In this document: one piece after another, positions 1-64,000 of the stretch
Position numbering within the stretch: position 1 is the first letter of the stretch
Layout of the letters: each line of letters begins with the position of its first letter
Origin: Pseudomonadota bacterium
GTDB lineage: Bacteria; Bdellovibrionota; UBA1018; CAIMNF01
Reading direction: 5' to 3'
DNA length: 64,000 nucleotides
NCBI GenBank assembly: GCA_027491115.1
Contig: JAIXWV010000020.1
Coordinates: forward strand, 62,001-126,000
Position numbers and translations under genes: made by a program
The notes under the pieces: generated by a model
The model's input: the letters and a program-made list of their open reading frames with translations, nothing else
What the model was told of the DNA's origin: nothing
Database searches by the model: none

Positions 1-374
1 GTGAGAAAGGGATCCTCGACCTCGAGCAAAGCGGTTATACGAACGTATTCCAGCTGGAAGGCGGGATTCTCAACTACCTCGAGCATCATCCGAACGATAA
101 GTTCGAGGGAGAATGTTTCGTCTTCGACCAGCGAGTGGCTGTGGACCAGGACTTGAAACCCTCACAACGCTACACCCTCTGCCCGCACTGTGGACAACCT
201 GCGGATGTGAAAATCGACTGCGCCCGATGCGATCATCCGATGACCATTTGCCCGGAATGCTCAGCCCTGCCGGTCAAATCGGTCACCTGCTCGAAGAACT
301 GCGCCCACCAGTGGGAACTCCACCCTGGAAGAAAAGGCAACCGTCAGATTCCGGCGTTCACTTCGAATCACTGA
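1..374 (+). CDS. trhO: tRNA uridine(34) hydroxylase TrhO-like, 3' part only
   Basis: The gene is cut by the left edge; the reading frame enters at base 3. The visible start (EKGILDLEQSGYTNVFQLEGG) is the end of a rhodanese domain, just past the position of the catalytic Cys loop (family pattern CTGGIRCEK), so the active-site cysteine lies outside the window. A Cys-rich tail follows with CPHC, CARC, CPEC and a late Cys pair, as in the YceA/UPF0176 family that hydroxylates U34 of some tRNAs using O2. Cytosolic. The stop overlaps the end of the convergent next gene by 17 bases. The family call is firm; the specific activity is inferred from known members. Confidence 0.8.
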   Translation, partial: EKGILDLEQSGYTNVFQLEGGILNYLEHHPNDKFEGECFVFDQRVAVDQDLKPSQRYTLCPHCGQPADVKIDCARCDHPMTICPECSALPVKSVTCSKNCAHQWELHPGRKGNRQIPAFTSNH

Positions 375-747
375 TCGAACAACATCCGGAGAGGATCACT
401 CCGTCCACATCTGCCTGGACGTGATAAGGATCATTGCGATCACTCATCCCATCACTGCATTGATCGGCGGAGTCGCGAAAAATGGCGAGAGAAACCCGCT
501 GTGTGCCCTTTCCCCGGGAAGCTTCGATCTTGAAAGAATAGCCTGCGGCCATTCCGGCAGACTCACGGGTCCTGACTCCGAAATAGCGTACGTTCTTTTC
601 TCCGCCGAGATTGACTGCGACATACTTCTCCTCGACCCGGATCCCCCAGAACGGCTCCGTCCCCGAACACTGCAAGCGATAGGCACTCGCGTCAGCGGCA
701 GAGAAGAAGAGAGAAAAAAGAATCGGAAGAGAGAAAGTGTTTTTCAT
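358..747 (-). CDS. secreted COG3650-like protein
   Basis: About 129 residues starting at MKNTFSLPILF, chosen because a clear signal peptide (hydrophobic stretch ending ADASA) begins there; an upstream in-frame ATG would bury it. The mature part begins with CSGTEPFWG and ends with CSDGMSDR...GCC. This pair of motifs (GxEPFW near the start, DGMSDRxxPY and GCC near the end) is typical of the COG3650 family of small periplasmic or envelope proteins, sometimes described as MliC/lysozyme-inhibitor-like. Four or more Cys suggest disulfides. Function is unknown. It is divergent from the next gene and convergent with the TrhO gene. Confidence 0.7.
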   Translation of the reverse strand: MKNTFSLPILFSLFFSAADASAYRLQCSGTEPFWGIRVEEKYVAVNLGGEKNVRYFGVRTRESAGMAAGYSFKIEASRGKGTQRVSLAIFRDSADQCSDGMSDRNDPYHVQADVDGVILSGCCSISDSK

Positions 748-845
748 GAGCTCGCGTAGTCTGACACTTTTTACACAAAAATACAATAAAAAATATCGTT
801 CATTAACGATCCTCATGGATTCCTCGCATCTCCCGAGTCCACCCT

Positions 846-873
846 CCCGATTCAATTCGGGATGATCTATAAT
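846..873 (+). promoter_or_regulatory. candidate promoter with inverted repeat
   Basis: A perfect TATAAT lies at 868-873, 25 bases before the start codon of the proline-rich secreted protein. No convincing -35 box is present at 16-18 bases upstream; instead an inverted repeat CCCGA-N6-TCGGG (846-861) occupies that place, which could be an activator or repressor site. Inference from sequence only. Confidence 0.4.
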
Positions 874-897
874 CATGATCAGGGGAAGGTAAGGGGT

Positions 898-1728
898 ATG
901 AAGTTACTGATCGGAATGGTTTTGGGAGTTCTGTCGGTTGATTCTCACGCAATGGCACTGAAACGTGGAAGAGTGTCAGCGCAGAAGAGCAGTGCTGCGG
1001 TTTCGGTCGGGGCGAAACCCCCCGCAGCTCCCCGGAGCCCGGCTGCAAGTGACCCAAAGGGCTCCGATGATCGCGGCATACGGGACATGGGTTGCAACGA
1101 TCGGGACCGCAAAGATCCGAGCAAACCATGCAAGAACGGTGTGCCCGTTGCGGCCACCCCTGTTCCCAAACGGACTCCCGCTCCCGCGCTCCCAGTGGTG
1201 ATCTCCACACCGGTTCCCCCCCCACCGCCTCCAGTATTGTTACCGCCTCCGGCGGCTCCGGGAGTGCCTGAGTCTTGTGCCCGCTTCCACCCGAGTTTCG
1301 GACAGGAGGTTCCGCCTGAAGCAAAAAACGGAGCCGAGTTCGAGTACCGGAGAGCGCGCGATCAAGCGCTCTCACTGTCGGATGCAGACTTGACGAATCT
1401 CCTATTCAAGAAGGGAGTCGGTGCCTGCAGACTCGTTGGATCACGGCCCCAATGTCCTCAATGTTTCTGCGATTACTATTTCCAAACACGCGCAGGGACC
1501 TGGCACGGGTCAGGAGGCTGGCCTCTGAATCCCGCCAGCCGGGCGAGCACAGGTTGCGTTTCTGAAATCCAATGGGGGGGCTACTTTCCTTCGATGGCAA
1601 CCTCTGACCTAATGAAGAACGCAGCGGAACAAGCAAGACATGCTCTTTGCCATCCTGCTGATCCATGTCGACTGCATCCGAAAAACCTCGGAGTGCCGAT
1701 CCACAACAGCGATGTCCTCGGTCAGTGA
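898..1728 (+). CDS. proline-rich secreted protein of unknown function
   Basis: 276 residues starting at MKLLIGM, behind a purine-rich AGGGGAAGGTAAGGGG ribosome-binding region; a further upstream ATG would lack a signal peptide. Residues 1-20 form a signal peptide ending near SHA. An Ala/Pro/Ser-rich low-complexity stretch follows, then a run of prolines (TPVPPPPPPVLLPPP), then a Cys-rich C-terminal domain of about 150 residues with CPQCFC and several Trp-Gly motifs. The layout (signal, Pro-rich linker, compact disulfide domain) suggests an envelope or cell-wall-spanning protein. No family recognised. Its last 17 bases overlap the start of the next gene. Confidence 0.6.
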   Translation: MKLLIGMVLGVLSVDSHAMALKRGRVSAQKSSAAVSVGAKPPAAPRSPAASDPKGSDDRGIRDMGCNDRDRKDPSKPCKNGVPVAATPVPKRTPAPALPVVISTPVPPPPPPVLLPPPAAPGVPESCARFHPSFGQEVPPEAKNGAEFEYRRARDQALSLSDADLTNLLFKKGVGACRLVGSRPQCPQCFCDYYFQTRAGTWHGSGGWPLNPASRASTGCVSEIQWGGYFPSMATSDLMKNAAEQARHALCHPADPCRLHPKNLGVPIHNSDVLGQ

Positions 1729-2395
1729 GCTCCGGATCATGCTGGTCGGAGCGAGCGGACTGACGGGTCAGTCTGTGCTCCGTCTTCTATTGGCGGATGA
1801 GCGAGTCAAGGAAGTGCACACTCCCCACCGCGGACCTTCTTCCATCGACCACCCGAATCTCCGCCCGCATCCCTGGCAGGAAAATCCTCCCCGTTTCGAT
1901 AGCCTTCCGGACATCCCCTTCGACGTTGTCCTCTGCTGTTTGGGTACCACCCTCAAAAAGGCCGGTAGTCGGCAGGCCTTCCAGAACATCGATCGGGACG
2001 CGGTCCTGGACCTCGGTGCATGGGCGAGAAGACGCGGGGTGAGTCGCATGCTGGTGATCTCGAGCGCGGGTTCGAATCCCGACTCGGCGAACTTCTACCT
2101 GCGGACCAAAGGGGAAATGGAAGCGGGCCTCCGCTTGCTCAAAATACCATCGATCACGATTTTCCGGCCGGGCCTCCTGCTTGGAAACCGGAAAGAACTC
2201 AGACCCGCGGAGCGCTTGGGGCAATGGGCGCTCCCCCTGCTGTCGCCCCTGCTGAGAGGTCCATTGCTGGGATGGCAAGGCACTCCGGTCGAGACTCTTG
2301 CAAGACTCATGGTTGCGCGAATGTTCGACCCACAATCCGGATTTCACGTCGTTGAAAACCGGGACATCCTCGATCCTGGACTCAAACGAAGCTGA
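1712..2395 (+). CDS. YraR-like NAD(P)-binding oxidoreductase
   Basis: 227 residues from MSSVSELRIMLVGASGLTG. The N-terminal GASGLTG is the Rossmann dinucleotide-binding loop; then VVLCCLGTTLKKAGSRQAF, VISSAGSNPDS and FYLRTKGEMEAGL follow in the order seen in E. coli YraR and the TIP30/HTATIP2-like atypical SDR group (the YxxxK pair is Y...K in the last motif), and IFRPGLLLGNR is the usual substrate-side loop. Substrate unknown. The start overlaps the upstream gene by 17 bases, so the two may be translationally coupled. It converges on the carboxylase operon with a 14-base overlap. Confidence 0.7.
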   Translation: MSSVSELRIMLVGASGLTGQSVLRLLLADERVKEVHTPHRGPSSIDHPNLRPHPWQENPPRFDSLPDIPFDVVLCCLGTTLKKAGSRQAFQNIDRDAVLDLGAWARRRGVSRMLVISSAGSNPDSANFYLRTKGEMEAGLRLLKIPSITIFRPGLLLGNRKELRPAERLGQWALPLLSPLLRGPLLGWQGTPVETLARLMVARMFDPQSGFHVVENRDILDPGLKRS

Positions 2396-2903
2396 GAAGC
2401 TCGGCACCGGTCTCGACCGCTTGGCCCTCGGTCACACGGACTTCACGGACTGCTCCGTCTTGCGGCGATTTGATCTCGTTCTCCATCTTCATCGCTTCCA
2501 TGACGAGTAGGGACTGGCCCTTTTTGACAGGCTCGCCGGCCTTCACCAGAATCCGCACGATCTTGCCCGGCATTTGCGATTTAAGGCGAGCACCCTTCTT
2601 CTTGCGTGTTCCGCCTACGCTGTCGACAGATTCACCAGTCCGAAGAAATGCCAGACCCGAAACCACCCGCGCTCTCCGGCGATTGAGGACCTCATACTTG
2701 GGTGGCCCGTCCTCCTGCGAGGTTTTGCGAACATCAAATCCGTAACAGCCCCGGGCAGTCTCGATCCAGATCCCCTGTTCATCGCGCAACCAGGAGACAC
2801 GCTCGACGGTTCCGTTCTCGAGACGGAGCTCGGCCTCACCTGAGCGCCCGGTCGGGCTCCCCAAAAACTCGATATTCCAATTACCGACGCGTCCCTTGAT
2901 CAT
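2382..2903 (-). CDS. biotin carboxyl carrier protein of acyl-CoA carboxylase
   Basis: 173 residues. The start codon shares ATGA with the stop of the biotin carboxylase gene and sits behind GGGAGG, which decides against an upstream alternative. The C-terminal 70 residues are a biotinyl/lipoyl domain with MEAMKM, biotinylated Lys about residue 139; residues 1-85 resemble the BT-type linker of propionyl-CoA carboxylase alpha chains, and a Lys-rich hinge lies at about 100-108. It carries the carboxyl group between the two neighbouring enzymes in the cytosol. In many bacteria and in mitochondria this domain is fused to the biotin carboxylase; here it is a separate protein. Confidence 0.88.
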   Translation of the reverse strand: MIKGRVGNWNIEFLGSPTGRSGEAELRLENGTVERVSWLRDEQGIWIETARGCYGFDVRKTSQEDGPPKYEVLNRRRARVVSGLAFLRTGESVDSVGGTRKKKGARLKSQMPGKIVRILVKAGEPVKKGQSLLVMEAMKMENEIKSPQDGAVREVRVTEGQAVETGAELLSFV

Positions 2904-4447
2904 CTGAGCGCCTCCCACTTGGCCCGCAGGTTCCAGGCGGCCGATGTCTCCACAGACGCCGATTCGACGGTTTCGCCCCCTTCGGTCAGTCGCAAAAGAG
3001 CAAGTGCCAGAGCGGTGTCGAGATCCGTCTCCGCATCTTCTTGCGGACGGGTCAGCTCCGAATGACGGGGGATCAAGTCTGTAGTGGTGCGACCGGCGAT
3101 CACATCCGCACAGCGGACCAGGCGCTGAAGAAAGGTGACATTGGTCCGGAGCGATCCCTTGAGCTCGCCCGATGCGCTTTTCGGAGCCTCAATCGACAAC
3201 TCGTCGAGGGCCACCCTCATCCGGGCCACCGCTTCGTCACGGCTCCTACCCCACACTGAAAGCTTGGCGATCATCGGGTCGTAAAACATGGAAACCTCGC
3301 CTTGGGTTTCAAAAGCGGAATCCCACCTCAAAAAAGGCCCGTTCGGCTGGACGATCCGGCCCATTTTTCCGGGAGCCGGCAGGAAAGTTTCAGGGTCCTC
3401 TGCATAGATTCGGACTTCGATGGCGGAACCGTTCCGGGTGATCGATTCCTGCTTCGGCAACTCGAGCTCACCGGATGCGAGCAACAATTGCATGCCGACG
3501 AGATCGAGGCCCGTCACCCACTCCGTCACCGGGTGCTCAACTTGAAGACGTGTGTTCATCTCGAGGAAGTAGAACTCCCCTTCACCGTCGACAATGAACT
3601 CGAAAGTCCCCGCTCCGGCATAGCGGATCTCGCGGGTGATCCGGACTGCGCACTCGAACATCTTGGCCCGGGTCTCAGGGTGGATCTCGAGGATCGGAGC
3701 AGGAGACTCCTCCCACACTTTTTGATGTCGGCGCTGGATCGAACATTCGCGCTCACCGAGGTGGATTCCACCGCCCTTGCCATCGCCGAACACCTGGATC
3801 TCCACATGGTGCGGCTCGAGAATGTATTTCTCGACATACATCGCACCGTCTCCGAAAGCACTCAATGCTTCACGCGAAGCCGACTCGAAAGCCGCCATCA
3901 GCTCGGACGCACTGTCGACCCGACGCATGCCCTTTCCTCCGCCGCCGGCGGCGGCCTTGAGTAAAACCGGGAATTTCACTTTCTCCGCGAAGGCGAGCGC
4001 CTCTTCAGCGTCTTTCACAGCGCCTGGACTGCCGGGAACACGGGGAACACCGAGGCGGTCCACGGTCCTCCGGGCCTCGATCTTGTCTCCCATCACGCGC
4101 ATGCACTCTGCGGAAGGACCGACAAACACCAAACCAGCCGCTTCAACAGCTTCGACAAAATGCGGACGTTCGGACAGGAATCCGTAACCCGGATGGATGT
4201 ACTTCGCGCCATGCTTCTTGGCGGCTGCGATGATCTTCTCCGCAACGAGATAACTCGACTTAGGTTCCGGAGCGCCGATGCATTCGGCACGGTCACAGGC
4301 CTTCACGTGCTCGGAAAAACGATCGGCATCCGAGTAAACCGCGACCGTCGGGAAACCGAGCATCCGCGCGGTCCGGGCGATCCGGATGGCGATCTCACCA
4401 CGATTGGCGATCAGAACGGAGTCCCTGGGTTTCACGTTGAATTTCAT
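2900..4447 (-). CDS. accC: acyl-CoA carboxylase, biotin carboxylase subunit
   Basis: 515 residues, about 65 longer than E. coli AccC, the extra part being at the C-terminus. It carries VLIANRGEIAIR at the N-terminus, HPGYGF at 85-90, the ATP-grasp glycine loop AAAGGGGKG near 165-173 and the carboxylase signature EMNTRLQVEHP at 296-306. It carboxylates the biotin of the carrier protein using ATP and bicarbonate. Second gene of an operon: carboxyltransferase, this gene, then the carrier, with a 4-base overlap downstream. The length and partners suggest a propionyl/acetyl-CoA carboxylase alpha chain lacking its biotinyl domain. Symbol given for the family; substrate is not decided by sequence. 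Confidence 0.9.
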   Translation of the reverse strand: MKFNVKPRDSVLIANRGEIAIRIARTARMLGFPTVAVYSDADRFSEHVKACDRAECIGAPEPKSSYLVAEKIIAAAKKHGAKYIHPGYGFLSERPHFVEAVEAAGLVFVGPSAECMRVMGDKIEARRTVDRLGVPRVPGSPGAVKDAEEALAFAEKVKFPVLLKAAAGGGGKGMRRVDSASELMAAFESASREALSAFGDGAMYVEKYILEPHHVEIQVFGDGKGGGIHLGERECSIQRRHQKVWEESPAPILEIHPETRAKMFECAVRITREIRYAGAGTFEFIVDGEGEFYFLEMNTRLQVEHPVTEWVTGLDLVGMQLLLASGELELPKQESITRNGSAIEVRIYAEDPETFLPAPGKMGRIVQPNGPFLRWDSAFETQGEVSMFYDPMIAKLSVWGRSRDEAVARMRVALDELSIEAPKSASGELKGSLRTNVTFLQRLVRCADVIAGRTTTDLIPRHSELTRPQEDAETDLDTALALALLRLTEGGETVESASVETSAAWNLRAKWEALR

Positions 4448-4460
4448 TGCTGCCTCCGGA

Positions 4461-6017
4461 TCAGAGTGGAATGTTACCGTGTTTGCGTTTCGGCCCAGCT
4501 TCGCGCTTTCCGGCGAGAAGTGACAGCCCCTGGATCAAACGGGCCCGTGTCAGCTCGGGCTCAATCACCTCGTCGAGGTAACCGAGTTCTGCCGCTTTGT
4601 ATGGATTGGCAAAGGTCTCTTTGTAGTGTGCGACGAGTCCCGCGCGGGTAGACTCGAGGGTCCCCTTCGATTCCGCCTCCTGGATCTCTTTACGGTAAAG
4701 GATGTTGATCGCGCCTTCCGGACCCATGACGGCGATCTCGGCATCCGGGAATGCCAGATTGACGTCGGCGCGAATGTGCTTCGAAGCCATCACATCGTAG
4801 GCCCCACCGTAGGCCTTCCGGGTGATCACGGTGAGTTTCGGCACGGTCGCTTCGGCAAAGGCGTAAAGCAACTTGGCCCCGTGACGGATGATCCCTCCGT
4901 ATTCCTGTGCGGTGCCGGGAAGAAAACCGGGAACGTCGACGAAGGTCACGAGCGGGATGTTGAAAGCGTCGCAGAACCGGACGAATCGTGCCGCCTTGGA
5001 AGACGCCGCAATATCGAGACAGCCTGCGAGATGGGCCGGTTGATTGCCGACAATACCGACGGACTGGCCCCCGAGGCGGGCGAATCCGACGACGATGTTG
5101 GCCGCGTATGTAGCATGCACTTCGAGGAATTCGCCGTCATCGACCACATCCTCGATGATGTTCCGCATGTCATAGGGTTTGGTCGAAACATCCGGAAGGA
5201 TTTCGCGAATGCGTGAGCAGGTCCGGTCGTTCGCATCGGTTGATTTTTTTCGCGGAGCCGGGTCGAGATTGTTCGACGGCAGAAATCCTAGCAAGCGACG
5301 TGCTCCTTCGAACATCGCGCGCTCGTCGGGATAAACCAACTGGCACACACCACTCGTCGAGGCGTGGGTCTCCGCTCCACCGAGATCCTCCTTGGTGACT
5401 TCCTCGTGAGTGACGGTCTTGATGACGTCGGGACCCGTGACGAACATGTAGGAGGTGCTCTCGACCATGGCGATGAAGTCGGTCATCGCGGGAGAGTAAA
5501 CGGCTCCACCAGCACATGGACCGAGGATGAGACTGATTTGAGGAATGACTCCGCTCGCTTGGACGTTCCTCCAGAAGATCTCGGCGTAACCTCCGAGGGA
5601 CTCGACCCCTTCCTGGATCCGGGCACCACCCGAATCGTTGAGACCGATCAGGGGCACTCCCGTTTTGAGCGCGAGATCCATGACTTTGCAGATCTTGGCA
5701 GCGTGGGCTCCCGAAAGTGAGCCTCCGAACACCGTGAAGTCCTGTGAGAACACACACACCTGACGACCGGCAATCGTACCGTAACCGGTGACGACACCGT
5801 CCCCCAGGAACTTTTGGTCCTGCATCCCGAAATCGGTGCAGCGGTGGGTGACGAACTTGTCGAGCTCCACGAAGCTTCCGGGATCGAGCAAGAGGTCGAC
5901 GCGCTCACGGGCGGTGAGCTTTCCGGATTGGTGCTGTTTTTCGATCCGGGCTTGGCCCCCGCCGAGTTCGGCCAGACGGGAACGCTCTTTCAGAACAGAC
6001 GTGGAGGGCTGAGTCAT
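4461..6017 (-). CDS. pccB: acyl-CoA carboxylase carboxyltransferase (PccB-like)
   Basis: 518 residues from [12 protein letters not shown], the usual start context of the family; an in-frame GTG 75 bases upstream would add an unlikely extension, and neither has a clear Shine-Dalgarno. Two crotonase-like halves are visible, with the oxyanion/acyl-CoA motifs [11 protein letters not shown] and [12 protein letters not shown] in the first half and [11 protein letters not shown] and [10 protein letters not shown] in the second. It transfers carboxyl from biotin to acetyl- or propionyl-CoA (beta chain), giving malonyl- or methylmalonyl-CoA. First gene of the carboxylase operon; the structured non-coding region lies immediately upstream and might regulate it. 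Confidence 0.92.
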
Positions 6018-6056
6018 AAGTGGGGTCAATCTACCCTGAATCCGCCCCAGAGGGAA

Positions 6057-6096
6057 GGGGGTGGCGCGTGCGACTTTCGTCGCCGTTTCCACCCCC
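6057..6096 (-). other. long hairpin, GAAA loop, upstream of pccB
   Basis: Outer stem of 8 pairs (GGGGGTGG with CCACCCCC), symmetric 5-base internal loop, inner stem GCGAC/GTCGC and a GAAA tetraloop when read on the minus strand. There is no T-run after it, so it is not a simple terminator. It lies about 40 bases before the pccB start codon and could be part of a leader RNA or the last domain of a structured RNA. Confidence 0.5.
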
Positions 6097-6107
6097 CGCC
6101 TGGTTTC

Positions 6108-6139
6108 GACCGCACATCGGGTTTTCCCCGTTACGGCAC
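6108..6139 (-). other. hairpin resembling group II intron domain V
   Basis: On the minus strand: GCCGTA pairs with TGCGGT, then a small 3' bulge, then CGGG/CCCG closed by GAAA. Length and bulge position are like intron domain V, but the triad position reads TGC rather than AGC or CGC and the gap to the next hairpin is about 11 bases, longer than usual. Treated as a resemblance only. Confidence 0.25.
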
Positions 6140-6326
6140 CGGGAGCCGGCCATTTCGATGGAACCGCATTCCCGTGACTCTCCCCGGCTCAAGCCGGCTT
6201 CCGGCATACCCCGGGTTCATCACGGTTGGCGCGCTCCGTCTACACCCCTGATATCAGGGAGTGCGGCCTCTCGTCGTAAGGTCCGTTATCCGTTATCCAT
6301 ACGACCGCTCCTGAGGTCCTCGCTCC

Positions 6327-6349
6327 GACCGGTTTTTGCTCGACCGGTC
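6327..6349. repeat. hairpin repeat copy 1
   Basis: Perfect 7-bp stem GACCGGT/ACCGGTC around a loop that reads CGAGCAAAA on the minus strand. It matches a second hairpin about 230 bases away in stem and loop sequence. Confidence 0.55.
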
Positions 6350-6559
6350 ATCGACGCTTTTCGACCTCGCTGTCCGGCTTGAGGATCGGGAATGAAGGGA
6401 AGCCCCGCATCCGTTCTCAAGTCGTTCCGCACCTTGGTTCTCACTCCTTCAAGCCATGTCGCCTTCATCCGCCATCTTGAAGTCTCCGGACTGCAATCAT
6501 CCAGTCCTCTCATCCGGAGTATGGCCTTCACGGAGTTTCAGGCTCCGCTCGGCACTTCT

Positions 6560-6590
6560 GATCACACCGGTTTTGCTGGACCGGATGATC
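6560..6590. repeat. hairpin repeat copy 2
   Basis: Stem of CCGGT/ACCGG extended by GATCA/TGATC after a small bulge; the loop reads CCAGCAAA on the minus strand. Shares the CCGGTC-AGCAAAA-CCGG core with copy 1. Confidence 0.55.
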
Positions 6591-6940
6591 TTGATGGTGT
6601 TCACACGAAGTTCGCTTACGCTGCAACCTGTACTTGCGCTGATCCCCTGTTCGCATTGCGGATTCCGCATCGGAACCCGGCGGGACCTTTCTGATGGCCG
6701 ACCTGTAGCGGAATCACTCCCGCACGGACCGGACACTGCTTCGCAGTCACTGGACAACTTCTGCGGTGGGACTTGCACCCACTGGAGTTCGAATCGGGTG
6801 TCGCTTCCTTTCTGCCTCCGCCTTTCAGCGCCGGCGATTTCTTTTAGAGCAGGTTCCGTGCCGGGATCTCCTAGGAGGAGAATCACTTTGAGTCGGGAAC
6901 TTGGGACAAATCCCGCAATCGCCGGGATCCGTCGCCCCAC

Positions 6941-8917
6941 TCAGGTCCCGGCAGGCCAGGTCCCTGGAAAAAGACCGGTTCCAACAGGCGCGTGCAAGGA
7001 GTTGAGAGCAGTGGTCTCGTCGATAAAAATGAACGCATCGTATCTCCGGGAAAAGGAGGTGGGCACATAGGTGGACCTTCCTTCCTGATGGGGCGGGGCG
7101 ACTACCCCTACAGCACGATGACCGATCACTTCAGAAAGAGCTTCTCGATCCGCAGGACCGGGGATGACAAACCCCTGCCTCATTTTCCGGATCCGGAGTG
7201 CTTCATGAAAACAAGCTTCGAGTGTACCGTGAGGAGCAGGAGGCAAAGCGATCGACTGCTCCCGCCCACCCCAGGTTGAAGCGGCTAGGGTCTTTCCTGT
7301 CCAGGTTCCAAGGCCGATCAATCCCACCGCGGATTCACCGAGTAGTTTTCGGGCGAGGCCCCCTAGATTCACATAGCCCTCGTCCTCCATGTCCGTGGCC
7401 CGATAGTCTCCAACGTGAGTATTGTGCGCCCAAACCACTCCTTTTCCTCCCCGACCGTCACGCTCACTCTTTTCGAGTAAGAGATCGAGTGTGTCGAGCA
7501 TGTGGGAGTCGCGCACATTCCACGAGGCGGCATCCCCGTTCAATAGGGCACGGTAATAATTTTCCGCATTCACAACAATCCGTGCATTCTGGGTGGCATC
7601 AAACCAATCCTCGTCCTGTTCCAGATGCTGAAGCCTCAATTTGAGTACTTCCTCGAGATTTGCGACGACTTCCGACGCACAACCTTCCGGAATTCTACGA
7701 AGTGACCTTGCATAGGCGATTTCATCCCGTTCATACGGGTCGAAGCAGGCGTAGCGTCTTCGAAGTGCGTTCGACAAGAACGGATTCACCGATTTCACAT
7801 ATTCGAGGACCCGATCCATTGACTCAAAAAGGGAATAGAGATCCAGGCCGTGAATTCCTGCGGATCTCAAGGAATCCGACTGGCGGAGTCCTTCAATGAA
7901 GTCCGCCATCTCACGATTCGCCCACATCCAATTCGGCCAGCGTCGGAATCCCTGCATGACGGCACGGGCACTCCTGCCTTTACCATTCCGGACATAACGG
8001 TGGAGCCGGGAGAGTTCAGGCCAATCCCCCTCGAAAGCCACAAAAGAAAAGCCCTCCAATCCCAATAAAATCCGGGTCAATCGGTCACGGATCCGGTAGA
8101 ACTCGGAGGTTCCGTGGGTGCTCTCACCGAGCATGACGACCTGACGGTGCCGAAAGTGCTGGACGAGTGGGGCCAGATCCTCGTCCCGTTCCATCGGTTG
8201 CAACAGATCGGCGAGGGTATGGATCATCTTCCTGAGTCCGTTGAACGGATGGTGCTCCGGTTCCGATACCGGCTCGGCCACGGGTTGAAGACAGGCCATG
8301 ACCTCCTCGTCTTCAACCTGGGAAAAGTCTCGGTACCATTGCCCCACCGACATCAACTGGTCTGATTCGACGAGTGCGACCAAGGTCGACCCCTCCGAAC
8401 GGACTGCGTCACCGGCCGAGTCCGAACAGACAGGAACCGCTACGACAATTTCGGCTGCACCTTGAAGCTTGAGAGCCCGGACAGCCGCTCGCATGGTCGC
8501 ACCTGTGGCCATTCCATCATCCACCAAAACCACCATGTACCCATCACAGTCTGGCAATCCTCCCCCAGCACGGTAGAGTTTTTTTTGCTCATGGATTCTG
8601 GAGTTCTCATGATCCCGCTCTTCTCTGAGCTCCTGAGCAGTGATCCCTTCTTCCCATCCAGGGTTGAGAAACTGGGTCCCATCCTCGACCAATGCGCCCA
8701 CGGCGAATTCCGGATTTCTCGGCGATCCAATCTTCCTGACCAAACACAACTCCAAAGGAACTTTCAATTTTTGGGCGATCGGGACCGCAACGGGTACACC
8801 GCCTCGCGGTAATGCGAGGACCCTCGTCTTGCCTTTTTCGAATTTTGCGACAGGAATCTGACGCGCCAAGAGAACACCTGCTTCACGACGATTGTTGAAT
8901 TGCACTCCAGACCCCAA
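6941..8917 (-). CDS. phosphoribosyltransferase-erythromycin esterase fusion
   Basis: 658 residues. Residues 1-215 form a PRTase domain with LALPRGGVPVA near 35-45 and the PRPP-binding loop VVLVDDGMATGAT at 129-141. Residues 225-650 form an erythromycin-esterase-type domain: GESTHG (Glu265, His268), FEGDWPE (Glu296) and WAHNTHVGD (His498, His501) match the catalytic Glu/His set of that superfamily. The start is a TTG behind GAAGG; a GTG four codons later is possible. Neither half has a signal peptide, so it acts in the cytosol. Esterases of this clade often act on unknown substrates rather than macrolides; a role in drug resistance should not be assumed. Its stop is followed by the structured non-coding region. 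Confidence 0.82.
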   Translation of the reverse strand: MGSGVQFNNRREAGVLLARQIPVAKFEKGKTRVLALPRGGVPVAVPIAQKLKVPLELCLVRKIGSPRNPEFAVGALVEDGTQFLNPGWEEGITAQELREERDHENSRIHEQKKLYRAGGGLPDCDGYMVVLVDDGMATGATMRAAVRALKLQGAAEIVVAVPVCSDSAGDAVRSEGSTLVALVESDQLMSVGQWYRDFSQVEDEEVMACLQPVAEPVSEPEHHPFNGLRKMIHTLADLLQPMERDEDLAPLVQHFRHRQVVMLGESTHGTSEFYRIRDRLTRILLGLEGFSFVAFEGDWPELSRLHRYVRNGKGRSARAVMQGFRRWPNWMWANREMADFIEGLRQSDSLRSAGIHGLDLYSLFESMDRVLEYVKSVNPFLSNALRRRYACFDPYERDEIAYARSLRRIPEGCASEVVANLEEVLKLRLQHLEQDEDWFDATQNARIVVNAENYYRALLNGDAASWNVRDSHMLDTLDLLLEKSERDGRGGKGVVWAHNTHVGDYRATDMEDEGYVNLGGLARKLLGESAVGLIGLGTWTGKTLAASTWGGREQSIALPPAPHGTLEACFHEALRIRKMRQGFVIPGPADREALSEVIGHRAVGVVAPPHQEGRSTYVPTSFSRRYDAFIFIDETTALNSLHAPVGTGLFPGTWPAGT

Positions 8918-8994
8918 AGCAACCTTCGTGCCCTAATGGCAAATCGGCAAAAATTGCGCTGAGCGCGATCCTGAGATCCAGTTAGTATGGGAGA

Positions 8995-9636
8995 ATGGTG
9001 CGAAAGCTCTGGATAGCTGGGTGGATGATCTGGTGTTGGATGCCACACACGGCGCAAGCCACCGGGGCCTACTATGAGGCGGGTACGTCACTCGGCGGTT
9101 TTGCAGCAGCCGATTCGTTCTTCAACCAGCCTTCAGCCGCTGCCACCTCGGGCGGGTTTGTGGGGAGCCTCTCCGTTTATGTCCCCGTTTCTAGGCCGAA
9201 CGCTCTCGGCCGACTTCAAGCTGGATTGCAAACACGTATCAGCACCTCGACCACCGAGGGGACGAACGACGCCCTGGCCATGGGGAGTCTCCACCTCGGT
9301 GCCCGGCTCGAGATTTGGCGGTTTTATGTGGGAGCGGGCTATTCGCCTTGGACCTGGGTCAGCAAGCCCCAACAAGGCGTAACCAGCCTTCACCTGAATC
9401 CCGGATTCTCCTCCTACATGGCCGAAGCAGGATTGATCTGGCGGGTCATTCCCGAGTTCCAGATTGCCGCGTGCTTCGGGGTCGAATACGGATTGGGGCG
9501 GAGCGGAATCCAAAGCCCCCTGCCCGTGACTGAGTACGGCCTTCGCTTCAGGTTTCCCTTCAACCCGAAAGAGGGGAACACCGGCGAGGGGGTCAAATTC
9601 GACGGATTCCGCTATCCCTTTGGCGTCATGAGATGA
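8995..9636 (+). CDS. small outer-membrane barrel-like protein
   Basis: 213 residues. A signal peptide (WIAGWMIWCWMPHTAQA) is followed by a chain of short alternating hydrophobic/polar strands separated by Gly/Ser turns, with YVGAGYSPW, AGLIWRVIPEF and YGLRFRFPF near the end, as in an 8-stranded porin-like barrel. The protein ends in VMR, so it lacks the C-terminal Phe/Tyr of classical porins. No family recognised. It stands alone, in the same direction as citrate synthase, 59 bases ahead of it. Confidence 0.55.
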   Translation: MVRKLWIAGWMIWCWMPHTAQATGAYYEAGTSLGGFAAADSFFNQPSAAATSGGFVGSLSVYVPVSRPNALGRLQAGLQTRISTSTTEGTNDALAMGSLHLGARLEIWRFYVGAGYSPWTWVSKPQQGVTSLHLNPGFSSYMAEAGLIWRVIPEFQIAACFGVEYGLGRSGIQSPLPVTEYGLRFRFPFNPKEGNTGEGVKFDGFRYPFGVMR

Positions 9637-9695
9637 GCCTTATATTTCCTTTTTTTTGATGTGAATTTCTCAAGAATCTCCTAGATTTGAAGGAT

Positions 9696-11021
9696 ATGGA
9701 AAAGCTGAAGTCCCTCTTCAAATCCAAGGCGGATGCTGCCGCCAATGAGATCAAAGAAATTCTGAAAGAACACGGCCAGAAAAAAATTGGCGAAGTCCAG
9801 CTCGCGCAGGCCTACCAGGGAATGCGTGGGATTACCGGAATGGTTTATGAAACCTCCCTGCTCGACGCACAAGAAGGTATCCGGTTCAGAGGTTTCTCCA
9901 TTCCCGAACTTCAAGCCAAGCTTCCAAAGGCTCCAGGTGGAACCGAGCCGCTTCCCGAAGGATTGTTCTATCTGATGATGACCGGCGAGTTGCCCTCTGC
10001 CGATGATGTGAATGCCCTGAGCCGTGACTGGGCGGAGCGGGCCAAGAATATGCCCGAGCATGTATTCAAGACCATTGATGCGTTGCCGTTGAACGCGCAC
10101 CCGATGACCCAGTTCGTGACCGGGGTGATGGCTCTCCAGACTGAGTCGATTTTTTCTAAAAAATACGCCGAAGGCGTTAATAAAAAGGATTACTGGAGTC
10201 ACACCTATGAAGACTCCATGAATCTGATCGCCAGGCTTCCTTCGATCGCCGCGTATGTCTATCGCCGCAAATACCGTGGTGGGAAATCCGTGGCTGCGGA
10301 CGCATCGCTCGATTGGGCCGGAAACTTCGCGCATCTCCTCAGCTTCGACCAAGAGGGCTTCAAGGAGCTCATGCGCTTGTACCTCACCATCCATGCTGAT
10401 CATGAAGGCGGAAATGTGAGCGCTCACACCACCCATCTGGTGGGTTCCGCACTTTCAGACGCATACCTTTCGTTCGCGGCGGGAATGAACGGCCTGGCAG
10501 GACCTCTTCACGGCCTCGCCAACCAGGAAGTGATTAAATGGATCATTGAGATGCAACGGAATCTCGGGACCGACACTCCGACCGGGGAGCAGATCGCTGG
10601 ATACGTTCAAAAGACACTCTCTGAAGGAAAAGTCGTTCCGGGTTACGGTCATGCCGTTCTCCGTAAGACGGATCCTCGCTTCACCGCCCAACAGGAATTC
10701 GCAAAAAAGCACATGGCTTCCGACAAGATGGTGAACAGCGTGTGGCGGATTTTCGAGACCGTCCCCCCGATCCTGCAGTCCCTTGGGAAAATCAAGAACC
10801 CCTGGCCGAACGTCGACGCCCATTCCGGGGCACTTCTGCTTCACTACGGAATGGAAGAGTACGAGTATTACACCGTACTGTTCGGTGTGAGCCGTGCTCT
10901 CGGAGTTCTCGCAGCCCTCTGCTGGTCGCGCGCCCTCGGATTCCCGATCGAGAGACCGAAATCGGTCACCACCGAGAACGTCAAGGCCTGGCTGAAAGGC
11001 GAAGATCAGATCTGGGAGTGA
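9696..11021 (+). CDS. gltA: citrate synthase, mitochondrial type
   Basis: 441 residues from MEKLKSLF; a TTG three codons upstream is an alternative. The sequence follows eukaryotic mitochondrial citrate synthase almost motif by motif: [43 protein letters not shown] (catalytic His), [14 protein letters not shown] (catalytic His), [15 protein letters not shown] and [11 protein letters not shown] (catalytic Asp). It condenses oxaloacetate and acetyl-CoA in the TCA cycle. It is clearly unlike the hexameric NADH-inhibited E. coli enzyme. Citrate synthases of this type are known from Geobacteraceae and some relatives, so this supports a 'delta'-like lineage rather than recent transfer. Confidence 0.95.
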
Positions 11022-11024
11022 GCC

Positions 11025-12611
11025 TTACGCCACTTCCCCGCTTCCGCCCCCGCCCTCACGGGCGAGCTTGCGTTTGTCGAGGCCGTATTTCTCGACCTTG
11101 TTGATCAGACCCGCACGGGAGATGCCGAGTTCCTTGGCAAGCCTGCTCTTGTTCCACTTGGTTCGACGGAGTCCTTCTTTGATCATGGTCCGTTCGAGTT
11201 CTTCCATCGCGTCTTTCAGCTTGCCGGAGAACTTGAAGCTCATGCCTTTTCCACCGCCCGATCCCGAGACGCCCGCTTCGAGAATCGCAGGAGACAGGAG
11301 TTCGGGTCCGATGATCACATCGGCCCCGGCAAGGACCACGAGTCGCTCGATTTCGTTCTCGAGCTGCCGGATGTTTCCGGGCCAATTGTAATCGTAGAAT
11401 TTCTTGAAAGCGGACTCGGAAAGCTTCTTCTCCGGTGAGCCGCTCTTCTTGTGCTCGTTCTCGAGAAAGTGCTTCACCAGGTCCTTCAGGTCTTCCTTCC
11501 GCTCCCGGAGCGGTGGCACCTGGATATTGATCACGTTGATCCGGTAGTACAGATCTTCCCGGAAGGTCCCCTCTTCGATCATCCCCTTCAGGTCCCGGTT
11601 GGTCGCTGCGATCACCCGGACATCGACCTTGCGTTCCTCGGTACCCCCCACCGGGGTAAGCGTTCCCTGTTGGAGAACGCGAAGCAATTTGACTTGCATG
11701 GTGAGACTCATGTCGCCGACTTCGTCGAGGAACAGGGTCCCCTTATGCGCGGCCTCGAACAAACCCTTCTTGTCACGGATCGCTCCGGTGAAGGACCCTT
11801 TGACGTGACCGAACAATTCGCTGTCGAGGAGGGTCTCGGTCAGAGCCGAACAGTTCACCGTGACAAAACTCTGAGCACTCCTCGGAGAATGGGCATGTAC
11901 CGAACGTGCGATCAATTCCTTCCCGGTACCGTTCTCACCCTGAACCAGAACGGTAGCCTCGGATGCTGAGATTTTGTCGAGGATCGTGTACAAATCGTTC
12001 ATGACTTTGGAATGTCCGCGCATCTGATCGTAGCTGGAACGCTTGGCCTGACGCTCGACCTCACCCCTGCGCTTCTCATCGACGAATGTGGTGATTTCGC
12101 GGGCCACGACATCGACCAATTCCCTGAAAAAGCTCGATTTCTCGGCAGAGAGGGGTTTCAAGCGCTTCACGCACTCGTGGAATCCGTCGACACTGAGTCC
12201 CTTCGCGGCCACTCGGCGCGCCGCTTCTTCAAGTGTCTCGCCAGAAACGTCATGATCGACATAAGCATAAGTCATCACCGTACCGAACATTTCGCCATCG
12301 GCTTCCAGACGGGCGACAAACACCTTGTCGAAACCGAGGGGACCGGGGAACACATGGAATGCATCACGAGAGCGCGAAACCTGATCAGAGAGATCCTGGA
12401 AGTGCTGAAGCACCCAATCGCAACCTGCAGTCTCAGTCAGGAGTTCAGAACAAAGCGGACTGTGGAATTTGCGTTGCCGGTCGAAGCGGTCAAAGTTCTG
12501 GACGACACCGTTCTCATTCAGGAAGAACACCTCCGCCTGGAAGAACTTTCCGACGATTTCCTTCAGTTTACGAATGACATGGCGATCTTCCAGGAATTCC
12601 CAATTGATCAT
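11025..12611 (-). CDS. sigma-54-dependent transcriptional activator
   Basis: 528 residues. Residues 1-180 form a sensory domain with Cys54 and Cys64 and a GPLGF...GEMFGTV core, resembling a PocR/GAF-like ligand-binding domain; there is no receiver domain. The AAA+ domain has Walker A GENGTGKE (225-232) and Walker B LFLDEVGD (293-300). The sigma-54 contact loop reads GSFTGA (272-277) instead of GAFTGA. The C-terminus (about 485-515) is a Fis-type helix-turn-helix (SRLAKELGISRAGLINKVEKYGL). It activates RNA polymerase with sigma-54 at unknown promoters. It converges with citrate synthase with 3 bases between the stops. Confidence 0.9.
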   Translation of the reverse strand: MINWEFLEDRHVIRKLKEIVGKFFQAEVFFLNENGVVQNFDRFDRQRKFHSPLCSELLTETAGCDWVLQHFQDLSDQVSRSRDAFHVFPGPLGFDKVFVARLEADGEMFGTVMTYAYVDHDVSGETLEEAARRVAAKGLSVDGFHECVKRLKPLSAEKSSFFRELVDVVAREITTFVDEKRRGEVERQAKRSSYDQMRGHSKVMNDLYTILDKISASEATVLVQGENGTGKELIARSVHAHSPRSAQSFVTVNCSALTETLLDSELFGHVKGSFTGAIRDKKGLFEAAHKGTLFLDEVGDMSLTMQVKLLRVLQQGTLTPVGGTEERKVDVRVIAATNRDLKGMIEEGTFREDLYYRINVINIQVPPLRERKEDLKDLVKHFLENEHKKSGSPEKKLSESAFKKFYDYNWPGNIRQLENEIERLVVLAGADVIIGPELLSPAILEAGVSGSGGGKGMSFKFSGKLKDAMEELERTMIKEGLRRTKWNKSRLAKELGISRAGLINKVEKYGLDKRKLAREGGGGSGEVA

Positions 12612-12653
12612 GATGGACCTCTGAATGGTTCAAAGACTATTCCGCTGTCAATC

Positions 12654-12681
12654 TGATCGTCAAAATCGTGCCTAAACTTTA
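12654..12681 (-). promoter_or_regulatory. candidate sigma-28-like promoter
   Basis: On the minus strand: TAAAGTTT, 12 bases, GACGATCA, compared with the FliA consensus TAAAGTTT-N11-GCCGATAA. The first box is a full match and the second has 6 of 8, but spacing is one base long. It lies 43 bases before the activator gene. Confidence 0.3.
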
Positions 12682-12691
12682 GTCAGAAGTT

Positions 12692-13201
12692 TCAAGGAAT
12701 CCGGTTCAGGAAATAGTCCAGGATTTCCTGCTTTTGCCACTGTTGGGGTCCGATCCACTTTTCTAGGATGATCCCGTCGGGGTCCACCAGGTAGGTTTCG
12801 GGGTACTGCCAGGACCCGATACTCTCGGCCACGGAATGATCCGCATCGAGTGCCAAAACGAACTGGGGAGGAAGGCGCTTCCCTTTCTCAGGGAGAATTT
12901 CCATGGAGTCTTCGAGCTTCGGATCGAGACTCACGGCGAGGACTTTCAGCTTTTTGGAAGTCCCAACCTTTTCAGCAAAACGAACCAGGCCCGGGATCTC
13001 CTCGGCACAAGGCTCGCACCACTTCGCCCAGAAGTGCAGAAGGACGTGATGCCCCTCGAACTGCTCTCTTTGAACTCCGGGAAGTTTCGAGAGCTTTGAC
13101 CAGACCTGTCGATCCGGGCCCGAATTGCCACGTTGATAGACGAATATCGTCAAAATAATGGCAAAAAGGCCGATTGCTGTGACTATGAGCGCTTTTTTCA
13201 T
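12692..13201 (-). CDS. TlpA/ResA-like membrane-anchored thioredoxin
   Basis: 169 residues. Residues 4-22 are an uncleaved-looking signal anchor, followed by a thioredoxin-fold domain facing the periplasm. The active site is WCEPC at 61-65 in the context HFWAKWCEPCAEEIP, and YPETYLVDPDG carries the cis-Pro side of the fold. TlpA/ResA proteins reduce disulfides during cytochrome c maturation or other periplasmic work; which of these applies cannot be told, as no cytochrome genes are nearby. It is divergent from the HNH gene. Confidence 0.85.
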   Translation of the reverse strand: MKKALIVTAIGLFAIILTIFVYQRGNSGPDRQVWSKLSKLPGVQREQFEGHHVLLHFWAKWCEPCAEEIPGLVRFAEKVGTSKKLKVLAVSLDPKLEDSMEILPEKGKRLPPQFVLALDADHSVAESIGSWQYPETYLVDPDGIILEKWIGPQQWQKQEILDYFLNRIP

Positions 13202-13252
13202 GATTCTGCACCTCTTGTATCCGGACAGGCTTTCAACTTATCATGAAAAAGA

Positions 13253-13792
13253 ATGGATGGTCGGGCTCTTCTCTTGAACGCCTCTTTCCAACCTCTGCAG
13301 GTGATCTCCTGGCAGAAAGCCTTGCAGCTCTTCTTTTCAGGCAAGGTCGAGATCGTTGAATCCTCGGACCAGGTGATCCGGTCTGTGACTCTGACGATCC
13401 AGATGCCCCGGGTCATCCGCCTGATTCAATATTTGCCTCCGAACAACAGGAAGCACATCGTCCGATTCAATCGGCACAATGTCTTCTTGAGAGATCACCA
13501 CACCTGCCAGTATTGCGGACAAAAACCCGGCACACACCGCCTGACGCTCGACCATGTGATTCCGGTGGTTAAACGAGGACCCAAAACTTGGGATAACATT
13601 GTCACTGCGTGTCGCCCCTGCAACCTCAAAAAGGGCGGGCGAACTCCTGATGAAGCCGGTATGCGACTCCGAAGTATGCCCAGGCAGCCCGTGTGGTTGC
13701 CGTTTTTAGGTCTGCACCTGGATCTGTCTCTCATGCCGGATTATCTCCGGATCCTGGTTCAGAACTATACAGGCGATTCGGAGTCGGGCTAA
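13253..13792 (+). CDS. HNH endonuclease family protein
   Basis: 179 residues. A conserved N-terminal segment (LLLNASFQPLQVISWQKAL) precedes the HNH domain: CxxC at 85-88, LDHVIP with DH at 100-101, WDNIV with Asn115, and CRPC at 120-123, i.e. a zinc-stabilised beta-beta-alpha metal nuclease. This stand-alone type is widespread on bacterial chromosomes and is not tied to a restriction system; its biological role is unclear. It ends 9 bases before the next gene and may be co-transcribed with it. Confidence 0.85.
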   Translation: MDGRALLLNASFQPLQVISWQKALQLFFSGKVEIVESSDQVIRSVTLTIQMPRVIRLIQYLPPNNRKHIVRFNRHNVFLRDHHTCQYCGQKPGTHRLTLDHVIPVVKRGPKTWDNIVTACRPCNLKKGGRTPDEAGMRLRSMPRQPVWLPFLGLHLDLSLMPDYLRILVQNYTGDSESG

Positions 13793-13801
13793 CATGGCGG
13801 G

Positions 13802-14917
13802 ATGAGCGCAGAATCTCCGGTTTTGAGATTTGCAGAATTCTATCTCGGCCCGATCATGAGCCGGAAAAGCCTTGACCTGCTCAAGCTCGAGCTGGTGAAG
13901 CCGGCCTCGAAGACAGAAGATCCCGCACTCGGTGAACTCCGCGCGCTACGTGAGCTGGCATCCGTCATGGGTAAAAAAAGAAAGGCCTTGTTCTCGGATG
14001 ACGAGCGCCAATCCTCCCTGAGCTCCGAACAGAAAGAGCTGTACGCACTTGAACCCGAAGACGCTCTTCTCCTAGCAAGCCACCACCCGTTTAGGATCCC
14101 CCTGAAAGACCTTTCTCTGGCGTTCGGTCACCCGGAAGAAAGCCTCAAATTCAGGACCCAAGCCCTGTTGCGCCGCCTGGACGACGCAGGAATCGGGATG
14201 GACACCTGGGATACCAGCTCCCAACCCCGTGAATCCGGATATTCTTCCGCACCCCGTCCCACCAACTGGATCGAGAGCTTCCGCGGGCTCCCCGTTGGCC
14301 TGCGGCTGACCATTGAGACGAGCTTCATCCTGTCGGGACTCATGGTCCTCCTCTGGCTCATTCCTGAAATCAGGAACCGGTATGAAACCTCCATTCAGAG
14401 AAGAATCAACGATTACCTGATCGAGAGCTCCCTGCTCGACGCCCCGGCGCCGGAAGGAACTTCGAAGACTCCTCGCCCACCCGTCGAAACACCAATTGAA
14501 ACCGGTGCCGAAGAGTCCGAAGCCCCCGTCAGCCGCTCGAGCAGCGAAGAACCTTCGGCACGGAAACAACCCAAAGTGAACGAAGGTGAAACCTGGCGCT
14601 TTTCTTTCACAGGGTCGGCCACCAACGAAATTGAATCCGGCGTCCTAGAGATCCTGAAGTCCTATCCCTCCGAGCAGATCAAGCCCCTGACCGTCCCCGG
14701 AGGAATCCAGTTCGACTTCATGCTCGCCATCGGACAACTGATCCCGCTCAAGGCCAAACTCGAATCCCTGGTCTACGATCTCCAATCCCGAACGACCACG
14801 GACAGACAGGGCGGCATCAATTCCGTGAACATGAGCTGGTACAAAAAAAGAAACATGGGCACCCGGAAAATTCCGGATGCCCATGTTCAAGTCATTGTCT
14901 GGATATCGACCCTCTAA
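13802..14917 (+). CDS. single-pass membrane protein with sigma-region-4-like segment
   Basis: 371 residues. Residues 80-130 (LEPEDALLLASHHPF...LSLAFGHPEESLKFRTQALLRRL) read like the helix-turn-helix of a sigma-70 region 4 or a fused anti-sigma partner. One transmembrane helix at about 170-190 separates this cytoplasmic part from a Pro/Glu/Ser-rich linker (205-260) and a C-terminal domain of about 110 residues. The topology fits an envelope-stress or anti-sigma-type regulator, but no family is firmly recognised. The 3' end of the gene contains the terminator of the opposing ribosomal operon. Confidence 0.55.
   Translation: MSAESPVLRFAEFYLGPIMSRKSLDLLKLELVKPASKTEDPALGELRALRELASVMGKKRKALFSDDERQSSLSSEQKELYALEPEDALLLASHHPFRIPLKDLSLAFGHPEESLKFRTQALLRRLDDAGIGMDTWDTSSQPRESGYSSAPRPTNWIESFRGLPVGLRLTIETSFILSGLMVLLWLIPEIRNRYETSIQRRINDYLIESSLLDAPAPEGTSKTPRPPVETPIETGAEESEAPVSRSSSEEPSARKQPKVNEGETWRFSFTGSATNEIESGVLEILKSYPSEQIKPLTVPGGIQFDFMLAIGQLIPLKAKLESLVYDLQSRTTTDRQGGINSVNMSWYKKRNMGTRKIPDAHVQVIVWISTL
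14842..14887 (-). terminator. intrinsic terminator of the rplQ end of the ribosomal clusters
   Basis: A near-perfect hairpin: AACATGGGCA pairs with TGCCCATGTT, with an inner CCGGA/TCCGG stem. On the minus strand it is followed by TCTTTTTTT. It lies about 50 bases past the rplQ stop, wholly inside the coding sequence of the convergent membrane protein. Confidence 0.88.
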
Positions 14918-14933
14918 GGGAGCAAGATCCTGA

Positions 14934-15521
14934 TCAAGCTTCTTTCTTGGCGGTCTTCTTAGCAGGAGCCTTCTTTTTCTCAGAAGTCTTTGCAGCCGCT
15001 TCAGCCTTCTCAGCCTTGGGAGCTGCGGCCTTAGTGGCTTTCTTCGATCCTGCGAACAGCTTGCGGAACTTACTGAACGGATCAGTGCTCACAGCTTCGG
15101 TGGTCTGACCTTCAGCAGTTGCTTCCGGAGCCTCCTTAGCTTTCTTTTTGCGATCCAGCACGGGATGATCCACCAGCTCGATCATGGCCATCTTCGCAGC
15201 ATCACCCCAGCGACGCTCGGACACCTTCACAATGCGGGTGTAACCACCTGCGCGGGCCTTGTAGCGCTCGGTGAGCTCACCGAAAAGCTTCGCAACGACC
15301 GCCTCATCGCGGGTCCGGGCGAACGCCAGGCGGCGTGCATTCAGGGTATCGCGCTTGGCGAGGGTGATCAGGCGCTCGGCGACCCTGCGGGTCTCCTTGG
15401 CCTTCTCGATCGTGGTGACAATCTGTTCTTGTTGAATCAGATTGTTCGCGAGGTTTTTCAACATCGCGACCCGATGCGAGGTGTTTCTACCAAATTTTCT
15501 TCCGTCTACTCCGTGTCTCAT
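14934..15521 (-). CDS. rplQ: 50S ribosomal protein L17
   Basis: 195 residues. The first 120 are canonical L17 ([20 protein letters not shown] start; [20 protein letters not shown]). About 70 further residues form a low-complexity tail that ends in a Lys/Ala-rich histone-H1-like stretch; E. coli L17 has 127 residues. Last gene of the alpha operon, after rpoA. Confidence 0.96.
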
Positions 15522-15546
15522 ATTTCACTTTTCCTGTGTTGGACGA

Positions 15547-16626
15547 TCACTCTTCAGAGTCGTCGTCGAAATCTTCGTCTCCGCCTTCAAACGCCATGTC
15601 GGAATCACCCAAACCGGCATCCGCCTCGACCGCCGGACGGGATCCCTGCGCCGGAGCGACGAATCCATCCAGTTTCATTCCCAGACCGAGACCCATCTCA
15701 CCGAGGATTTCTTTGATCTCGTTGAGGGATTTGCGTCCGAAATTCTTGGTCTTGAGCATCTCGGCTTCGGTCTTCTGGACCAACTCGTAGATGTAACGAA
15801 TGTTTGCGTTCTGGAGGCAGTTGGCCGAACGCACGGACAACTCAAGCTCCTCCACCGAACGGTAAAGGTTCGGATTGAACTGGGCGCCCTTCTCAGTCTG
15901 AATCTCTGCCACGGCTTCTGGCTCTTCCTCGAAATTGAGGAAAACAGAGAGCTGGTCCTTCAGGATCTTCGATCCGAGAGCAACAGCATCGTCCGGCTTA
16001 ACGGACCCATCGGTCCACAGCTCGAGAGTGAGCTTGTCGTAATCGGTCCGCTGACCGACCCGGCTCTGGGTCACGTTGTAGTTCACGCGACGGACCGGCG
16101 AGAAGAAACTGTCGAGAGGAATCCAGCCGACAGGGAGGTCGGCGGTCTTGTTGATTTCGGCCTGACGATAGCCACGGCCCATTTCCACACGCAATTCAGC
16201 CTTGAAACTGACTTTGCCTTCGACTGTTGCGATCTTCTGATCCTTATTCATCACTTCGACCTGGTCGGAGCAGATGATGTCCTTCGCGAACACTTCTCCA
16301 GGACCCTGGAAGTTGATGGTGACGGTGGTCTTGTCGGTGTGCAGCTTGAAACGCACTTCCTTCAAGTTCAAAATGATCTCGACCACGTCCTCACGGACGC
16401 CTTCGAGCGTCGAGAACTCATGTACCACTCCGTCGATCTTGATGGCGGTGATGGCGGCTCCCTGGAGGGAAGACAGCAACACGCGACGGAGGGAGTTCCC
16501 GAGGGTCAGACCGAAGCCACGCTCGAGGGGACGGGCAATGAACTTGCCGTAGGCAGTTGTCAAAGACTCCTTGTCCACGTCGAGGGCTTTCGGCTTAATC
16601 AGGTCTCTCCAATTTTTTTCGATCAT
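15547..16626 (-). CDS. rpoA: DNA-directed RNA polymerase subunit alpha
   Basis: 359 residues, against 329 in E. coli. The N-terminal dimerisation domain shows [20 protein letters not shown] and GRGYRQAE; the C-terminal domain keeps [17 protein letters not shown] and [18 protein letters not shown], the face that contacts UP elements and activators. The extra length is a C-terminal acidic tail ([12 protein letters not shown]) not found in E. coli. Between rpsD and rplQ, as usual. Confidence 0.97.
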
Positions 16627-16682
16627 AATCTAGACTCTCCAGCTCGTTCCGGGGTTTAAAAGCAATTAATCAAACAGGAAGA

Positions 16683-16712
16683 GGTCCCGGGGGATCAGCG
16701 TCCTCCGGGACC
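16683..16712 (-). promoter_or_regulatory. rpsD-rpoA intercistronic hairpin
   Basis: GGTCCCGG pairs with CCGGGACC, with an additional GGA/TCC inner stem. It starts 8 bases past the rpsD stop. The following minus-strand sequence is T-rich only loosely (TCTTCCTGTTTGATT), so it may be an attenuator or an mRNA-stability element rather than a full terminator. Confidence 0.5.
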
Positions 16713-16720
16713 CTCTCAAA

Positions 16721-17347
16721 TCACTTGGAGTACAATTCGACGATCAGGCGTTCTTCGATCGGAGCGCCGATATCGTCGCGGGCAGGAAGATCGCGCACCT
16801 TGGCTTTGAAATCGCCGATGCTCACTTCGAGCCACTGGGGAACTTCACGACGCTTGGAAGCTTCGATCGCAGCCTTGATCTGGATCAAGTTGTGACTCTT
16901 GTCGCGGATCACGATCTCGTCACCCTTGTCGGTCTGGAGCGAAGGAATGTTCACACGCTTCCCGTTCACCAAGAAGTGTCCGTGACGGACGAGCTGGCGA
17001 GCTTCTGCGCGGCTGTTGGCGAACCCTGCCCGGAACACGACGTTGTCAAGCCTGCGCTCGAGCATGTTCAGGAAGTTCTCACCGGTGATCCCGCGAAGAC
17101 GATCAGCTTTGGCGAAAAGGTTACGGAACTGCTTCTCGAGCAGGCCGTACATCCGACGGACTTTCTGCTTCTCACGAAGCTGGAGTCCGAACTCGGAGAA
17201 CTTGATCCGGCCTTGGCCGTGCTGCCCTGGCGGATAAGAACGACGCTCGAAAGAGCACTTTTCGGTGAAACAACGATCGCCCTTCAAGAAGAGCTTCTGG
17301 TTTTCACGACGACAAAAACGACAAACTGCACCACTGTAACGTGCCAT
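16721..17347 (-). CDS. rpsD: 30S ribosomal protein S4
   Basis: 208 residues. The N-terminus has four cysteines (CRFC at 9-12, then C26 and C31) as in zinc-binding S4 proteins, followed by the S4 RNA-binding domain ([24 protein letters not shown]). Primary 16S rRNA binder and assembly protein. Alpha operon, between rpsK and rpoA. Confidence 0.97.
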
Positions 17348-17358
17348 GATAATCTCCC

Positions 17359-17799
17359 TTAAACCCTTCTACGCTTCGGAGGACGACAGCCGTTGTGTGG
17401 AATCGGAGTCGTGTCCTCGATATATGTAACCCTCAAACCCGCCAAAGACATCGCGCGAAGAGCGGATTCACGACCGGCCCCTGGGCCGCTCACGTAAACG
17501 CTCACGCTCCGGAGTCCGAGGTCATAAGCTTTACGGGCTGCTTCCTCGGCCGCGACCTGAGCGGCGAAAGGAGTGTTCTTACGGGATCCCCGGAAGCCTT
17601 TGTGACCCGCACTGGACCAGGCGATAGCATTGCCCATCTGGTCGGTCAGCGTGATGATGGTGTTGTTGAAAGTGGAAAGGATGAACGCTTTCCCGGTGGA
17701 AACGCCCTTCTTGGAAGAGCTGGTCGTCTTCACCACTTTTTTCGCTTCCGAGGTTTCCTCGGTCGCGGTTTCTGTCTTCACAGTCTTATTCTCGCTCAT
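17359..17799 (-). CDS. rpsK: 30S ribosomal protein S11
   Basis: 146 residues. The conserved core starts at about residue 35 ([18 protein letters not shown]) and ends with [18 protein letters not shown]. The first 34 residues are an extra Lys/Thr/Glu/Ser-rich extension missing in E. coli S11 (129 residues). Part of the 30S platform. Confidence 0.97.
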
Positions 17800-17824
17800 G
17801 TCGATTGTTTCCTTGTCTCAATCC

Positions 17825-18208
17825 TTATTTCATCGCCTTGACGGACTTCTTGCCGGCGATCGCCACAGCTGGTCCCTTACGGGTGCGGGCATTGGAGTGT
17901 GTGCGCTGCCCGTGAACAGGCAGGCCTTTCTTGTGACGGACACCACGGTAGCAGCCGAGGTCCACCAGACGCTTGATGTTCATGCTGGTGTCACGACGGA
18001 GGTCACCCTCGACCTTCAGGCTTTTGTCGATGAACTCACGGATCTTGGCCACTTCGGCTTCAGTCAGTTCTTCAATCTTCTTGTTGAGGTCGATCTTGGA
18101 TGCTTCGAGCATCTTCTTGGCGGTCGAGCGACCGATTCCGAGGATGTAAGTCAGACCGATTTCCGCGCGCTTGTTTTTAGGCAAGTCGATTCCTGCTATA
18201 CGTGCCAC
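17825..18208 (-). CDS. rpsM: 30S ribosomal protein S13
   Basis: 127 residues with [10 protein letters not shown] start, GRSTAKKML helix and C-terminal [16 protein letters not shown]-binding tail. It sits at the 30S head and contacts the P-site tRNA and L5. First gene behind an internal promoter, so it begins a separate alpha-operon transcript. Confidence 0.97.
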
Positions 18209-18261
18209 TGGTTTTCCCTTTCGTAAATGGAGATGGCGGATGTGCGTGGTTGGAAACGGAT

Positions 18262-18290
18262 GTCATAATCAGACGCGACCCGTAAGTCAA
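18262..18290 (-). promoter_or_regulatory. sigma-70 promoter for the alpha operon
   Basis: On the minus strand TTGACT, 17 bases, TATGAC, ending 54 bases before the rpsM start codon, in the only sizeable gap (118 bases) between rpmJ and rpsM. Good box match and ideal spacing. Confidence 0.6.
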
Positions 18291-18326
18291 GCCTGAAAAT
18301 CCCGAATCCGGCACAACCGGTTTCAA

Positions 18327-18440
18327 TTATCCCTGACGCTGCTTATGGCGGGGGTTTTCACAGATGATGCGGACGACGCCCTTGCGGCGGACCACCTTGC
18401 ATTTCATGCAAATTTTCTTAACAGACGCTCTGACTTTCAT
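18327..18440 (-). CDS. rpmJ: 50S ribosomal protein L36
   Basis: 37 residues: [19 protein letters not shown], then [17 protein letters not shown]. It has the CxxC, third Cys and His of the zinc-binding form. It lies between infA and rpsM, its standard place. Too short to be picked up by most gene-length cut-offs. Confidence 0.97.
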
Positions 18441-18482
18441 CGACTACTCCTCGCGCTTCTTGGCGCACTTGATCTTTACCGG

Positions 18483-18704
18483 TCACTTTGCCCGGTAAGT
18501 GATTCTTCCCCGGGTTAAATCGTACGGGGAAAGCTCTACGGTCACCTTGTCCCCGGGAAGAATCTTGATGTAAAACATCCTCATTTTCCCGGAAATATGA
18601 GCGAGAACCTGATGGCCGTTCTCAAGCTTCACTTTGAACATTGCGTTCGGAAGTGGCTCGACAACAACTCCTTCCATCTGGATCGCACCTTCTTTTTCGC
18701 TCAT
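18483..18704 (-). CDS. infA: translation initiation factor IF-1
   Basis: 73 residues forming one S1-type OB fold: [30 protein letters not shown] and [20 protein letters not shown] are the family signature. It occupies the 30S A site during initiation. Nine bases after map. Confidence 0.97.
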
Positions 18705-18713
18705 TCAGGCTCC

Positions 18714-19463
18714 CTAAACCCTTGTTAAAATCTCTGGCCCTTGTTCCGTGATCGCCACCGTGTGCTCGAAATGAGCAGACAGTGCCTTGTCCACGGTAAC
18801 CGCAGTCCAACCGTCGGACAGGACCCGGACCTCCGGCTTGCCCGCATTGATCATGGGCTCGATCGCGAGCACCATGCCGGGCTTCAAAAGCATCCCTTTT
18901 CCCCGGATCCCGAAATTCGGGACTTGCGGATCCTCGTGGAGACTCTTGCCTATGCCATGTCCAACAAATTCTCGTACCACGCTGTACCCGTGGGACTCAA
19001 CAAAATTCTGTACTGCGTGACCGATATCGAACAGGTGCTGACCTGCCCGCGCCTGCTCGATGCCGAGATAAAGGCTTTTCTCAGTGATTTCAAGCAGCTT
19101 TTCGGCATCAGGAGCAACCTTCCCCACAGGGAAGGTCCGGGCGGAATCCCCGAACCAACCGTCTAGAATCACCCCGAAATCGATTCCGACGATGTCTCCA
19201 TCCTTCAAAATGCGCTTTTTCGAGGGAATTCCATGGACCACTTCCTCATTCACCGACACACAAAGAGTGGCGGGAAAACCGTGGTAACCCTTGAACGCAG
19301 GCTTGGCTCCGAGCTCTTTAGTCCGGGTCTGGGCGAAAAGGTCGAGATCGGCCGTTGTCGCACCCGGCTTCACCAGCTCTTCGATTTCAATGAGAACCTG
19401 GGCGACGACCGCACCGGCTCGACGCATTTTATCCAATTCAGAGGGTGACTTCAGCAAAACCAC
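18714..19463 (-). CDS. map: methionine aminopeptidase type I
   Basis: 249 residues. The metal ligands are visible in order: Asp in GIDFGV, Asp in GWFGDSAR, His in GHGIGKSLHEDP, Glu in AIEPM and Glu in FEHTVAI. Removes N-terminal Met from nascent proteins. Between adk and infA in the spc-alpha junction, as in many bacteria. Confidence 0.97.
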   Translation of the reverse strand: MVLLKSPSELDKMRRAGAVVAQVLIEIEELVKPGATTADLDLFAQTRTKELGAKPAFKGYHGFPATLCVSVNEEVVHGIPSKKRILKDGDIVGIDFGVILDGWFGDSARTFPVGKVAPDAEKLLEITEKSLYLGIEQARAGQHLFDIGHAVQNFVESHGYSVVREFVGHGIGKSLHEDPQVPNFGIRGKGMLLKPGMVLAIEPMINAGKPEVRVLSDGWTAVTVDKALSAHFEHTVAITEQGPEILTRV

Positions 19464-19477
19464 ATCAACTCCCGTGC

Positions 19478-20131
19478 TCAGGTGGATCCGAGCGCACGCT
19501 CGAGAACCCCGTAAACAGAATCCGGGTGTTGATCAGCGTTCACTTTCAGGAATCCGGGCTTCCTGGAATAAAATCCAACAATAGGAGAGGTCTGGGTTTC
19601 GTAGACCTCGATCCGACGACCGACCACCTCGGGCGCATCATCCGAACGTTGGTAAAAATCACACTTTCTTCCCGAGTTTTTGGAACACTCCGAGGCCAAC
19701 AACTCAGCCTGGTCTTGACTGATGGTCTGACCACAAGTCCGGCATACCCGGCGACTCGAAAGGCGCTCAACCAGAACCCCCTTGGCCACATCGAATTGGA
19801 AAATGGCATCGAGCTTGAGTCCCATTCCGGAAAGCAGCCCATCCAAAGCTTCAGCCTGGGGTTCGGTCCTCGGGAATCCATCGAGGATGAACCCTTTCTT
19901 GCAATCCGGAGCAGACAACCGATCTCGGATCAAATCGATCACTACCGAATCCGGCACGTACTCACCCCGGTCCATGAACCCCTTCGCCTTCATCCCGACC
20001 GCAGTCTGGCGGGCGATCGCCTCTCGAAACATGTCACCGGTGCTCAAATGAACGAGCCCGTAACGGTCTTGCAAGCGCTTGGATTGGGTGCCTTTTCCGG
20101 ACCCGGGAGGCCCGATGAACAGGATGTTCAT
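19478..20131 (-). CDS. adk: adenylate kinase
   Basis: 217 residues. P-loop GPPGSGKGTQ at 7-16, DGFPRT at about 83-88, and a long LID domain with CRTC and further Cys residues, suggesting a zinc-bound LID as in Gram-positive and some delta-type enzymes. Interconverts AMP+ATP and 2 ADP. Its start overlaps the secY stop by 4 bases. Confidence 0.96.
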   Translation of the reverse strand: MNILFIGPPGSGKGTQSKRLQDRYGLVHLSTGDMFREAIARQTAVGMKAKGFMDRGEYVPDSVVIDLIRDRLSAPDCKKGFILDGFPRTEPQAEALDGLLSGMGLKLDAIFQFDVAKGVLVERLSSRRVCRTCGQTISQDQAELLASECSKNSGRKCDFYQRSDDAPEVVGRRIEVYETQTSPIVGFYSRKPGFLKVNADQHPDSVYGVLERALGST

Positions 20132-21432
20132 GTGTAGGCCGCTCTGCCCTTCACCCGGGCGTGCTTCATGAACCCTTCATAGTTACGAGAAAGCATGAAC
20201 GTCTCGATCTGAGCGACCGTATCCAAGGCTACACCGACCAGAATGAGAACCGAAGTGCCACCAAAATAAAACGGCACCTTCAGGGTCTGGGACATGATGG
20301 TGGGTAGAACACAAATCAGAGAAATGTATACCGCTCCACCCAGAGTCAGACGGGTCAGCACGTAATCAATGTAACGGACAGTGTTTTCGCCCGGACGAAT
20401 CCCTGGAATGAACCCACCGTACTTTTTCAGATTCTCTGCGACGTCCTCGGTCTTGAAAACGACCGCGGTGTAAAAATAGGCGAAGAAGAAGATGAGCCCT
20501 ACGAAGAGCACCTCGTAAAGCCAGCCACCTGGAGACAACCAACCCGAAACCGTCTGGACCACTCCTGCGGTCACAAAGGTCCCGATGGTGGCAGGGAACA
20601 TCAGCAAAGAGGAAGCGAAAATCGGAGGAATCACGCCAGAAGTGTTCAGCTTCAGCGGAATATGGGTGTTCTGACCACCGTAGATTTTCCGTCCGACCAC
20701 GCGCTTGGCATAGTGGACTGGGATCCGGCGAGAGGCGCGCTCCACGAAAATAATTGTAAAGAAAGTCGCCACGATCAGCGCTCCAACCACCAGAAGCTTG
20801 GGAAGAGGGAGTTCACCGGTTCTGACAAGTGAGAACGCCGAACCGATCCCGTCTGGAATCCGTGCTGCGATCCCGGCGAAAATGATCATCGAAGTTCCGT
20901 TCCCGATCCCACGCTCGGAAATCTGCTCACCGAGCCAAACGAGGAACATGGTTCCACCGGTCAAGGTGATCGTGGTCATCAACTTGAACGTGAAGCCCGG
21001 ATCGAGCACCACTGGCGGATTGCTGTAAGCCTGGAGTGTGGATGCGATCCCGAAACCCTGGATGAAACAAAGAACCACGGTCCCATAACGTGTGTACTGG
21101 GTGATTTTTTTCCGTCCCTGATCGCCCTCCTTCTGGAGTTCACCCAGATAAGGAACCATCACCGTCAACAGCTGGAAAATGATCGAGCTCGAAATGTAGG
21201 GCATGATTCCGAGAGCGAAGATGGAGAAGCGCTCGAGCGCACCCCCGCTGAACAGGTTGAACCAACCGAAGATGGTTCCCTGCATACTCGCAAAAGCTGC
21301 CTGGAGAGCAGCTCCGTCCACTCCTGGAGTGGGGATGTGCACCCCGATCCGGTAAATGGCGAGTACCACCAAAGTGAAAATGATTTTCTTCCGCAATTCC
21401 GGAATCTTGACTAAGCCTTGTGCCCCTGCCAT
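20128..21432 (-). CDS. secY: protein translocase subunit SecY
   Basis: 434 residues with ten hydrophobic segments. The signature stretches are IFALGIMPYISSSIIFQLL (near the lateral gate), GERGIGNGTS-type loop (ERGIGNGTSMIIF) and the C-terminal cytoplasmic loop with RPGENT. Forms the inner-membrane Sec channel. Followed by adk with overlapping ATGA and preceded by a 139-base gap with a hairpin. Confidence 0.97.
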   Translation of the reverse strand: MAGAQGLVKIPELRKKIIFTLVVLAIYRIGVHIPTPGVDGAALQAAFASMQGTIFGWFNLFSGGALERFSIFALGIMPYISSSIIFQLLTVMVPYLGELQKEGDQGRKKITQYTRYGTVVLCFIQGFGIASTLQAYSNPPVVLDPGFTFKLMTTITLTGGTMFLVWLGEQISERGIGNGTSMIIFAGIAARIPDGIGSAFSLVRTGELPLPKLLVVGALIVATFFTIIFVERASRRIPVHYAKRVVGRKIYGGQNTHIPLKLNTSGVIPPIFASSLLMFPATIGTFVTAGVVQTVSGWLSPGGWLYEVLFVGLIFFFAYFYTAVVFKTEDVAENLKKYGGFIPGIRPGENTVRYIDYVLTRLTLGGAVYISLICVLPTIMSQTLKVPFYFGGTSVLILVGVALDTVAQIETFMLSRNYEGFMKHARVKGRAAYT

Positions 21433-21499
21433 GTGATGCCCCTTGATGCTTTTGGATTTTTAGAAATCCTAACGCCGAAGTGTCCAACTTCAAACAACA

Positions 21500-21540
21500 A
21501 AAGGTACGACAACGGTGCTTCCGCCCGATGCCGTACCTTT
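21500..21540 (-). promoter_or_regulatory. rplO-secY intercistronic hairpin (attenuator-like)
   Basis: AAAGGTAC pairs perfectly with GTACCTTT, with a short CGG/CCG inner pairing. On the minus strand the hairpin is followed by TTGTTGTTTG, a moderate T-rich stretch. It would fold in the 139-base gap before secY, so it may reduce or tune read-through into secY-adk-map. Confidence 0.5.
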
Positions 21541-21571
21541 CGATCAAATCCCGCTATCCGCGAACCGCGGA

Positions 21572-22030
21572 TCACTGAACCTTGACAATCTCGATCGAAC
21601 CGCCGGCTGCGGAGATTTTCTTCGCAGCAGACTCGGAAACGCGGTGCGCCTGGATTTTGAAGCTCCGGGTCAGGTTTCCATTGCCGAGAACCACGAGACG
21701 GTCTGAATTCTTCTTGGCCAGACCGAGCTCGATCACGACTTTGAGGTTCAATTCCTTCAGTTCGGCTGGAACTTTCGCCTCGATATCGGCCAGGTTCAAC
21801 ACAGCATGATTGCGCGCGTGAATATTGGTAAATCCGCGCTTAGGAAGACGACGGTACAAAGGAGTCTGACCGCCTTCGAAACCTGCACGGGAGGTCCCGC
21901 CAGAACGCTGGAGCTGACCCTTGTCACCTTTACCGGCTGTCGGTCCGAGACCGGAACCGGAACCGCGACCAAGACGCTTACGCTGACTGGTGGATCCTGC
22001 CTGAGGCTTGAGAGTGTTCAATTTCAACAT
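21572..22030 (-). CDS. rplO: 50S ribosomal protein L15
   Basis: 152 residues. MLKLNTLKPQAGSTSQRKRLGRGSGSGLG start and GGQTPLYRRLPKRGF are diagnostic. Late 50S assembly protein. Followed by a hairpin and then secY. Confidence 0.97.
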   Translation of the reverse strand: MLKLNTLKPQAGSTSQRKRLGRGSGSGLGPTAGKGDKGQLQRSGGTSRAGFEGGQTPLYRRLPKRGFTNIHARNHAVLNLADIEAKVPAELKELNLKVVIELGLAKKNSDRLVVLGNGNLTRSFKIQAHRVSESAAKKISAAGGSIEIVKVQ

Positions 22031-22042
22031 GGTCTGCTCCGA

Positions 22043-22243
22043 TCAATTGTCCGCTACGATCTCGAGCAGATGGATCACTTTCTTCACCATCCCACGGACC
22101 GCCGGGGTGTTTTCGAGCGTCATTTCTTGATGGCGCTTCTTGAGACCGAGCCCCTTCAGGCACGCTCTCTGGTTTGGATTGCATGAAATCCGGCCTTTTT
22201 TGAGGCGGATCACGATCGTATTGTTCTTGGAATCTTTAGCCAT
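22043..22243 (-). CDS. rpmD: 50S ribosomal protein L30
   Basis: 66 residues; the N-terminal strand [10 protein letters not shown] and [24 protein letters not shown] match L30. Slightly longer than the usual 59-60 because of a seven-residue polar N-terminus. Between rpsE and rplO. Confidence 0.94.
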
Positions 22244-22260
22244 AACGTCCTCTTTTCAGA

Positions 22261-22770
22261 TCAAGATTGGAGATCGCTCACGGTCTTGCCACGGGACTTG
22301 GCGATGTCAGAGAGGCTGCGAAGCCCCTTCAGCGCGTCGAAAGTCGCACGGACGATATTGTGAGGGTTGTCGCGTCTCAGAGACTTGGTCAGGATGTTCT
22401 TCACACCTGCAGCCTCGAGGATCGCACGAACTGCTGAACTCGCGATCACACCAGATCCTTCCGGAGCCGGCTTCATCAGAACAGAGCTGGCACCAAAAGC
22501 ACCAGTGATCTCATGGGGGATGGTTGTTCCGTGGAGGGGTACGGTCACGAGTGCCTTACGAGCACGCTTCCCGGCCTTCTTGATCGCCTCGGGAACTTCG
22601 GTTGCTTTACCGAGACCGACGCCAACCTGGCCTTTTTTGTTTCCAACCACCACGATGGCGGCGAAGCTGAAGCGACGTCCGCCCTTCACCACCTTCGCAC
22701 ACCGGTTGATGTGGATCACCTTATCTTCGAACTCGGTATCTTCTGCTTTGTCGTTGTATCCGATTGCCAT
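22261..22770 (-). CDS. rpsE: 30S ribosomal protein S5
   Basis: 169 residues from MAIGYNDK; this ATG is preceded by AGAGGA at good distance, which decides against a TTG two codons earlier. [30 protein letters not shown] is the S5 signature. Involved in decoding accuracy. Confidence 0.97.
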
Positions 22771-22789
22771 TTTCAAGTCCTCTCGGGAA

Positions 22790-23164
22790 TTAGAAGTTCA
22801 GTCCAGCTTCGCGGGCTGCATCCGCAAGAGCCTTGATTTTGCCGTGATAGAGATATCCACCGCGATCGAACACCACGTCCTTCAGGCCCTTGGCCATTGC
22901 ACGCTTGGCGATCAGTTGGCCGACAGCCTTGGCGCCTTCGATGTTCGCACCCGACTTGGAGAGTTCCTTCTCCATGGTGGATGCCGCGACAATGGTATGC
23001 GACTTGGTGTCGTCGATCAGCTGAGCGTACATGTTCGCATTGGAGCGGAACACGACCAGGCGGGGCTTCTCGCCCGTGCCTGCGATCTTAGAACGGATGC
23101 GCTTCTTGTGCTTGAAGCGAATCACCTGCTTTTGACTGGTTTTTTTACCGATTTTTGTTGCCAT
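22790..23164 (-). CDS. rplR: 50S ribosomal protein L18
   Basis: 124 residues. [20 protein letters not shown] and [24 protein letters not shown] are L18 hallmarks; it binds 5S rRNA. The N-terminus carries a short extra basic segment. Between rplF and rpsE. Confidence 0.97.
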
Positions 23165-23175
23165 ATCGACCTCGA

Positions 23176-23718
23176 TTACTTGGCACCCGCGGCAGCCTTA
23201 CCGGCCTTACGGATGATGTGTTCATTGGTGTAGCGGATGCCCTTGCCCTGGTAAGGCTCCGGTGGCTTCACGCCACGGATCTTGTCGGCGGTCAGACCGA
23301 TCAGCATCTTGTCACACCCGGTGAGCACCACGTGAGTGTTGTTCTCGACCTTGGCTTGGATCCCTTCCGGGAGTTTGAAGTCCACAGGATGGGAATAACC
23401 GACGGTCATGGAAAGGACGTTGCCCTTGGTGGACGCACGATAACCGACGCCGACGATGTCGAGTTCCTTGGTGAAACCCTGGGACACACCGGTCACCATG
23501 TTGTGGATCTGGGTCCGGACGACGCCTTGGAGGGCGCCGGCGTTGAGTGCGTCACCCCGGGTGATCTTCACTTCCTGACCTTCAACGATTACGTTCACAC
23601 CGGCGGGAAGATCGAAGCTGAGCTTGCCCTTAGGGCCTTCTACTTTGATCAAACGACCTTTGAGGTCAATCTTCACACCTTGAGCGATCTTAATTGGAGC
23701 TTTACCTACGCGTGACAT
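23176..23718 (-). CDS. rplF: 50S ribosomal protein L6
   Basis: 180 residues with [11 protein letters not shown] start and the C-terminal [13 protein letters not shown] motif that marks L6. Near the factor-binding site of the 50S subunit. Confidence 0.97.
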
Positions 23719-23721
23719 AAA

Positions 23722-24123
23722 TCACCAAACCTCGCAGAGAATCTCGCCACCGACTTTGTTCTGGGCGGCTTTCTGGGTTGCCAGGATGCCTTTGGAAGTA
23801 GAAAGGATCGAGATCCCCACTCCACCAAGCACCTTCGGGATGGAGCCGACGCCGGCGTACTTACGGACACCGGGCTTGCTCACGCGACGGATTCCGCGAA
23901 TGACGCTTTCGCCGGCTTCGTCGTACTTCAGGTAGACCTTGATCGTGACGTGACCGTTATCATCCTTAATCAGGCGGAAGTTCTTGATGAAACCTTCTTC
24001 CTTCAGGACGCGAACGATGTTGGCCTTGAGACGGGAGGCGGGAATTTCCACCTTTTCGTGCTTCTCGGCGCTGGCGTTCCGGATGCGGGTCAGCAAATCT
24101 GCTACTGGATCAGTCATACTCAT
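23722..24123 (-). CDS. rpsH: 30S ribosomal protein S8
   Basis: 133 residues. MTDPVADLLTRIRNA at the start and GISILSTSKGILATQKA near the end define S8, a primary 16S binder and, in E. coli, the spc-operon repressor. The ATG two codons downstream is an alternative start. Confidence 0.97.
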   Translation of the reverse strand: MSMTDPVADLLTRIRNASAEKHEKVEIPASRLKANIVRVLKEEGFIKNFRLIKDDNGHVTIKVYLKYDEAGESVIRGIRRVSKPGVRKYAGVGSIPKVLGGVGISILSTSKGILATQKAAQNKVGGEILCEVW

Positions 24124-24136
24124 ATTCTATTACCTC

Positions 24137-24322
24137 TTACCAACTGGATTTGGTGACGCCCGGGAGAAGTCCCTTGAGCGCAAGACCTCTGAAGCAAAGA
24201 CGGCACATGTTGAACTTGCGCATATAGGCCTTGGAACGGCCGCACAGCGGACAACGGTTTTTCTGCCGCGATTTGAACTTCGGGGTCATGTTCATTTTTA
24301 CGAGTTTACATTTCTTAGCCAA
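24137..24322 (-). CDS. rpsN: 30S ribosomal protein S14, zinc-binding form
   Basis: 61 residues. CPLC and CRLC form the zinc site, so this is the short C+ form rather than the 101-residue E. coli type. Only one copy is in the window. Between rplE and rpsH. Confidence 0.97.
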
Positions 24323-24336
24323 GACTCGATCTCCTC

Positions 24337-25023
24337 TTACTTGCGGAAGGGCATGCCCATCTCAGTGAGGAGCGCCCGCGCTTGTTCGTTGTTCTTTGCA
24401 GTGGTCACGATGGTGATCGTCATCCCGCGGATGGCATCGACCAGATCGTAGTTGATTTCCGGGAAGATGATCTGCTCCTTGACGCCGAGGGAGTAGTTCC
24501 CACGTCCGTCGAAGGACTTCGGGCTGATCCCTTTGAAGTCGCGAACCCGGGGGAGCGCGATGGAGACCAGACGGTCGAAGAACTCGTACATCCGGGCGCG
24601 ACGGAGAGTCACAGCAACGGCGACGGCGTTACCCTTACGGACCTTGAACGCCGCAATGGCTTTCTTGGCGCGGGTCATGACCGGCTTCTGACCGGTGATC
24701 GCCATGATCTCGTTCATGGTGCTGTCGAGGACCTTCGGGTTCCCGACGGCTTCCTTGACCGCACAGTTCACCACGATCTTCTCGATACGGGGAACCTGCA
24801 TGGAGCTCTTGTAGTTGAACTGCTTCATCAGAGCTGGAGAAACAGTTTTCTCGTAATGCTCCTGCATGCGGACCGGGCCAGCAGGAGAGACTTTGAGCTC
24901 ACCGGCTGGGGTGATTTTCAGGGCATTTGCCAAAGCGGCTTTTTCGCGCTTGCCTCCGGACGCTTTGGGAGCGGCCGCTGGCTTGGCTTCTTTCTTCTTT
25001 TCGGTATCTTTCACGTCTGCCAC
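24337..25023 (-). CDS. rplE: 50S ribosomal protein L5
   Basis: 228 residues against about 180 in most bacteria. The canonical part starts near residue 53 ([17 protein letters not shown]) and includes [17 protein letters not shown]. The extra 50 residues at the N-terminus are Lys/Ala/Pro-rich and low complexity. It holds 5S rRNA and bridges to S13. Confidence 0.96.
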
Positions 25024-25039
25024 GATTCAATCCTCCGGC

Positions 25040-25351
25040 TTACTTCTTGGCGGCTGTCTTTTCGATCAGCTCGCCTTTCATTCCGCGCTTGAACTTGGAA
25101 GCGCGCATGGGCTTCTTGGTGGTCGGGCTCACCAACATGACGTTGGAGTAAGCAATCGACGCTTCTTTTTGGACGATGCCGCCTTGGGGGTTGGTCTGGG
25201 TCGGCTTCACATGACGCTTGATCATGTTCACACCTTCCACGACGAGGCGGAGACTCTTGGAGTCGACCTTGAGCACCTTGCCTTGTTTGCCTTTGTCCTT
25301 GCCCGCGGTCACTGCCACGAGATCGTTCTTTCTGATGAACAGTTTTGTCAT
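25040..25351 (-). CDS. rplX: 50S ribosomal protein L24
   Basis: 103 residues; KOW motif at the N-terminus (KNDLVAVTAGKDKGKQGKVL), then GVNMIKRHVKPTQTNPQGGI. Assembly initiator of the 50S subunit. Ends in a Lys/Ala-rich tail. Confidence 0.97.
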   Translation of the reverse strand: MTKLFIRKNDLVAVTAGKDKGKQGKVLKVDSKSLRLVVEGVNMIKRHVKPTQTNPQGGIVQKEASIAYSNVMLVSPTTKKPMRASKFKRGMKGELIEKTAAKK

Positions 25352-25358
25352 AAACGCC

Positions 25359-25727
25359 TCAAATCACTTCAGGGGCCAGGGAGATGATCTTCATGAAGTT
25401 CTTCGCCCGGAGTTCCCGTGCAACCGGCCCGAAAATACGGGTTCCGACCGGTTCATTGTTGTTATTGATCAGCACTGCCGAGTTCTTGTCAAAACGGATG
25501 TAACTTCCGTCTTTACGGTTGATCTCTTTGGCGGTCCGGACGATCACGGCTTTCATGATGTCACCCTTCTTGACCTTCGAGTTCGGGCTGGCGTCTTTCA
25601 CCGACACGACGATGATGTCACCGATCGTTGCGTACTTGCGACGGCTTCCACCGAGAACCTTGATACACATCACAGAACGTGCACCGGAATTGTCTGCGAC
25701 ATCGAGTCGCGTTTGCATCTGGATCAT
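25359..25727 (-). CDS. rplN: 50S ribosomal protein L14
   Basis: 122 residues: [17 protein letters not shown] start and the [10 protein letters not shown] motif near the end. At the inter-subunit bridge. First gene of the spc part of the cluster. Confidence 0.98.
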
Positions 25728-25749
25728 GGGAAATCTCCTTCAACCTTCC

Positions 25750-26094
25750 TTAAGCCTTGGTCAGCATCTCGGAGGATGCCGAACGGATGATTTTCTGAAG
25801 CGCCCAACGCTTGTCCTTGGACAAGGGGCGGGACTCGACGATGGCCACCAGATCGCCTTCTTTGGCGCGGTTTTCTTCATCATGGGCCTTGAACTTATTT
25901 GCCTTGGTCAGGTACTTGCCGTACATGCCATCGCGAACCTGGCGCTCAACACGCACCACGCAAGTCTTCTGCATCTTGCTGCTGGTCACGATTCCAACCA
26001 GCACCCGGCGGTGAAGACCCTTGACCTCGATCGCTTCGGCGACCTTGGCTTTAGGAGCTGCTTTTGCTGCTTTTTTTGCTTTTGTCTCTGCCAT
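25750..26094 (-). CDS. rpsQ: 30S ribosomal protein S17
   Basis: 114 residues from MAETKAKKA, chosen because it has AGGGG just upstream; a longer frame would run back into rpmC. The S17 core starts near residue 30 ([21 protein letters not shown]). The 28 residues before it are an Ala/Lys-rich extension not present in E. coli S17 (84 residues). Confidence 0.95.
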
Positions 26095-26105
26095 AAATTC
26101 CCCTA

Positions 26106-26303
26106 TCACTTCGCTTTCTGCGTCAAGAAAGTCTTGAGGCGTGCGATTTCCTTGCGGGTCTTCCACAGCAAGGCGGTGTTCTCGAGCTGACCGGTGGCCA
26201 ACTTGATCTTCGATTCAAAGAGAACCTTGCGATCTTCGAGGATCTTCTGGTTCAACTCTTTCACGGAAAGATTTTTGAGCGATTCCAATTTCTTCTTTGC
26301 CAT
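26106..26303 (-). CDS. rpmC: 50S ribosomal protein L29
   Basis: 65 residues of helical hairpin: [13 protein letters not shown] and [18 protein letters not shown]. Lies at the polypeptide exit. Between rplP and rpsQ. Confidence 0.96.
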
Positions 26304-26314
26304 GACGCCGCTCC

Positions 26315-26803
26315 TTACTTCGCAGCAGCCGCTGTTGCGGCTTTCTTCTGAGTCGACTTGGCGGTGCGGGCTGCAACTGCCTTGGACTCGATTTCCTTGT
26401 TGATCAGCTTGAACTTCAGCGGAAGCTTGTGAGCTGCCAGACGGAGAGCTTCAAAAGCCTCGTTCTGGGGAATGCCGGCCATTTCGAAGATGATGCGGCC
26501 GGGCTTGATTACGGCTGCCCACTCTTCAACACCACCCTTACCAGAACCCATCCGGGTCTCGGCAGGCTTTTTGGTGATCGGCTTGTGCGGGAAAATCCGT
26601 ACCCAGATGTTCCCACCGCGCTTCACGTGACGGGTCATCGCAACCCGAGCAGCTTCCAATTGCTTGGCAGAAATCCGGCCGCATTCTGCAGCCTGAAGGC
26701 CGAATTCACCGAAGAAAAGCATTCCGCCGGATCCTGCTTCAGCACGTCCGCGCATCTTGCCTTTCGCTTGTTTTCTCCACTTCACTCTTTTAGGGGTCAA
26801 CAT
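26315..26803 (-). CDS. rplP: 50S ribosomal protein L16
   Basis: 162 residues; [19 protein letters not shown] start, [15 protein letters not shown] and [16 protein letters not shown] are diagnostic. A Lys/Ala/Thr-rich tail of about 20 residues extends the C-terminus beyond E. coli L16 (136). Confidence 0.97.
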
Positions 26804-26822
26804 GTCTTATCCACTCCCTCGA

Positions 26823-27509
26823 TCAGTTAGCTGTGTTTCCGCCGGCCTGGAGGGCTTTCGCCTCGTTCGCAGCCTGGCGCTTAAGGGTCTGGGTCTCACC
26901 GTGGTAAACCCAAACTTTCACTCCGATGATTCCGTATACGGTGTACCCTTCGGCGGTTCCGTAGTCGATGTTCGCACGGAGAGTATGCAGAGGAACGCTG
27001 TCCTCGCTGTACCACTCGGCACGAGAGATCTCGGCTCCACCGAGACGTCCTGCGACACGGATCTTGATCCCTTTCACGCCCTGCTTGAAAGCAGCAGTCA
27101 TGCACTTCTTCATCGCGCGACGGAAAGCGACCCGCTTCTCGAGCTGGGCGGCGACGTTCTCAGCGATGAGCTGGGCGTTTGCCTCCGCGTTCTTCACTTC
27201 GATGATATTCAGAAGGATCTCACTGGAGGAGAACTTCTGGATCTCGGCACGGAGCTGGTCTACGCCGGCGCCTTTCTTGCCGATCACGATGCCCGGACGG
27301 GCGGTGTGAACGTTGATTTTCACCTTGTTCGCTGCGCGCTCGATCTCGATCTTGGCGATCCCAGCAGCATACAGCTTCTTCTTCAGTTCCTTACGGAGCT
27401 TGAGGTCTTCATGCAGAAGTTTCGCGTAGTCTTTCTTCGCGTACCAACGGCTTTCCCAAGTTTTGGTGACGCCCAGTCGAAATCCAATCGGATGTACCTT
27501 TTGACCCAT
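26823..27509 (-). CDS. rpsC: 30S ribosomal protein S3
   Basis: 228 residues with [24 protein letters not shown] start, KH domain ([18 protein letters not shown]) and [13 protein letters not shown]. Part of the mRNA entry helicase region. About 75 bases separate it from rplV, unusually long for this cluster, with a T-rich minus-strand-neutral sequence that shows no clear signal. Confidence 0.97.
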
Positions 27510-27582
27510 GGTTTCTCTTTCCTTAGCTAGTAGCGGCTCTTTTTACACTATGTTCCAAAAATCCGCCAGGTTTCTTTGTTTC

Positions 27583-27939
27583 TTATTTCTTTCCCTTTTT
27601 TGGAGCCGCTTCCGCCACGAACACCTGAAGGTGACTGGAGTACTTGAGGATCCGGCTTGCGGAACCTTTCGCACGGCTCTTGAACCGCTTCAAGGTCGGT
27701 CCCTTCATCACGAGAATCTTGCTCACCACCAGGCGATCGAGATCCATTCCACCCTTTTGCTCAGCATTGGCAACCGCGCTCTTCAGCACGCCAGCCACGA
27801 GAGCCGCCACACGGCGACGGGAAGAAAGGGCAAGGTAATTCATGGCTTGCGCCACTGGCTTGCCGCGGACTTCGTCGGCCAGGAGGCCGAGCTTACGGGG
27901 AGTGACCCGGATATTCTTCAAAAGTGCCATCGTTTCCAT
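27583..27939 (-). CDS. rplV: 50S ribosomal protein L22
   Basis: 118 residues from ATG GAA ACG, preceded by GAGGAGA at 8 bases; a TTG two codons earlier is less likely. RVTPRKLGLLADEVRGKPV and KGPTLKRFKSRAKGSASRILKYSSHLQVFV are L22 motifs; its loop lines the exit tunnel. Confidence 0.97.
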   Translation of the reverse strand: METMALLKNIRVTPRKLGLLADEVRGKPVAQAMNYLALSSRRRVAALVAGVLKSAVANAEQKGGMDLDRLVVSKILVMKGPTLKRFKSRAKGSASRILKYSSHLQVFVAEAAPKKGKK

Positions 27940-27963
27940 TGTCAAATCTCCTCAATTCCCGGC

Positions 27964-28260
27964 TTATTTACCGGAGGCGGCAGCTTCAGAAGCCTTCTTG
28001 TCGCCGGGGGTGTGGCCGTGGAAAGTACGGGTCAGAGCGAACTCCCCCAACTTGTGACCGACCATGTTTTCAGTGACGAACACAGGGACGAACTTGCGTC
28101 CGTTGTGAACAGCCAGGGTCAACCCGACGAAATCGGGAAGAACCGTGGAACGACGGGACCAGGTTTTGATCACCTTCTTGTCGTTGGCAGCCTTGGCCGC
28201 CACCACTTTGTTCAGGAGGTGGTCATCGCAGAAGGGACCTTTTTTCAGTGATCTTGCCAT
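27964..28260 (-). CDS. rpsS: 30S ribosomal protein S19
   Basis: 98 residues: [55 protein letters not shown] in segments, typical of S19. Ends in a short Ala-rich tail (SEAAASGK). Confidence 0.97.
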
Positions 28261-28276
28261 TTCAGATTCTCCTCAA

Positions 28277-29107
28277 TTAAGCGCGTTTGACGATGAATAC
28301 GTCGGTACGCTTGTTCTTACGGGTTTTATAGCCTTTGGTCGGTTTACCCCAAGGAGTCGTCGGATGACGTCCACCGGAGCTCTTACCTTCACCACCACCC
28401 ATCGGGTGATCGACCGGGTTCTTGGCCACGCCGCGAACCGTCGGACGGATACCCATCCAGCGGGAGCGACCGGCTTTACCGATCTTGACGTTCTCGTGTT
28501 CCAGATTGGAGACCTGGCCGATCGAGGCGCGGCAGTTCACGTGAACCAGGCGGATCTCACCGCTCGGCATACGAATCTGGGCATAGTCGCCTTCCTTCGC
28601 CATCAACTGGCCGTAGCTGCCTGCGGAACGTGCAAGACGCCCACCCTTGCCCGGCTCCACTTCGATGTTGTGGATGAAGGTACCGACCGGAATGAACGTG
28701 ATCTGAAGATTGTTCCCCGGCTTGATGTCGGCTTTGTTGCTCGCCAGGACCTGGTCACCGACCTTGAGTCCTTCGGGAGCGATGATGAAACGCTTGTCAC
28801 CATCCTTGTAGAACACGAGGGCGATCCAAGCGGTACGGTTCGGATCGTACTCGAGGGAGGCCACGGTTCCAGGAACGCCGTCTTTGTCGCGCTTGAAATC
28901 GATCAGACGGTAGTGCTGCTTGTGTCCGCCACCGATCTGCTGGACCGTGATCCGTCCGTAGACGTTACGGCCACCGGACTTCGTCTTGAATTTACGAAGG
29001 CTGTTCGGACGGCTGGGGAGCTCGGAGGTCTTGGTCAACACTGAAAAATCAGCGGTGGACTTGAACCGGAGAGCGGGGGTCGTAGGCTTGAATGTTTTGA
29101 CTGCCAT
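28277..29107 (-). CDS. rplB: 50S ribosomal protein L2
   Basis: 276 residues, the usual length. [22 protein letters not shown] near the start and [22 protein letters not shown] near the end are the L2 signatures; the latter includes the conserved His near the peptidyl-transferase centre. Confidence 0.98.
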
Positions 29108-29129
29108 AAACTTACCTGGATCCTCTCAA

Positions 29130-29426
29130 TTACTGTTTCACCTGGAACAGTTCGATCTTCTGGCCGGCAGCCAGAGTGATGATCGCTTTTTTCCAGTTGG
29201 AGCGTTTGTATTCGAAACGTCCGGAACGCTTGTTCTTGCCGTGCATGACGAGAGTGTTGACAGCTTTGACCTTCACCTTGAAGAGCTGCTCTACAGCTGT
29301 TTTGATCTCAGGCTTGGTCGCGGTCGAATCCACTTCGAACACATAGCGGTTGGCCACCTCAGCGAGAGCGGTGCTCTTTTCGCTGATCACGGGGCGTTTG
29401 ATGACATTGAAGATTTTGTCTTGCAT
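29130..29426 (-). CDS. rplW: 50S ribosomal protein L23
   Basis: 98 residues from MQDKIFNVIKRPVISEKS; longer frames would extend into rplD. NRYVFEVDSTATKPEIKTAVE is characteristic. Docking site for trigger factor and SRP at the exit tunnel. Confidence 0.97.
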   Translation of the reverse strand: MQDKIFNVIKRPVISEKSTALAEVANRYVFEVDSTATKPEIKTAVEQLFKVKVKAVNTLVMHGKNKRSGRFEYKRSNWKKAIITLAAGQKIELFQVKQ

Positions 29427-29427
29427 C

Positions 29428-30057
29428 TTAGTTCTCCGTTCCGAGGCGGGTTTCAATCGCCTTCACCGCATCCTGAGTCATGACCAACCAGTCATACTTC
29501 ACGATGTCATACACATTGAGTCCTTCGGTCTTGAGAAGGCGGACGCCCTTCAAGTTACGCACGGACAACTCGGTGTTCTGATCCGCTGCCGCGACAATCA
29601 GAGCGTTCTCGAGCTTGAAGGTCTCTTTCAGCACCTTCTGAGCATCAGCAGTTTTTGGAGCTGCGAATGTCAGCTTGTCGAGAACGATGACGCGAGCTGC
29701 CTTCACGCGATCGGAGAGAGCCGAGCGGAGTGCGCCACGGATCATTTCCTTGGGAGTGCGCTCAGCATACGAGCGAGGCTGAGGTCCGAAGTTCTGACCC
29801 CCACCCACCATGAGAGGAGAACGGGTGGAACCCTGACGGGCGTTACCGGTACCCTTCTGCTTGAACGGCTTGCGGCCACCACCACGGACTTCAGACTTGG
29901 TCTTGGTCTTGGCAGTGCCCTGGCGACGATCGGCCAACTGGGCCTTGATCACCTGGTGAACCAATGCGCGATTGACCTCGGTGCCGAAAACGGCATCACT
30001 CAGGTTGATCGAACCGACTTTTTCTTTTTTCTGATTGAACAGTTCCAATGCTGGCAT
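29428..30057 (-). CDS. rplD: 50S ribosomal protein L4
   Basis: 209 residues; RQGTAKTKTKSEVRGGGRKPFKQKGTGNARQGS is the tunnel loop of L4 (given in part). In E. coli L4 also represses the S10 operon; no obvious equivalent leader could be verified here. Confidence 0.97.
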   Translation of the reverse strand: MPALELFNQKKEKVGSINLSDAVFGTEVNRALVHQVIKAQLADRRQGTAKTKTKSEVRGGGRKPFKQKGTGNARQGSTRSPLMVGGGQNFGPQPRSYAERTPKEMIRGALRSALSDRVKAARVIVLDKLTFAAPKTADAQKVLKETFKLENALIVAAADQNTELSVRNLKGVRLLKTEGLNVYDIVKYDWLVMTQDAVKAIETRLGTEN

Positions 30058-30058
30058 C

Positions 30059-30757
30059 TTACACCTCAGCCTTTACTGCTTTACGGATCGTGACGATACC
30101 GCTGATGGGACCCGGAACACTTCCGTGCACCAGGACGATTCCCTTTTCCAGATCCACCCGGACCACTTTGAGGTTCAGGATGGACACTTTCTTGTGCCCC
30201 ATGTGACCGGGCATCTTCTTGCCTTTGAACACCTTACCCGGGTCGGCACGGTTACCGATGGAACCGATCTGACGGTGGGAGACGGAAGCTCCGTGGGACT
30301 TGAAACCGCCCGCATAGTGGTAGCGCTTCATGACACCCTGGAAGCCTTTACCTTTGCTCACAGCACTCACATCAACCAGATCTCCGGCCTTGAGAAACTC
30401 GGCGGTGAGCTCCTGACCTTCGGAGAGGGATGCGATCGCCTGGTCATCCGCGGCGCGGAATTCCTGGGCATGATAGAAGCCGGGCTGGCCAGACTTCTTG
30501 AAGTGGCCTTTTTCAGCCGAGTTCACACGATTTTCCTTCTTGGGAAGGAATCCGACCTGTACGGCGGAGTAGCCGTGCTTGTCGGCTTTCTTCACCTGGG
30601 TCACCGTGTTCTTCTTGATTTCCACTACCGTCACCGCGAGAGCGCGGCCGTCTTCGGAGTAGACCTGGGTCATTCCGGTCTTGACGCCGAGAATCCCGCC
30701 ACGACCGGAGAGCGTTGCAGTGTTTGCAGTCGCTTGAGTTTCAGTGTTTTGTTCCAT
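30059..30757 (-). CDS. rplC: 50S ribosomal protein L3
   Basis: 232 residues from MEQNTETQ, behind AGGTGAGG; the core begins at about residue 20 (GILGVKTGMTQVYSEDG). KGKGFQGVMKRYHYAGGFKSHGASVSHR is the loop near the peptidyl-transferase centre. The N-terminus has a short polar extension. Confidence 0.97.
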   Translation of the reverse strand: MEQNTETQATANTATLSGRGGILGVKTGMTQVYSEDGRALAVTVVEIKKNTVTQVKKADKHGYSAVQVGFLPKKENRVNSAEKGHFKKSGQPGFYHAQEFRAADDQAIASLSEGQELTAEFLKAGDLVDVSAVSKGKGFQGVMKRYHYAGGFKSHGASVSHRQIGSIGNRADPGKVFKGKKMPGHMGHKKVSILNLKVVRVDLEKGIVLVHGSVPGPISGIVTIRKAVKAEV

Positions 30758-30842
30758 AACCTCACCTTTGTTTTGCCGGCTCAACACCGACAGGAGACCG
30801 TCTCATCCTCGCCATGATACCGGCGAGTGCCGACTCCACGAT

Positions 30843-31157
30843 TTACGATTTAATCTCCACATCCACACCGGCAGAAAGATCGAGCTTCATGAGCGAATCG
30901 ATCGTCTGTTGGGTGGGCTCCACAATGTCCAGAAGACGCTTGTGAGTGCGCACTTCGAACTGCTCACGGGATTTCTTATCAACGTGAGGAGAGCGAAGAA
31001 CGGTATACTTGTTGATGACCGTAGGGAGAGGGATCGGACCCCGAACCACTGCGCCGGTCCTCTTGGCGGTGTTCACGATTTCCCATACGGACTTGTCCAG
31101 AACGCGATGATCAAACGCTTTCAGCTTGATCCGGATTTTGTGTTCAGCAACTGCCAT
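30843..31157 (-). CDS. rpsJ: 30S ribosomal protein S10
   Basis: 104 residues from [50 protein letters not shown] covers the conserved loop. First gene of the S10 cluster. The 397 bases between it and fusA hold no tuf gene. Confidence 0.97.
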
Positions 31158-31554
31158 AACATTCCTTCTTTCGTCGTCCTCTTCCGGGAGTACCGACCCT
31201 ACACCGGGGGCCGGACCCTCCTTACTCAAGGAGCGCAAAATTCATTTCTACTTTTTTTTACGACCGAATATCGCTCTCATCATTCGCGGTGACTGAAACC
31301 CAGGGGCCCTTTGCTCTCGCAAAACACCCGGTGTCTGGATTTCGCCACATTTTCCGGGAACCCGTTTCCGGGACCGGCCGTGCTTCGCCTCGGTTTTCCC
31401 TCGTCAGGAATGGCAACTCAAGTTGAGTGCCGTTGGACCGAGACAGCCCGCGAACTGTAGCAGCAGAGCCAAAATTTGGATCGACAAGTTGGTACGATTA
31501 CCCTAAGTGGTCCCGAAGCACAAGTGGAAACTGGCGGAAGCCCGCGTTTTCCAC
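31158..31554. other. fusA-rpsJ intergenic region, no gene seen
   Basis: About 400 bases where tuf often lies. I see no EF-Tu fragment in any frame. A hairpin (AGTGGAAA/TTTCCACT, 31523-31555) abuts the fusA stop on the minus strand but lacks a T-run. The rest should hold the promoter and leader of the S10 cluster; no box pair is convincing enough to call. Confidence 0.6.
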
Positions 31555-33708
31555 TCAAACGCCCTGGGCGCCCGGATCCACGGGACGGGAAGGCAAAATC
31601 CCTGCCTTCTGCTTGATCTCCTCGAGCACCTGGGAAGAAACCGGAGAATAGTGCGAAAACTGCATGGAAAACGTGGCCCGCCCCTGGGAGGAAGATCGTA
31701 ACACCGTGGAATAACCGAACATTCTAGCCAGCGGCACCTCTGCGTCGATCACCTGGAGGTCCGACCGGGCCGTCATCCCTTGAATCTTCCCACCCCTGGC
31801 GTTCAGATCACCAATCACAGCCCCCATGTAATCTTGAGGACAAACCACCTCGCACTTCATGTGAGGCTCCAAAATGGTCGGCTGGGCACGGGAGGCGGCA
31901 TCCTTGAATGCCATCGCCGCAGCCACCTTAAATGCCATTTCGGAGGAATCCGTCTCACTGAACGACCCTCCCAGCAGGGTCGCCTCAATGTCCACCGCCG
32001 GGTAGCCGGCCAAGACCCCACCCGACATCGCTTCCTTCACACCCTGCTCCACCGCCTGGACGAAGTGTTTCGGAATCTGGGACTCAGGCGCCCGATTCGA
32101 AAAAGAAAACCCTTTCCCACGTTCTGCCGACTTCAATCGAACCGTGCAGTGCCCGTACTGGCCCTTGACCCCTTCGCCCTGGCGGATGAACCGACCCTCG
32201 CCCTCGGCCTGCCCGAGAACGGTTTCCCGGTAGGAAACCTGGGGATTTCCGACATTGGCCTCGACCTTGAACTCCCGCTTCAGACGGTCAACGATGATCT
32301 CGAGGTGCAACTCCCCCATGCCGCTGATCAAGGTCTGGGCCGTGTCTTCGCTCTGGAACACGCGGAAGGACGGATCCTCGACGGTCAATCGCTGAAGAGC
32401 CTGCCCGAGCTTCTCTTGATCCGCCTTGGTTTTGGGCTCGATCGCCACCGAAATCACAGGTTCGGGGAATTCGATCTTTTCGAGGAGCAATTGCCGCCCT
32501 TCTGAGCAAAATGTGTCGCCCGTCGTGGCGAGCTTCAGGCCCACGATCGCACAGATGTTGCCGGCGGTGATCTCACTGACCTCCTCGGACTTGTTGGCAT
32601 GCATCCGGAGCAGGCGGTTGGCCCGTTCACGCTTTCCCTTGTTGGTGTTCCAGAACACTTGGCCCGACTCGAGCTTTCCGGAATACACGCGAATGTAGGT
32701 GAGCTGACCCACGAACGGATCAGTCATGATCTTGAAAGCAAGCGCAGCGAACGGCTCCGCAGGATCCGGAGAGCAAAGGATTTCCTTGCTCTCGTCGGTC
32801 GGATGATGGGCCACCAAAGGAGGCAAATCCAGGGGCGACGGAAGAAAATCCACCACCGCATCCAACAGGGGCTGGACACCCTTGTTTTTGAAGCTCGCAC
32901 CACACAGCACGGGAAGGATCTTGAGTGCGATTGCACCCCGACGGATCGCCGCACGGAGCTCGGAAACCGAAGGCTCCTCGCCGCCGAGATACTTCTCCAT
33001 GATGGCCTCGTCGTAATCCGCCACACTTTCGATCAGCGCCTGCCGGTGAAGATCGGCCTCGTCGCGGAGATCGGCAGGAATCTCTTCAACGGTGAACTTG
33101 GCCCCGAGGTCACTCGACCCCCACCGGAGCGCCCGCATTTCGATCAGATCGATGAGACCCTCGAAGCGATCCTCGGCCCCCCAGGGAATCTGGATCGGCG
33201 CAGGCTTGCACCCAAGACGATCCTTGACCTGCCCTACCACTGAAGCAAAATCCGCCCCTACCCGGTCCATTTTATTGATGAAGGCGATCCGCGGAACACG
33301 ATAACGGTCCGCCTGGCGCCAGACCGTCTCGGTCTGGGGCTCGACTCCCCCCACGGCGCACAAGACCACCACCGCACCGTCAAGCACCCGAAGGGAGCGT
33401 TCCACTTCGATGGTGAAATCCACGTGCCCAGGGGTGTCGATCAAATTGACCGTGTGGTCTCTCCAATAAGCCGTGGTCGCCGCCGAGGTGATGGTGATTC
33501 CCCGCTCCTGCTCTTGAGGCATCCAATCCATGGTCGCGGTTCCCTCATGGACTTCACCGATTTTGTGGGTTTTTCCGGTGAAAAACAGGATGCGCTCGGT
33601 GGTCGTGGTTTTCCCGGCGTCAATGTGCGCCATGATCCCGATGTTCCGGATCTTGGCCAGTTGCGCGGCCACTTTTTCGTCGAGCTTCTTTTCCTGTGCT
33701 TTGGTCAT
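31555..33708 (-). CDS. fusA: elongation factor G
   Basis: 717 residues. G1 [16 protein letters not shown]2/G3 [15 protein letters not shown] and [24 protein letters not shown]4 NKMDRVG are complete; domain [17 protein letters not shown] and domain [20 protein letters not shown] follow. Translocase GTPase. It lies after rpsG, but an intrinsic terminator separates the two, and tuf is absent downstream. Length is slightly above E. coli EF-G (704). Could be one of two EF-G paralogues in the genome; not testable here. Confidence 0.95.
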
Positions 33709-33733
33709 ATGGACTACATCCTAGCAGAACACA

Positions 33734-33767
33734 TAAAAAAAGCCCGCCTGCGAATCGCAGCCGGGCT
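33734..33767 (-). terminator. intrinsic terminator between rpsG and fusA
   Basis: AGCCCG pairs with CGGGCT and CTGCG with CGCAG around a 3-base loop; on the minus strand seven Ts follow. It begins 23 bases past the rpsG stop and ends 26 bases before the fusA start, so rpsL-rpsG may end here or read through partly. Confidence 0.85.
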
Positions 33768-33789
33768 TTCTAAATCAATGTGAATGAGA

Positions 33790-34260
33790 TTACCAGCGAT
33801 AGTGGGCGAAGGCTTTGTTGGCTTCGGCCATACGGTGCATGTCTTCGCGCTTTTTCATTGCGGAACCACGCTGGTTGGAGGCGTCGATGATTTCCATCGC
33901 CAGACGCTCCGCCATGGTCTGTTCTCCACGGCCGCGGGCGGATTCAATCAACCAACGGGTCGCCAGGGACTGACGACGAGCAGGCTTCACTTCGACGGGA
34001 ACCTGGTAGTTTGCACCACCGACCCGACGGGACTTCACTTCGAGAAGGGGCTTGATGTTCTCGAGGCCTTTTTTGAACGCCTTGATGCCTTCTTCACTGG
34101 TTTTTTCCTGGATCATCTCCATCGCAGAGTAAAAAATCTTCTCGGCGATTCCGCGCTTCCCGTCATAGAGGAGGGCGTTGATGAACTTGGCGACGATCAG
34201 ATCATTATAGATCGGATCCGGATTGATTTCGCGTTTGGCTGCAACCTTCTTACGTGCCAT
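33790..34260 (-). CDS. rpsG: 30S ribosomal protein S7
   Basis: 156 residues; [28 protein letters not shown] and [21 protein letters not shown] are S7 signatures. Initiates assembly of the 30S head. Followed by a terminator. Confidence 0.98.
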
Positions 34261-34279
34261 GGTCCTGGTTCCTTCTTAA

Positions 34280-34669
34280 TTATTTGGCAGCGCCGCCGGC
34301 AGCGGGCTTCTTAGCGCCGTATTTGGAACGGCTCTGCTTGCGGTTGGCGACACCCTGGGTGTCGAGCGTTCCGCGAATGGTGTGATAACGGACCCCTGGA
34401 AGATCCTTCACCCGGCCACCGCGAATCAACACGATCGAGTGTTCCTGGAGATTGTGTCCGACGCCCGGAATGTACGAAGTGACTTCGTATCCGTTGGTCA
34501 GGCGGACCCGGCAAACCTTCCGAAGAGCCGAATTTGGCTTCTTTGGAGTGGTGGTGTACACCCGGGTGCAAACGCCGCGCTTCTGCGGGCATGAAGCCAT
34601 CGCAGGCGAACTGGTTTTCCAAACTTGTTTTTTACGGCCCGAGCGAACGAGCTGGTTGATCGTAGGCAT
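34280..34669 (-). CDS. rpsL: 30S ribosomal protein S12
   Basis: 129 residues: [30 protein letters not shown] and [29 protein letters not shown]. Lys in the PKKPNS loop is the wild-type, streptomycin-sensitive residue. The tail ends [11 protein letters not shown]. First gene of the str cluster here. Confidence 0.98.
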
Positions 34670-34725
34670 TCCTACACATTTCCTTTCATCAAAATCCGAA
34701 AATCTGAAGAGATACGGAAGGATTA

Positions 34726-34754
34726 CAGATAATCTTTCAGATCGCTCAGGTCAA
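34726..34754 (-). promoter_or_regulatory. candidate promoter for rpsL-rpsG
   Basis: On the minus strand TTGACC, 17 bases, TATCTG, about 57 bases before the rpsL start codon. The -35 is good and the -10 weaker. Confidence 0.4.
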
Positions 34755-34855
34755 GCGAGAACTTCCTCTTCCCGCAAACTCTTGTAATCAATCGCATTTA
34801 CCGAACCGTTTGACGACACCTCCCGCCTTCGCTACCTTGGGCCTGTTCCTTGTGA

Positions 34856-34931
34856 GCCGATGTAGCTCAGTTGGTAGAGCAACGCTTTCGTAAAGCGTAG
34901 GTCGACGGTTCGAGTCCGCTCATCGGCTCCA
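34856..34931 (+). tRNA. tRNA-Thr (anticodon CGT)
   Basis: 76 nt with encoded CCA. Acceptor GCCGATG/CATCGGC, D arm AGCTCAGTTGGTAGAGC, anticodon stem ACGCT/AGCGT with loop TTCGTAA, T arm with GGTTCGAGTCC. CGT reads ACG, hence threonine. It stands between the divergent rpsL promoter region and a secreted-protein gene. Confidence 0.96.
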
Positions 34932-34941
34932 TTTTTCTCGT

Positions 34942-34970
34942 TTGATTTTTATTCAAAATATATGTAAGAT
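34942..34970 (+). promoter_or_regulatory. sigma-70-like promoter
   Basis: TTGATT, 17 bases, TAAGAT, with an extended ATG before the second box, a few bases before the start of the secreted-protein gene (34978). The leader would be nearly absent, so an upstream ATG frame start is not likely. Similar boxes precede the lipoprotein gene at 51200. Confidence 0.45.
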
Positions 34971-34977
34971 GCGCGCC

Positions 34978-35430
34978 ATGAATCGGTTTCACCTCGTATT
35001 TTGCGCTTTTTTGGCCTCGGTCCCAGCTCTGGCGTCTTCCCAGTCCGGTGATTTCCTGATTTGCGCGAGCGAAGACAACCTGATCAAGATGACCGCAGAC
35101 CTTTCTTCGGGTCGCGGTGAGAAGACCGCAGTGGCTGTGTTCAACGGGCGGCGAATCCTCCTCGACGAGGTCTCAGGTGGAAAAGCCCGGCATCGCTTCA
35201 TGTTCTACCCCGACCGTCGCACCCCCCTGATGGTGGGTCGTACGGGCGCAAAGGCTCCGGAAATTCGCGTGAGCGTGGATCCGGTGCGGAGCGGATACAC
35301 GGTGGTGCTCGACCGGAAGCTTCCCGTCCTGTACCGGGTCGCCAAGTATACTGCCAAATTGACGGTGAAATCCCTCGGGATCGAGTCCCGCGAGGTCGCG
35401 TGCACTGAAAGCAAGTGGGCCAGCGATTGA
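34978..35430 (+). CDS. small secreted protein of unknown function
   Basis: 150 residues. MNRFHLVFCAFLASVPALAS is a standard signal peptide; the mature chain has two Cys (FLICASEDN and VACTESKW) likely to form a disulfide, and alternating beta-like segments. No family recognised. It ends one base before the stop of the convergent next gene. A start two codons upstream (MRAMNRF) is possible. Confidence 0.55.
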   Translation: MNRFHLVFCAFLASVPALASSQSGDFLICASEDNLIKMTADLSSGRGEKTAVAVFNGRRILLDEVSGGKARHRFMFYPDRRTPLMVGRTGAKAPEIRVSVDPVRSGYTVVLDRKLPVLYRVAKYTAKLTVKSLGIESREVACTESKWASD

Positions 35431-35431
35431 T

Positions 35432-35785
35432 TTAGGGACCTGCTCCAAAATTGCGGGAAACCTTCTCCACGGATACCAAACTCCATCGGGCATCTCCCCA
35501 AGCGGTTCCTGCATTTTGTTCCAGCCGGATACGGTAGCGCTTCTTCTTTCCCACAACGACGGCAGTCGCCACTCCTGCTCCGCATCGAATTTTGCCGATC
35601 CGAACCATATGGTCACCACAAGAGCCAAGATCGGCATCAATTCCAAGATTCAGACATTCCGAACCATGAACATAAACCCGGGGACAGCTCGTGTCTTGGG
35701 ACTCTGCAAAAGCCGCTCGAACGCCCCATGTCATCGCCATCCAAATCGATATCACGCTTGTTGTCATCACCACGTTGTTCTCCAC
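35432..35785 (-). CDS. small secreted Cys-containing protein
   Basis: 117 residues. The N-terminus (MTTSVISIWMAMTWGVRAAFA within) is a signal peptide; the start may be the internal MTTSV. Four Cys (SCPR, ECLN, SCGD, IRCG) occur in the first half of the mature protein, followed by a basic strand KKKRYRIRLEQNAG. No family recognised; it resembles its convergent neighbour only in size and export. Confidence 0.5.
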   Translation of the reverse strand: MENNVVMTTSVISIWMAMTWGVRAAFAESQDTSCPRVYVHGSECLNLGIDADLGSCGDHMVRIGKIRCGAGVATAVVVGKKKRYRIRLEQNAGTAWGDARWSLVSVEKVSRNFGAGP

Positions 35786-35907
35786 GATCCAACCTGAACG
35801 GTTGGGATGTGCTTCTCGTTACGGAAAAACCCTCCTTCCTCTGAAATGTTTTCTTCACAATCTTTAATCCATTTGAAATGATTGGATAATTAGAAGGAAA
35901 CATTCGT

Positions 35908-38118
35908 ATGAACTCCCGGTCATTCTCACTGCGGTTTAGACTCCTGCTCCTGATCATCTCCGTCACCTTAATCTTTGGTGGGATGGGGTATTTCATCCTG
36001 GAAAGGATCTCCGCAACCGTAGCTCAGAAGGAACTGCACTCTTTCCAGTCCTACTCCCTATCCTTGGCCAGAAGCATCGAAGCCCAGTTTTTCGAGCGCT
36101 ACGGAGATGTACAAAGTTTCTCGGAGAGTCCACTGGTCAAGTCCCGATCCCGGGAAGCGGCGGTTCCGTTCTTGAATCGCATGGTGGAGCTGTATGGCAT
36201 TTACGATTTAATCTTGGTCACGGATGAATCCGGGAATTTGATTGCGGTCAACTCGAAAGGTCCGAATGGAAAGTCCATCGAGACCGAGTCCTTGTACTCC
36301 CGTGATTACTCCACGACCGAGTGGTTTCGGGCAATCCAAGAAGGCAAGACCACGGACTCCCAAGAAAAAGGCCTGAAGGGAACGTACTTCCAGGATGTCC
36401 ACATCGACCCGAACACTACGACTGCCTACGGCTCCGACCATTTGAGCAACAGCTTCAGCACGGCTCTCCGGGACTCCCGCGGGCGCTGGATCGGCGTGAT
36501 TTCTGCCCATGCGGGATCCCGCTGGTTTGAGGTCCCGGTCAAAGAGACTTACGCCAACCTGAAAAAGCTCGGAATGAATACGAGCGACGTGAGTTTGATC
36601 GACAATGACGGCACACTCCTTTTCGAATACTCCTCCAACCCGGCGAAAATCGAGCTTGATCCGGCCCGATACGACATGAATCGTCTTCTGAAGCTCAATT
36701 ACGCAAAGGCTGGATTCGAACCCGGAAAGCGTTTGAGTGAAGGCAAAGAAGGTTCGGGAACCTTCACAGACCCAACTTCCAGCGAGACTTACACGACCGG
36801 ATTCACACCGCTCAAGGGACCGAAGTTCGTAGACTCGATCGGTTGGGGCGTTCTGGTCCGGAACTCATCAAAATTCAACGAAGGATTGGCGGAATTGACC
36901 GCCTTCAAGGTCCGGGTTTACTGGACCATGGGAATCCTGATCCTTGTATCTTGGATCGTAGCGGGCTTTCTTTCGTCCTCTTTGGCACGGAAGATCTCCG
37001 AGCTTGCCCGATCTCTCTCGGAAAGAACCCTTGAAGTGGCCTCGGCAGCCCAATCGATTTCAGCATCCAGCCAGAACCTTTCCTCTTCAGTGAGTGAGCA
37101 GGCCGCATCGCTTCAAGAAACGGCATCGGCACTCGAGCAAATGGGCTCCATGATCCATTCAAGCAGTGAGAATGCCGCTCGCTCGGCTGAAGCTTCAAAG
37201 AAAAGCCATGAACTGGCGGGCACGGGTCGGGACTCGATGGACCAACTCATCGTTGCGATGAGCGAGATCAAGAGCGGCTCCGAAGTCATTTTGGAACGCG
37301 TGGACCAGGGTAACGCCAAGATAACCGGAATCGTCAACCTGATCCAGGAGATCGGCCAGAAGACCAAGATCATCAATGACATTGTCTTCCAGACCAAGCT
37401 CCTCTCATTCAACGCTTCCGTCGAAGCCGCCCGTGCAGGTGAGCACGGGAAAGGATTCTCGGTGGTTGCCGAAGAAGTCGGAAACCTCGCCCAGATGAGC
37501 GGGAGCGCCGCAAAAGAAATTTCGACCCTGCTCGATTCGAGCACTCAACGGGTTGAGGAGATTGTCCGGGAAACTCGCTCCCTCGTGGAACAGGAAGCTC
37601 GACGCGGTCGGGACAAAGTCGAGAAGGGCACTGGAGTGGCCACCCATTGTCGCGAAATTCTGGAGCAGATTTTCGAAGGAACAGGATCTGTCCAGGCGAT
37701 GGTAACCGAAATCTCCGGAGCAACCCGCCAGCAGAGTCAAGGCATCCAGGAGATCAATAAAGCCATGAGCCAGCTCGACCAAGCCACTCAGCAGAATTCG
37801 AGCATCTCCCAGACAGGAGCCTCGGCAGCCCTCCAACTGACCACCCAATCCGAGCAGCTGAAGAAGCTGGTTAGCGAGCTCCAAGCAGCTGTGTTTGGTG
37901 AGCAACCGAGATCGTCCGACCACCCCGCTCTCTCAGACGTGGTGGCGAATGAAAAAGCGCCTGAACCCAAGACCGAAGTCAGGGTTGAGTTCAAGCCTGA
38001 ACCGAAGCTCGAAACGAAGCCCGCCCAAACCGAGCGGAAGGCCGCCCAGGTGACCAAACCGGTCGATCCCGGACTCGGAGTTCCGAGTGCAGACGATCCT
38101 CGTTTCGAGGATCTCTAA
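35908..38118 (+). CDS. methyl-accepting chemotaxis protein with periplasmic Cache-type sensor
   Basis: 736 residues. TM1 at about 12-32, a periplasmic domain of about 300 residues with the features of a double Cache sensor ([44 protein letters not shown]), TM2 at about 337-360, then directly a coiled-coil signalling region without a clear HAMP domain. The hairpin tip reads [36 protein letters not shown], matching the CheA/CheW contact site. A Pro/Glu/Lys-rich tail ends in DDPRFEDL. Senses an unknown small ligand. Confidence 0.9.
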
Positions 38119-38165
38119 AGATCTCTGCGGTTGTCAGATCCGGGGGTTCGTGCAAAAGTCAGCGC

Positions 38166-38846
38166 ATGCTTTTACAAGTGCGTTCCCTCGAAAAAACCTA
38201 TTCCCGGGGTGAAGAGACCATCCGTGCATTGAGAGGCGTGAGTCTCGAGATTCCCGAGGGTCAGTTTGTGTCCATCATGGGTCCGAGTGGGTCCGGAAAA
38301 AGCACCCTCCTTCATTTGATGGGTGGGTTGGACCGTCCGAGCTCAGGGCAGGTGATCCTCGGAGGGGAGTCGATCGATCGTCTCAGCGACCACGACCTTT
38401 CCCTATTCCGCCGTCGCAAGCTGGGGTTCATTTTCCAATTTTTCAACCTCCTCCCCACCCTCTCCGCACTGGAGAACGTGGCGCTCCCCCGTCTTCTCGG
38501 AAACGAATCACTGAAAGAGATCGAACCCCGGGCGCGGGAGCTCCTCGGTATGATGGGGCTCGAAAGCCGGATCCATCACAAACCCGATCAGCTCTCGGGT
38601 GGAGAAATGCAGCGTGTTGCGATCGCCCGTGCATTGATCAGTGATCCGCTCCTCATTCTGGCAGACGAACCCACCGGAAATCTCGACTCGAAAACCGGGG
38701 AATCCATCCTGACCCTTCTGCGGGACATGGCTCTCAAAACGGGGAAGACCATCGTGATGGTGACCCACGATCCGAAAGCCGCCTCCTACGGAAACCGCCT
38801 TCTCCGGATGCGTGACGGAGTACTCGAGTCGGATGAGACTGTTTAA
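38166..38846 (+). CDS. ABC transporter ATPase, LolD/MacB-like
   Basis: 226 residues. Walker A GPSGSGKST (39-47), signature LSGGEMQRVAIARAL, Walker B LLILADEPTGNLDS and the switch VTHD are all intact. The family pairs with FtsX-type permeases that work on the periplasmic side (LolCDE, MacB, YbbA). Its stop overlaps the permease gene by 14 bases. First gene of a four-gene cassette. Confidence 0.92.
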   Translation: MLLQVRSLEKTYSRGEETIRALRGVSLEIPEGQFVSIMGPSGSGKSTLLHLMGGLDRPSSGQVILGGESIDRLSDHDLSLFRRRKLGFIFQFFNLLPTLSALENVALPRLLGNESLKEIEPRARELLGMMGLESRIHHKPDQLSGGEMQRVAIARALISDPLLILADEPTGNLDSKTGESILTLLRDMALKTGKTIVMVTHDPKAASYGNRLLRMRDGVLESDETV

Positions 38847-41436
38847 CGTTTTCCGACATATCGGACTGAGTCACCTGAAAGCACGGCCCGCTCGCGCGGT
38901 TTTGACGACTCTCGGGGTCGCCTTCGGGATCTCACTCTATGTGGCGATCGCCATCATCAACCACTCCACGCGGAACTCCATGCGCGACAGCATCGACGCA
39001 GTGGCCGGAAAGGCCCGACTCAGCATCTCGGCGGGAATCGCAGGGTTTCCGGAAGACCGACTCGAGGTGATCCGGGTGATCCCGGGAGTGAAATCCGCGG
39101 TGCCGATGATCGAAGCACGAGCGTTTTTCGAGGGCGCAACCGAATCGGCTGACGGCCTCCAGATCATGGGGGTCGACCTTCTGCAGGAGGCCTCCGTTCG
39201 CACCTACAAGGCTACCGATCAGAAGATCATCGATGACCCCCTTACCTTCCTAAACCAGGCCGATAGCATCATTCTGACTCAAAACCTCGCGACGAAGCGT
39301 GGTCTCAAGATCGACGACAAAATCCGGCTCTCAACCGCCCTCGGTGCCCGGGAGTTCACCATTCGCGGACTGCTCGAACCCGAGGGGGCGGCCCGGGCTT
39401 ACGGTGGCTCCCTTGCGATCATGGACATCGACGGGGCTCGCGTGAGCTTCGGCAAGGAGAACAAGCTCGACCGGGTCGATATCGTGCCCCGGAACGGCGA
39501 GGATTTGAACGCACTCCAAACGAGAATCGAGTCCACCCTAGGGGCAGGTTACCGTGTGGAACGTCCCGAGACGCAGTCCGAGCAGATGGAACGCATGCTC
39601 GACTCCTACCAGCTGATCCTGACCTTCTTCAGTTCTCTGGCCCTGCTGGTCGGGCTGTTTTTGGTCATGAATTCAATCTCCGTTGCGGTTGCTGAACGAA
39701 AACGTGAGATCGGGACTCTCCGAGCACTCGGAGCAACACGATCCCTTATGGTTGCTTTGTTTGTGAGCGAAGTGGTCGGGATCGGTTTCATGGGATCCGC
39801 CTTGGGCTGCATCCTCGGAAAAGGACTCGCCCACAAGATGTCCTCACAGATCACCACGTCGGTGGCCGCTCAGTTCCAGATGAGGATTGAAATCTCGCAT
39901 TTGGACTTCACCACTTCACAGATGCTCTTCACCTTGGTGGCGGGAACCCTCGCAGCCGTAATCGCAGCATTTTTTCCGGCTTTGAGAGCAGCCACCATCC
40001 ACCCTCTGGAATCGATGCGCCGTCATTCCGAATCCTCGGATCCTGCAGAAACCCGTAGATCGAACCTCCAAGTGGTGTTCGGAGTCCTGTTGCTCGTATT
40101 CATGAGTCTCTCGATGATCTTCTCCTGGGGTAAGGTCTGGATCGGGATTGACCTCCTGACCAAGGCCTCGGCGGTCCTGGGGGCGGCTCTCTTCGGTCCA
40201 TTCCTGGTGCTCGGTCTCCTGCGACTCACCCGGGGATTCGGCGCGAAGCTTTCTTTCCCCGTTCTGCGTCTTGCCCAGGAAAACCTCCTCCGCTCCAGAA
40301 AACGTACCGGTGCCAATGTGATGGCCCTCATGGTCGGACTGTTCCTGGTCATGTTGATTGCAAGCGTCCGGTCGAGCTTTCACGACACCTTGACCCAGTG
40401 GCTGGACCGGATCTTCGTGGCGGACATCATGGTGGGTTCGAACGGCCGCTTCATCAGCGGAGACGTTCAAGCGATCCAGGACTCAATCCTGCCCGAACTC
40501 CTCGCCGTCCCCGGAATCAAGCCGATCGGCACAGATCGCGGTGCGGCCACCCGGATCATTCCCTACTACTACGAGGGCAAGAAGATGGCGATCAAGGCCA
40601 TTGACCGCTATGCGGACTTTTATCGCTTCCAGAACATTCCGGTCAACGGATCCGACCGCGTCCAAACGGCATTGGACTGGTATGAAAGCCCGGAGCCGGC
40701 GGCTTTGGTTTCAAGAGGATTCCTCACCAATGCCGGTAAGAAAATAGGTGACCACTTCGAGCTCGACTCCCCCGGTGGCAAAGTCAGTTTCCGGATCGCA
40801 GGAGAAATCATCGACTATGCCTCCTCACAGGGAGTGATTTATCTCGACCGCCGGGTGTACAAGAAACACTGGAACGACTCCCTCGTGACCGTGTTCGTTC
40901 TCAACCTAGAAACCGGATACACCTTCGAACAGGTCCGGAGCGAGATCGCCAAGAGGCTTGGCAAAAAATGGAACCTCGTCACCATTTCCAACCGTGAGTT
41001 CAAGGACCAGATGCAATCGGCCGTGGAGCGGAGCTTCGCCTACACCCGGGTGATCGAAACCATCGCCCTCCTCGTGGGCCTGCTCGGTCTCTTGAACACC
41101 CTCCTGATCAGTGTGATGGAGCGGACCCGGGAGATCGGGGTGCTTCGGGCCATCGGGTCGACCCGGGTCCAAATCTCGAAAATGATCCTCTTTGAGGCCG
41201 TCATTCAAGGTTTCTTCGGAGCTTGTGTCGCGATCCTCCTCGGTGCCTACGTGGGAAGGCTGTTTGTCGAGTACGCACTGACCGAACAACTCGGCTGGAT
41301 CATCGAATACCATTTCCCAAAACAATCGGTCTGGATGACCATCATCACTGGAGTCCTGGTCGCCGCGGTAGCCGGCATCTGGCCGGCACGGCGCGCTTCA
41401 GGTCTCGAAATCACGGAGGCCCTCGATTATGAATAA
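38833..41436 (+). CDS. ABC permease with two FtsX units
   Basis: 867 residues from MRLFNVFRH; an in-frame GTG seven codons earlier is an alternative. The N-terminal half has one TM (25-45), a long MacB-type periplasmic domain and three TMs near 265-395; the second half repeats this (TM near 490, periplasmic domain with KAIDRYADFYRF, three TMs at 735-865). Both halves end with the FtsX motif of (T)REIG(T/V)LRA(L/I)G. This 'YbbP-like' duplicated layout gives a full permease in one chain. Such pumps move or extract molecules in the periplasm rather than drive uptake. Confidence 0.9.
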   Translation: MRLFNVFRHIGLSHLKARPARAVLTTLGVAFGISLYVAIAIINHSTRNSMRDSIDAVAGKARLSISAGIAGFPEDRLEVIRVIPGVKSAVPMIEARAFFEGATESADGLQIMGVDLLQEASVRTYKATDQKIIDDPLTFLNQADSIILTQNLATKRGLKIDDKIRLSTALGAREFTIRGLLEPEGAARAYGGSLAIMDIDGARVSFGKENKLDRVDIVPRNGEDLNALQTRIESTLGAGYRVERPETQSEQMERMLDSYQLILTFFSSLALLVGLFLVMNSISVAVAERKREIGTLRALGATRSLMVALFVSEVVGIGFMGSALGCILGKGLAHKMSSQITTSVAAQFQMRIEISHLDFTTSQMLFTLVAGTLAAVIAAFFPALRAATIHPLESMRRHSESSDPAETRRSNLQVVFGVLLLVFMSLSMIFSWGKVWIGIDLLTKASAVLGAALFGPFLVLGLLRLTRGFGAKLSFPVLRLAQENLLRSRKRTGANVMALMVGLFLVMLIASVRSSFHDTLTQWLDRIFVADIMVGSNGRFISGDVQAIQDSILPELLAVPGIKPIGTDRGAATRIIPYYYEGKKMAIKAIDRYADFYRFQNIPVNGSDRVQTALDWYESPEPAALVSRGFLTNAGKKIGDHFELDSPGGKVSFRIAGEIIDYASSQGVIYLDRRVYKKHWNDSLVTVFVLNLETGYTFEQVRSEIAKRLGKKWNLVTISNREFKDQMQSAVERSFAYTRVIETIALLVGLLGLLNTLLISVMERTREIGVLRAIGSTRVQISKMILFEAVIQGFFGACVAILLGAYVGRLFVEYALTEQLGWIIEYHFPKQSVWMTIITGVLVAAVAGIWPARRASGLEITEALDYE

Positions 41437-42247
41437 ACCCCTCATGTCCTTTTTGTCACTCAGCGCACTCGTGGCGATCCTTCCTCTCCGGGTATGGGCC
41501 GACCCCGCACTCGACATCATGAAGAAGAACGAAGAAGTCAGGAAAGTGAACGAGTTCGAGTCCCGCGCCCGTCTTTCCACGGGCAACCTGACCGACAAAT
41601 CGGAAAAAGTGAAGGAGTTCACGTTCTGGAGGAAGGTGCAAGCGGACCGGATCCACAACAGCACCCTCACCCGCTTCCACTCCCCGGCCGAAGTCCGGAA
41701 CGAGGGGATTCTCATTGTCGAGAATCCGGATGGAAAGAACGACGTCCTCCTGTATTTGCCGAACTTCAAAAAAACCCGCAGGGTGGAGAGTCAGCAACAG
41801 AGTGGGAGCTTCATGGGTTCGGTGTTCAGCTATTCGGACATCGCCACTCCCCACACCTCGGACTACCGTTATAAGATCCTCCGGCAAGAGAAATGTCCGG
41901 GAGCCGAACACACTTCCGTCCAGTGCCACGTGATCGAAGCCCTGCCTTTGAACGAAGATGTGCTCGAGCGGACCGGCTATTCAAAATCGGTGGTCTGGAT
42001 CCGTGCGGACAATTTCATGGCCGTCAAAGGGGAATACACGAACCCCCAGGGAGAGCTCTTCAAACGACTCGAAGCGGGGCAGATCAAGATGGTGGATCCC
42101 AAGGAAAAAAAGTGGCTCGCCCATTCCCTGTCGATCGAGAACCTGAAGACCCGTGACTACACCCGCCTCCTCTTTTCGAACGTGAAAGTGAACGGCGGAA
42201 TCGCAGATGCGGTGTTCACCCAACAAAACCTCCAGAAAGTCCGATGA
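41429..42247 (+). CDS. LolA-like periplasmic lipoprotein-sorting protein
   Basis: 272 residues with a cleaved-type signal peptide (ending RVWA). Mature part begins PALDIMKKNEEVRKV and includes YLPNFKKTRRVESQQQSGSFMGSVFSYSDIATP, a pattern typical of the 'outer membrane lipoprotein-sorting' LolA/LolB-fold family that is found next to RND or ABC exporters. This fold carries a lipid or lipoprotein across the periplasm. The start overlaps the permease gene by 8 bases and its stop overlaps the next start by 4. Confidence 0.8.
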   Translation: MNKPLMSFLSLSALVAILPLRVWADPALDIMKKNEEVRKVNEFESRARLSTGNLTDKSEKVKEFTFWRKVQADRIHNSTLTRFHSPAEVRNEGILIVENPDGKNDVLLYLPNFKKTRRVESQQQSGSFMGSVFSYSDIATPHTSDYRYKILRQEKCPGAEHTSVQCHVIEALPLNEDVLERTGYSKSVVWIRADNFMAVKGEYTNPQGELFKRLEAGQIKMVDPKEKKWLAHSLSIENLKTRDYTRLLFSNVKVNGGIADAVFTQQNLQKVR

Positions 42248-43617
42248 CCCGTTTTTGGATCCCGATCCTGGTTTTCTTGCTGTTCCAGGATCCAGTAGCT
42301 CTGGCCGCTCCACCCAGGAACAAGGGATACCGTCGATCCGTCCCTGTAGTCGTCCCCAAGTCCCCGCCTAAACCGACCCCTTCTCCCACCCCTGTTCTGG
42401 AATGGCGCGGTCGTATCTATACGGATCATTATTGGTTCACGACGGGAACCCGTCCGGGAGAATTCGAGCAATCGTCTGTGTCCGCCTGGCTCGACGTTTC
42501 GACAGAGTCTTCGTCCAAATCCGGGCTCCGCGGGATCGTGCAACTGGACGCTTTTTACCGCGATATCAATCATCCTGACTCCTCGAGTGCCAGACTGCGC
42601 GTGAGGGAAGCCTATTACTCTTATCTTGGCGACGGTTTCGAGTTCAGGGTCGGGCAGCAAATCGTTCCTTGGGGACGCTCCGACGGAGTGAATCCCACCG
42701 ATTACTTTACAGCAAAGGACATGACCCTGCTGAACCCGGACGACGAGGTCAGACGTCTCGGGGCACCCGGGCTGAACTTGAGCTACACGCCTGACGGGGG
42801 AGCATCGCCTTTCACTTTCCAACTCGTTTTCCAGGCGGCGTATCCTCAGATGCGAATGTTGATCCCGGACCAGGCGATTCCGCCCGGAATCGTTTTCGAA
42901 AAAACCGCCCCTGCACCGGCTTGGTTCCGGTCCGACTCGATCGAAGCGGGAGTGAAGCTTGCTTACCAACAGTCCTCCTTCGACTTTTCGCTGTCCGCAT
43001 TCCGAGGACGGTCCCAATACGCCCAATACCTTTTCGATCTACCCAGCTCATCGATCCGGGCGGTGCATCCCGGAGAAACTGCGGTGGGTGCGGACGGATC
43101 CTTCACTTGGGATGCGCAAGTGTTGCGATTCGAAACCGCCTTGAGGATGCCGGACAACGGCACCCGCGAGGACCCGAACTTCGGTCTCGTCCAACCCTGG
43201 CACTGGGACAGCGTGATCGGTGTCGAACGCCCTCTAGGAGACGATTTCAGGGTCCAGGCACAATTCCTTTATCGCTGGCACTTGTTTTACCCGGGCGCCA
43301 TGGCATTCCTTCCCGTCCAAGTCGCGGTAGGGAATGCGAACGCCCTCATCCTGAACTACCAGGATCAGGGCAATCCGGGAGGCACTCTCCGCCTGGCTTG
43401 GCAAAGGGATGGGTCGGACTTCACCGCGGATGTGTTCATGGTGGGATACTTCGCCAGCGGAGAGAGTTATCTGATCCGGCCGCAGGTGGGATACACCCCG
43501 TTCACCAATATGAAACTGATCACCGGGGCTGATCTTTACGGAGGAAATCCCGACCGACCCCTCGGTGCTCTACGCTCCAGGAGTCACCTTTTTTTCGAAG
43601 CGAAATATGTGTTCTGA
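42244..43617 (+). CDS. outer-membrane barrel, DUF1302-like
   Basis: 457 residues: signal peptide to about residue 22, a Pro-rich linker (SPPKPTPSPTPV), then a barrel of about 400 residues ending in EAKYVF with C-terminal Phe, the BAM recognition form. VGQQIVPWGRSDGVNPTDYFTAKDMT is a strong hallmark of the DUF1302-type porins that accompany LolA-like proteins. ATGA overlap with the LolA-like gene. Likely outer-membrane partner of the ABC/FtsX complex. Confidence 0.78.
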   Translation: MTRFWIPILVFLLFQDPVALAAPPRNKGYRRSVPVVVPKSPPKPTPSPTPVLEWRGRIYTDHYWFTTGTRPGEFEQSSVSAWLDVSTESSSKSGLRGIVQLDAFYRDINHPDSSSARLRVREAYYSYLGDGFEFRVGQQIVPWGRSDGVNPTDYFTAKDMTLLNPDDEVRRLGAPGLNLSYTPDGGASPFTFQLVFQAAYPQMRMLIPDQAIPPGIVFEKTAPAPAWFRSDSIEAGVKLAYQQSSFDFSLSAFRGRSQYAQYLFDLPSSSIRAVHPGETAVGADGSFTWDAQVLRFETALRMPDNGTREDPNFGLVQPWHWDSVIGVERPLGDDFRVQAQFLYRWHLFYPGAMAFLPVQVAVGNANALILNYQDQGNPGGTLRLAWQRDGSDFTADVFMVGYFASGESYLIRPQVGYTPFTNMKLITGADLYGGNPDRPLGALRSRSHLFFEAKYVF

Positions 43618-43645
43618 TCCGTTATTCTGAAGCCAGGGAGAACGC

Positions 43646-44482
43646 ATGATCCGCAGAATTGAAATTCTCGAGGCCGGGCACACCCATCAACTCGAATACC
43701 TCGCCAATCCTGTATCCGGAAAGCTCGAATCGATCCGGTTCCCGACCACCGTGGTTCTGATTGAACACTCAACCCGTGGGCTGATGCTGTTCGACACCGG
43801 GGTCACCCCCCGGCTCCGACATCTGCTGAACCGTTTTCCGGAGCACCTGTTCTCAAATTTTTTTTCGATCGAGATCGACTACGAAACGACCGCAGTTCAT
43901 CAATTGAGGAACCTGGGAATCCGGCCTGATGAAATCCGTCACATCGTGCTCTCCCACTTTCACTCTGACCACATCGCCGGAGTGAATGATTTCCCCGAAG
44001 CCCGGTTTTTCTATTCTCCCGAAGAGTACCGCTCGATGTGCGGCCTCTCTAGGATCGGTCGCATCAGTCATGCTTTCGTGCCTGAGCTTCTCCCCTCGGA
44101 CTTCGTTCATCGGAGAGCCGAACCCGGATTGGAAACCGATCTTCCATTACTGGGATCGGGCTTTTCCGGGCGCGACCTTTTTGGGGACGGCTCCCTGTTC
44201 CTGGTCCCGCTCCCCGGCCACAGTCTCGGGCATCAGGGCTTGTTCCTGCCCGATTACAAGGGAAAGCCCTGGTTCTTCGTAGGAGATGCCGCCCACCTCA
44301 GCTCCTCGATCCGTGATGGAACCTCACCCGTGGCTTTTGGGGCGAAATTGATCTTTCACGACACTGAACAGTATGACGAGACCCTCGGTCGGCTCCAGAC
44401 GGTTCCGGAGACCGTTTGCCTGCTCCCGTGTCACTGCAATGAAGCCTTCTTACGGGCCAAGACTCAGTTGGTGAGTCCCTGA
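43646..44482 (+). CDS. metallo-beta-lactamase-fold hydrolase
   Basis: 278 residues. HFHSDH (motif 2), LPGHSLGHQG (motif 3, His) and FVGDAAH (motif 4, Asp) form a complete dinuclear zinc site; the N-terminal LMLFDTGVTP is the usual strand-turn. The layout resembles quorum-quenching lactonase-type enzymes, but the substrate cannot be told. No signal peptide. It follows the transport cassette by 28 bases and overlaps the convergent glycosyltransferase-like gene by 19 bases. Confidence 0.8.
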   Translation: MIRRIEILEAGHTHQLEYLANPVSGKLESIRFPTTVVLIEHSTRGLMLFDTGVTPRLRHLLNRFPEHLFSNFFSIEIDYETTAVHQLRNLGIRPDEIRHIVLSHFHSDHIAGVNDFPEARFFYSPEEYRSMCGLSRIGRISHAFVPELLPSDFVHRRAEPGLETDLPLLGSGFSGRDLFGDGSLFLVPLPGHSLGHQGLFLPDYKGKPWFFVGDAAHLSSSIRDGTSPVAFGAKLIFHDTEQYDETLGRLQTVPETVCLLPCHCNEAFLRAKTQLVSP

Positions 44483-46206
44483 CCCCGACCATCTTTTTGC
44501 GACGAATCCAACACCCTTGGCCGTGCCAACTCCAGTGTCTTCGTGGTCCAAGCAGTGAGGAGGTCCATGCCTTCGATCATCAGATCGAGCGCCTGAAGCG
44601 TTTCCTTCGCCATGCCTGAAAGGGTTTGGCTCTCGAGATTGTGAATCCTCTGGCGGTACCACTTCAACAGGCACTCGAGTTCGGGTTCGACTCGTGTCAC
44701 CCGTCCGATCAGGGATTCCATTTCGAGCAGCTTTTTACCGCAAGCTTCGATCGCCTCCCGATCCTCGACCGTCATGAGATGTCCGACACGGTTTCGAGAT
44801 GCGAGTGTCTCGAGCTCGCGCGCAGTAATGCTCGCGCCCCCGACGATTTGACTGATGACTTGCACCGAATCCTGGAGACTCCGGATGCGCTTGATCAACG
44901 CCGGACTCAGGGTCAACTTGGTGGCTTCCTGATCGAGCGCCGGCAACCATCCACAGAACCAAGCGCGGGCCATCTGCCCCCGAACCCGGTAGATCCAGGC
45001 CTCGAACTCGCGAATCACTCCGGCGGTTTGTTCGTAACAGACTCCGCCGCCCTCATTCGAAGGACGAATTCTCGATTTGTAGATTTGCGCAGTCTCAAGA
45101 AGACGATTGCAACCGAGATGATCGAAATGCCCCTGAATGGTTAGGGAATTCTTGTGGAACCACTCGCTCTGATAGTAGGACCAGGTGGCATAGGCAGTTT
45201 CTGGATCCCATTCATTGGCTGAAGCAAGGACGACATGGCCGTTCCCGTATGGACCCGTTTCGGTCCATTTGAGACCGAACTCTCGAGCCTCCGGGCCAGT
45301 CGAATAGAAAACCCGCAGATTCACCAGAGACGCGAGGTCGACCATGGGATCCGGACCCGAACAAAGCCAGGAACACTGGGAGAATACGCTCAATATCGTG
45401 TCCCAACCCACGTTCTCGGAAAGACGAATGATGCGCGGACTGTCCGGCAGATCCCGGATCTCCCCCTGCCCCACCACGACCATCCCGTAGTCTGGATTCC
45501 GGCGAAGCACTCGCTCCATCCATTCCGACATCCGGGCAGGCGCTGAGGTTGCGGAGATCGCAATCCACTTGAGGCCCTTGGGTCGCTGGGTCCAAAAGTC
45601 TGGCGCGACAAGAGAAACCGTTTTGAAAAAGTAACGGGACGTTACCTGATGATTTCCAGCGTCCGGTGCGGGCTCACCAGCATGGATCTGGAGCGCAGTC
45701 AGGAGCTGCGTGGTGACCAAATCGGTTTCATGAATATCTTGTTCCACTCCACCCTGGCTCCAGGCATGACGGTACATGCTCCAGGCATCAAAGGAACCCT
45801 GAACAGTATCCTCGCGGACATGATCGCCCAACTTCACGATGGCTGGAATCAGACTCGTGGCGATCGACGCCATCCTTGCGGTTGCTCCCTTGCCGGTCCA
45901 GTTTGCAAGAATGTCGAATCTACGATCCACCACCGGTCCGAGCCAGGTGGCCACACATTGAATTGCCGTTTCCCGTCTCAGGCCTTGAGGCAGAGTCATG
46001 ACCTCTTCGATCCATTCCACTCGGGAAACCGGATCGACACCTTCGGAACGGACCAGCATGCGCACACGGGTCGAGGGATAAAGTTGTTTCACAGCCTTCA
46101 GAGCCATGAGGGAACGCAGAACCTCGGAGAGGGTCCCCAGTTGGACGATCAACAGCTCGAGTGGCCGGCCGGGTGTCTGCGCTGCGGTTTCAACCGGAGT
46201 ATTCAT
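44464..46206 (-). CDS. GT9-like glycosyltransferase with helical C-terminal domain
   Basis: 580 residues. The N-terminal half follows the heptosyltransferase (GT9, GT-B) pattern: LELLIVQLGTLSEVLRSLMALKAVKQLYP at the start, WIAISATSAPARMSEWMERVL in the middle and SQCSWLCSGPDPMVDLASLVNLRVFYSTGP as the donor-side loop. Residues 400-580 are a long, mostly helical domain of unknown kind. Last gene of the flagellar operon, starting within ATGA of the micro-ORF. Context suggests it glycosylates flagellin or another surface protein rather than LPS; this is inference. Confidence 0.6.
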   Translation of the reverse strand: MNTPVETAAQTPGRPLELLIVQLGTLSEVLRSLMALKAVKQLYPSTRVRMLVRSEGVDPVSRVEWIEEVMTLPQGLRRETAIQCVATWLGPVVDRRFDILANWTGKGATARMASIATSLIPAIVKLGDHVREDTVQGSFDAWSMYRHAWSQGGVEQDIHETDLVTTQLLTALQIHAGEPAPDAGNHQVTSRYFFKTVSLVAPDFWTQRPKGLKWIAISATSAPARMSEWMERVLRRNPDYGMVVVGQGEIRDLPDSPRIIRLSENVGWDTILSVFSQCSWLCSGPDPMVDLASLVNLRVFYSTGPEAREFGLKWTETGPYGNGHVVLASANEWDPETAYATWSYYQSEWFHKNSLTIQGHFDHLGCNRLLETAQIYKSRIRPSNEGGGVCYEQTAGVIREFEAWIYRVRGQMARAWFCGWLPALDQEATKLTLSPALIKRIRSLQDSVQVISQIVGGASITARELETLASRNRVGHLMTVEDREAIEACGKKLLEMESLIGRVTRVEPELECLLKWYRQRIHNLESQTLSGMAKETLQALDLMIEGMDLLTAWTTKTLELARPRVLDSSQKDGRGQGLTN

Positions 46207-46349
46207 ACCGCCTCCTGGGCGGCGACCGCGAGTTCCTCGGCCGTGAGAATCTCTAGGGCCAATTCCTCAACCAATTGGAGAGTATTCTTGGGCCTTTGAT
46301 CCGGGTCTTGAATGATCTTTCCTTGCAGAAGTTCGATGTCAGCTACCAT
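46203..46349 (-). CDS. 48-residue micro-protein between TPR and GT9-like genes
   Basis: A 48-codon frame with strong signs of translation: GGAGGACAG ribosome-binding site at the right distance, and a stop that shares ATGA with the next gene start. The product begins MVADIELLQGKIIQDPDQRP and ends LTAEELAVAAQEAV; it is acidic and helical with no signal peptide or membrane segment. Unknown function, possibly a small flagellar chaperone or simply a coupling leader. Confidence 0.6.
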   Translation of the reverse strand: MVADIELLQGKIIQDPDQRPKNTLQLVEELALEILTAEELAVAAQEAV

Positions 46350-46382
46350 CTGTCCTCCATGACAGTTGATCCAGGCGTCGGT

Positions 46383-47531
46383 TCACTCCGCCTCGATTCG
46401 GTTCATCAGGTCTTTTGCACCCTGGTGGTCGGCCTTGATCTGGAGAATCCTTCTCGCAGTGGTCGAGGCTTCGATTTTCTTTCCGACGTGGAACTGCAAT
46501 CCCGCCAGGCTGTACAACAGACTCGGGCTCACGGGAGCTACGTCCACATAAGAAGAAAGCAGTTTCTCGGCAGCCGCGTATTTCTTGATTTCATACGCAC
46601 ACTTGACGAGGTGGAAAATTGCTGTGGAGTTGCGGAGGTTGAGTTCCAGGGAGCGGGCGAAGGCATCATGGGCTGACTCTTTGTTCCCTTCAGAAACGTG
46701 GCACAAACCCAGGCCTACCCAGGCCTTGTCGTGATCCGGATTGGCCGCAACGGCGTCCTGGTAGCAACGCTTGGCTTCCGCCACCTGGCCCTGCTCCAGA
46801 TACAGAGAACCGAGATTGGCCTGGACCTCGTCGCTCGCAGGACTCAGCTCGAGCGCTTTTTTGTAAGCACGTTCGGCATCCGACGCCTGACCAAGGCGGG
46901 CCATGCAGTTTCCGATCATTTTCTGGTACTCAGCCTTCTCCTGGATCCCAAGATCGAGGGAGCGGAGAGCTCGAGCAAGCGCTTGCGCAGCTTCCTGATC
47001 TCTTCCTTGCTGAACCAGAAGCTGAGCCAACAATTGGTACCCCTGCTTGTTCGGAGCAAAGGCCACCGAGTCCCATGCGAACTGGATCGCCTGATCCACC
47101 AACCCTTCACGATCCGAGCAAGCCGCAAGACCGGCATAGGCGATGTCACTGGCCTCGCCAGTTCTCAAGATGGCTCGGAAAATGTTTCTCGCCAAAGCCA
47201 CTTCGCCAGCCGCGAGCAAAATTTGAGCGTTTTCAGCAAGATAGGGGATGTCTTCTTTTTCCGGACCCGTAGCACCCGAGACCGCGCCAGTTCCGGTTTC
47301 GGAAACAGCCGGAGCACTGATCGGGTCCTGAGCCGGAGCGTTCATGAATGGTGGAGGGGTCACCGCCTTCATTTTCGGAGTACGGATCTGGGCGAGGAAG
47401 TACTCGTACTGGTACTCGTCGTCACTGTCCTGAAGGTGGATGGCCACGTCTTCGAGCGAGGCCACTGGATAGAACCGGGTGTTGTCAGATGTAGAGTTTT
47501 GCGAAAGCTTTCCCAGTTGTTCAAACATCAT
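46383..47531 (-). CDS. TPR-repeat protein in flagellar operon
   Basis: 382 residues. A polar N-terminus with Pro-rich linker (VTPPPFMNAPAQDP) precedes about seven tetratricopeptide repeats from residue 95 onward (e.g. AEYQKMIGNCMARLGQASDAERAYKKALELSP, then EVQANLGSLYLEQGQVAEAKRCYQDAVAANP). No signal peptide. TPR proteins in flagellin-glycosylation loci often accompany the glycosyltransferase, which fits the position two genes upstream of the GT9-like gene. Exact role unknown. Confidence 0.75.
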   Translation of the reverse strand: MMFEQLGKLSQNSTSDNTRFYPVASLEDVAIHLQDSDDEYQYEYFLAQIRTPKMKAVTPPPFMNAPAQDPISAPAVSETGTGAVSGATGPEKEDIPYLAENAQILLAAGEVALARNIFRAILRTGEASDIAYAGLAACSDREGLVDQAIQFAWDSVAFAPNKQGYQLLAQLLVQQGRDQEAAQALARALRSLDLGIQEKAEYQKMIGNCMARLGQASDAERAYKKALELSPASDEVQANLGSLYLEQGQVAEAKRCYQDAVAANPDHDKAWVGLGLCHVSEGNKESAHDAFARSLELNLRNSTAIFHLVKCAYEIKKYAAAEKLLSSYVDVAPVSPSLLYSLAGLQFHVGKKIEASTTARRILQIKADHQGAKDLMNRIEAE

Positions 47532-47545
47532 GTTTTTCGTCTCAC

Positions 47546-47995
47546 TTAAACCGTTTGATCAATCCCGTCTCCTGTTGGGGGTTGGGACTGGCTTTTAAAC
47601 TTCGACACCGCCTCTTTTTCCTTGAGGCTTTTCAGAATCCGGCTACGGAGCTCGTATCCTGTACCTTGAATGTATAGAAAAAGTGACTGGTCCGTCAATT
47701 GAATCTCGCGAATGATCGTCATCACCCCGTCGAGCACCCCTTTGAAGGCCGGATCCGACTGCAACCGGACGACCTCTGGGGGTGTAAGTGCCTTTTTGGC
47801 CTGGTCGATTTCGGCATCCAGTGCCTGCATGACCCGGAGGTTCGCCTCACGCACATCCGAGAGCTCGTCGATCAGGTCGAGTTTTGCTTCAATCTCCACC
47901 CCGTCCTGGGTTAGGGACTCCTGGAAGCTCCGGGTCCGCTCCAGGAAGGCACGGAGCAATCTCTGCTTTTCTTCGAACAACTTGACGATCTTCAT
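47546..47995 (-). CDS. FliT-like flagellar protein
   Basis: 149 residues from MKIVKLFEEK; the start lies within ATGA of the fliS stop. Nearly all helical (heptad-rich FLERTRSFQESL, LIDELSDVREANLRVMQALDAEIDQ). Short helical genes directly after fliS are usually FliT, the chaperone of FliD; the sequence itself is too variable to prove this. Confidence 0.55.
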   Translation of the reverse strand: MKIVKLFEEKQRLLRAFLERTRSFQESLTQDGVEIEAKLDLIDELSDVREANLRVMQALDAEIDQAKKALTPPEVVRLQSDPAFKGVLDGVMTIIREIQLTDQSLFLYIQGTGYELRSRILKSLKEKEAVSKFKSQSQPPTGDGIDQTV

Positions 47996-48381
47996 CCTGC
48001 CTTCACTTTCTGTTGTTTGACCTGCTCGATGGCACCCTTCCACCCTTCGAGCAGGTTCTCGAGGAGCTTGCGGGCCTGATCGAACTTCTCCGGATCGTTT
48101 TCCAGGTTGCCCCGGGTGATCTGCTCGACCATGAATGCGTAGAGCCGCTCCAGGTTCTTGGCGATGTCACCCCCGACATTGAAATCCAGGGAATTGGACA
48201 GCTCGTTGATGATGTCATGGGCCTTACCCACTGCGACCCCTTTACCGGCCAAATCCTTCGCGATGGCGCATTCGGAAGCTTTCCTCAGGTACTTGATTGC
48301 CCCTTCGTAAAGCATGATGAGCACTTGCTCCCGGGAAGCGGTGGTCACAGCTGTCTGTCTGTATGCGTTCAATTTACTCAC
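47992..48381 (-). CDS. fliS: flagellin chaperone FliS
   Basis: 129 residues. NAYRQTAVTTASREQVLIMLYEGAIKYLRKA is the conserved start of FliS, and ERLYAFMVEQITRGN follows. It binds the C-terminus of flagellin in the cytosol to stop early assembly. Five bases after fliD. Confidence 0.93.
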   Translation of the reverse strand: MSKLNAYRQTAVTTASREQVLIMLYEGAIKYLRKASECAIAKDLAGKGVAVGKAHDIINELSNSLDFNVGGDIAKNLERLYAFMVEQITRGNLENDPEKFDQARKLLENLLEGWKGAIEQVKQQKVKAG

Positions 48382-48385
48382 GGGT

Positions 48386-49786
48386 TCATCCTCCTAATAA
48401 TTGTGAAACTGGATTGCCTCCGCCCCCTCCGAGGGTGGCTGAAAGGTAACTTTGTTGCCGCTGAAGCTCCGAGAGGGACCCCTGCAGACGACTGAACTGG
48501 TTAGTCAAAGACTCGGTCTTTTTCTCGATTGCCCGCTGCTTGCTCGAAATGGATTCGTCGATCTGGCGGATCCTCGCTTGGAGACCTTTCTCTCGGGCGA
48601 CCATGACCCCACCCTGCACGTTCGAGAAGCCGTCCATCACCGACTTCAGCTGGGTGATAAACCCACGCTCACCGGAAATGACCTCCGCCACACCCTCGAA
48701 GTCGGACTCGAGCGCTTTCTGGAATTTATCCTCTTTAAGCTGGACCACACCCTTCTTGTCGAACTCGATGCCGAGCTCGCTCAAGTGCATCACCTTAAAG
48801 GAATTCTCGTTCTCCGTGTGGGACCCGAAGCCCTCGTGCATGAGGTTACGTAGACGGAATTCGATGTTCTGGAGCGAGGTATCCCCGGCGAAAGTGCTCT
48901 TCGTGTCCGAACTCTCGTTGACTGCGTTTTGTTTATTAATGAAGTCGAGTACCCCGTTGATGCCCTCGACCACGCGCTTGACCTTGTCAGTGACTTTGGC
49001 GTAGTCCGCCTTCACATTGAACGTGAACTTTTGTCCGGGCTTGGCCTGCTTCAACTGGACGCCGATCCCCTGCAGGAAGTCAGGGACTTCATTTCCGGGA
49101 AGCTCCACCTCGAAGCCATCGACGACGAGGAGCGCGTTCTTCGCTCCCTTGTCCTGATCGATGTACAAATCTTCTTGTCCGTCCACGAAGTACATCTGCG
49201 GAAATTTGACCTCGCTCTCGGATCCGTCTTTTTTCGCCGTGATCACGAGACGATAAGGCTTCTCCGTGTCGGTGACATCCTTGAGGACAGTCGCCTTCAC
49301 CGGACTGTCGAGCATCAAATTGATCTTGTTGGCGATCCCGTAGAGAGACGCATCGTCCTCGGTCACGTAAATGTCCTGACTTTTCCCTTCAGGAAGATCG
49401 AAGGAGATGTACCCGACACCGAGAACTTTTTTATTTGGATCACTGAAGCCGTTCGAGATCATCGAAGACCGTTCGGCGAGTTCCTTGATCTCGACCTCCC
49501 AGCTCCCGACGTTCGCCTTTTCCTTGTCCACTTTGACGGACATCAGCTGAGCCCCGTCGCCGAGCTCGGCCTGCAGTTCCTTGAATTTCGAGAACCCGAT
49601 CATCGACTCGAGTGAGCCCTGCAAGGCGGAGAATTTCCCTTTGAAATCGCCGAAGAGCTTCAATTTGGCGTTTTCAGCCTCTTTGCGCTTCTCCAGAGAT
49701 TTAACGGGCTGTTTTTCAGCCTCGATGATGGCGTTCAAAGCCTGCTTGAACTGGCCTCCGCCCATGGGATCAAAACGTAAACCCAC
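48386..49786 (-). CDS. fliD: flagellar filament cap protein FliD
   Basis: 466 residues. The start is taken as the GTG (GTG GGT TTA CGT), preceded by GGAGGACTTC at good distance; longer frames have no signal. N-terminal GLRFDPMGGGQFKQALNAIIEAEKQPVKSLEKRK and the C-terminal coiled coil (QARIRQIDESISSKQRAIEKKTESLTNQF) match FliD, which caps the filament and folds flagellin. Exported through the flagellar type III system, so no signal peptide is expected. Confidence 0.9.
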   Translation of the reverse strand: MGLRFDPMGGGQFKQALNAIIEAEKQPVKSLEKRKEAENAKLKLFGDFKGKFSALQGSLESMIGFSKFKELQAELGDGAQLMSVKVDKEKANVGSWEVEIKELAERSSMISNGFSDPNKKVLGVGYISFDLPEGKSQDIYVTEDDASLYGIANKINLMLDSPVKATVLKDVTDTEKPYRLVITAKKDGSESEVKFPQMYFVDGQEDLYIDQDKGAKNALLVVDGFEVELPGNEVPDFLQGIGVQLKQAKPGQKFTFNVKADYAKVTDKVKRVVEGINGVLDFINKQNAVNESSDTKSTFAGDTSLQNIEFRLRNLMHEGFGSHTENENSFKVMHLSELGIEFDKKGVVQLKEDKFQKALESDFEGVAEVISGERGFITQLKSVMDGFSNVQGGVMVAREKGLQARIRQIDESISSKQRAIEKKTESLTNQFSRLQGSLSELQRQQSYLSATLGGGGGNPVSQLLGG

Positions 49787-49833
49787 GCTTGAAGTCCTCC
49801 TTGACCTCATTTCCTATTTTGAAGGAATTCCCA

Positions 49834-50598
49834 CTAAAATCCAGGGAAATTGCGGCGAAAGATCATTTCATTGTTGGATTCGGGGAAGTTCCCACAGACC
49901 AGAAATTGACGGTGAACCGGCGGATAGCCCATATTGAAATAGAATCCACCCAGCGAGTCAAAGTCATGGCAGTGGCCGAGGATCACGCCGTCGAATCCCC
50001 GGGCATGGATCCCCGATGCGAACTCCCGGAACACCTTCCTCAAAGCATCCCTTCTGCGGGGATCCCAATTTTCGGGCAACTCACTCGCTTTCCGCTCCAT
50101 CGACCTCGAGAGCTTGGTGGCTACGCGGTCGATCCAGTTCCCGGGAAGGGCTCGGGCCAATTGCTGGAGGGGGGCGGACCTGAAAAAGGTCCGCAGTCTC
50201 AAGTATCCGACATCACTCTGGTCCACGAGATCTCCGTGAGCGACATACAGCTTCCGGAGGGCGCTTTCTGTTTCAACTTCAACACAGACCGCTTCGGGTT
50301 CGAATCGAACCCCCCTCGGCATGAAGCCCGAAAGGTGGAAATCATGATTTCCTTCGATATAGAAGATTCGGACCTTTCGCTCGAGCAGGCGTGACACGGC
50401 CTCCAAAAACAACCGGTGTTTCTCCCTAAAATATTGAGAATCTCCGACCACAAGATCGAACATATCACCGGCAAAAATCACGGCATCCTCGGATCCAGTG
50501 GGTTCATCCAAAGCCGCGATCAAGGAGCTGTACAGTGAATCGTCCGGACGGGTCAGGTGCAAATCCGAGAAGATCCACACCCGGCGAAATCGTTCCAT
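49834..50598 (-). CDS. lpxH: UDP-2,3-diacylglucosamine diphosphatase LpxH-like
   Basis: 254 residues. The calcineurin-like metallophosphoesterase motifs are SDLHL at the N-terminus, GDMFD, GNHDFH and, near the C-terminus, GHCHD. FEPEAVCVEVETE and AHGD complete the core. LpxH cleaves UDP-diacylglucosamine in lipid A synthesis at the inner membrane. Its start overlaps the FlaG-like stop by one base (TAATG), so it is transcribed as part of the flagellar operon, an unusual place for it. A related UDP-sugar phosphatase of other function cannot be excluded. Confidence 0.82.
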   Translation of the reverse strand: MERFRRVWIFSDLHLTRPDDSLYSSLIAALDEPTGSEDAVIFAGDMFDLVVGDSQYFREKHRLFLEAVSRLLERKVRIFYIEGNHDFHLSGFMPRGVRFEPEAVCVEVETESALRKLYVAHGDLVDQSDVGYLRLRTFFRSAPLQQLARALPGNWIDRVATKLSRSMERKASELPENWDPRRRDALRKVFREFASGIHARGFDGVILGHCHDFDSLGGFYFNMGYPPVHRQFLVCGNFPESNNEMIFRRNFPGF

Positions 50599-50966
50599 TA
50601 GACTTTCTGGTCTAGAAGGCGGCCGGACTTGCTTCCCGCATGGATCGCTTCCCGGAGGCGAAGGAACTCCTCGCCCGAAACAGACCGAAGAATCCCCCCG
50701 GCACCATCTTTCAACAGGACCCGAAGTCCGGGCCCGCTTCCCACCGATGAAGCGCTGATCCCGTGGGATAGATTCGTCTCATCTACAGAAAAGGATTCGA
50801 TCGCCTCTTCCAAAGCCTCGGCCGAGACGGGAGTCTGATCATCTTTTTTTTCCTGCTTCTTCTGGCGTTCGTAAGCATTGGAGCCCGCTCCCCCTTGCTT
50901 GTCGTTACCCGCCTCGGTGATCCGGCCGAACGAGGCCTGGATCGGTATAAAGGTCTGGATCTTCAT
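50598..50966 (-). CDS. FlaG-like small protein, first gene of flagellar operon
   Basis: 122 residues from MKIQTFIPIQ. The first 55 residues are polar and low complexity, while the C-terminal segment GLRVLLKDGAGGILRSVSGEEFLRLREA resembles the conserved end of FlaG (a beta-turn followed by I/R...P/S-x-E-E). FlaG influences filament length in several species. The assignment leans on this short motif plus position upstream of lpxH-fliD. Confidence 0.45.
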   Translation of the reverse strand: MKIQTFIPIQASFGRITEAGNDKQGGAGSNAYERQKKQEKKDDQTPVSAEALEEAIESFSVDETNLSHGISASSVGSGPGLRVLLKDGAGGILRSVSGEEFLRLREAIHAGSKSGRLLDQKV

Positions 50967-51145
50967 TCCACTACCCTCCCATCCTCTGATCGGCAAGAGC
51001 CCCCGAATGATTGAATTTCAGGCAAGGAGAAAGCTATTGCCTTGAAGAATCAGGGGTTTTTTGTCTCTGGAACGGGGCAATTCCTCCCAGAACCGCATGG
51101 ATTGCGCCACCATCCGGCATTTCCGAGCCTTTACACGCTTTCTTC

Positions 51146-51175
51146 TTGACTCCTTACATCAACTTTGTGTAAGAT
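51146..51175 (+). promoter_or_regulatory. sigma-70-like promoter
   Basis: TTGACT, 18 bases, TAAGAT, 24 bases before the start codon of the lipoprotein gene; similar to the boxes ahead of the secreted-protein gene at 34978. Confidence 0.5.
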
Positions 51176-51199
51176 GTGCGAAATTTTTTGGAGGATTCC

Positions 51200-52123
51200 A
51201 TGATCTCTTCCCGCTTGATCGCCCTGATTGCCGTGCTTCCCGCCTTCCTCTCAGCTTGCTCCGAAGGCGCCTACTCCCCGAATTCGGGCACGCCTTACCT
51301 GGGGTCGGGCATGAACCAATTCGGCATGACGCAGCCCGGATTGATTCAGAACGGCATGAACCCGATGGGAAATCCGCTCATGAACCCAATGATGGATCCA
51401 ATGATGATGACCGCTCAGGCTCGCATGAATGCGGGGTTTTACTTCAACGGCTTCTGGAACATGGGATGCGGGATCAGAACCGGCGTGGCCTACACAGCCG
51501 ATCAATGCGCATGCGTGAAGGCCCCTTGTGACTGCAAAAAAGTGATGAACCAGTGTCAGAACGGCAACACCACCGGGGGATCAGACGGCATCAATTGTGA
51601 CTCCAAGACTCTTCCTCTGACCCTGACAGGAGCCGATGCCCGAGCTCTGTATCACCGCCTGGCAAGAGAAGAAGTGGAGGCCGGAAAACGTGGTAGAACC
51701 CGGATCAAAACCGGTACCGTGATCAAGTGCTTCAAAGACGGTAAAGGGAAGCGTGATGAAAACTATGCCTGTGACTTCGACATCGCTGTGGCGGATGGCC
51801 GTCTTTATGAGTACTACCCGGTGGGTCGCCCTGCTACCGCAGGCGCTGCTTCGGACAGTGTTTACACGGGCTCGAGCCTGGAGATCGGTGGACAGTACCT
51901 GAACACCAATGAAGGATTGATTCGTCTGCGCGGCCGGATTGCGGCAACCCTCTACAAGAAGCTCGGAACCGAAGCCAAACCAGGCAACATCGGAGGCACC
52001 ACCGCAGCGAATATCAAAAGCGGAATGAACCTCAAGTGCTTCGAAACCCTCACCACCGCCACTCCGGTCACCGAATGCCAGATCAAACTCCGGGTTGAAA
52101 CCGGAGAGGTGATCTCGAACTGA
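51200..52123 (+). CDS. Met/Asn-rich lipoprotein of unknown function
   Basis: 307 residues from MISSRLIALIAVLPAFLSAC, with GGAGG upstream. LSAC is a lipobox, so it should be a lipoprotein. A Met/Asn/Gly/Pro-rich low-complexity stretch (residues 35-75, e.g. GMNPMGNPLMNPMMDPMMM) is followed by a Cys cluster (CACVKAPCDCKKVMNQC) and a C-terminal domain with two similar halves that each hold a KTGTVIKCF-like or KSGMNLKCF motif. Looks like an internally duplicated surface domain. No family recognised. Confidence 0.6.
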   Translation: MISSRLIALIAVLPAFLSACSEGAYSPNSGTPYLGSGMNQFGMTQPGLIQNGMNPMGNPLMNPMMDPMMMTAQARMNAGFYFNGFWNMGCGIRTGVAYTADQCACVKAPCDCKKVMNQCQNGNTTGGSDGINCDSKTLPLTLTGADARALYHRLAREEVEAGKRGRTRIKTGTVIKCFKDGKGKRDENYACDFDIAVADGRLYEYYPVGRPATAGAASDSVYTGSSLEIGGQYLNTNEGLIRLRGRIAATLYKKLGTEAKPGNIGGTTAANIKSGMNLKCFETLTTATPVTECQIKLRVETGEVISN

Positions 52124-52211
52124 TCCGCCCCGAGTCTCTCGTACCCGGCAATTCATTCCTATTCACTCGTGGTTCAATCCCACCGAAAGGTGGGTCAGGA
52201 GGGTGACAAGG

Positions 52212-53387
52212 ATGTCAAACCCGGGATTCGGTGAATGGTTGGTTTTCTTGTGCCTGGCGACAATCACAGGCATACCGTTTTACTTCAAATACTGGCTTTC
52301 GACTGAAAAACCCGTTCTCCGGGATCGACTCGACCGTCGGACCAACTCCTTGTCTGCGATCATTTTCATCGCCCTTTTTGCGGGAGCCTTCCTCTATCCT
52401 CGCCACTCTTGGAAAGTGGCACAGATCCTACTCGGTGCTGCAATCCTCTCTTTCTCCATTCTGTACCAGTCCCGGGGACGTTATTTGGCGGGATTATCCG
52501 GTCAAGGAACTGCCAAACCGGATGCCACATTCAGACAAAGTGCCGCAAGGATGGCGATAGGCCTACTCCTCTGTGCCGTGTTTTCTTGGCAACCCCTCTT
52601 GATTCTGATCGCTCCATTCGTGATCCCTTTTCTGATGCCTGCGTTTTTGCGCCTGCAGTATTCCACGCGAGCCATGGCGGATTCGCCCCTCCGACAGAAA
52701 ATCATCCGCGTTTTTGAAGACGCCGCCCTCCCTCTTTCACAGATTCACATTGTGGATGAGACCGGGTCGGGCTCCCGGAACGCGTTCATCGCAGGAAGTC
52801 GACTGGGTCGAGGCGCTTTCGGGCGTACCCTCTTCATCGGTCTCGGGCTTTTCGAAATCCTCGACGAGGAGGAGCTTCAAGCGGTGGTGTTCCATGAGGC
52901 GGCACACGCGAAGCTCCATCACCTTCGGAATCGCTGGTTCTCCTCCATCGGACTGTTCGTCCTTTGTTGTTTTTGGACCGCGGTACCCGTCGCGTTCTTG
53001 TTCCCAGGGGACACCGGTCTTCTGATCGCGGCGTTCCTGATCGCGGGAATGGCCCAGGTCTGGTTCCTGAGCCGGGTGATTCACCGACAGGAGCTGGAAG
53101 CGGATCGGGAAGCCGTAAGAATGGGTGCAAGCTCATCAGCCCTGGCGCGAGCATTGAAAAAACTCGACACCGGAAGTTCCGGGCCGTACCCATCCCTCGA
53201 GGAACGCCTGGAGGCCCTGAACAACGGATGGTCTCCCGCATCCGGGATCATTCCACAAAAATCATTCCTTTCAGCCTATTCGATGCTGGTGATCGGAGTC
53301 GTTCTCTGGTCGGCGCAAAACCTGACTCCGAAGGAGACCGGATCGGCACAGATTGCCCGTTCAGAGCAGGACGGAACGCGTCGATAA
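52212..53387 (+). CDS. M48-family membrane metalloprotease
   Basis: 391 residues from ATG TCA AAC, chosen because AGGAGG is at the right distance; a GTG three codons earlier would abut it. Two or three N-terminal TMs, a further hydrophobic pair around 135-150, HEAAH at 228-232 (zinc site, His and Glu) and a downstream TM pair at 245-285, followed by RQELEADREAVRMG, the third zinc ligand. This is the HtpX/STE24 arrangement. Probably quality control of membrane proteins. Confidence 0.82.
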   Translation: MSNPGFGEWLVFLCLATITGIPFYFKYWLSTEKPVLRDRLDRRTNSLSAIIFIALFAGAFLYPRHSWKVAQILLGAAILSFSILYQSRGRYLAGLSGQGTAKPDATFRQSAARMAIGLLLCAVFSWQPLLILIAPFVIPFLMPAFLRLQYSTRAMADSPLRQKIIRVFEDAALPLSQIHIVDETGSGSRNAFIAGSRLGRGAFGRTLFIGLGLFEILDEEELQAVVFHEAAHAKLHHLRNRWFSSIGLFVLCCFWTAVPVAFLFPGDTGLLIAAFLIAGMAQVWFLSRVIHRQELEADREAVRMGASSSALARALKKLDTGSSGPYPSLEERLEALNNGWSPASGIIPQKSFLSAYSMLVIGVVLWSAQNLTPKETGSAQIARSEQDGTRR

Positions 53388-53409
53388 GGAAGCGGGAGAA
53401 GGATTTCCT

Positions 53410-54540
53410 ATGAAATGGACTGTCGGATGGATCGGATTGCTGGTGGCGCTTGTGATGACCGTACCTGCGGGAGTCTGCTCTGAGAACACTTCCAACGTGA
53501 ATCTCGATCAAGCCTTCGATGCTTTGGACAAATCGATCAAGGAAGGAAAAGAAGGCACACTCTCCCAGCTATCGCGCTGGAAAGAGTTGGAACAATTTCA
53601 GACCGCGCTCTGGCGGGCCATGGCACTTGATCCCACTCCCGGGGCAGCGGTACCGGTGAGCGAGGTCCCCAAGGAACTGTTTGCAGCAGAACTCAATCTC
53701 GAATTGAAGACCCAGTGGGAGAACCTCCAGAAAAGTCCGCTCCCGAAACAAACCGGTTCGGAAGCCGAATTCAAACAGTATGCGGCAACCGTGAGCCAGA
53801 TCCTGACCTTTCGGGAAAACCGTCAATTCCCGCTCGCAAGAGCCATCGCCAAGCGTGGTATCCTGGACCATGACTTCAAGCCCCTGTTGAACAGGATTCA
53901 ATCGCCGAAAGAAGCTGGCGGATCAAATGCCTCCTGGGCCCGGGTTGAAGACGGATTGAAAACCTTGCGCGACCTGGTTTTGCCCAAAGATCCACAAAAG
54001 CGAGAACTGTTTACCAATGGCAACCAATTCATTTGGTATGCGGTGGTCGCATTTCTGGGGTTCTTTGTCGGAGTTATCGGTATCCGGGTCAAACCGGATT
54101 TCTTTCAACGCTTCGCTGACACCATCGAAACCGCCACGCCCCCCCATTCGACAGGAAAACACGGGGGTTCGACGCTCGACTACTCCAAGTGGCTGAAGGA
54201 GCTCGAAGAGATTCTCAGTCGCCTCCGCTCTTCCCAGATCGGACATGAACGGAGGATCGAGGACATGGTCCAACAGGCAGATCAAATGGTCCAACAGGCC
54301 GGTGGTTTGGCTGCAGACGCCCGGATCAAGAACGAACCCAACCTGGAGTTTCGTGTGGGAAGTCTCTTGAAACAACTCCGCGGACAGATGGAACACGCTC
54401 AAAAACTGAAAGCAGGCGATCGGGTTCAGGTCACGGTGATGATGGAACACTGTCTCAAGTTGTGTGATGCCATCGAGGCGGGGGCGATTCATTACGACCG
54501 CACCAAGCCGAGTGAGCCGCCCGTGATCAAGAGCGCCTAA
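53410..54540 (+). CDS. membrane protein with coiled coil, unknown function
   Basis: 376 residues from MKWTVGWIGLL, with GGGAGAAGG upstream. Signal peptide to about residue 24, a helical periplasmic region, one TM helix at about 208-230 (YAVVAFLGFFVGVIGI), then a cytoplasmic coiled coil (WLKELEEILSRLRSSQIGHERRIEDMVQQADQMVQQ) and a helical end. No family recognised. It follows the M48 gene by 22 bases and may be co-transcribed with it. Confidence 0.55.
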   Translation: MKWTVGWIGLLVALVMTVPAGVCSENTSNVNLDQAFDALDKSIKEGKEGTLSQLSRWKELEQFQTALWRAMALDPTPGAAVPVSEVPKELFAAELNLELKTQWENLQKSPLPKQTGSEAEFKQYAATVSQILTFRENRQFPLARAIAKRGILDHDFKPLLNRIQSPKEAGGSNASWARVEDGLKTLRDLVLPKDPQKRELFTNGNQFIWYAVVAFLGFFVGVIGIRVKPDFFQRFADTIETATPPHSTGKHGGSTLDYSKWLKELEEILSRLRSSQIGHERRIEDMVQQADQMVQQAGGLAADARIKNEPNLEFRVGSLLKQLRGQMEHAQKLKAGDRVQVTVMMEHCLKLCDAIEAGAIHYDRTKPSEPPVIKSA

Positions 54541-54581
54541 ACGGATTTCCACGTAAGGCAGGCTGGGAGACGGTTCGCCTT

Positions 54582-54599
54582 GAGGGGCCCCTCTTTTTT
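54582..54599 (+). terminator. intrinsic terminator
   Basis: GAGGGGCCCCTC followed by TTTTTT on the plus strand, about 40 bases after the stop of the coiled-coil protein. The stem is short but very GC-rich. Confidence 0.6.
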
Positions 54600-54602
54600 A
54601 TC

Positions 54603-54630
54603 TTGATTCTCGGGCGAAATAGGATATGAT
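54603..54630 (+). promoter_or_regulatory. sigma-70 promoter for the trypsin-like protease gene
   Basis: TTGATT, 16 bases, TATGAT, right after the terminator and 30 bases before the start codon, which has AAAGGAGG in front. Confidence 0.6.
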
Positions 54631-54660
54631 GCGGCGCGTTGACCCTTAAAGGAGGCGCAC

Positions 54661-55407
54661 ATGCTCAAGTCCCTGGTCCGGTTCTTGGTTCTCTCCATCC
54701 CTTGTTTTGCCCAAGCTGAACCCACCGGTATCGAAGGGGTGATCGGGACCGACGAACGGTATCAGATCACGAAAGCCAATATGAAGCAGCCTCACTTGAG
54801 CGTGGGCCAGTTGGTGCTGAGTTTTGCCGGGGGCGACGCTCTATGCTCGGGGACCGTGATTGGAAAGCGACATGTCCTCACAGCAGCGCACTGCCTGGTC
54901 GACAACGGAAACATTCCAAGCCGAATCTTGTTCTATCCGGGTTCCACCACCTCAATTGAGACCACGAAAAACCGTTACGGGAAACACGAAGGAGTCGCAG
55001 TCCGGGTCCATCCGGGCTACACCAAGGCACGCATCACCGAGAACGACATGGGGCTCATTTACTTTGCCAAAGACCTTCCAGTACCGGCCTTGCCGATCGC
55101 CGAAGCTCCCAATTCCTACCTCCTTCCCTTCCAGGAGCTGATCGTCAGCGGTTATCCCGGTGACAAAGAGACTGGAACCCTGTGGGAAGCACGGGGTTAC
55201 ATGAAGACCAATCCCCTGGTCGATGCGAACGCCCACTACCTCGACACTTTTGCCGGGATGTCCGGGGCGTCGATCCGGACCGGCGGTGCGGTGATCGCCG
55301 TTCACTCGAGCGGTCATGCGGATGCGAGTGGCAAATACGTTGTGAATTTCGCAAATTTCCTCTCTGCCGCTCGGATCCAAATGCTGAAGAAGTGGCTGAA
55401 AGACTAG
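54661..55407 (+). CDS. secreted trypsin-like serine protease
   Basis: 248 residues with a signal peptide (ending CFAQA). The catalytic triad is complete: LTAAHC (His), ENDMGLIYF (Asp) and GMSGAS (Ser, with GMSGAS in place of GDSGGP). The Ser motif and short length place it with S1B/V8-like enzymes rather than digestive trypsins. Only one Cys pair is visible near the His (LCSG, AHC). Exported to the periplasm or outside. Confidence 0.85.
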   Translation: MLKSLVRFLVLSIPCFAQAEPTGIEGVIGTDERYQITKANMKQPHLSVGQLVLSFAGGDALCSGTVIGKRHVLTAAHCLVDNGNIPSRILFYPGSTTSIETTKNRYGKHEGVAVRVHPGYTKARITENDMGLIYFAKDLPVPALPIAEAPNSYLLPFQELIVSGYPGDKETGTLWEARGYMKTNPLVDANAHYLDTFAGMSGASIRTGGAVIAVHSSGHADASGKYVVNFANFLSAARIQMLKKWLKD

Positions 55408-55429
55408 TAACTGTGTTAGCTTCGCCGCG

Positions 55430-56572
55430 ATGAAGACCGGTTCCGGAAAAAAAGTGATCCTCGGGATGTCCGGGGGCGTCGACTCCTCGGTTGCAGCCCA
55501 TCTGCTGCTCGAAGAGGGCTACGAGGTTCTCGGTCTGTTCATGAAGAACTGGGACGAGACTGATGAATCGGGAGAATGCTCCGCGACCCGGGACTTCGAG
55601 GATGTTAGGAAGGTTTCGGCCCAACTCGGCATCCCCTGCTATTCGATCGAGTTCATCGAGGAGTACCGGAATCACGTGTTCTCGGAATTTCTCCGACAAT
55701 ACGAGGCCGGATTCACCCCGAATCCCGACGTCCTCTGCAACCGGGAGATCAAATTCGATTTGTTCTTGAAAAAAGCGGTCGAGTTCGGCTGTGACTACCT
55801 GGCCACCGGACACTATGCTCAGGTGCGATCCCGGATCCATCCGGCCTCGAACGAATCCAAGCAAGAGCTGCTCCGCGGAGCCGATCCGAACAAGGATCAA
55901 ACCTATTTTCTGACCGCCGTACCGGGTCCCGTTTTTGACCGGGTCTTGTTTCCAATCGGCCACCTCCCGAAGCCAGAAGTCCGTCAGATCGCCAAGAAGC
56001 TCGGCCTTGCCACCAGCACGAAGAAAGACAGCACAGGCATTTGCTTCATCGGGGAGCGCAAGTTCAAAACCTTTTTGAACCAGTACGTTCACGCCAAGTC
56101 GGGGATCATCCGAGATCTGGACGGGAATCAGGTCGGAACCCACGATGGGATCGCCTTCTACACCCTCGGGCAAAGAAAAGGTCTCGGCCTCGGGGGCGAA
56201 GGGGAACCGTGGTTTGTCTGTGGAAAAGATCGCGAACAGAACGAAATCGTAGTGGTTAGGGGCCAGGAACATCCGGCCCTTTACGCTTGGGAGCTGGAAG
56301 CTTCGGAATTGAACTGGTTCGGCGGAGTGCCTTCTACTGAAAGCTTTGAGTGCACGGCGAAGTCCCGGTACCGGCAGCAGGACCAGGCCTGTCAGGTCAC
56401 CCTCACCGGTCCCGACCAGGTTCTGGTTCGATTCACCGAACCCCAGCGGGCAATGACACCGGGACAGTATGTGGTGTTTTATCAGGGCGAGGTCTGCCTC
56501 GGCGGAGGAGTGATCCAGAAAATCGGTCGGAGCCTGTATGAGGAGCAGACCGGTCGTCAGATGATCCGCTGA
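55430..56572 (+). CDS. mnmA: tRNA 2-thiouridylase MnmA
   Basis: 380 residues. PP-loop SGGVDSS at 14-20, first catalytic Cys in NPDVLCNREIK (about 103), second in STGICFIGE (about 204); the C-terminal beta-barrel includes RGQEHPALYAWELEA. It inserts sulfur at C2 of U34 in Glu, Gln and Lys tRNAs. Together with TrhO at the far left edge, the window holds two U34 modifiers. Overlaps the convergent Nif3-like gene by 16 bases. Confidence 0.95.
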   Translation: MKTGSGKKVILGMSGGVDSSVAAHLLLEEGYEVLGLFMKNWDETDESGECSATRDFEDVRKVSAQLGIPCYSIEFIEEYRNHVFSEFLRQYEAGFTPNPDVLCNREIKFDLFLKKAVEFGCDYLATGHYAQVRSRIHPASNESKQELLRGADPNKDQTYFLTAVPGPVFDRVLFPIGHLPKPEVRQIAKKLGLATSTKKDSTGICFIGERKFKTFLNQYVHAKSGIIRDLDGNQVGTHDGIAFYTLGQRKGLGLGGEGEPWFVCGKDREQNEIVVVRGQEHPALYAWELEASELNWFGGVPSTESFECTAKSRYRQQDQACQVTLTGPDQVLVRFTEPQRAMTPGQYVVFYQGEVCLGGGVIQKIGRSLYEEQTGRQMIR

Positions 56573-57696
56573 GTGCGCTCATCGAGAACCGAAACCGGGA
56601 TCTTCCATTCCTTCATCCAGTTCTCGAGTGTCTTCAAAAAGTAATGTTCACTCTCACGATGACCGAGTTCGATCACATTCAATCCGTGACGTGCCGACTC
56701 GAGTGAGGCGTGGTAGCCGACTTCTCCGGTGATGTACACGTCGACTCCAAGGCCTTGAACCGGTCCGACAAAGGCAGAACCGCTGCCAGGGGTGAATGCG
56801 ATGCTTCGTACCGACTTCGGGGTGTGTTGGTTGGTCAAAAAGGACTTCACCTGGAACACGCGTTTGACCCTGCGGACGAACTCTGTGTAAGAAACGGGCC
56901 GCTCGAGTTGCCCCACAAATCCGTAACCGAGACCCCAGACCATTCCTTTCATTCCAGGCAAGGGATCGAGCGGAATCAGATCGTAAGCCACTTCCTCGTA
57001 AGGATGGGCTTCCTTGAGGGCACGGATCGCAACCGATTCCATCCCGGCCACCACGAGGGTTTCCAAGCGGATCTCTTCCACCTCCTCGAGTTCTCCCACA
57101 GCTCCGATGAAGGGAGAAGCACCCTTCAGAGGACGGAAGTTCCCGACTCCGGACGCCCCGAACCCGCAACAGTCGTACTGGCCGAGATGACCGCAGCCCG
57201 CAAGGTAGAGCGCATCACGGACCCGCTCGTAATGGTCCACGGGAATGGTGGTGACGAGCTTCTTCATCAGACTGCGACCCTCTTTGGGGATCTCGAGCAC
57301 CCGGGCGGTGGGCTCGGCACCCAGTGCTTTTGCCAGATTCACCATTCCGTCGATGGCTCCCCGGTCGAAGTTGGTATGGGCCACCACCACACCGATGCCA
57401 CGCCGGAAACACTCGAGTAAGAGCTGCTCACGGGTCTCGGCCCCTCCCGGAACCAATCGCGCGAGGCCCTTGCCCTTCGGAAACAAGGGGGGATGATGGA
57501 TCACGATCACATTGGCCTTTTTGCGGACCGCCTCTGACAGGAGCCCCTCGGTGAGGTCGACCCCCACCACGACTCCCCGGACGGCATTCCGTGGATTCCC
57601 GGCGACGAGTCCTACCGGATCCCAGGACTCCGCCAGAGAGGCTGGAATTCGGGTTTCGAGCTGTTTCAGAAGGGTTTGGAGAGTCAGTTTGGCCAT
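56557..57696 (-). CDS. Nif3/YqfO-like dinuclear metal-centre protein
   Basis: 379 residues. N-terminal SWDPVGLVAGNP, VIVIHHPPLFPKG and VVAHTNFDRG, and C-terminal AFTPGSG, ITGEVGYHASLESARHGLNVIELGHRESEHYFL, contain the His/Asp/Glu ligands of the two-metal site. A PII-like insert of about 110 residues divides the two halves, as in B. subtilis YqfO. Also called GTP cyclohydrolase 1 type 2/NIF3; the true activity is not settled. Confidence 0.88.
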   Translation of the reverse strand: MAKLTLQTLLKQLETRIPASLAESWDPVGLVAGNPRNAVRGVVVGVDLTEGLLSEAVRKKANVIVIHHPPLFPKGKGLARLVPGGAETREQLLLECFRRGIGVVVAHTNFDRGAIDGMVNLAKALGAEPTARVLEIPKEGRSLMKKLVTTIPVDHYERVRDALYLAGCGHLGQYDCCGFGASGVGNFRPLKGASPFIGAVGELEEVEEIRLETLVVAGMESVAIRALKEAHPYEEVAYDLIPLDPLPGMKGMVWGLGYGFVGQLERPVSYTEFVRRVKRVFQVKSFLTNQHTPKSVRSIAFTPGSGSAFVGPVQGLGVDVYITGEVGYHASLESARHGLNVIELGHRESEHYFLKTLENWMKEWKIPVSVLDERTQRII

Positions 57697-57801
57697 GATC
57701 TGATTGTAGCAGATTCAACCTGTTTCGTTAAACCAATCAAAATCACAAGACTTTTCCGTTTTTTATTTAATTTATGTGTAATCCGTGTTCTAATGCCGCG
57801 C

Positions 57802-58626
57802 ATGAAAGCCCTGATTCCACTCGCCCTGTCTCTCCTTTCGGTAAGCTCCACCGCATTCGGCACTCCCTATCAAGTCTCCACTCGCGACACTCAGATCGGA
57901 AACATCATCCTCGCAAAGAACTGTCTCGACTACAATTTTTGCGGAGACGACAGGGGATTGATCGCTGGCGGTGATGGATCATGGCGCCTCCACACAGTGA
58001 TCGATCTGAACAGGATTCAACTGAACCGAGCGCTCATCACCTGCGACTTCAAAAACATCGGCACTTCAGTTTCGATCAAGAATCGCGCCGCGAATGAAGC
58101 GGTTTCAATCGAACCCCTCGTCGATGCATCCGAATACTTCGAGGCGGCGCCCAATCTCAACATCCCCTCGATGAGCCCTGAGACGAGGCAGATCAAAGCT
58201 GGAAAAGTCGAGTCTCTGCTGAAGGCAGGCAAACATGCCGACGCAGTCAATACCGTGATCCGGGAATACGGATTCAAGAACAATGGGTATCGATTCAGAC
58301 TGATGGGGGAAATGGGGAATGCTGGTGCGGTAACCGATCACGGGAAGCGCGAGATCCGCATTTCCGAATCCGCTTTCCGGCATCCTTGTGTGCTGATCCA
58401 AACTGTCCGCCACGAACTCGAGCACGTCACTCAGATGACCAGGGTCGAAGAGTGCATGTCAAAGTCGCGCACGCACAACTTGATGGATCATGTCAGCCGC
58501 GAGCGATCCGCCTACCTGAACGACATCCGGACCATTCCGCAATTCTGCCCGGATGTCGGCTATGCGAAGTCGCTCCAGGAATTTGTCACTGAAACGTTCA
58601 TCAAGCACTACATCATCCGAAAATAA
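57802..58626 (+). CDS. secreted putative zinc metalloprotease (HELEH)
   Basis: 274 residues from MKALIPLALSLLSVSSTAFG (signal peptide); an ATG three codons upstream is possible. Residues 204-208 read HELEH in RHELEHVTQM, a zincin HExxH motif, with EFVTETFIKHY near the end as a possible third ligand region. Five Cys lie in the mature protein, two in the N-terminal third (KNCLDYNFCGDD). Not assignable to a known peptidase family; could also be a non-catalytic relative. Confidence 0.55.
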   Translation: MKALIPLALSLLSVSSTAFGTPYQVSTRDTQIGNIILAKNCLDYNFCGDDRGLIAGGDGSWRLHTVIDLNRIQLNRALITCDFKNIGTSVSIKNRAANEAVSIEPLVDASEYFEAAPNLNIPSMSPETRQIKAGKVESLLKAGKHADAVNTVIREYGFKNNGYRFRLMGEMGNAGAVTDHGKREIRISESAFRHPCVLIQTVRHELEHVTQMTRVEECMSKSRTHNLMDHVSRERSAYLNDIRTIPQFCPDVGYAKSLQEFVTETFIKHYIIRK

Positions 58627-58641
58627 ACTGAGGACGTACTC

Positions 58642-60618
58642 ATGAGTGTTCAAAAAGAAACCATCACCAATGACCGGGTCCGCCGCGAGGCGCTCCTGAA
58701 GTTCCTCCCGACCAACCGAGAAGAAATGGCCATGCGTGGCTGGGATGAACTCGATGTGCTCCTGGTCTCGGGCGACGCCTACGTGGATCATCCGACCTTC
58801 GGCATTCCTTGCCTCGGGCGCTGGCTCGAAAAACTCGGCCTCCGGGTAGGGATCGTTTCCCAGCCCAAATGGAAAGATGAGACGGATTTTCTGGTGATGG
58901 GTCGTCCCCGCCTCTTCGTCGGGGTTTCGAGCGGAACCGTCGACTCGATGATCAACAACTACACCGCCAACAAGAAGAAGCGCACGGATGACATGTACTC
59001 TCCGGGTGGCGTGGGCGGAAAGCGGCCGGACTACGCATCGATTGTTTACTCCGAACTGGCCCGCAAAGCGTTTCCTGAAACGCCCGTGGTGGTGGGCGGA
59101 GTCGAAGCCTCGCTCCGTCGCCTGGCACATTACGATTACTGGCAGAACCGGGTGCGTCCCTCGATCCTGACCGAACTCAAGGCGGATTTTCTCGTCTTTG
59201 GCATGGGCGAGCGCACCACCGAGATGATGGTCGAAGCCTTCAAAGGTGCCGAGGCCGAGGTCGGAGGCCCCCTCACGATCGCCCATCCGGCCACTCAGAA
59301 AGCCCTCGATTACATCAAAACCCAGCGCGGGATCGCGTTCATGTCGACCAAGGACCATGCCCGTCAGCTCGAAGGGCGTTTGACCATTCCGAGCTTCGAG
59401 GAAGTCCGGGACGACAAGCGGAAATTTGCAAAAGCCGCCTACTTCATCGAATACGAGGCTTCGCCTTACAACGGGAAGCGCCTGATCCAGTACCACGGGG
59501 GCAAAGCCGTGGTGATCAATCCTCCCGCCCTGCCTCTTTCGACCGAGCAAATGGACGCCGTCTACGAAATGCCGTTCACCAAAGAACAGCACCCCATGTA
59601 CAAGCACCGGATTCCGGCGGCTGACATGATCCGTTTCTCGGTGAACTCGGTGCGGGGTTGCTACGGTGGCTGCTCCTTCTGCGCGATCACCCTCCACCAG
59701 GGCCGGATCGTCCAGAGCCGCTCGACCGAGAGCGTGCTGAAAGAAGTCGAGGGACTCAACCAGGTGCCCGGCTTCAAAGGCATCGTCTCCGACATCGGCG
59801 GACCTACGGCAAACATGTTCCAGACGAGCTGCAAGAGCCCCGAGATCCAGAGCAAGTGCCGGAAGCTCTCCTGCGTCCATCCGAAGGTCTGTCCACAGCT
59901 TCAGCATGATCACACCGTGCAAGTGGACATGCTCAAAAAAGCGAAAAAGATTCCGGGCATCAAGAAGATCCACATCGCCTCAGGACTTCGCTACGACCTC
60001 GCCCTCTCTGACAAGAAAGCCGGGCAAGAGTACCTTCGCGAGCTCATCTCGCATCATGTGGGCGGACACCTCAAGGTCGCACCCGAGCATCTGGATGACG
60101 AGGTCCTCCACCTCATGAAGAAGCCCGGCCTCAAGAACTTCGACGAGTTCGTGAGCTACTTCAAGGAAGTGTCGGAAGAGGCGGGCAAGGAACAGTATGT
60201 GGTTCCTTATTTCATCTCGGGATTTCCGGGCACGACCCACGAGAAAATGGAGAAGGTCTACGATTACCTGAAAGAAAAGGGTTGGAACCTCCAGCAGGTC
60301 CAAGCCTTCATTCCAACCCCGATGACCCTTGCCACTGCCATGTACTGGACGGGCTTGAACCCGATGAGCATGAAGCCTCTCTTTGTCGCAAAAGAGTGGA
60401 AGGACCGGAAGATCCAGCAGGCGCTTCTTCAGCCTCACAAACCCGAGCACAAGGAGATCCTGCGCGAGTACGAGCGCGAGAAGCGCAAGGCCGGCACCGG
60501 TCGCGCCTTCACCGCAACGACTGACAAGTCCCGAGATGCGAACGGAAAGCGATTCCGCAGCGTGGTCGAAGCGCCGAAGAAGAAGCTCGGAACGAAGTTG
60601 CTACTCGATTCGAGGTGA
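58642..60618 (+). CDS. YgiQ-family radical SAM protein
   Basis: 658 residues. The iron-sulfur motif is C340, C344, C347 (GCYGGCSFCAITLHQGR). A B12-binding-like N-terminal region (LVSGDAYVDHPTFGIPCLGRWLEKLG) and YNDKRK-like family-specific stretches (MYSPGGVGGKRPDYASIVYSELARKAF) identify YgiQ. A second Cys cluster (CRKLSCVHPKVCPQ) is also conserved in the family. Reaction unknown. Confidence 0.92.
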   Translation: MSVQKETITNDRVRREALLKFLPTNREEMAMRGWDELDVLLVSGDAYVDHPTFGIPCLGRWLEKLGLRVGIVSQPKWKDETDFLVMGRPRLFVGVSSGTVDSMINNYTANKKKRTDDMYSPGGVGGKRPDYASIVYSELARKAFPETPVVVGGVEASLRRLAHYDYWQNRVRPSILTELKADFLVFGMGERTTEMMVEAFKGAEAEVGGPLTIAHPATQKALDYIKTQRGIAFMSTKDHARQLEGRLTIPSFEEVRDDKRKFAKAAYFIEYEASPYNGKRLIQYHGGKAVVINPPALPLSTEQMDAVYEMPFTKEQHPMYKHRIPAADMIRFSVNSVRGCYGGCSFCAITLHQGRIVQSRSTESVLKEVEGLNQVPGFKGIVSDIGGPTANMFQTSCKSPEIQSKCRKLSCVHPKVCPQLQHDHTVQVDMLKKAKKIPGIKKIHIASGLRYDLALSDKKAGQEYLRELISHHVGGHLKVAPEHLDDEVLHLMKKPGLKNFDEFVSYFKEVSEEAGKEQYVVPYFISGFPGTTHEKMEKVYDYLKEKGWNLQQVQAFIPTPMTLATAMYWTGLNPMSMKPLFVAKEWKDRKIQQALLQPHKPEHKEILREYEREKRKAGTGRAFTATTDKSRDANGKRFRSVVEAPKKKLGTKLLLDSR

Positions 60619-60622
60619 TGCC

Positions 60623-61756
60623 TCAATGCATCAGCCTGGATGCGATTTCCTCGTTCGATGGCTGATCGAGGGAGTGCAAGATCACTTCTTCCTCGTAATA
60701 CCCGAGGAAGTCGTAATCGTCCCAAGGAATGTAGTTCTTGTACCCTCCAAAGTCGGCCTTGTTCCCGAAATACCTGTCAGGACTCGACCCGAGCATTGAA
60801 AAAACCTTGAACTGGTAAGCCACTCCTTGGGTCAACAGGGCGCTCATCGAACTCTGACTGTAGTTCCCTAGGTCAATCGGAACCACCCCCGCATCGATCA
60901 AAAAAGAAGCACTCGTCGTATCCCAGTTCCTAAAGACCACCGTGTCCAAATCGTTTGGGTCGACGTTTACGTCGTACGCGGGGTTCATCTTGAATGCGTA
61001 TTGATTGTCTCCAGCGATGTACAGAATTGCCTTTTCATTCTCGGATCGGAACACCAAATGGATGTCGTAGGTTGACGCCGGAAGAAATCCATCGATCGTG
61101 GCCAAACGATGATAGGGTGAGCTGAACCGGGCCGCATAGCGAGCTGTCGACGGATTGACCTGTATCTCGCGAATTTGGTTCTGCCCATCGTAGGTGACGA
61201 TCACAGGCATTTCTAAGTCGCTGTAACCGAACCGGTCGCCCCGCCAGGCCGGAGTGAGCCTTACATTGGTTTGATCATAAATCCGCAAAATCCGAACATC
61301 TTCATTGTACTGATTGGCGAATGCCCTCAGTTCATCCACATTCAAGTCTCCATTGGAGTCTGCTCGGATGTCTGCCTCAGCCCGGGCCCCCACTGCTTTC
61401 ACTCGAATTAACGGGCCATTGTAGCCCGGATAGATGACTCGACTGACCGAAAGGGCTCGGAAGACCTTGGATGCGAATCCATCAGGAATCACGGAACCCG
61501 GAGGGGTACTGCTTCCTCCACCGCCCGTGGTGCTTCCTCCACCGCCCGTGGTGCTACCCCCACCCCCTGTGGTGCTACCCCCACCCCCTGTGGTCGTTCC
61601 GCCACCACCGCCCCCAGTGGAGCTTCCACTCGATGCATTGGAACCGGAGGCGATGGAGCCGGCAGATTTGATCAGGTTCCCACAGGAGCTCATCAGCCCG
61701 AGCATCAAAAAAAGACCGATGGTGTTCCAGCCCTGACTGATCCTGAATGTATTCAC
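60623..61756 (-). CDS. lipoprotein with Gly-rich repeats and an AbfB/lectin-like domain
   Basis: 377 residues from GTG (behind GGGGGG); a TTG two codons earlier is the alternative. MLGLMSSC is a lipobox. Residues 25-85 are a Ser/Thr/Gly-rich linker with near-exact STTGGGG repeats. A domain follows with GYNGPLIRVKA and ADIRADSNGDLNVDELRAFANQYNEDVRILRIYDQT, the pattern seen in alpha-L-arabinofuranosidase B-type/concanavalin-like domains of many exported proteins. A surface-exposed binding protein is likely. It converges with YgiQ with 4 bases between. Confidence 0.65.
   Translation of the reverse strand: MNTFRISQGWNTIGLFLMLGLMSSCGNLIKSAGSIASGSNASSGSSTGGGGGGTTTGGGGSTTGGGGSTTGGGGSTTGGGGSSTPPGSVIPDGFASKVFRALSVSRVIYPGYNGPLIRVKAVGARAEADIRADSNGDLNVDELRAFANQYNEDVRILRIYDQTNVRLTPAWRGDRFGYSDLEMPVIVTYDGQNQIREIQVNPSTARYAARFSSPYHRLATIDGFLPASTYDIHLVFRSENEKAILYIAGDNQYAFKMNPAYDVNVDPNDLDTVVFRNWDTTSASFLIDAGVVPIDLGNYSQSSMSALLTQGVAYQFKVFSMLGSSPDRYFGNKADFGGYKNYIPWDDYDFLGYYEEEVILHSLDQPSNEEIASRLMH
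61506..61610. repeat. five 21-bp tandem repeats inside the lipoprotein gene
   Basis: Units of 21 bases (gtggtgcttcctccaccgcc and variants) encode STTGGGG. Units 3 and 4 are identical; units 1 and 2 differ by one base. In-frame repeats of this kind can change copy number by slippage and alter linker length. Confidence 0.85.
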
Positions 61757-61872
61757 ACCCAACCCCCCGCTTCCTATTTTACCTGATCAATTTAATCAAG
61801 CAAGTGGCGCAACTCGAAGCCCCCTGAGCGAATACTCCCCATTTATTTCAATTAGTTATCCTGAGTGCCCCA

Positions 61873-63132
61873 TCAAGGTAATCTTGGTTTTTTATGAGTG
61901 GCCCAAGACCTTGCACCCAGATCAAAATTAGCCGATGTCGGGATCGAATAAAAACTCCACCCCGACAAGTTCTGATTGAAACTGCTCGCATCTCTAAACA
62001 TGGAGTTCAAATTCCGAGCCTGGGTCACATTCCAACTTGAAATATCGCCATTAAAGGTACTCGCACCGAAAAACATCGAATCGAAGTCCTTAACCGTCCC
62101 CACTTGAAAGGCCAGAACTTGACTGAAGGTCGTGGCCCCGAAAAACATATAGGACATGTCGGTGGCCGAGATTGTATTCCAAGAAAGGCTGCCCCCACCA
62201 TTGTTGAACTGGGTGGCATTCATGAACATTTCTGAAAAGTCGTCCACGTTTCCCACTTGCCACAACTCGAGGTTCTGATCGAATTTGCGAGCCCCCTTGA
62301 ACATGCGGCTGAGATTGGTCGCGGCACTGACATTCCACGCTCCGATATCCCCGTTGAACTCGGTGGCGTTTTCAAACGCTCCACTGAATTCCAAAACCCC
62401 GGCAGTATTGGGCGGGTCTAGGGTAGAGAATGCGGTCAGCTGATTGCAGTCTTTAAACATATCGGCGAAGCTGATGAAGCCGTTCGAGCCCCAGAAGCGG
62501 ACATCGAGCAGGCGTTCCGGGCCATGGCCGAAGAAACTCAAGCGATTGAAACTCCCGGTCAAGGTAACGACCCGCTCGGAGGAATCGGTATAAGTGTGGA
62601 ATCGGGCCGGGTCACTGGCATCAGAGATCGGACTTGAGGTTCCGTCTCCCCAATACACTTTCAGTCCAGAATATGTTGCTCCGGTAGCAAGGAGCGGGAG
62701 ATCGACCGTTCCTCCGCCTTGGATCCGGTACTGGAAGGCGTCCGTACCCACGGCTTCTATTGAAATCGGAGCGACTGGAATCGAAGGTTCGAGCAGGGTC
62801 AACTGGGTCACCCCGCTGATGGAACTGCTCAAAAAACAAAGAGCGACTCCTTGGGCATTGCTCGGGTCGCAGGTGAGCAAGCCTCCGCTGCCCGAAAGAC
62901 CGAAGGAGGGTACGATCCCCGCCACCCCGCGGTTTCTGAGGTCCTGGAACCGGACCTCAAAGCTGATTTTGTCTAACCCGTCTGCAATCAGGGGATAGGG
63001 AGGAGCAGCGATTTGAACCCTGAAGGCTGGCAGGAATAAGTCTTCATTAGGAAAAGGGTCCACCCCGAGCCCGCAGGCAGACAAAAGCATCGGAAATAAA
63101 AGGGAAATCCGAAATAAGGCTCCAGCCCCCAT
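61873..63132 (-). CDS. lipoprotein with DUF285 (BspA-type) repeats
   Basis: 419 residues. LLSAC lipobox near residue 20, then an Ig-like domain (about 30-120; PYPLIADGLDKISFEVRFQD, SGVTQLTLL), then six or so DUF285 repeats of about 25 residues from residue 195 on: FNGDIGAWNVSAATNLSRMF, FDQNLELWQVGNVDDFSEMF, FNGDISSWNVTQARNLNSMF and FNQNLSGWSF. In Mycoplasma, Lactobacillus and others such repeats mark surface proteins. Likely an adhesin or surface lipoprotein; exact repeat count needs alignment. Confidence 0.8.
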   Translation of the reverse strand: MGAGALFRISLLFPMLLSACGLGVDPFPNEDLFLPAFRVQIAAPPYPLIADGLDKISFEVRFQDLRNRGVAGIVPSFGLSGSGGLLTCDPSNAQGVALCFLSSSISGVTQLTLLEPSIPVAPISIEAVGTDAFQYRIQGGGTVDLPLLATGATYSGLKVYWGDGTSSPISDASDPARFHTYTDSSERVVTLTGSFNRLSFFGHGPERLLDVRFWGSNGFISFADMFKDCNQLTAFSTLDPPNTAGVLEFSGAFENATEFNGDIGAWNVSAATNLSRMFKGARKFDQNLELWQVGNVDDFSEMFMNATQFNNGGGSLSWNTISATDMSYMFFGATTFSQVLAFQVGTVKDFDSMFFGASTFNGDISSWNVTQARNLNSMFRDASSFNQNLSGWSFYSIPTSANFDLGARSWATHKKPRLP

Positions 63133-63173
63133 GCTTCAAGGATGCCAAATGGGGACTGTTTTGGTCAAGCACT

Positions 63174-64000
63174 CTAGTTGCAGGAGTGGAACTCGACGGC
63201 ATCGATGTCAGTCCGCCCCCCCAGGGCAAGCTCCAGATCCCAGATCCGGGGCTCGGCCCAGTCCGAATCGAGCATGAGGAGGCGCTTCTTTCCGTGGGCC
63301 TCGAAGGCGGCCACGGCCACCACGGAGTGCCCGCCACTGTTGCGCTCACCGACTTTGCGGGGCAGCCACAAGCGTCTGTCGAGCTGGATGGTTTTGGCCC
63401 CTTGAAGCGCCACCAAGGGGAGGTCGGCGTCGTACATGTTGGGGCCGATGTCAAAAGACACCAGAACCGGAATACCGGCCATCACTTGTTCTGCCACATG
63501 GGCCATGGCCCGCACCGGATCCTGGAATTTCCGGAGCACGCAGTTCAGTCCGAATTCCTGTCCGTATTTTTTCAAGATTCCATGGATGGACGTGCGGTGC
63601 ACGGTCGAAATGTAATAGTCGTTGATCGCGCGCACCAAAAACTGGGTTCGGCCTTTTTCTGAAGCGAATTGTGCCTGAAGCGCGGAATTTCCGGCCAAGC
63701 GGTTGCGGGCGATCTGCTCCATCATGTGGTCCATCGCGTAGCCGGTACAAGTGCCGTCCACCTGGTCATAGGGTCGGACGATCTTCTGGTACCGGGCCCG
63801 AGGTGCCAAGACCTCGTTCCGATCGAGGATCAGGACCTTCCGTCCATCGAGGTCGAGGAGCATGCGCTGCTCGGCCCGTCCGTTGGCGGCGACCAGGTCT
63901 CCTAAAAACATTCCGCGACGAGAAAGGGAATCACCCTCGAACTGGAGCTGCACTCCGGAACCCACTCCGACTGAAGCGCCTGCCTGCTGAGCGGCCGAGA
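63174..64000 (-). CDS. C39-like cysteine peptidase family protein, partial
   Basis: The frame runs off the right edge, so the N-terminus is unseen. The visible 275 residues include YDQVDGTCTGYAMDHMM (candidate catalytic Cys), GGHSVVAVAAFE (His) and LDSDW (Asp), the order of a papain-like/C39-type triad. PVLVSFDIGPNMYDADLPLVALQGAK lies between. Likely an exported or surface hydrolase, but the missing part may hold other domains. The stop lies 41 bases from the lipoprotein start. Confidence 0.6.
   Translation of the reverse strand, partial: SAAQQAGASVGVGSGVQLQFEGDSLSRRGMFLGDLVAANGRAEQRMLLDLDGRKVLILDRNEVLAPRARYQKIVRPYDQVDGTCTGYAMDHMMEQIARNRLAGNSALQAQFASEKGRTQFLVRAINDYYISTVHRTSIHGILKKYGQEFGLNCVLRKFQDPVRAMAHVAEQVMAGIPVLVSFDIGPNMYDADLPLVALQGAKTIQLDRRLWLPRKVGERNSGGHSVVAVAAFEAHGKKRLLMLDSDWAEPRIWDLELALGGRTDIDAVEFHSCN

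Follow-up and report, generated by a model that had tools for sequence, protein, structure and literature searches.

The question raised by this locus is what occupies the gap between two protein-coding genes of the window, by which we mean the whole stretch of 64,000 nucleotides that was analysed. The gap is bordered upstream by a minus-strand gene in which a phosphoribosyltransferase domain is fused with an erythromycin-esterase-like domain (6941-8917, ending at 6941), and downstream by pccB for the acyl-CoA carboxylase carboxyltransferase (4461-6017, minus strand, starting at 6017; PF01039, E 3e-202), a neighbour that lies outside the RNA described here. The first-pass annotation had marked 6018-6940 as a hairpin-rich non-coding block and named a decayed intron, a leader of the carboxylase operon and an undescribed RNA as candidates. 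The block is real but was drawn slightly wide, since the RNA extends from about 6837 to about 6047 and is preceded by a promoter at 6863-6849. This RNA (6047-6837, minus strand, about 790 nt) was delimited on the basis of an alignment of 35 homologues, the folding z-score and conservation; its 5' end would lie 12 nt past the -12 element, at about 6837, and its 3' end presumably coincides with the D6 hairpin plus its tail, at about 6047. The segment 6837-6055 folds better than 20 of 20 dinucleotide shuffles (z = -4.9), and the inverted repeats and motifs named by the annotation are all found on the minus strand: the motif GGGTGCAAGTCCC in 6783-6765, the GAAA-capped 32-nt hairpin, which is the D5-like element at 6143-6106 with TGC at the triad position, and the 8+5-bp GAAA-capped hairpin near pccB at 6097-6057. 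The region is GC-rich and holds ORFs of 147 and 204 amino acids, which would fit chance folding or an overlooked protein-coding gene. However, neither ORF has a Pfam match, their frames are not conserved, no open frame of comparable length is kept on either strand in the closest orthologues, and covariation exceeds a tree-aware null (see below), so that this explanation retains next to no probability and the annotation was right to find no convincing gene.

Searching the DNA of related genomes, mostly metagenome-assembled, revealed orthologous blocks within the genus, and the Rfam model RF02003 (group-II-D1D4-4) added further copies. The aligned copies at the pccB locus of six species share many conserved blocks, the D5-like hairpin and the terminal hairpin. 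A D5 pattern was found at 58 loci in about 85,000 species genomes and at none in viral contigs, and blastn against plasmids returned nothing similar to the block. Of 369 genomes of the phylum, 42 gave a match to R1, a covariance model of D5; in the window's genus the figure was 9 of 12. Ordinary group II introns with a maturase account for some of the weaker matches. The window genome (G000) carries two copies of the RNA, one at the pccB locus (A) and one at a second locus (B; G000:C11:40720-40757), and each of these loci is common to several species.

Covariation among 35 Bdellovibrionota RNAs was assessed by a G-test (average-product correction), with a null drawn from alignments that were simulated on the tree (E 0.5 or less). 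A covariation check had been suggested with the annotation; this one yielded 19 significant column pairs, 18 of which show canonical pairing in 85% or more of the sequences, and several lie more than 100 columns apart. For the helices of D1 alone, pairing amounts to 92%, with 243 double-changed cells, while slid controls reach 52% or less. Moreover, the RNAs of G000 and G007 share 92% identity, compared with 85% for pccB and 53% for the four-fold sites of pccB, and by this measure the RNA is under strong purifying selection. The annotation's notion of a decayed intron, or of another non-functional remnant, could appeal to the triad A that became U and to the weakened terminator in the window's clade, but it is contradicted by the extensive covariation and by the promoter retained in every member of groups A-D of the family; because the RNA is kept at 92% against 53% at four-fold sites, a decaying remnant is excluded, and we leave the whole class of such remnants a very slight probability.

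The consensus structure has the helices of domains 1 through 6 in canonical group II order on the minus strand, the names D2-D4 being assigned from order and position. Domain 1 (6428-6803) is closed by the helix 6803-6797/6433-6428, contains the covarying helices together with the GGGUGCAAGUCCC hairpin (6782-6766), and is the part matched by RF02003. It also holds a pseudoknot (6502-6752), in which the loop of the hairpin 6765-6742 pairs with that of the hairpin 6519-6484 (6752-6751 with 6503-6502); these two adjacent covarying pairs are 100% canonical (E 0.04 and 0.48), stand outside the nested structure and would resemble the alpha-alpha' contact. Domain 2 (6372-6427) is a hairpin, 6427-6417/6382-6372, with 9 bp, of which 6 show compensatory changes and 2 are significant, and domain 3 (6313-6368) is based on the helix 6368-6363/6318-6313 (GAGGUC..GACCUC; 6 bp, 100% canonical, 2 with compensatory changes). 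Domain 4 (6142-6311) is variable, about 170 nt long and without an ORF, above a basal helix 6311-6307/6146-6142. Domain 5, UGCCGUAACGGGGAAAACCCGAUGUGCGGU (6106-6143), which the consensus structure places at 6136-6110, scores 43.5 bits with R1 and has a UGC triad, as is the rule in the window's clade, and a 2-nt AY bulge, here AU; in 36 aligned copies G1-C2-C3-G4 is kept, the triad is AGC in 30 and the A of the AY bulge is present in all 36. The D6-like hairpin GGGGGGUGGAAACG...CGCGCCACCCCC (6057-6097) lacks a bulged branch-point A. Two variants were noted elsewhere in the family: in group H (L175, L176, L177 and L184) AAC replaces AGC at the triad, several members have strong T-run terminators, and these RNAs are probably non-catalytic; and in L171 (2041-2178; G003:C267) about 20 nt are inserted within the otherwise constant GGGUGAAAGUCC loop.

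The comparison with domains I, V and VI of a group II intron, made in the annotation from shape and order, proved correct, as it is borne out by Rfam, by covariance models in both directions and by the consensus structure. The Rfam covariance search that had been advised gave a single match below the gathering score, RF02003 at 6784-6616 on the minus strand (43 bits, E 2.3e-7; gathering score 49), a model that covers a part of D1, about 140 of about 790 nt; at the gathering threshold there is no match anywhere in the block, and no Rfam family other than group II matches the RNA. Over the window and its homologues RF02003 scores 36-61 bits. Conversely, R2, a D1 model built from the Bdellovibrionota RNAs, matches D1 at 19 of the 21 loci that are candidates for introns (best E 3e-20); since it finds the D1 of introns, these RNAs share homologous D1 and D5 domains with true introns. 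The motif GGAAACG...GCGCC of D6 is also common to the introns and the window RNA. RF00029 gave no match to D5 in the window genome at E 1 and none in the homologues. A D1-D5 tree, for which an intron root was assumed, unites the Bdellovibrionota RNAs in a single clade (bootstrap 85), with the introns L101/L106/L082 (100) as its sister.

Elements of this kind in Desulfobacterota, Nitrospinae, Scalindua, Omnitrophota and others have sharp ends, with 5' GUUCG/GUGCGCAGCCCAUA and a D6 that carries a bulged A and ends in CUCUACUCGRC; between their D1 and D5 there is no ORF large enough for a maturase. To judge from these features, they are ORF-less group II introns, and those of Desulfobacterota and Nitrospinae, which keep splice-site-like ends, are the nearest relatives of the RNA. 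ORF-less group II introns were likewise recognised at L086, L095, L101, L106, L118, L125 and other loci in many phyla, and RF00029 misses domain V in the loci tested. In L101 (4193-4076 and 3308-3193, minus strand) and L125 (2874-2759 and 1598-1481, minus strand) two intron copies stand head to tail, those of L101 directly adjoining.

Is the window RNA then itself an ORF-less intron, still capable of splicing or mobility with the help of a maturase acting in trans? The AGC triad and AY bulge that most homologues have, the group F copies of one genome, which hardly differ up to a sharp 3' end, the Desulfobacterota/Nitrospinae relatives with intron-like ends CUCUACUCGAC, and RVT_1 genes in 7 of the 12 genus genomes would be in line with this. 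On the other hand, none of the intron end features sought in the window RNA was found: GUGYG is absent from the first 40 nt past the predicted start, there is no 3' AY splice-site end, relatives having a U-rich tail instead, and the 3' arm of D6, CGCGCCACCCCCUUCCCUC, has no bulged A where introns have CUCUACUCGAC. The bulged A of D6 is gone in groups A-C, whose RNAs also lack a 3' splice site and in many members have a U-tract. Furthermore, because the promoter is fused to the 5' end, there is no room for a normal 5' exon, and the RNA persists for long at orthologous loci. As the annotation had stated, there is no maturase: D4 has no ORF, GIIM is found in none of the 12 genus genomes and RVT_1 is missing from the window genome. 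Among the other RNA-bearing genomes tested, GIIM is missing from 17 of 18, and the same search detects it beside real introns. We also considered whether the RVT_1 proteins of the genus serve the RNAs and rejected this as a rule, for they are non-adjacent, lack GIIM and do not occur in G000. Reverse transcriptase-like proteins without a maturase domain, several with RYGDD, are scattered in the genus (L066-L075; in G010, G005, G004, G011, G001, G002 and G007), and the window genome has none. A splicing or mobile intron is thus improbable here, and splicing would have been lost in the window copy; in groups F and D there are As that resemble possible branch points, so that some relatives may still splice.

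Two features missed by the annotation, a sigma54 promoter and a terminator-like D6, make the RNA look like a free-standing unit. The sigma54-type promoter CGGCACGGAACCTGC (6849-6863, minus strand) has the GG of the -24 element at 6862-6861 and the GC of the -12 element at 6850-6849. Its form, YGGYAYN6TGC, occurs directly upstream of D1 at a near-constant distance in all 21 members of groups A-D, against a background expectation of 0.0023 per locus, and these groups form one clade in the D1-D5 tree, if with weak support (66). The GG-N10-GC spacing is conserved, and the sigma54 gene rpoN is present in the window genome and in 29 of 29 genomes tested. No match to the element was obtained in groups F, G and H; groups F and G share a different conserved upstream block, and group H has a possible sigma70-type one. 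At the other end, T-runs stand behind D6 in L135, L096 and L104, the terminal hairpin is followed by such a run in three of the six species aligned at the pccB locus, and the copies of G004, G011 and G002 have strong terminators. On sequence grounds, D6 together with the U-tract has the form of an intrinsic terminator in several congeneric relatives. The U-tract is degraded in G000, G001 and G007; in the window, where the U-tract is weak, a simple scan for terminators gave no hit.

The position of the RNA raises another explanation, the carboxylase leader already suggested by the annotation: as 5' untranslated region of the operon, the RNA would act on it in cis through attenuation or stability. 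Only 39 nt separate its terminal hairpin from the ATG of pccB, the U-tract is degraded in G000, G001 and G007, and in 5 of the 6 genomes with an A copy the RNA lies directly upstream of pccB. In G002, by contrast, another ORF stands between them, and the copies of G004, G011 and G002 are closed by strong terminators. In addition, the second copy of the genus precedes a convergent MFS gene in four species, and elsewhere the neighbours are genes for HSP20, FtsH, Lon, CBS, PRC-barrel, archease-RtcB and S41 peptidase, a set that hints at stress regulation. Because homologous copies adjoin unrelated or convergent genes, a leader may be possible in the window's clade but does not hold in general, and we regard it as unlikely, if the least unlikely of the alternatives. 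Regarding other contexts, the genes for archease and the RNA ligase RtcB closely follow group F RNAs at L103 and L117, and Host_attach genes are among the neighbours of other copies. In one genome (G098; L085, L110 and L112) the 3' ends of group F RNAs, located at contig edges, are nearly identical and diverge exactly past CCACCAUCUAUCU, which from the sequences is a recent multiplication.

Taking the promoter, the domain order and the loss of splicing features together, we consider it probable that this is a free-standing RNA gene of Bdellovibrio-related bacteria descended from an ORF-less group II intron. Action in trans is a more tentative part, to which we give somewhat less than an even chance. 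The full account, in which a group II intron has turned into a stand-alone, sigma54-controlled, trans-acting RNA by exchanging its 5' splice site for a promoter and its branch-site domain for a terminator, we propose with the same reserve. In such an account, the RNA would be transcribed when a sigma54 activator answers its signal and would fold into a stable, non-splicing group II scaffold, with catalysis lost or optional; it would most likely serve as a trans-acting regulator or RNP scaffold whose D1 loops recognise targets. In the window's clade, with its weak terminator and only 39 nt before the start of pccB, transcription may also continue into pccB and give the RNA an additional role in cis.

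No description of such an intron-derived RNA family was found in the literature searched, which covered few subscription papers, and the family may be described elsewhere. ORF-less group II introns of bacteria have been reviewed (PMC4424553), and are held to be rare there unless their domain V is unlike the known ones (PMC4424553), an exception that the present family fits. It resembles them in its six domains in order, the RF02003-type D1, the D4 without an ORF and, in most members, the AGC triad and AY bulge of D5. It differs in having its own promoter at the 5' end and a terminator-like D6 without branch-point A, as well as in the lack of a splice-site consensus and of a maturase in the genome, in its retention at orthologous loci and in a D5 missed by RF00029. 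OLE is a large orphan RNA with its own promoter. The same is true of raiA/ModT (PMC11706538), and both are, like the window RNA, large, structured, free-standing and conserved, yet without structural relation to it. Closer are the circularly permuted (CP) group II RNAs with the order D5-D6-D1-D4 (Roth et al. 2021, PMC8637638), which are likewise stand-alone, about 900 nt long, derived from group II and without an ORF, with the A of AGC outside a canonical pair. In contrast to them, the window RNA has the canonical order D1 to D6 and no internal splice-site linker, and membership in that class was rejected because in all complete copies D1 precedes the D5-like element. The CP-bearing plasmid pTT8 has no match to RF02003, R1 or R2, and a pattern search did not locate its D5 with certainty. 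Head-to-tail intron copies such as those noted above are a possible route to circularly permuted RNAs. Group II introns are thought to be ancestral to the snRNAs of the spliceosome. To our knowledge, free-standing derivatives of them in bacteria are almost unknown, and the only precedent found is the CP group II RNA with its permuted domains (PMC8637638). If our reading is true, the present family would offer a counterpart in nature to the way in which free snRNAs are proposed to have arisen from group II introns, and since it combines the canonical order with promoters fused to the 5' end and a graded loss of splicing features, the steps of domestication could be read from living lineages, where they are open to tests of catalysis and function.
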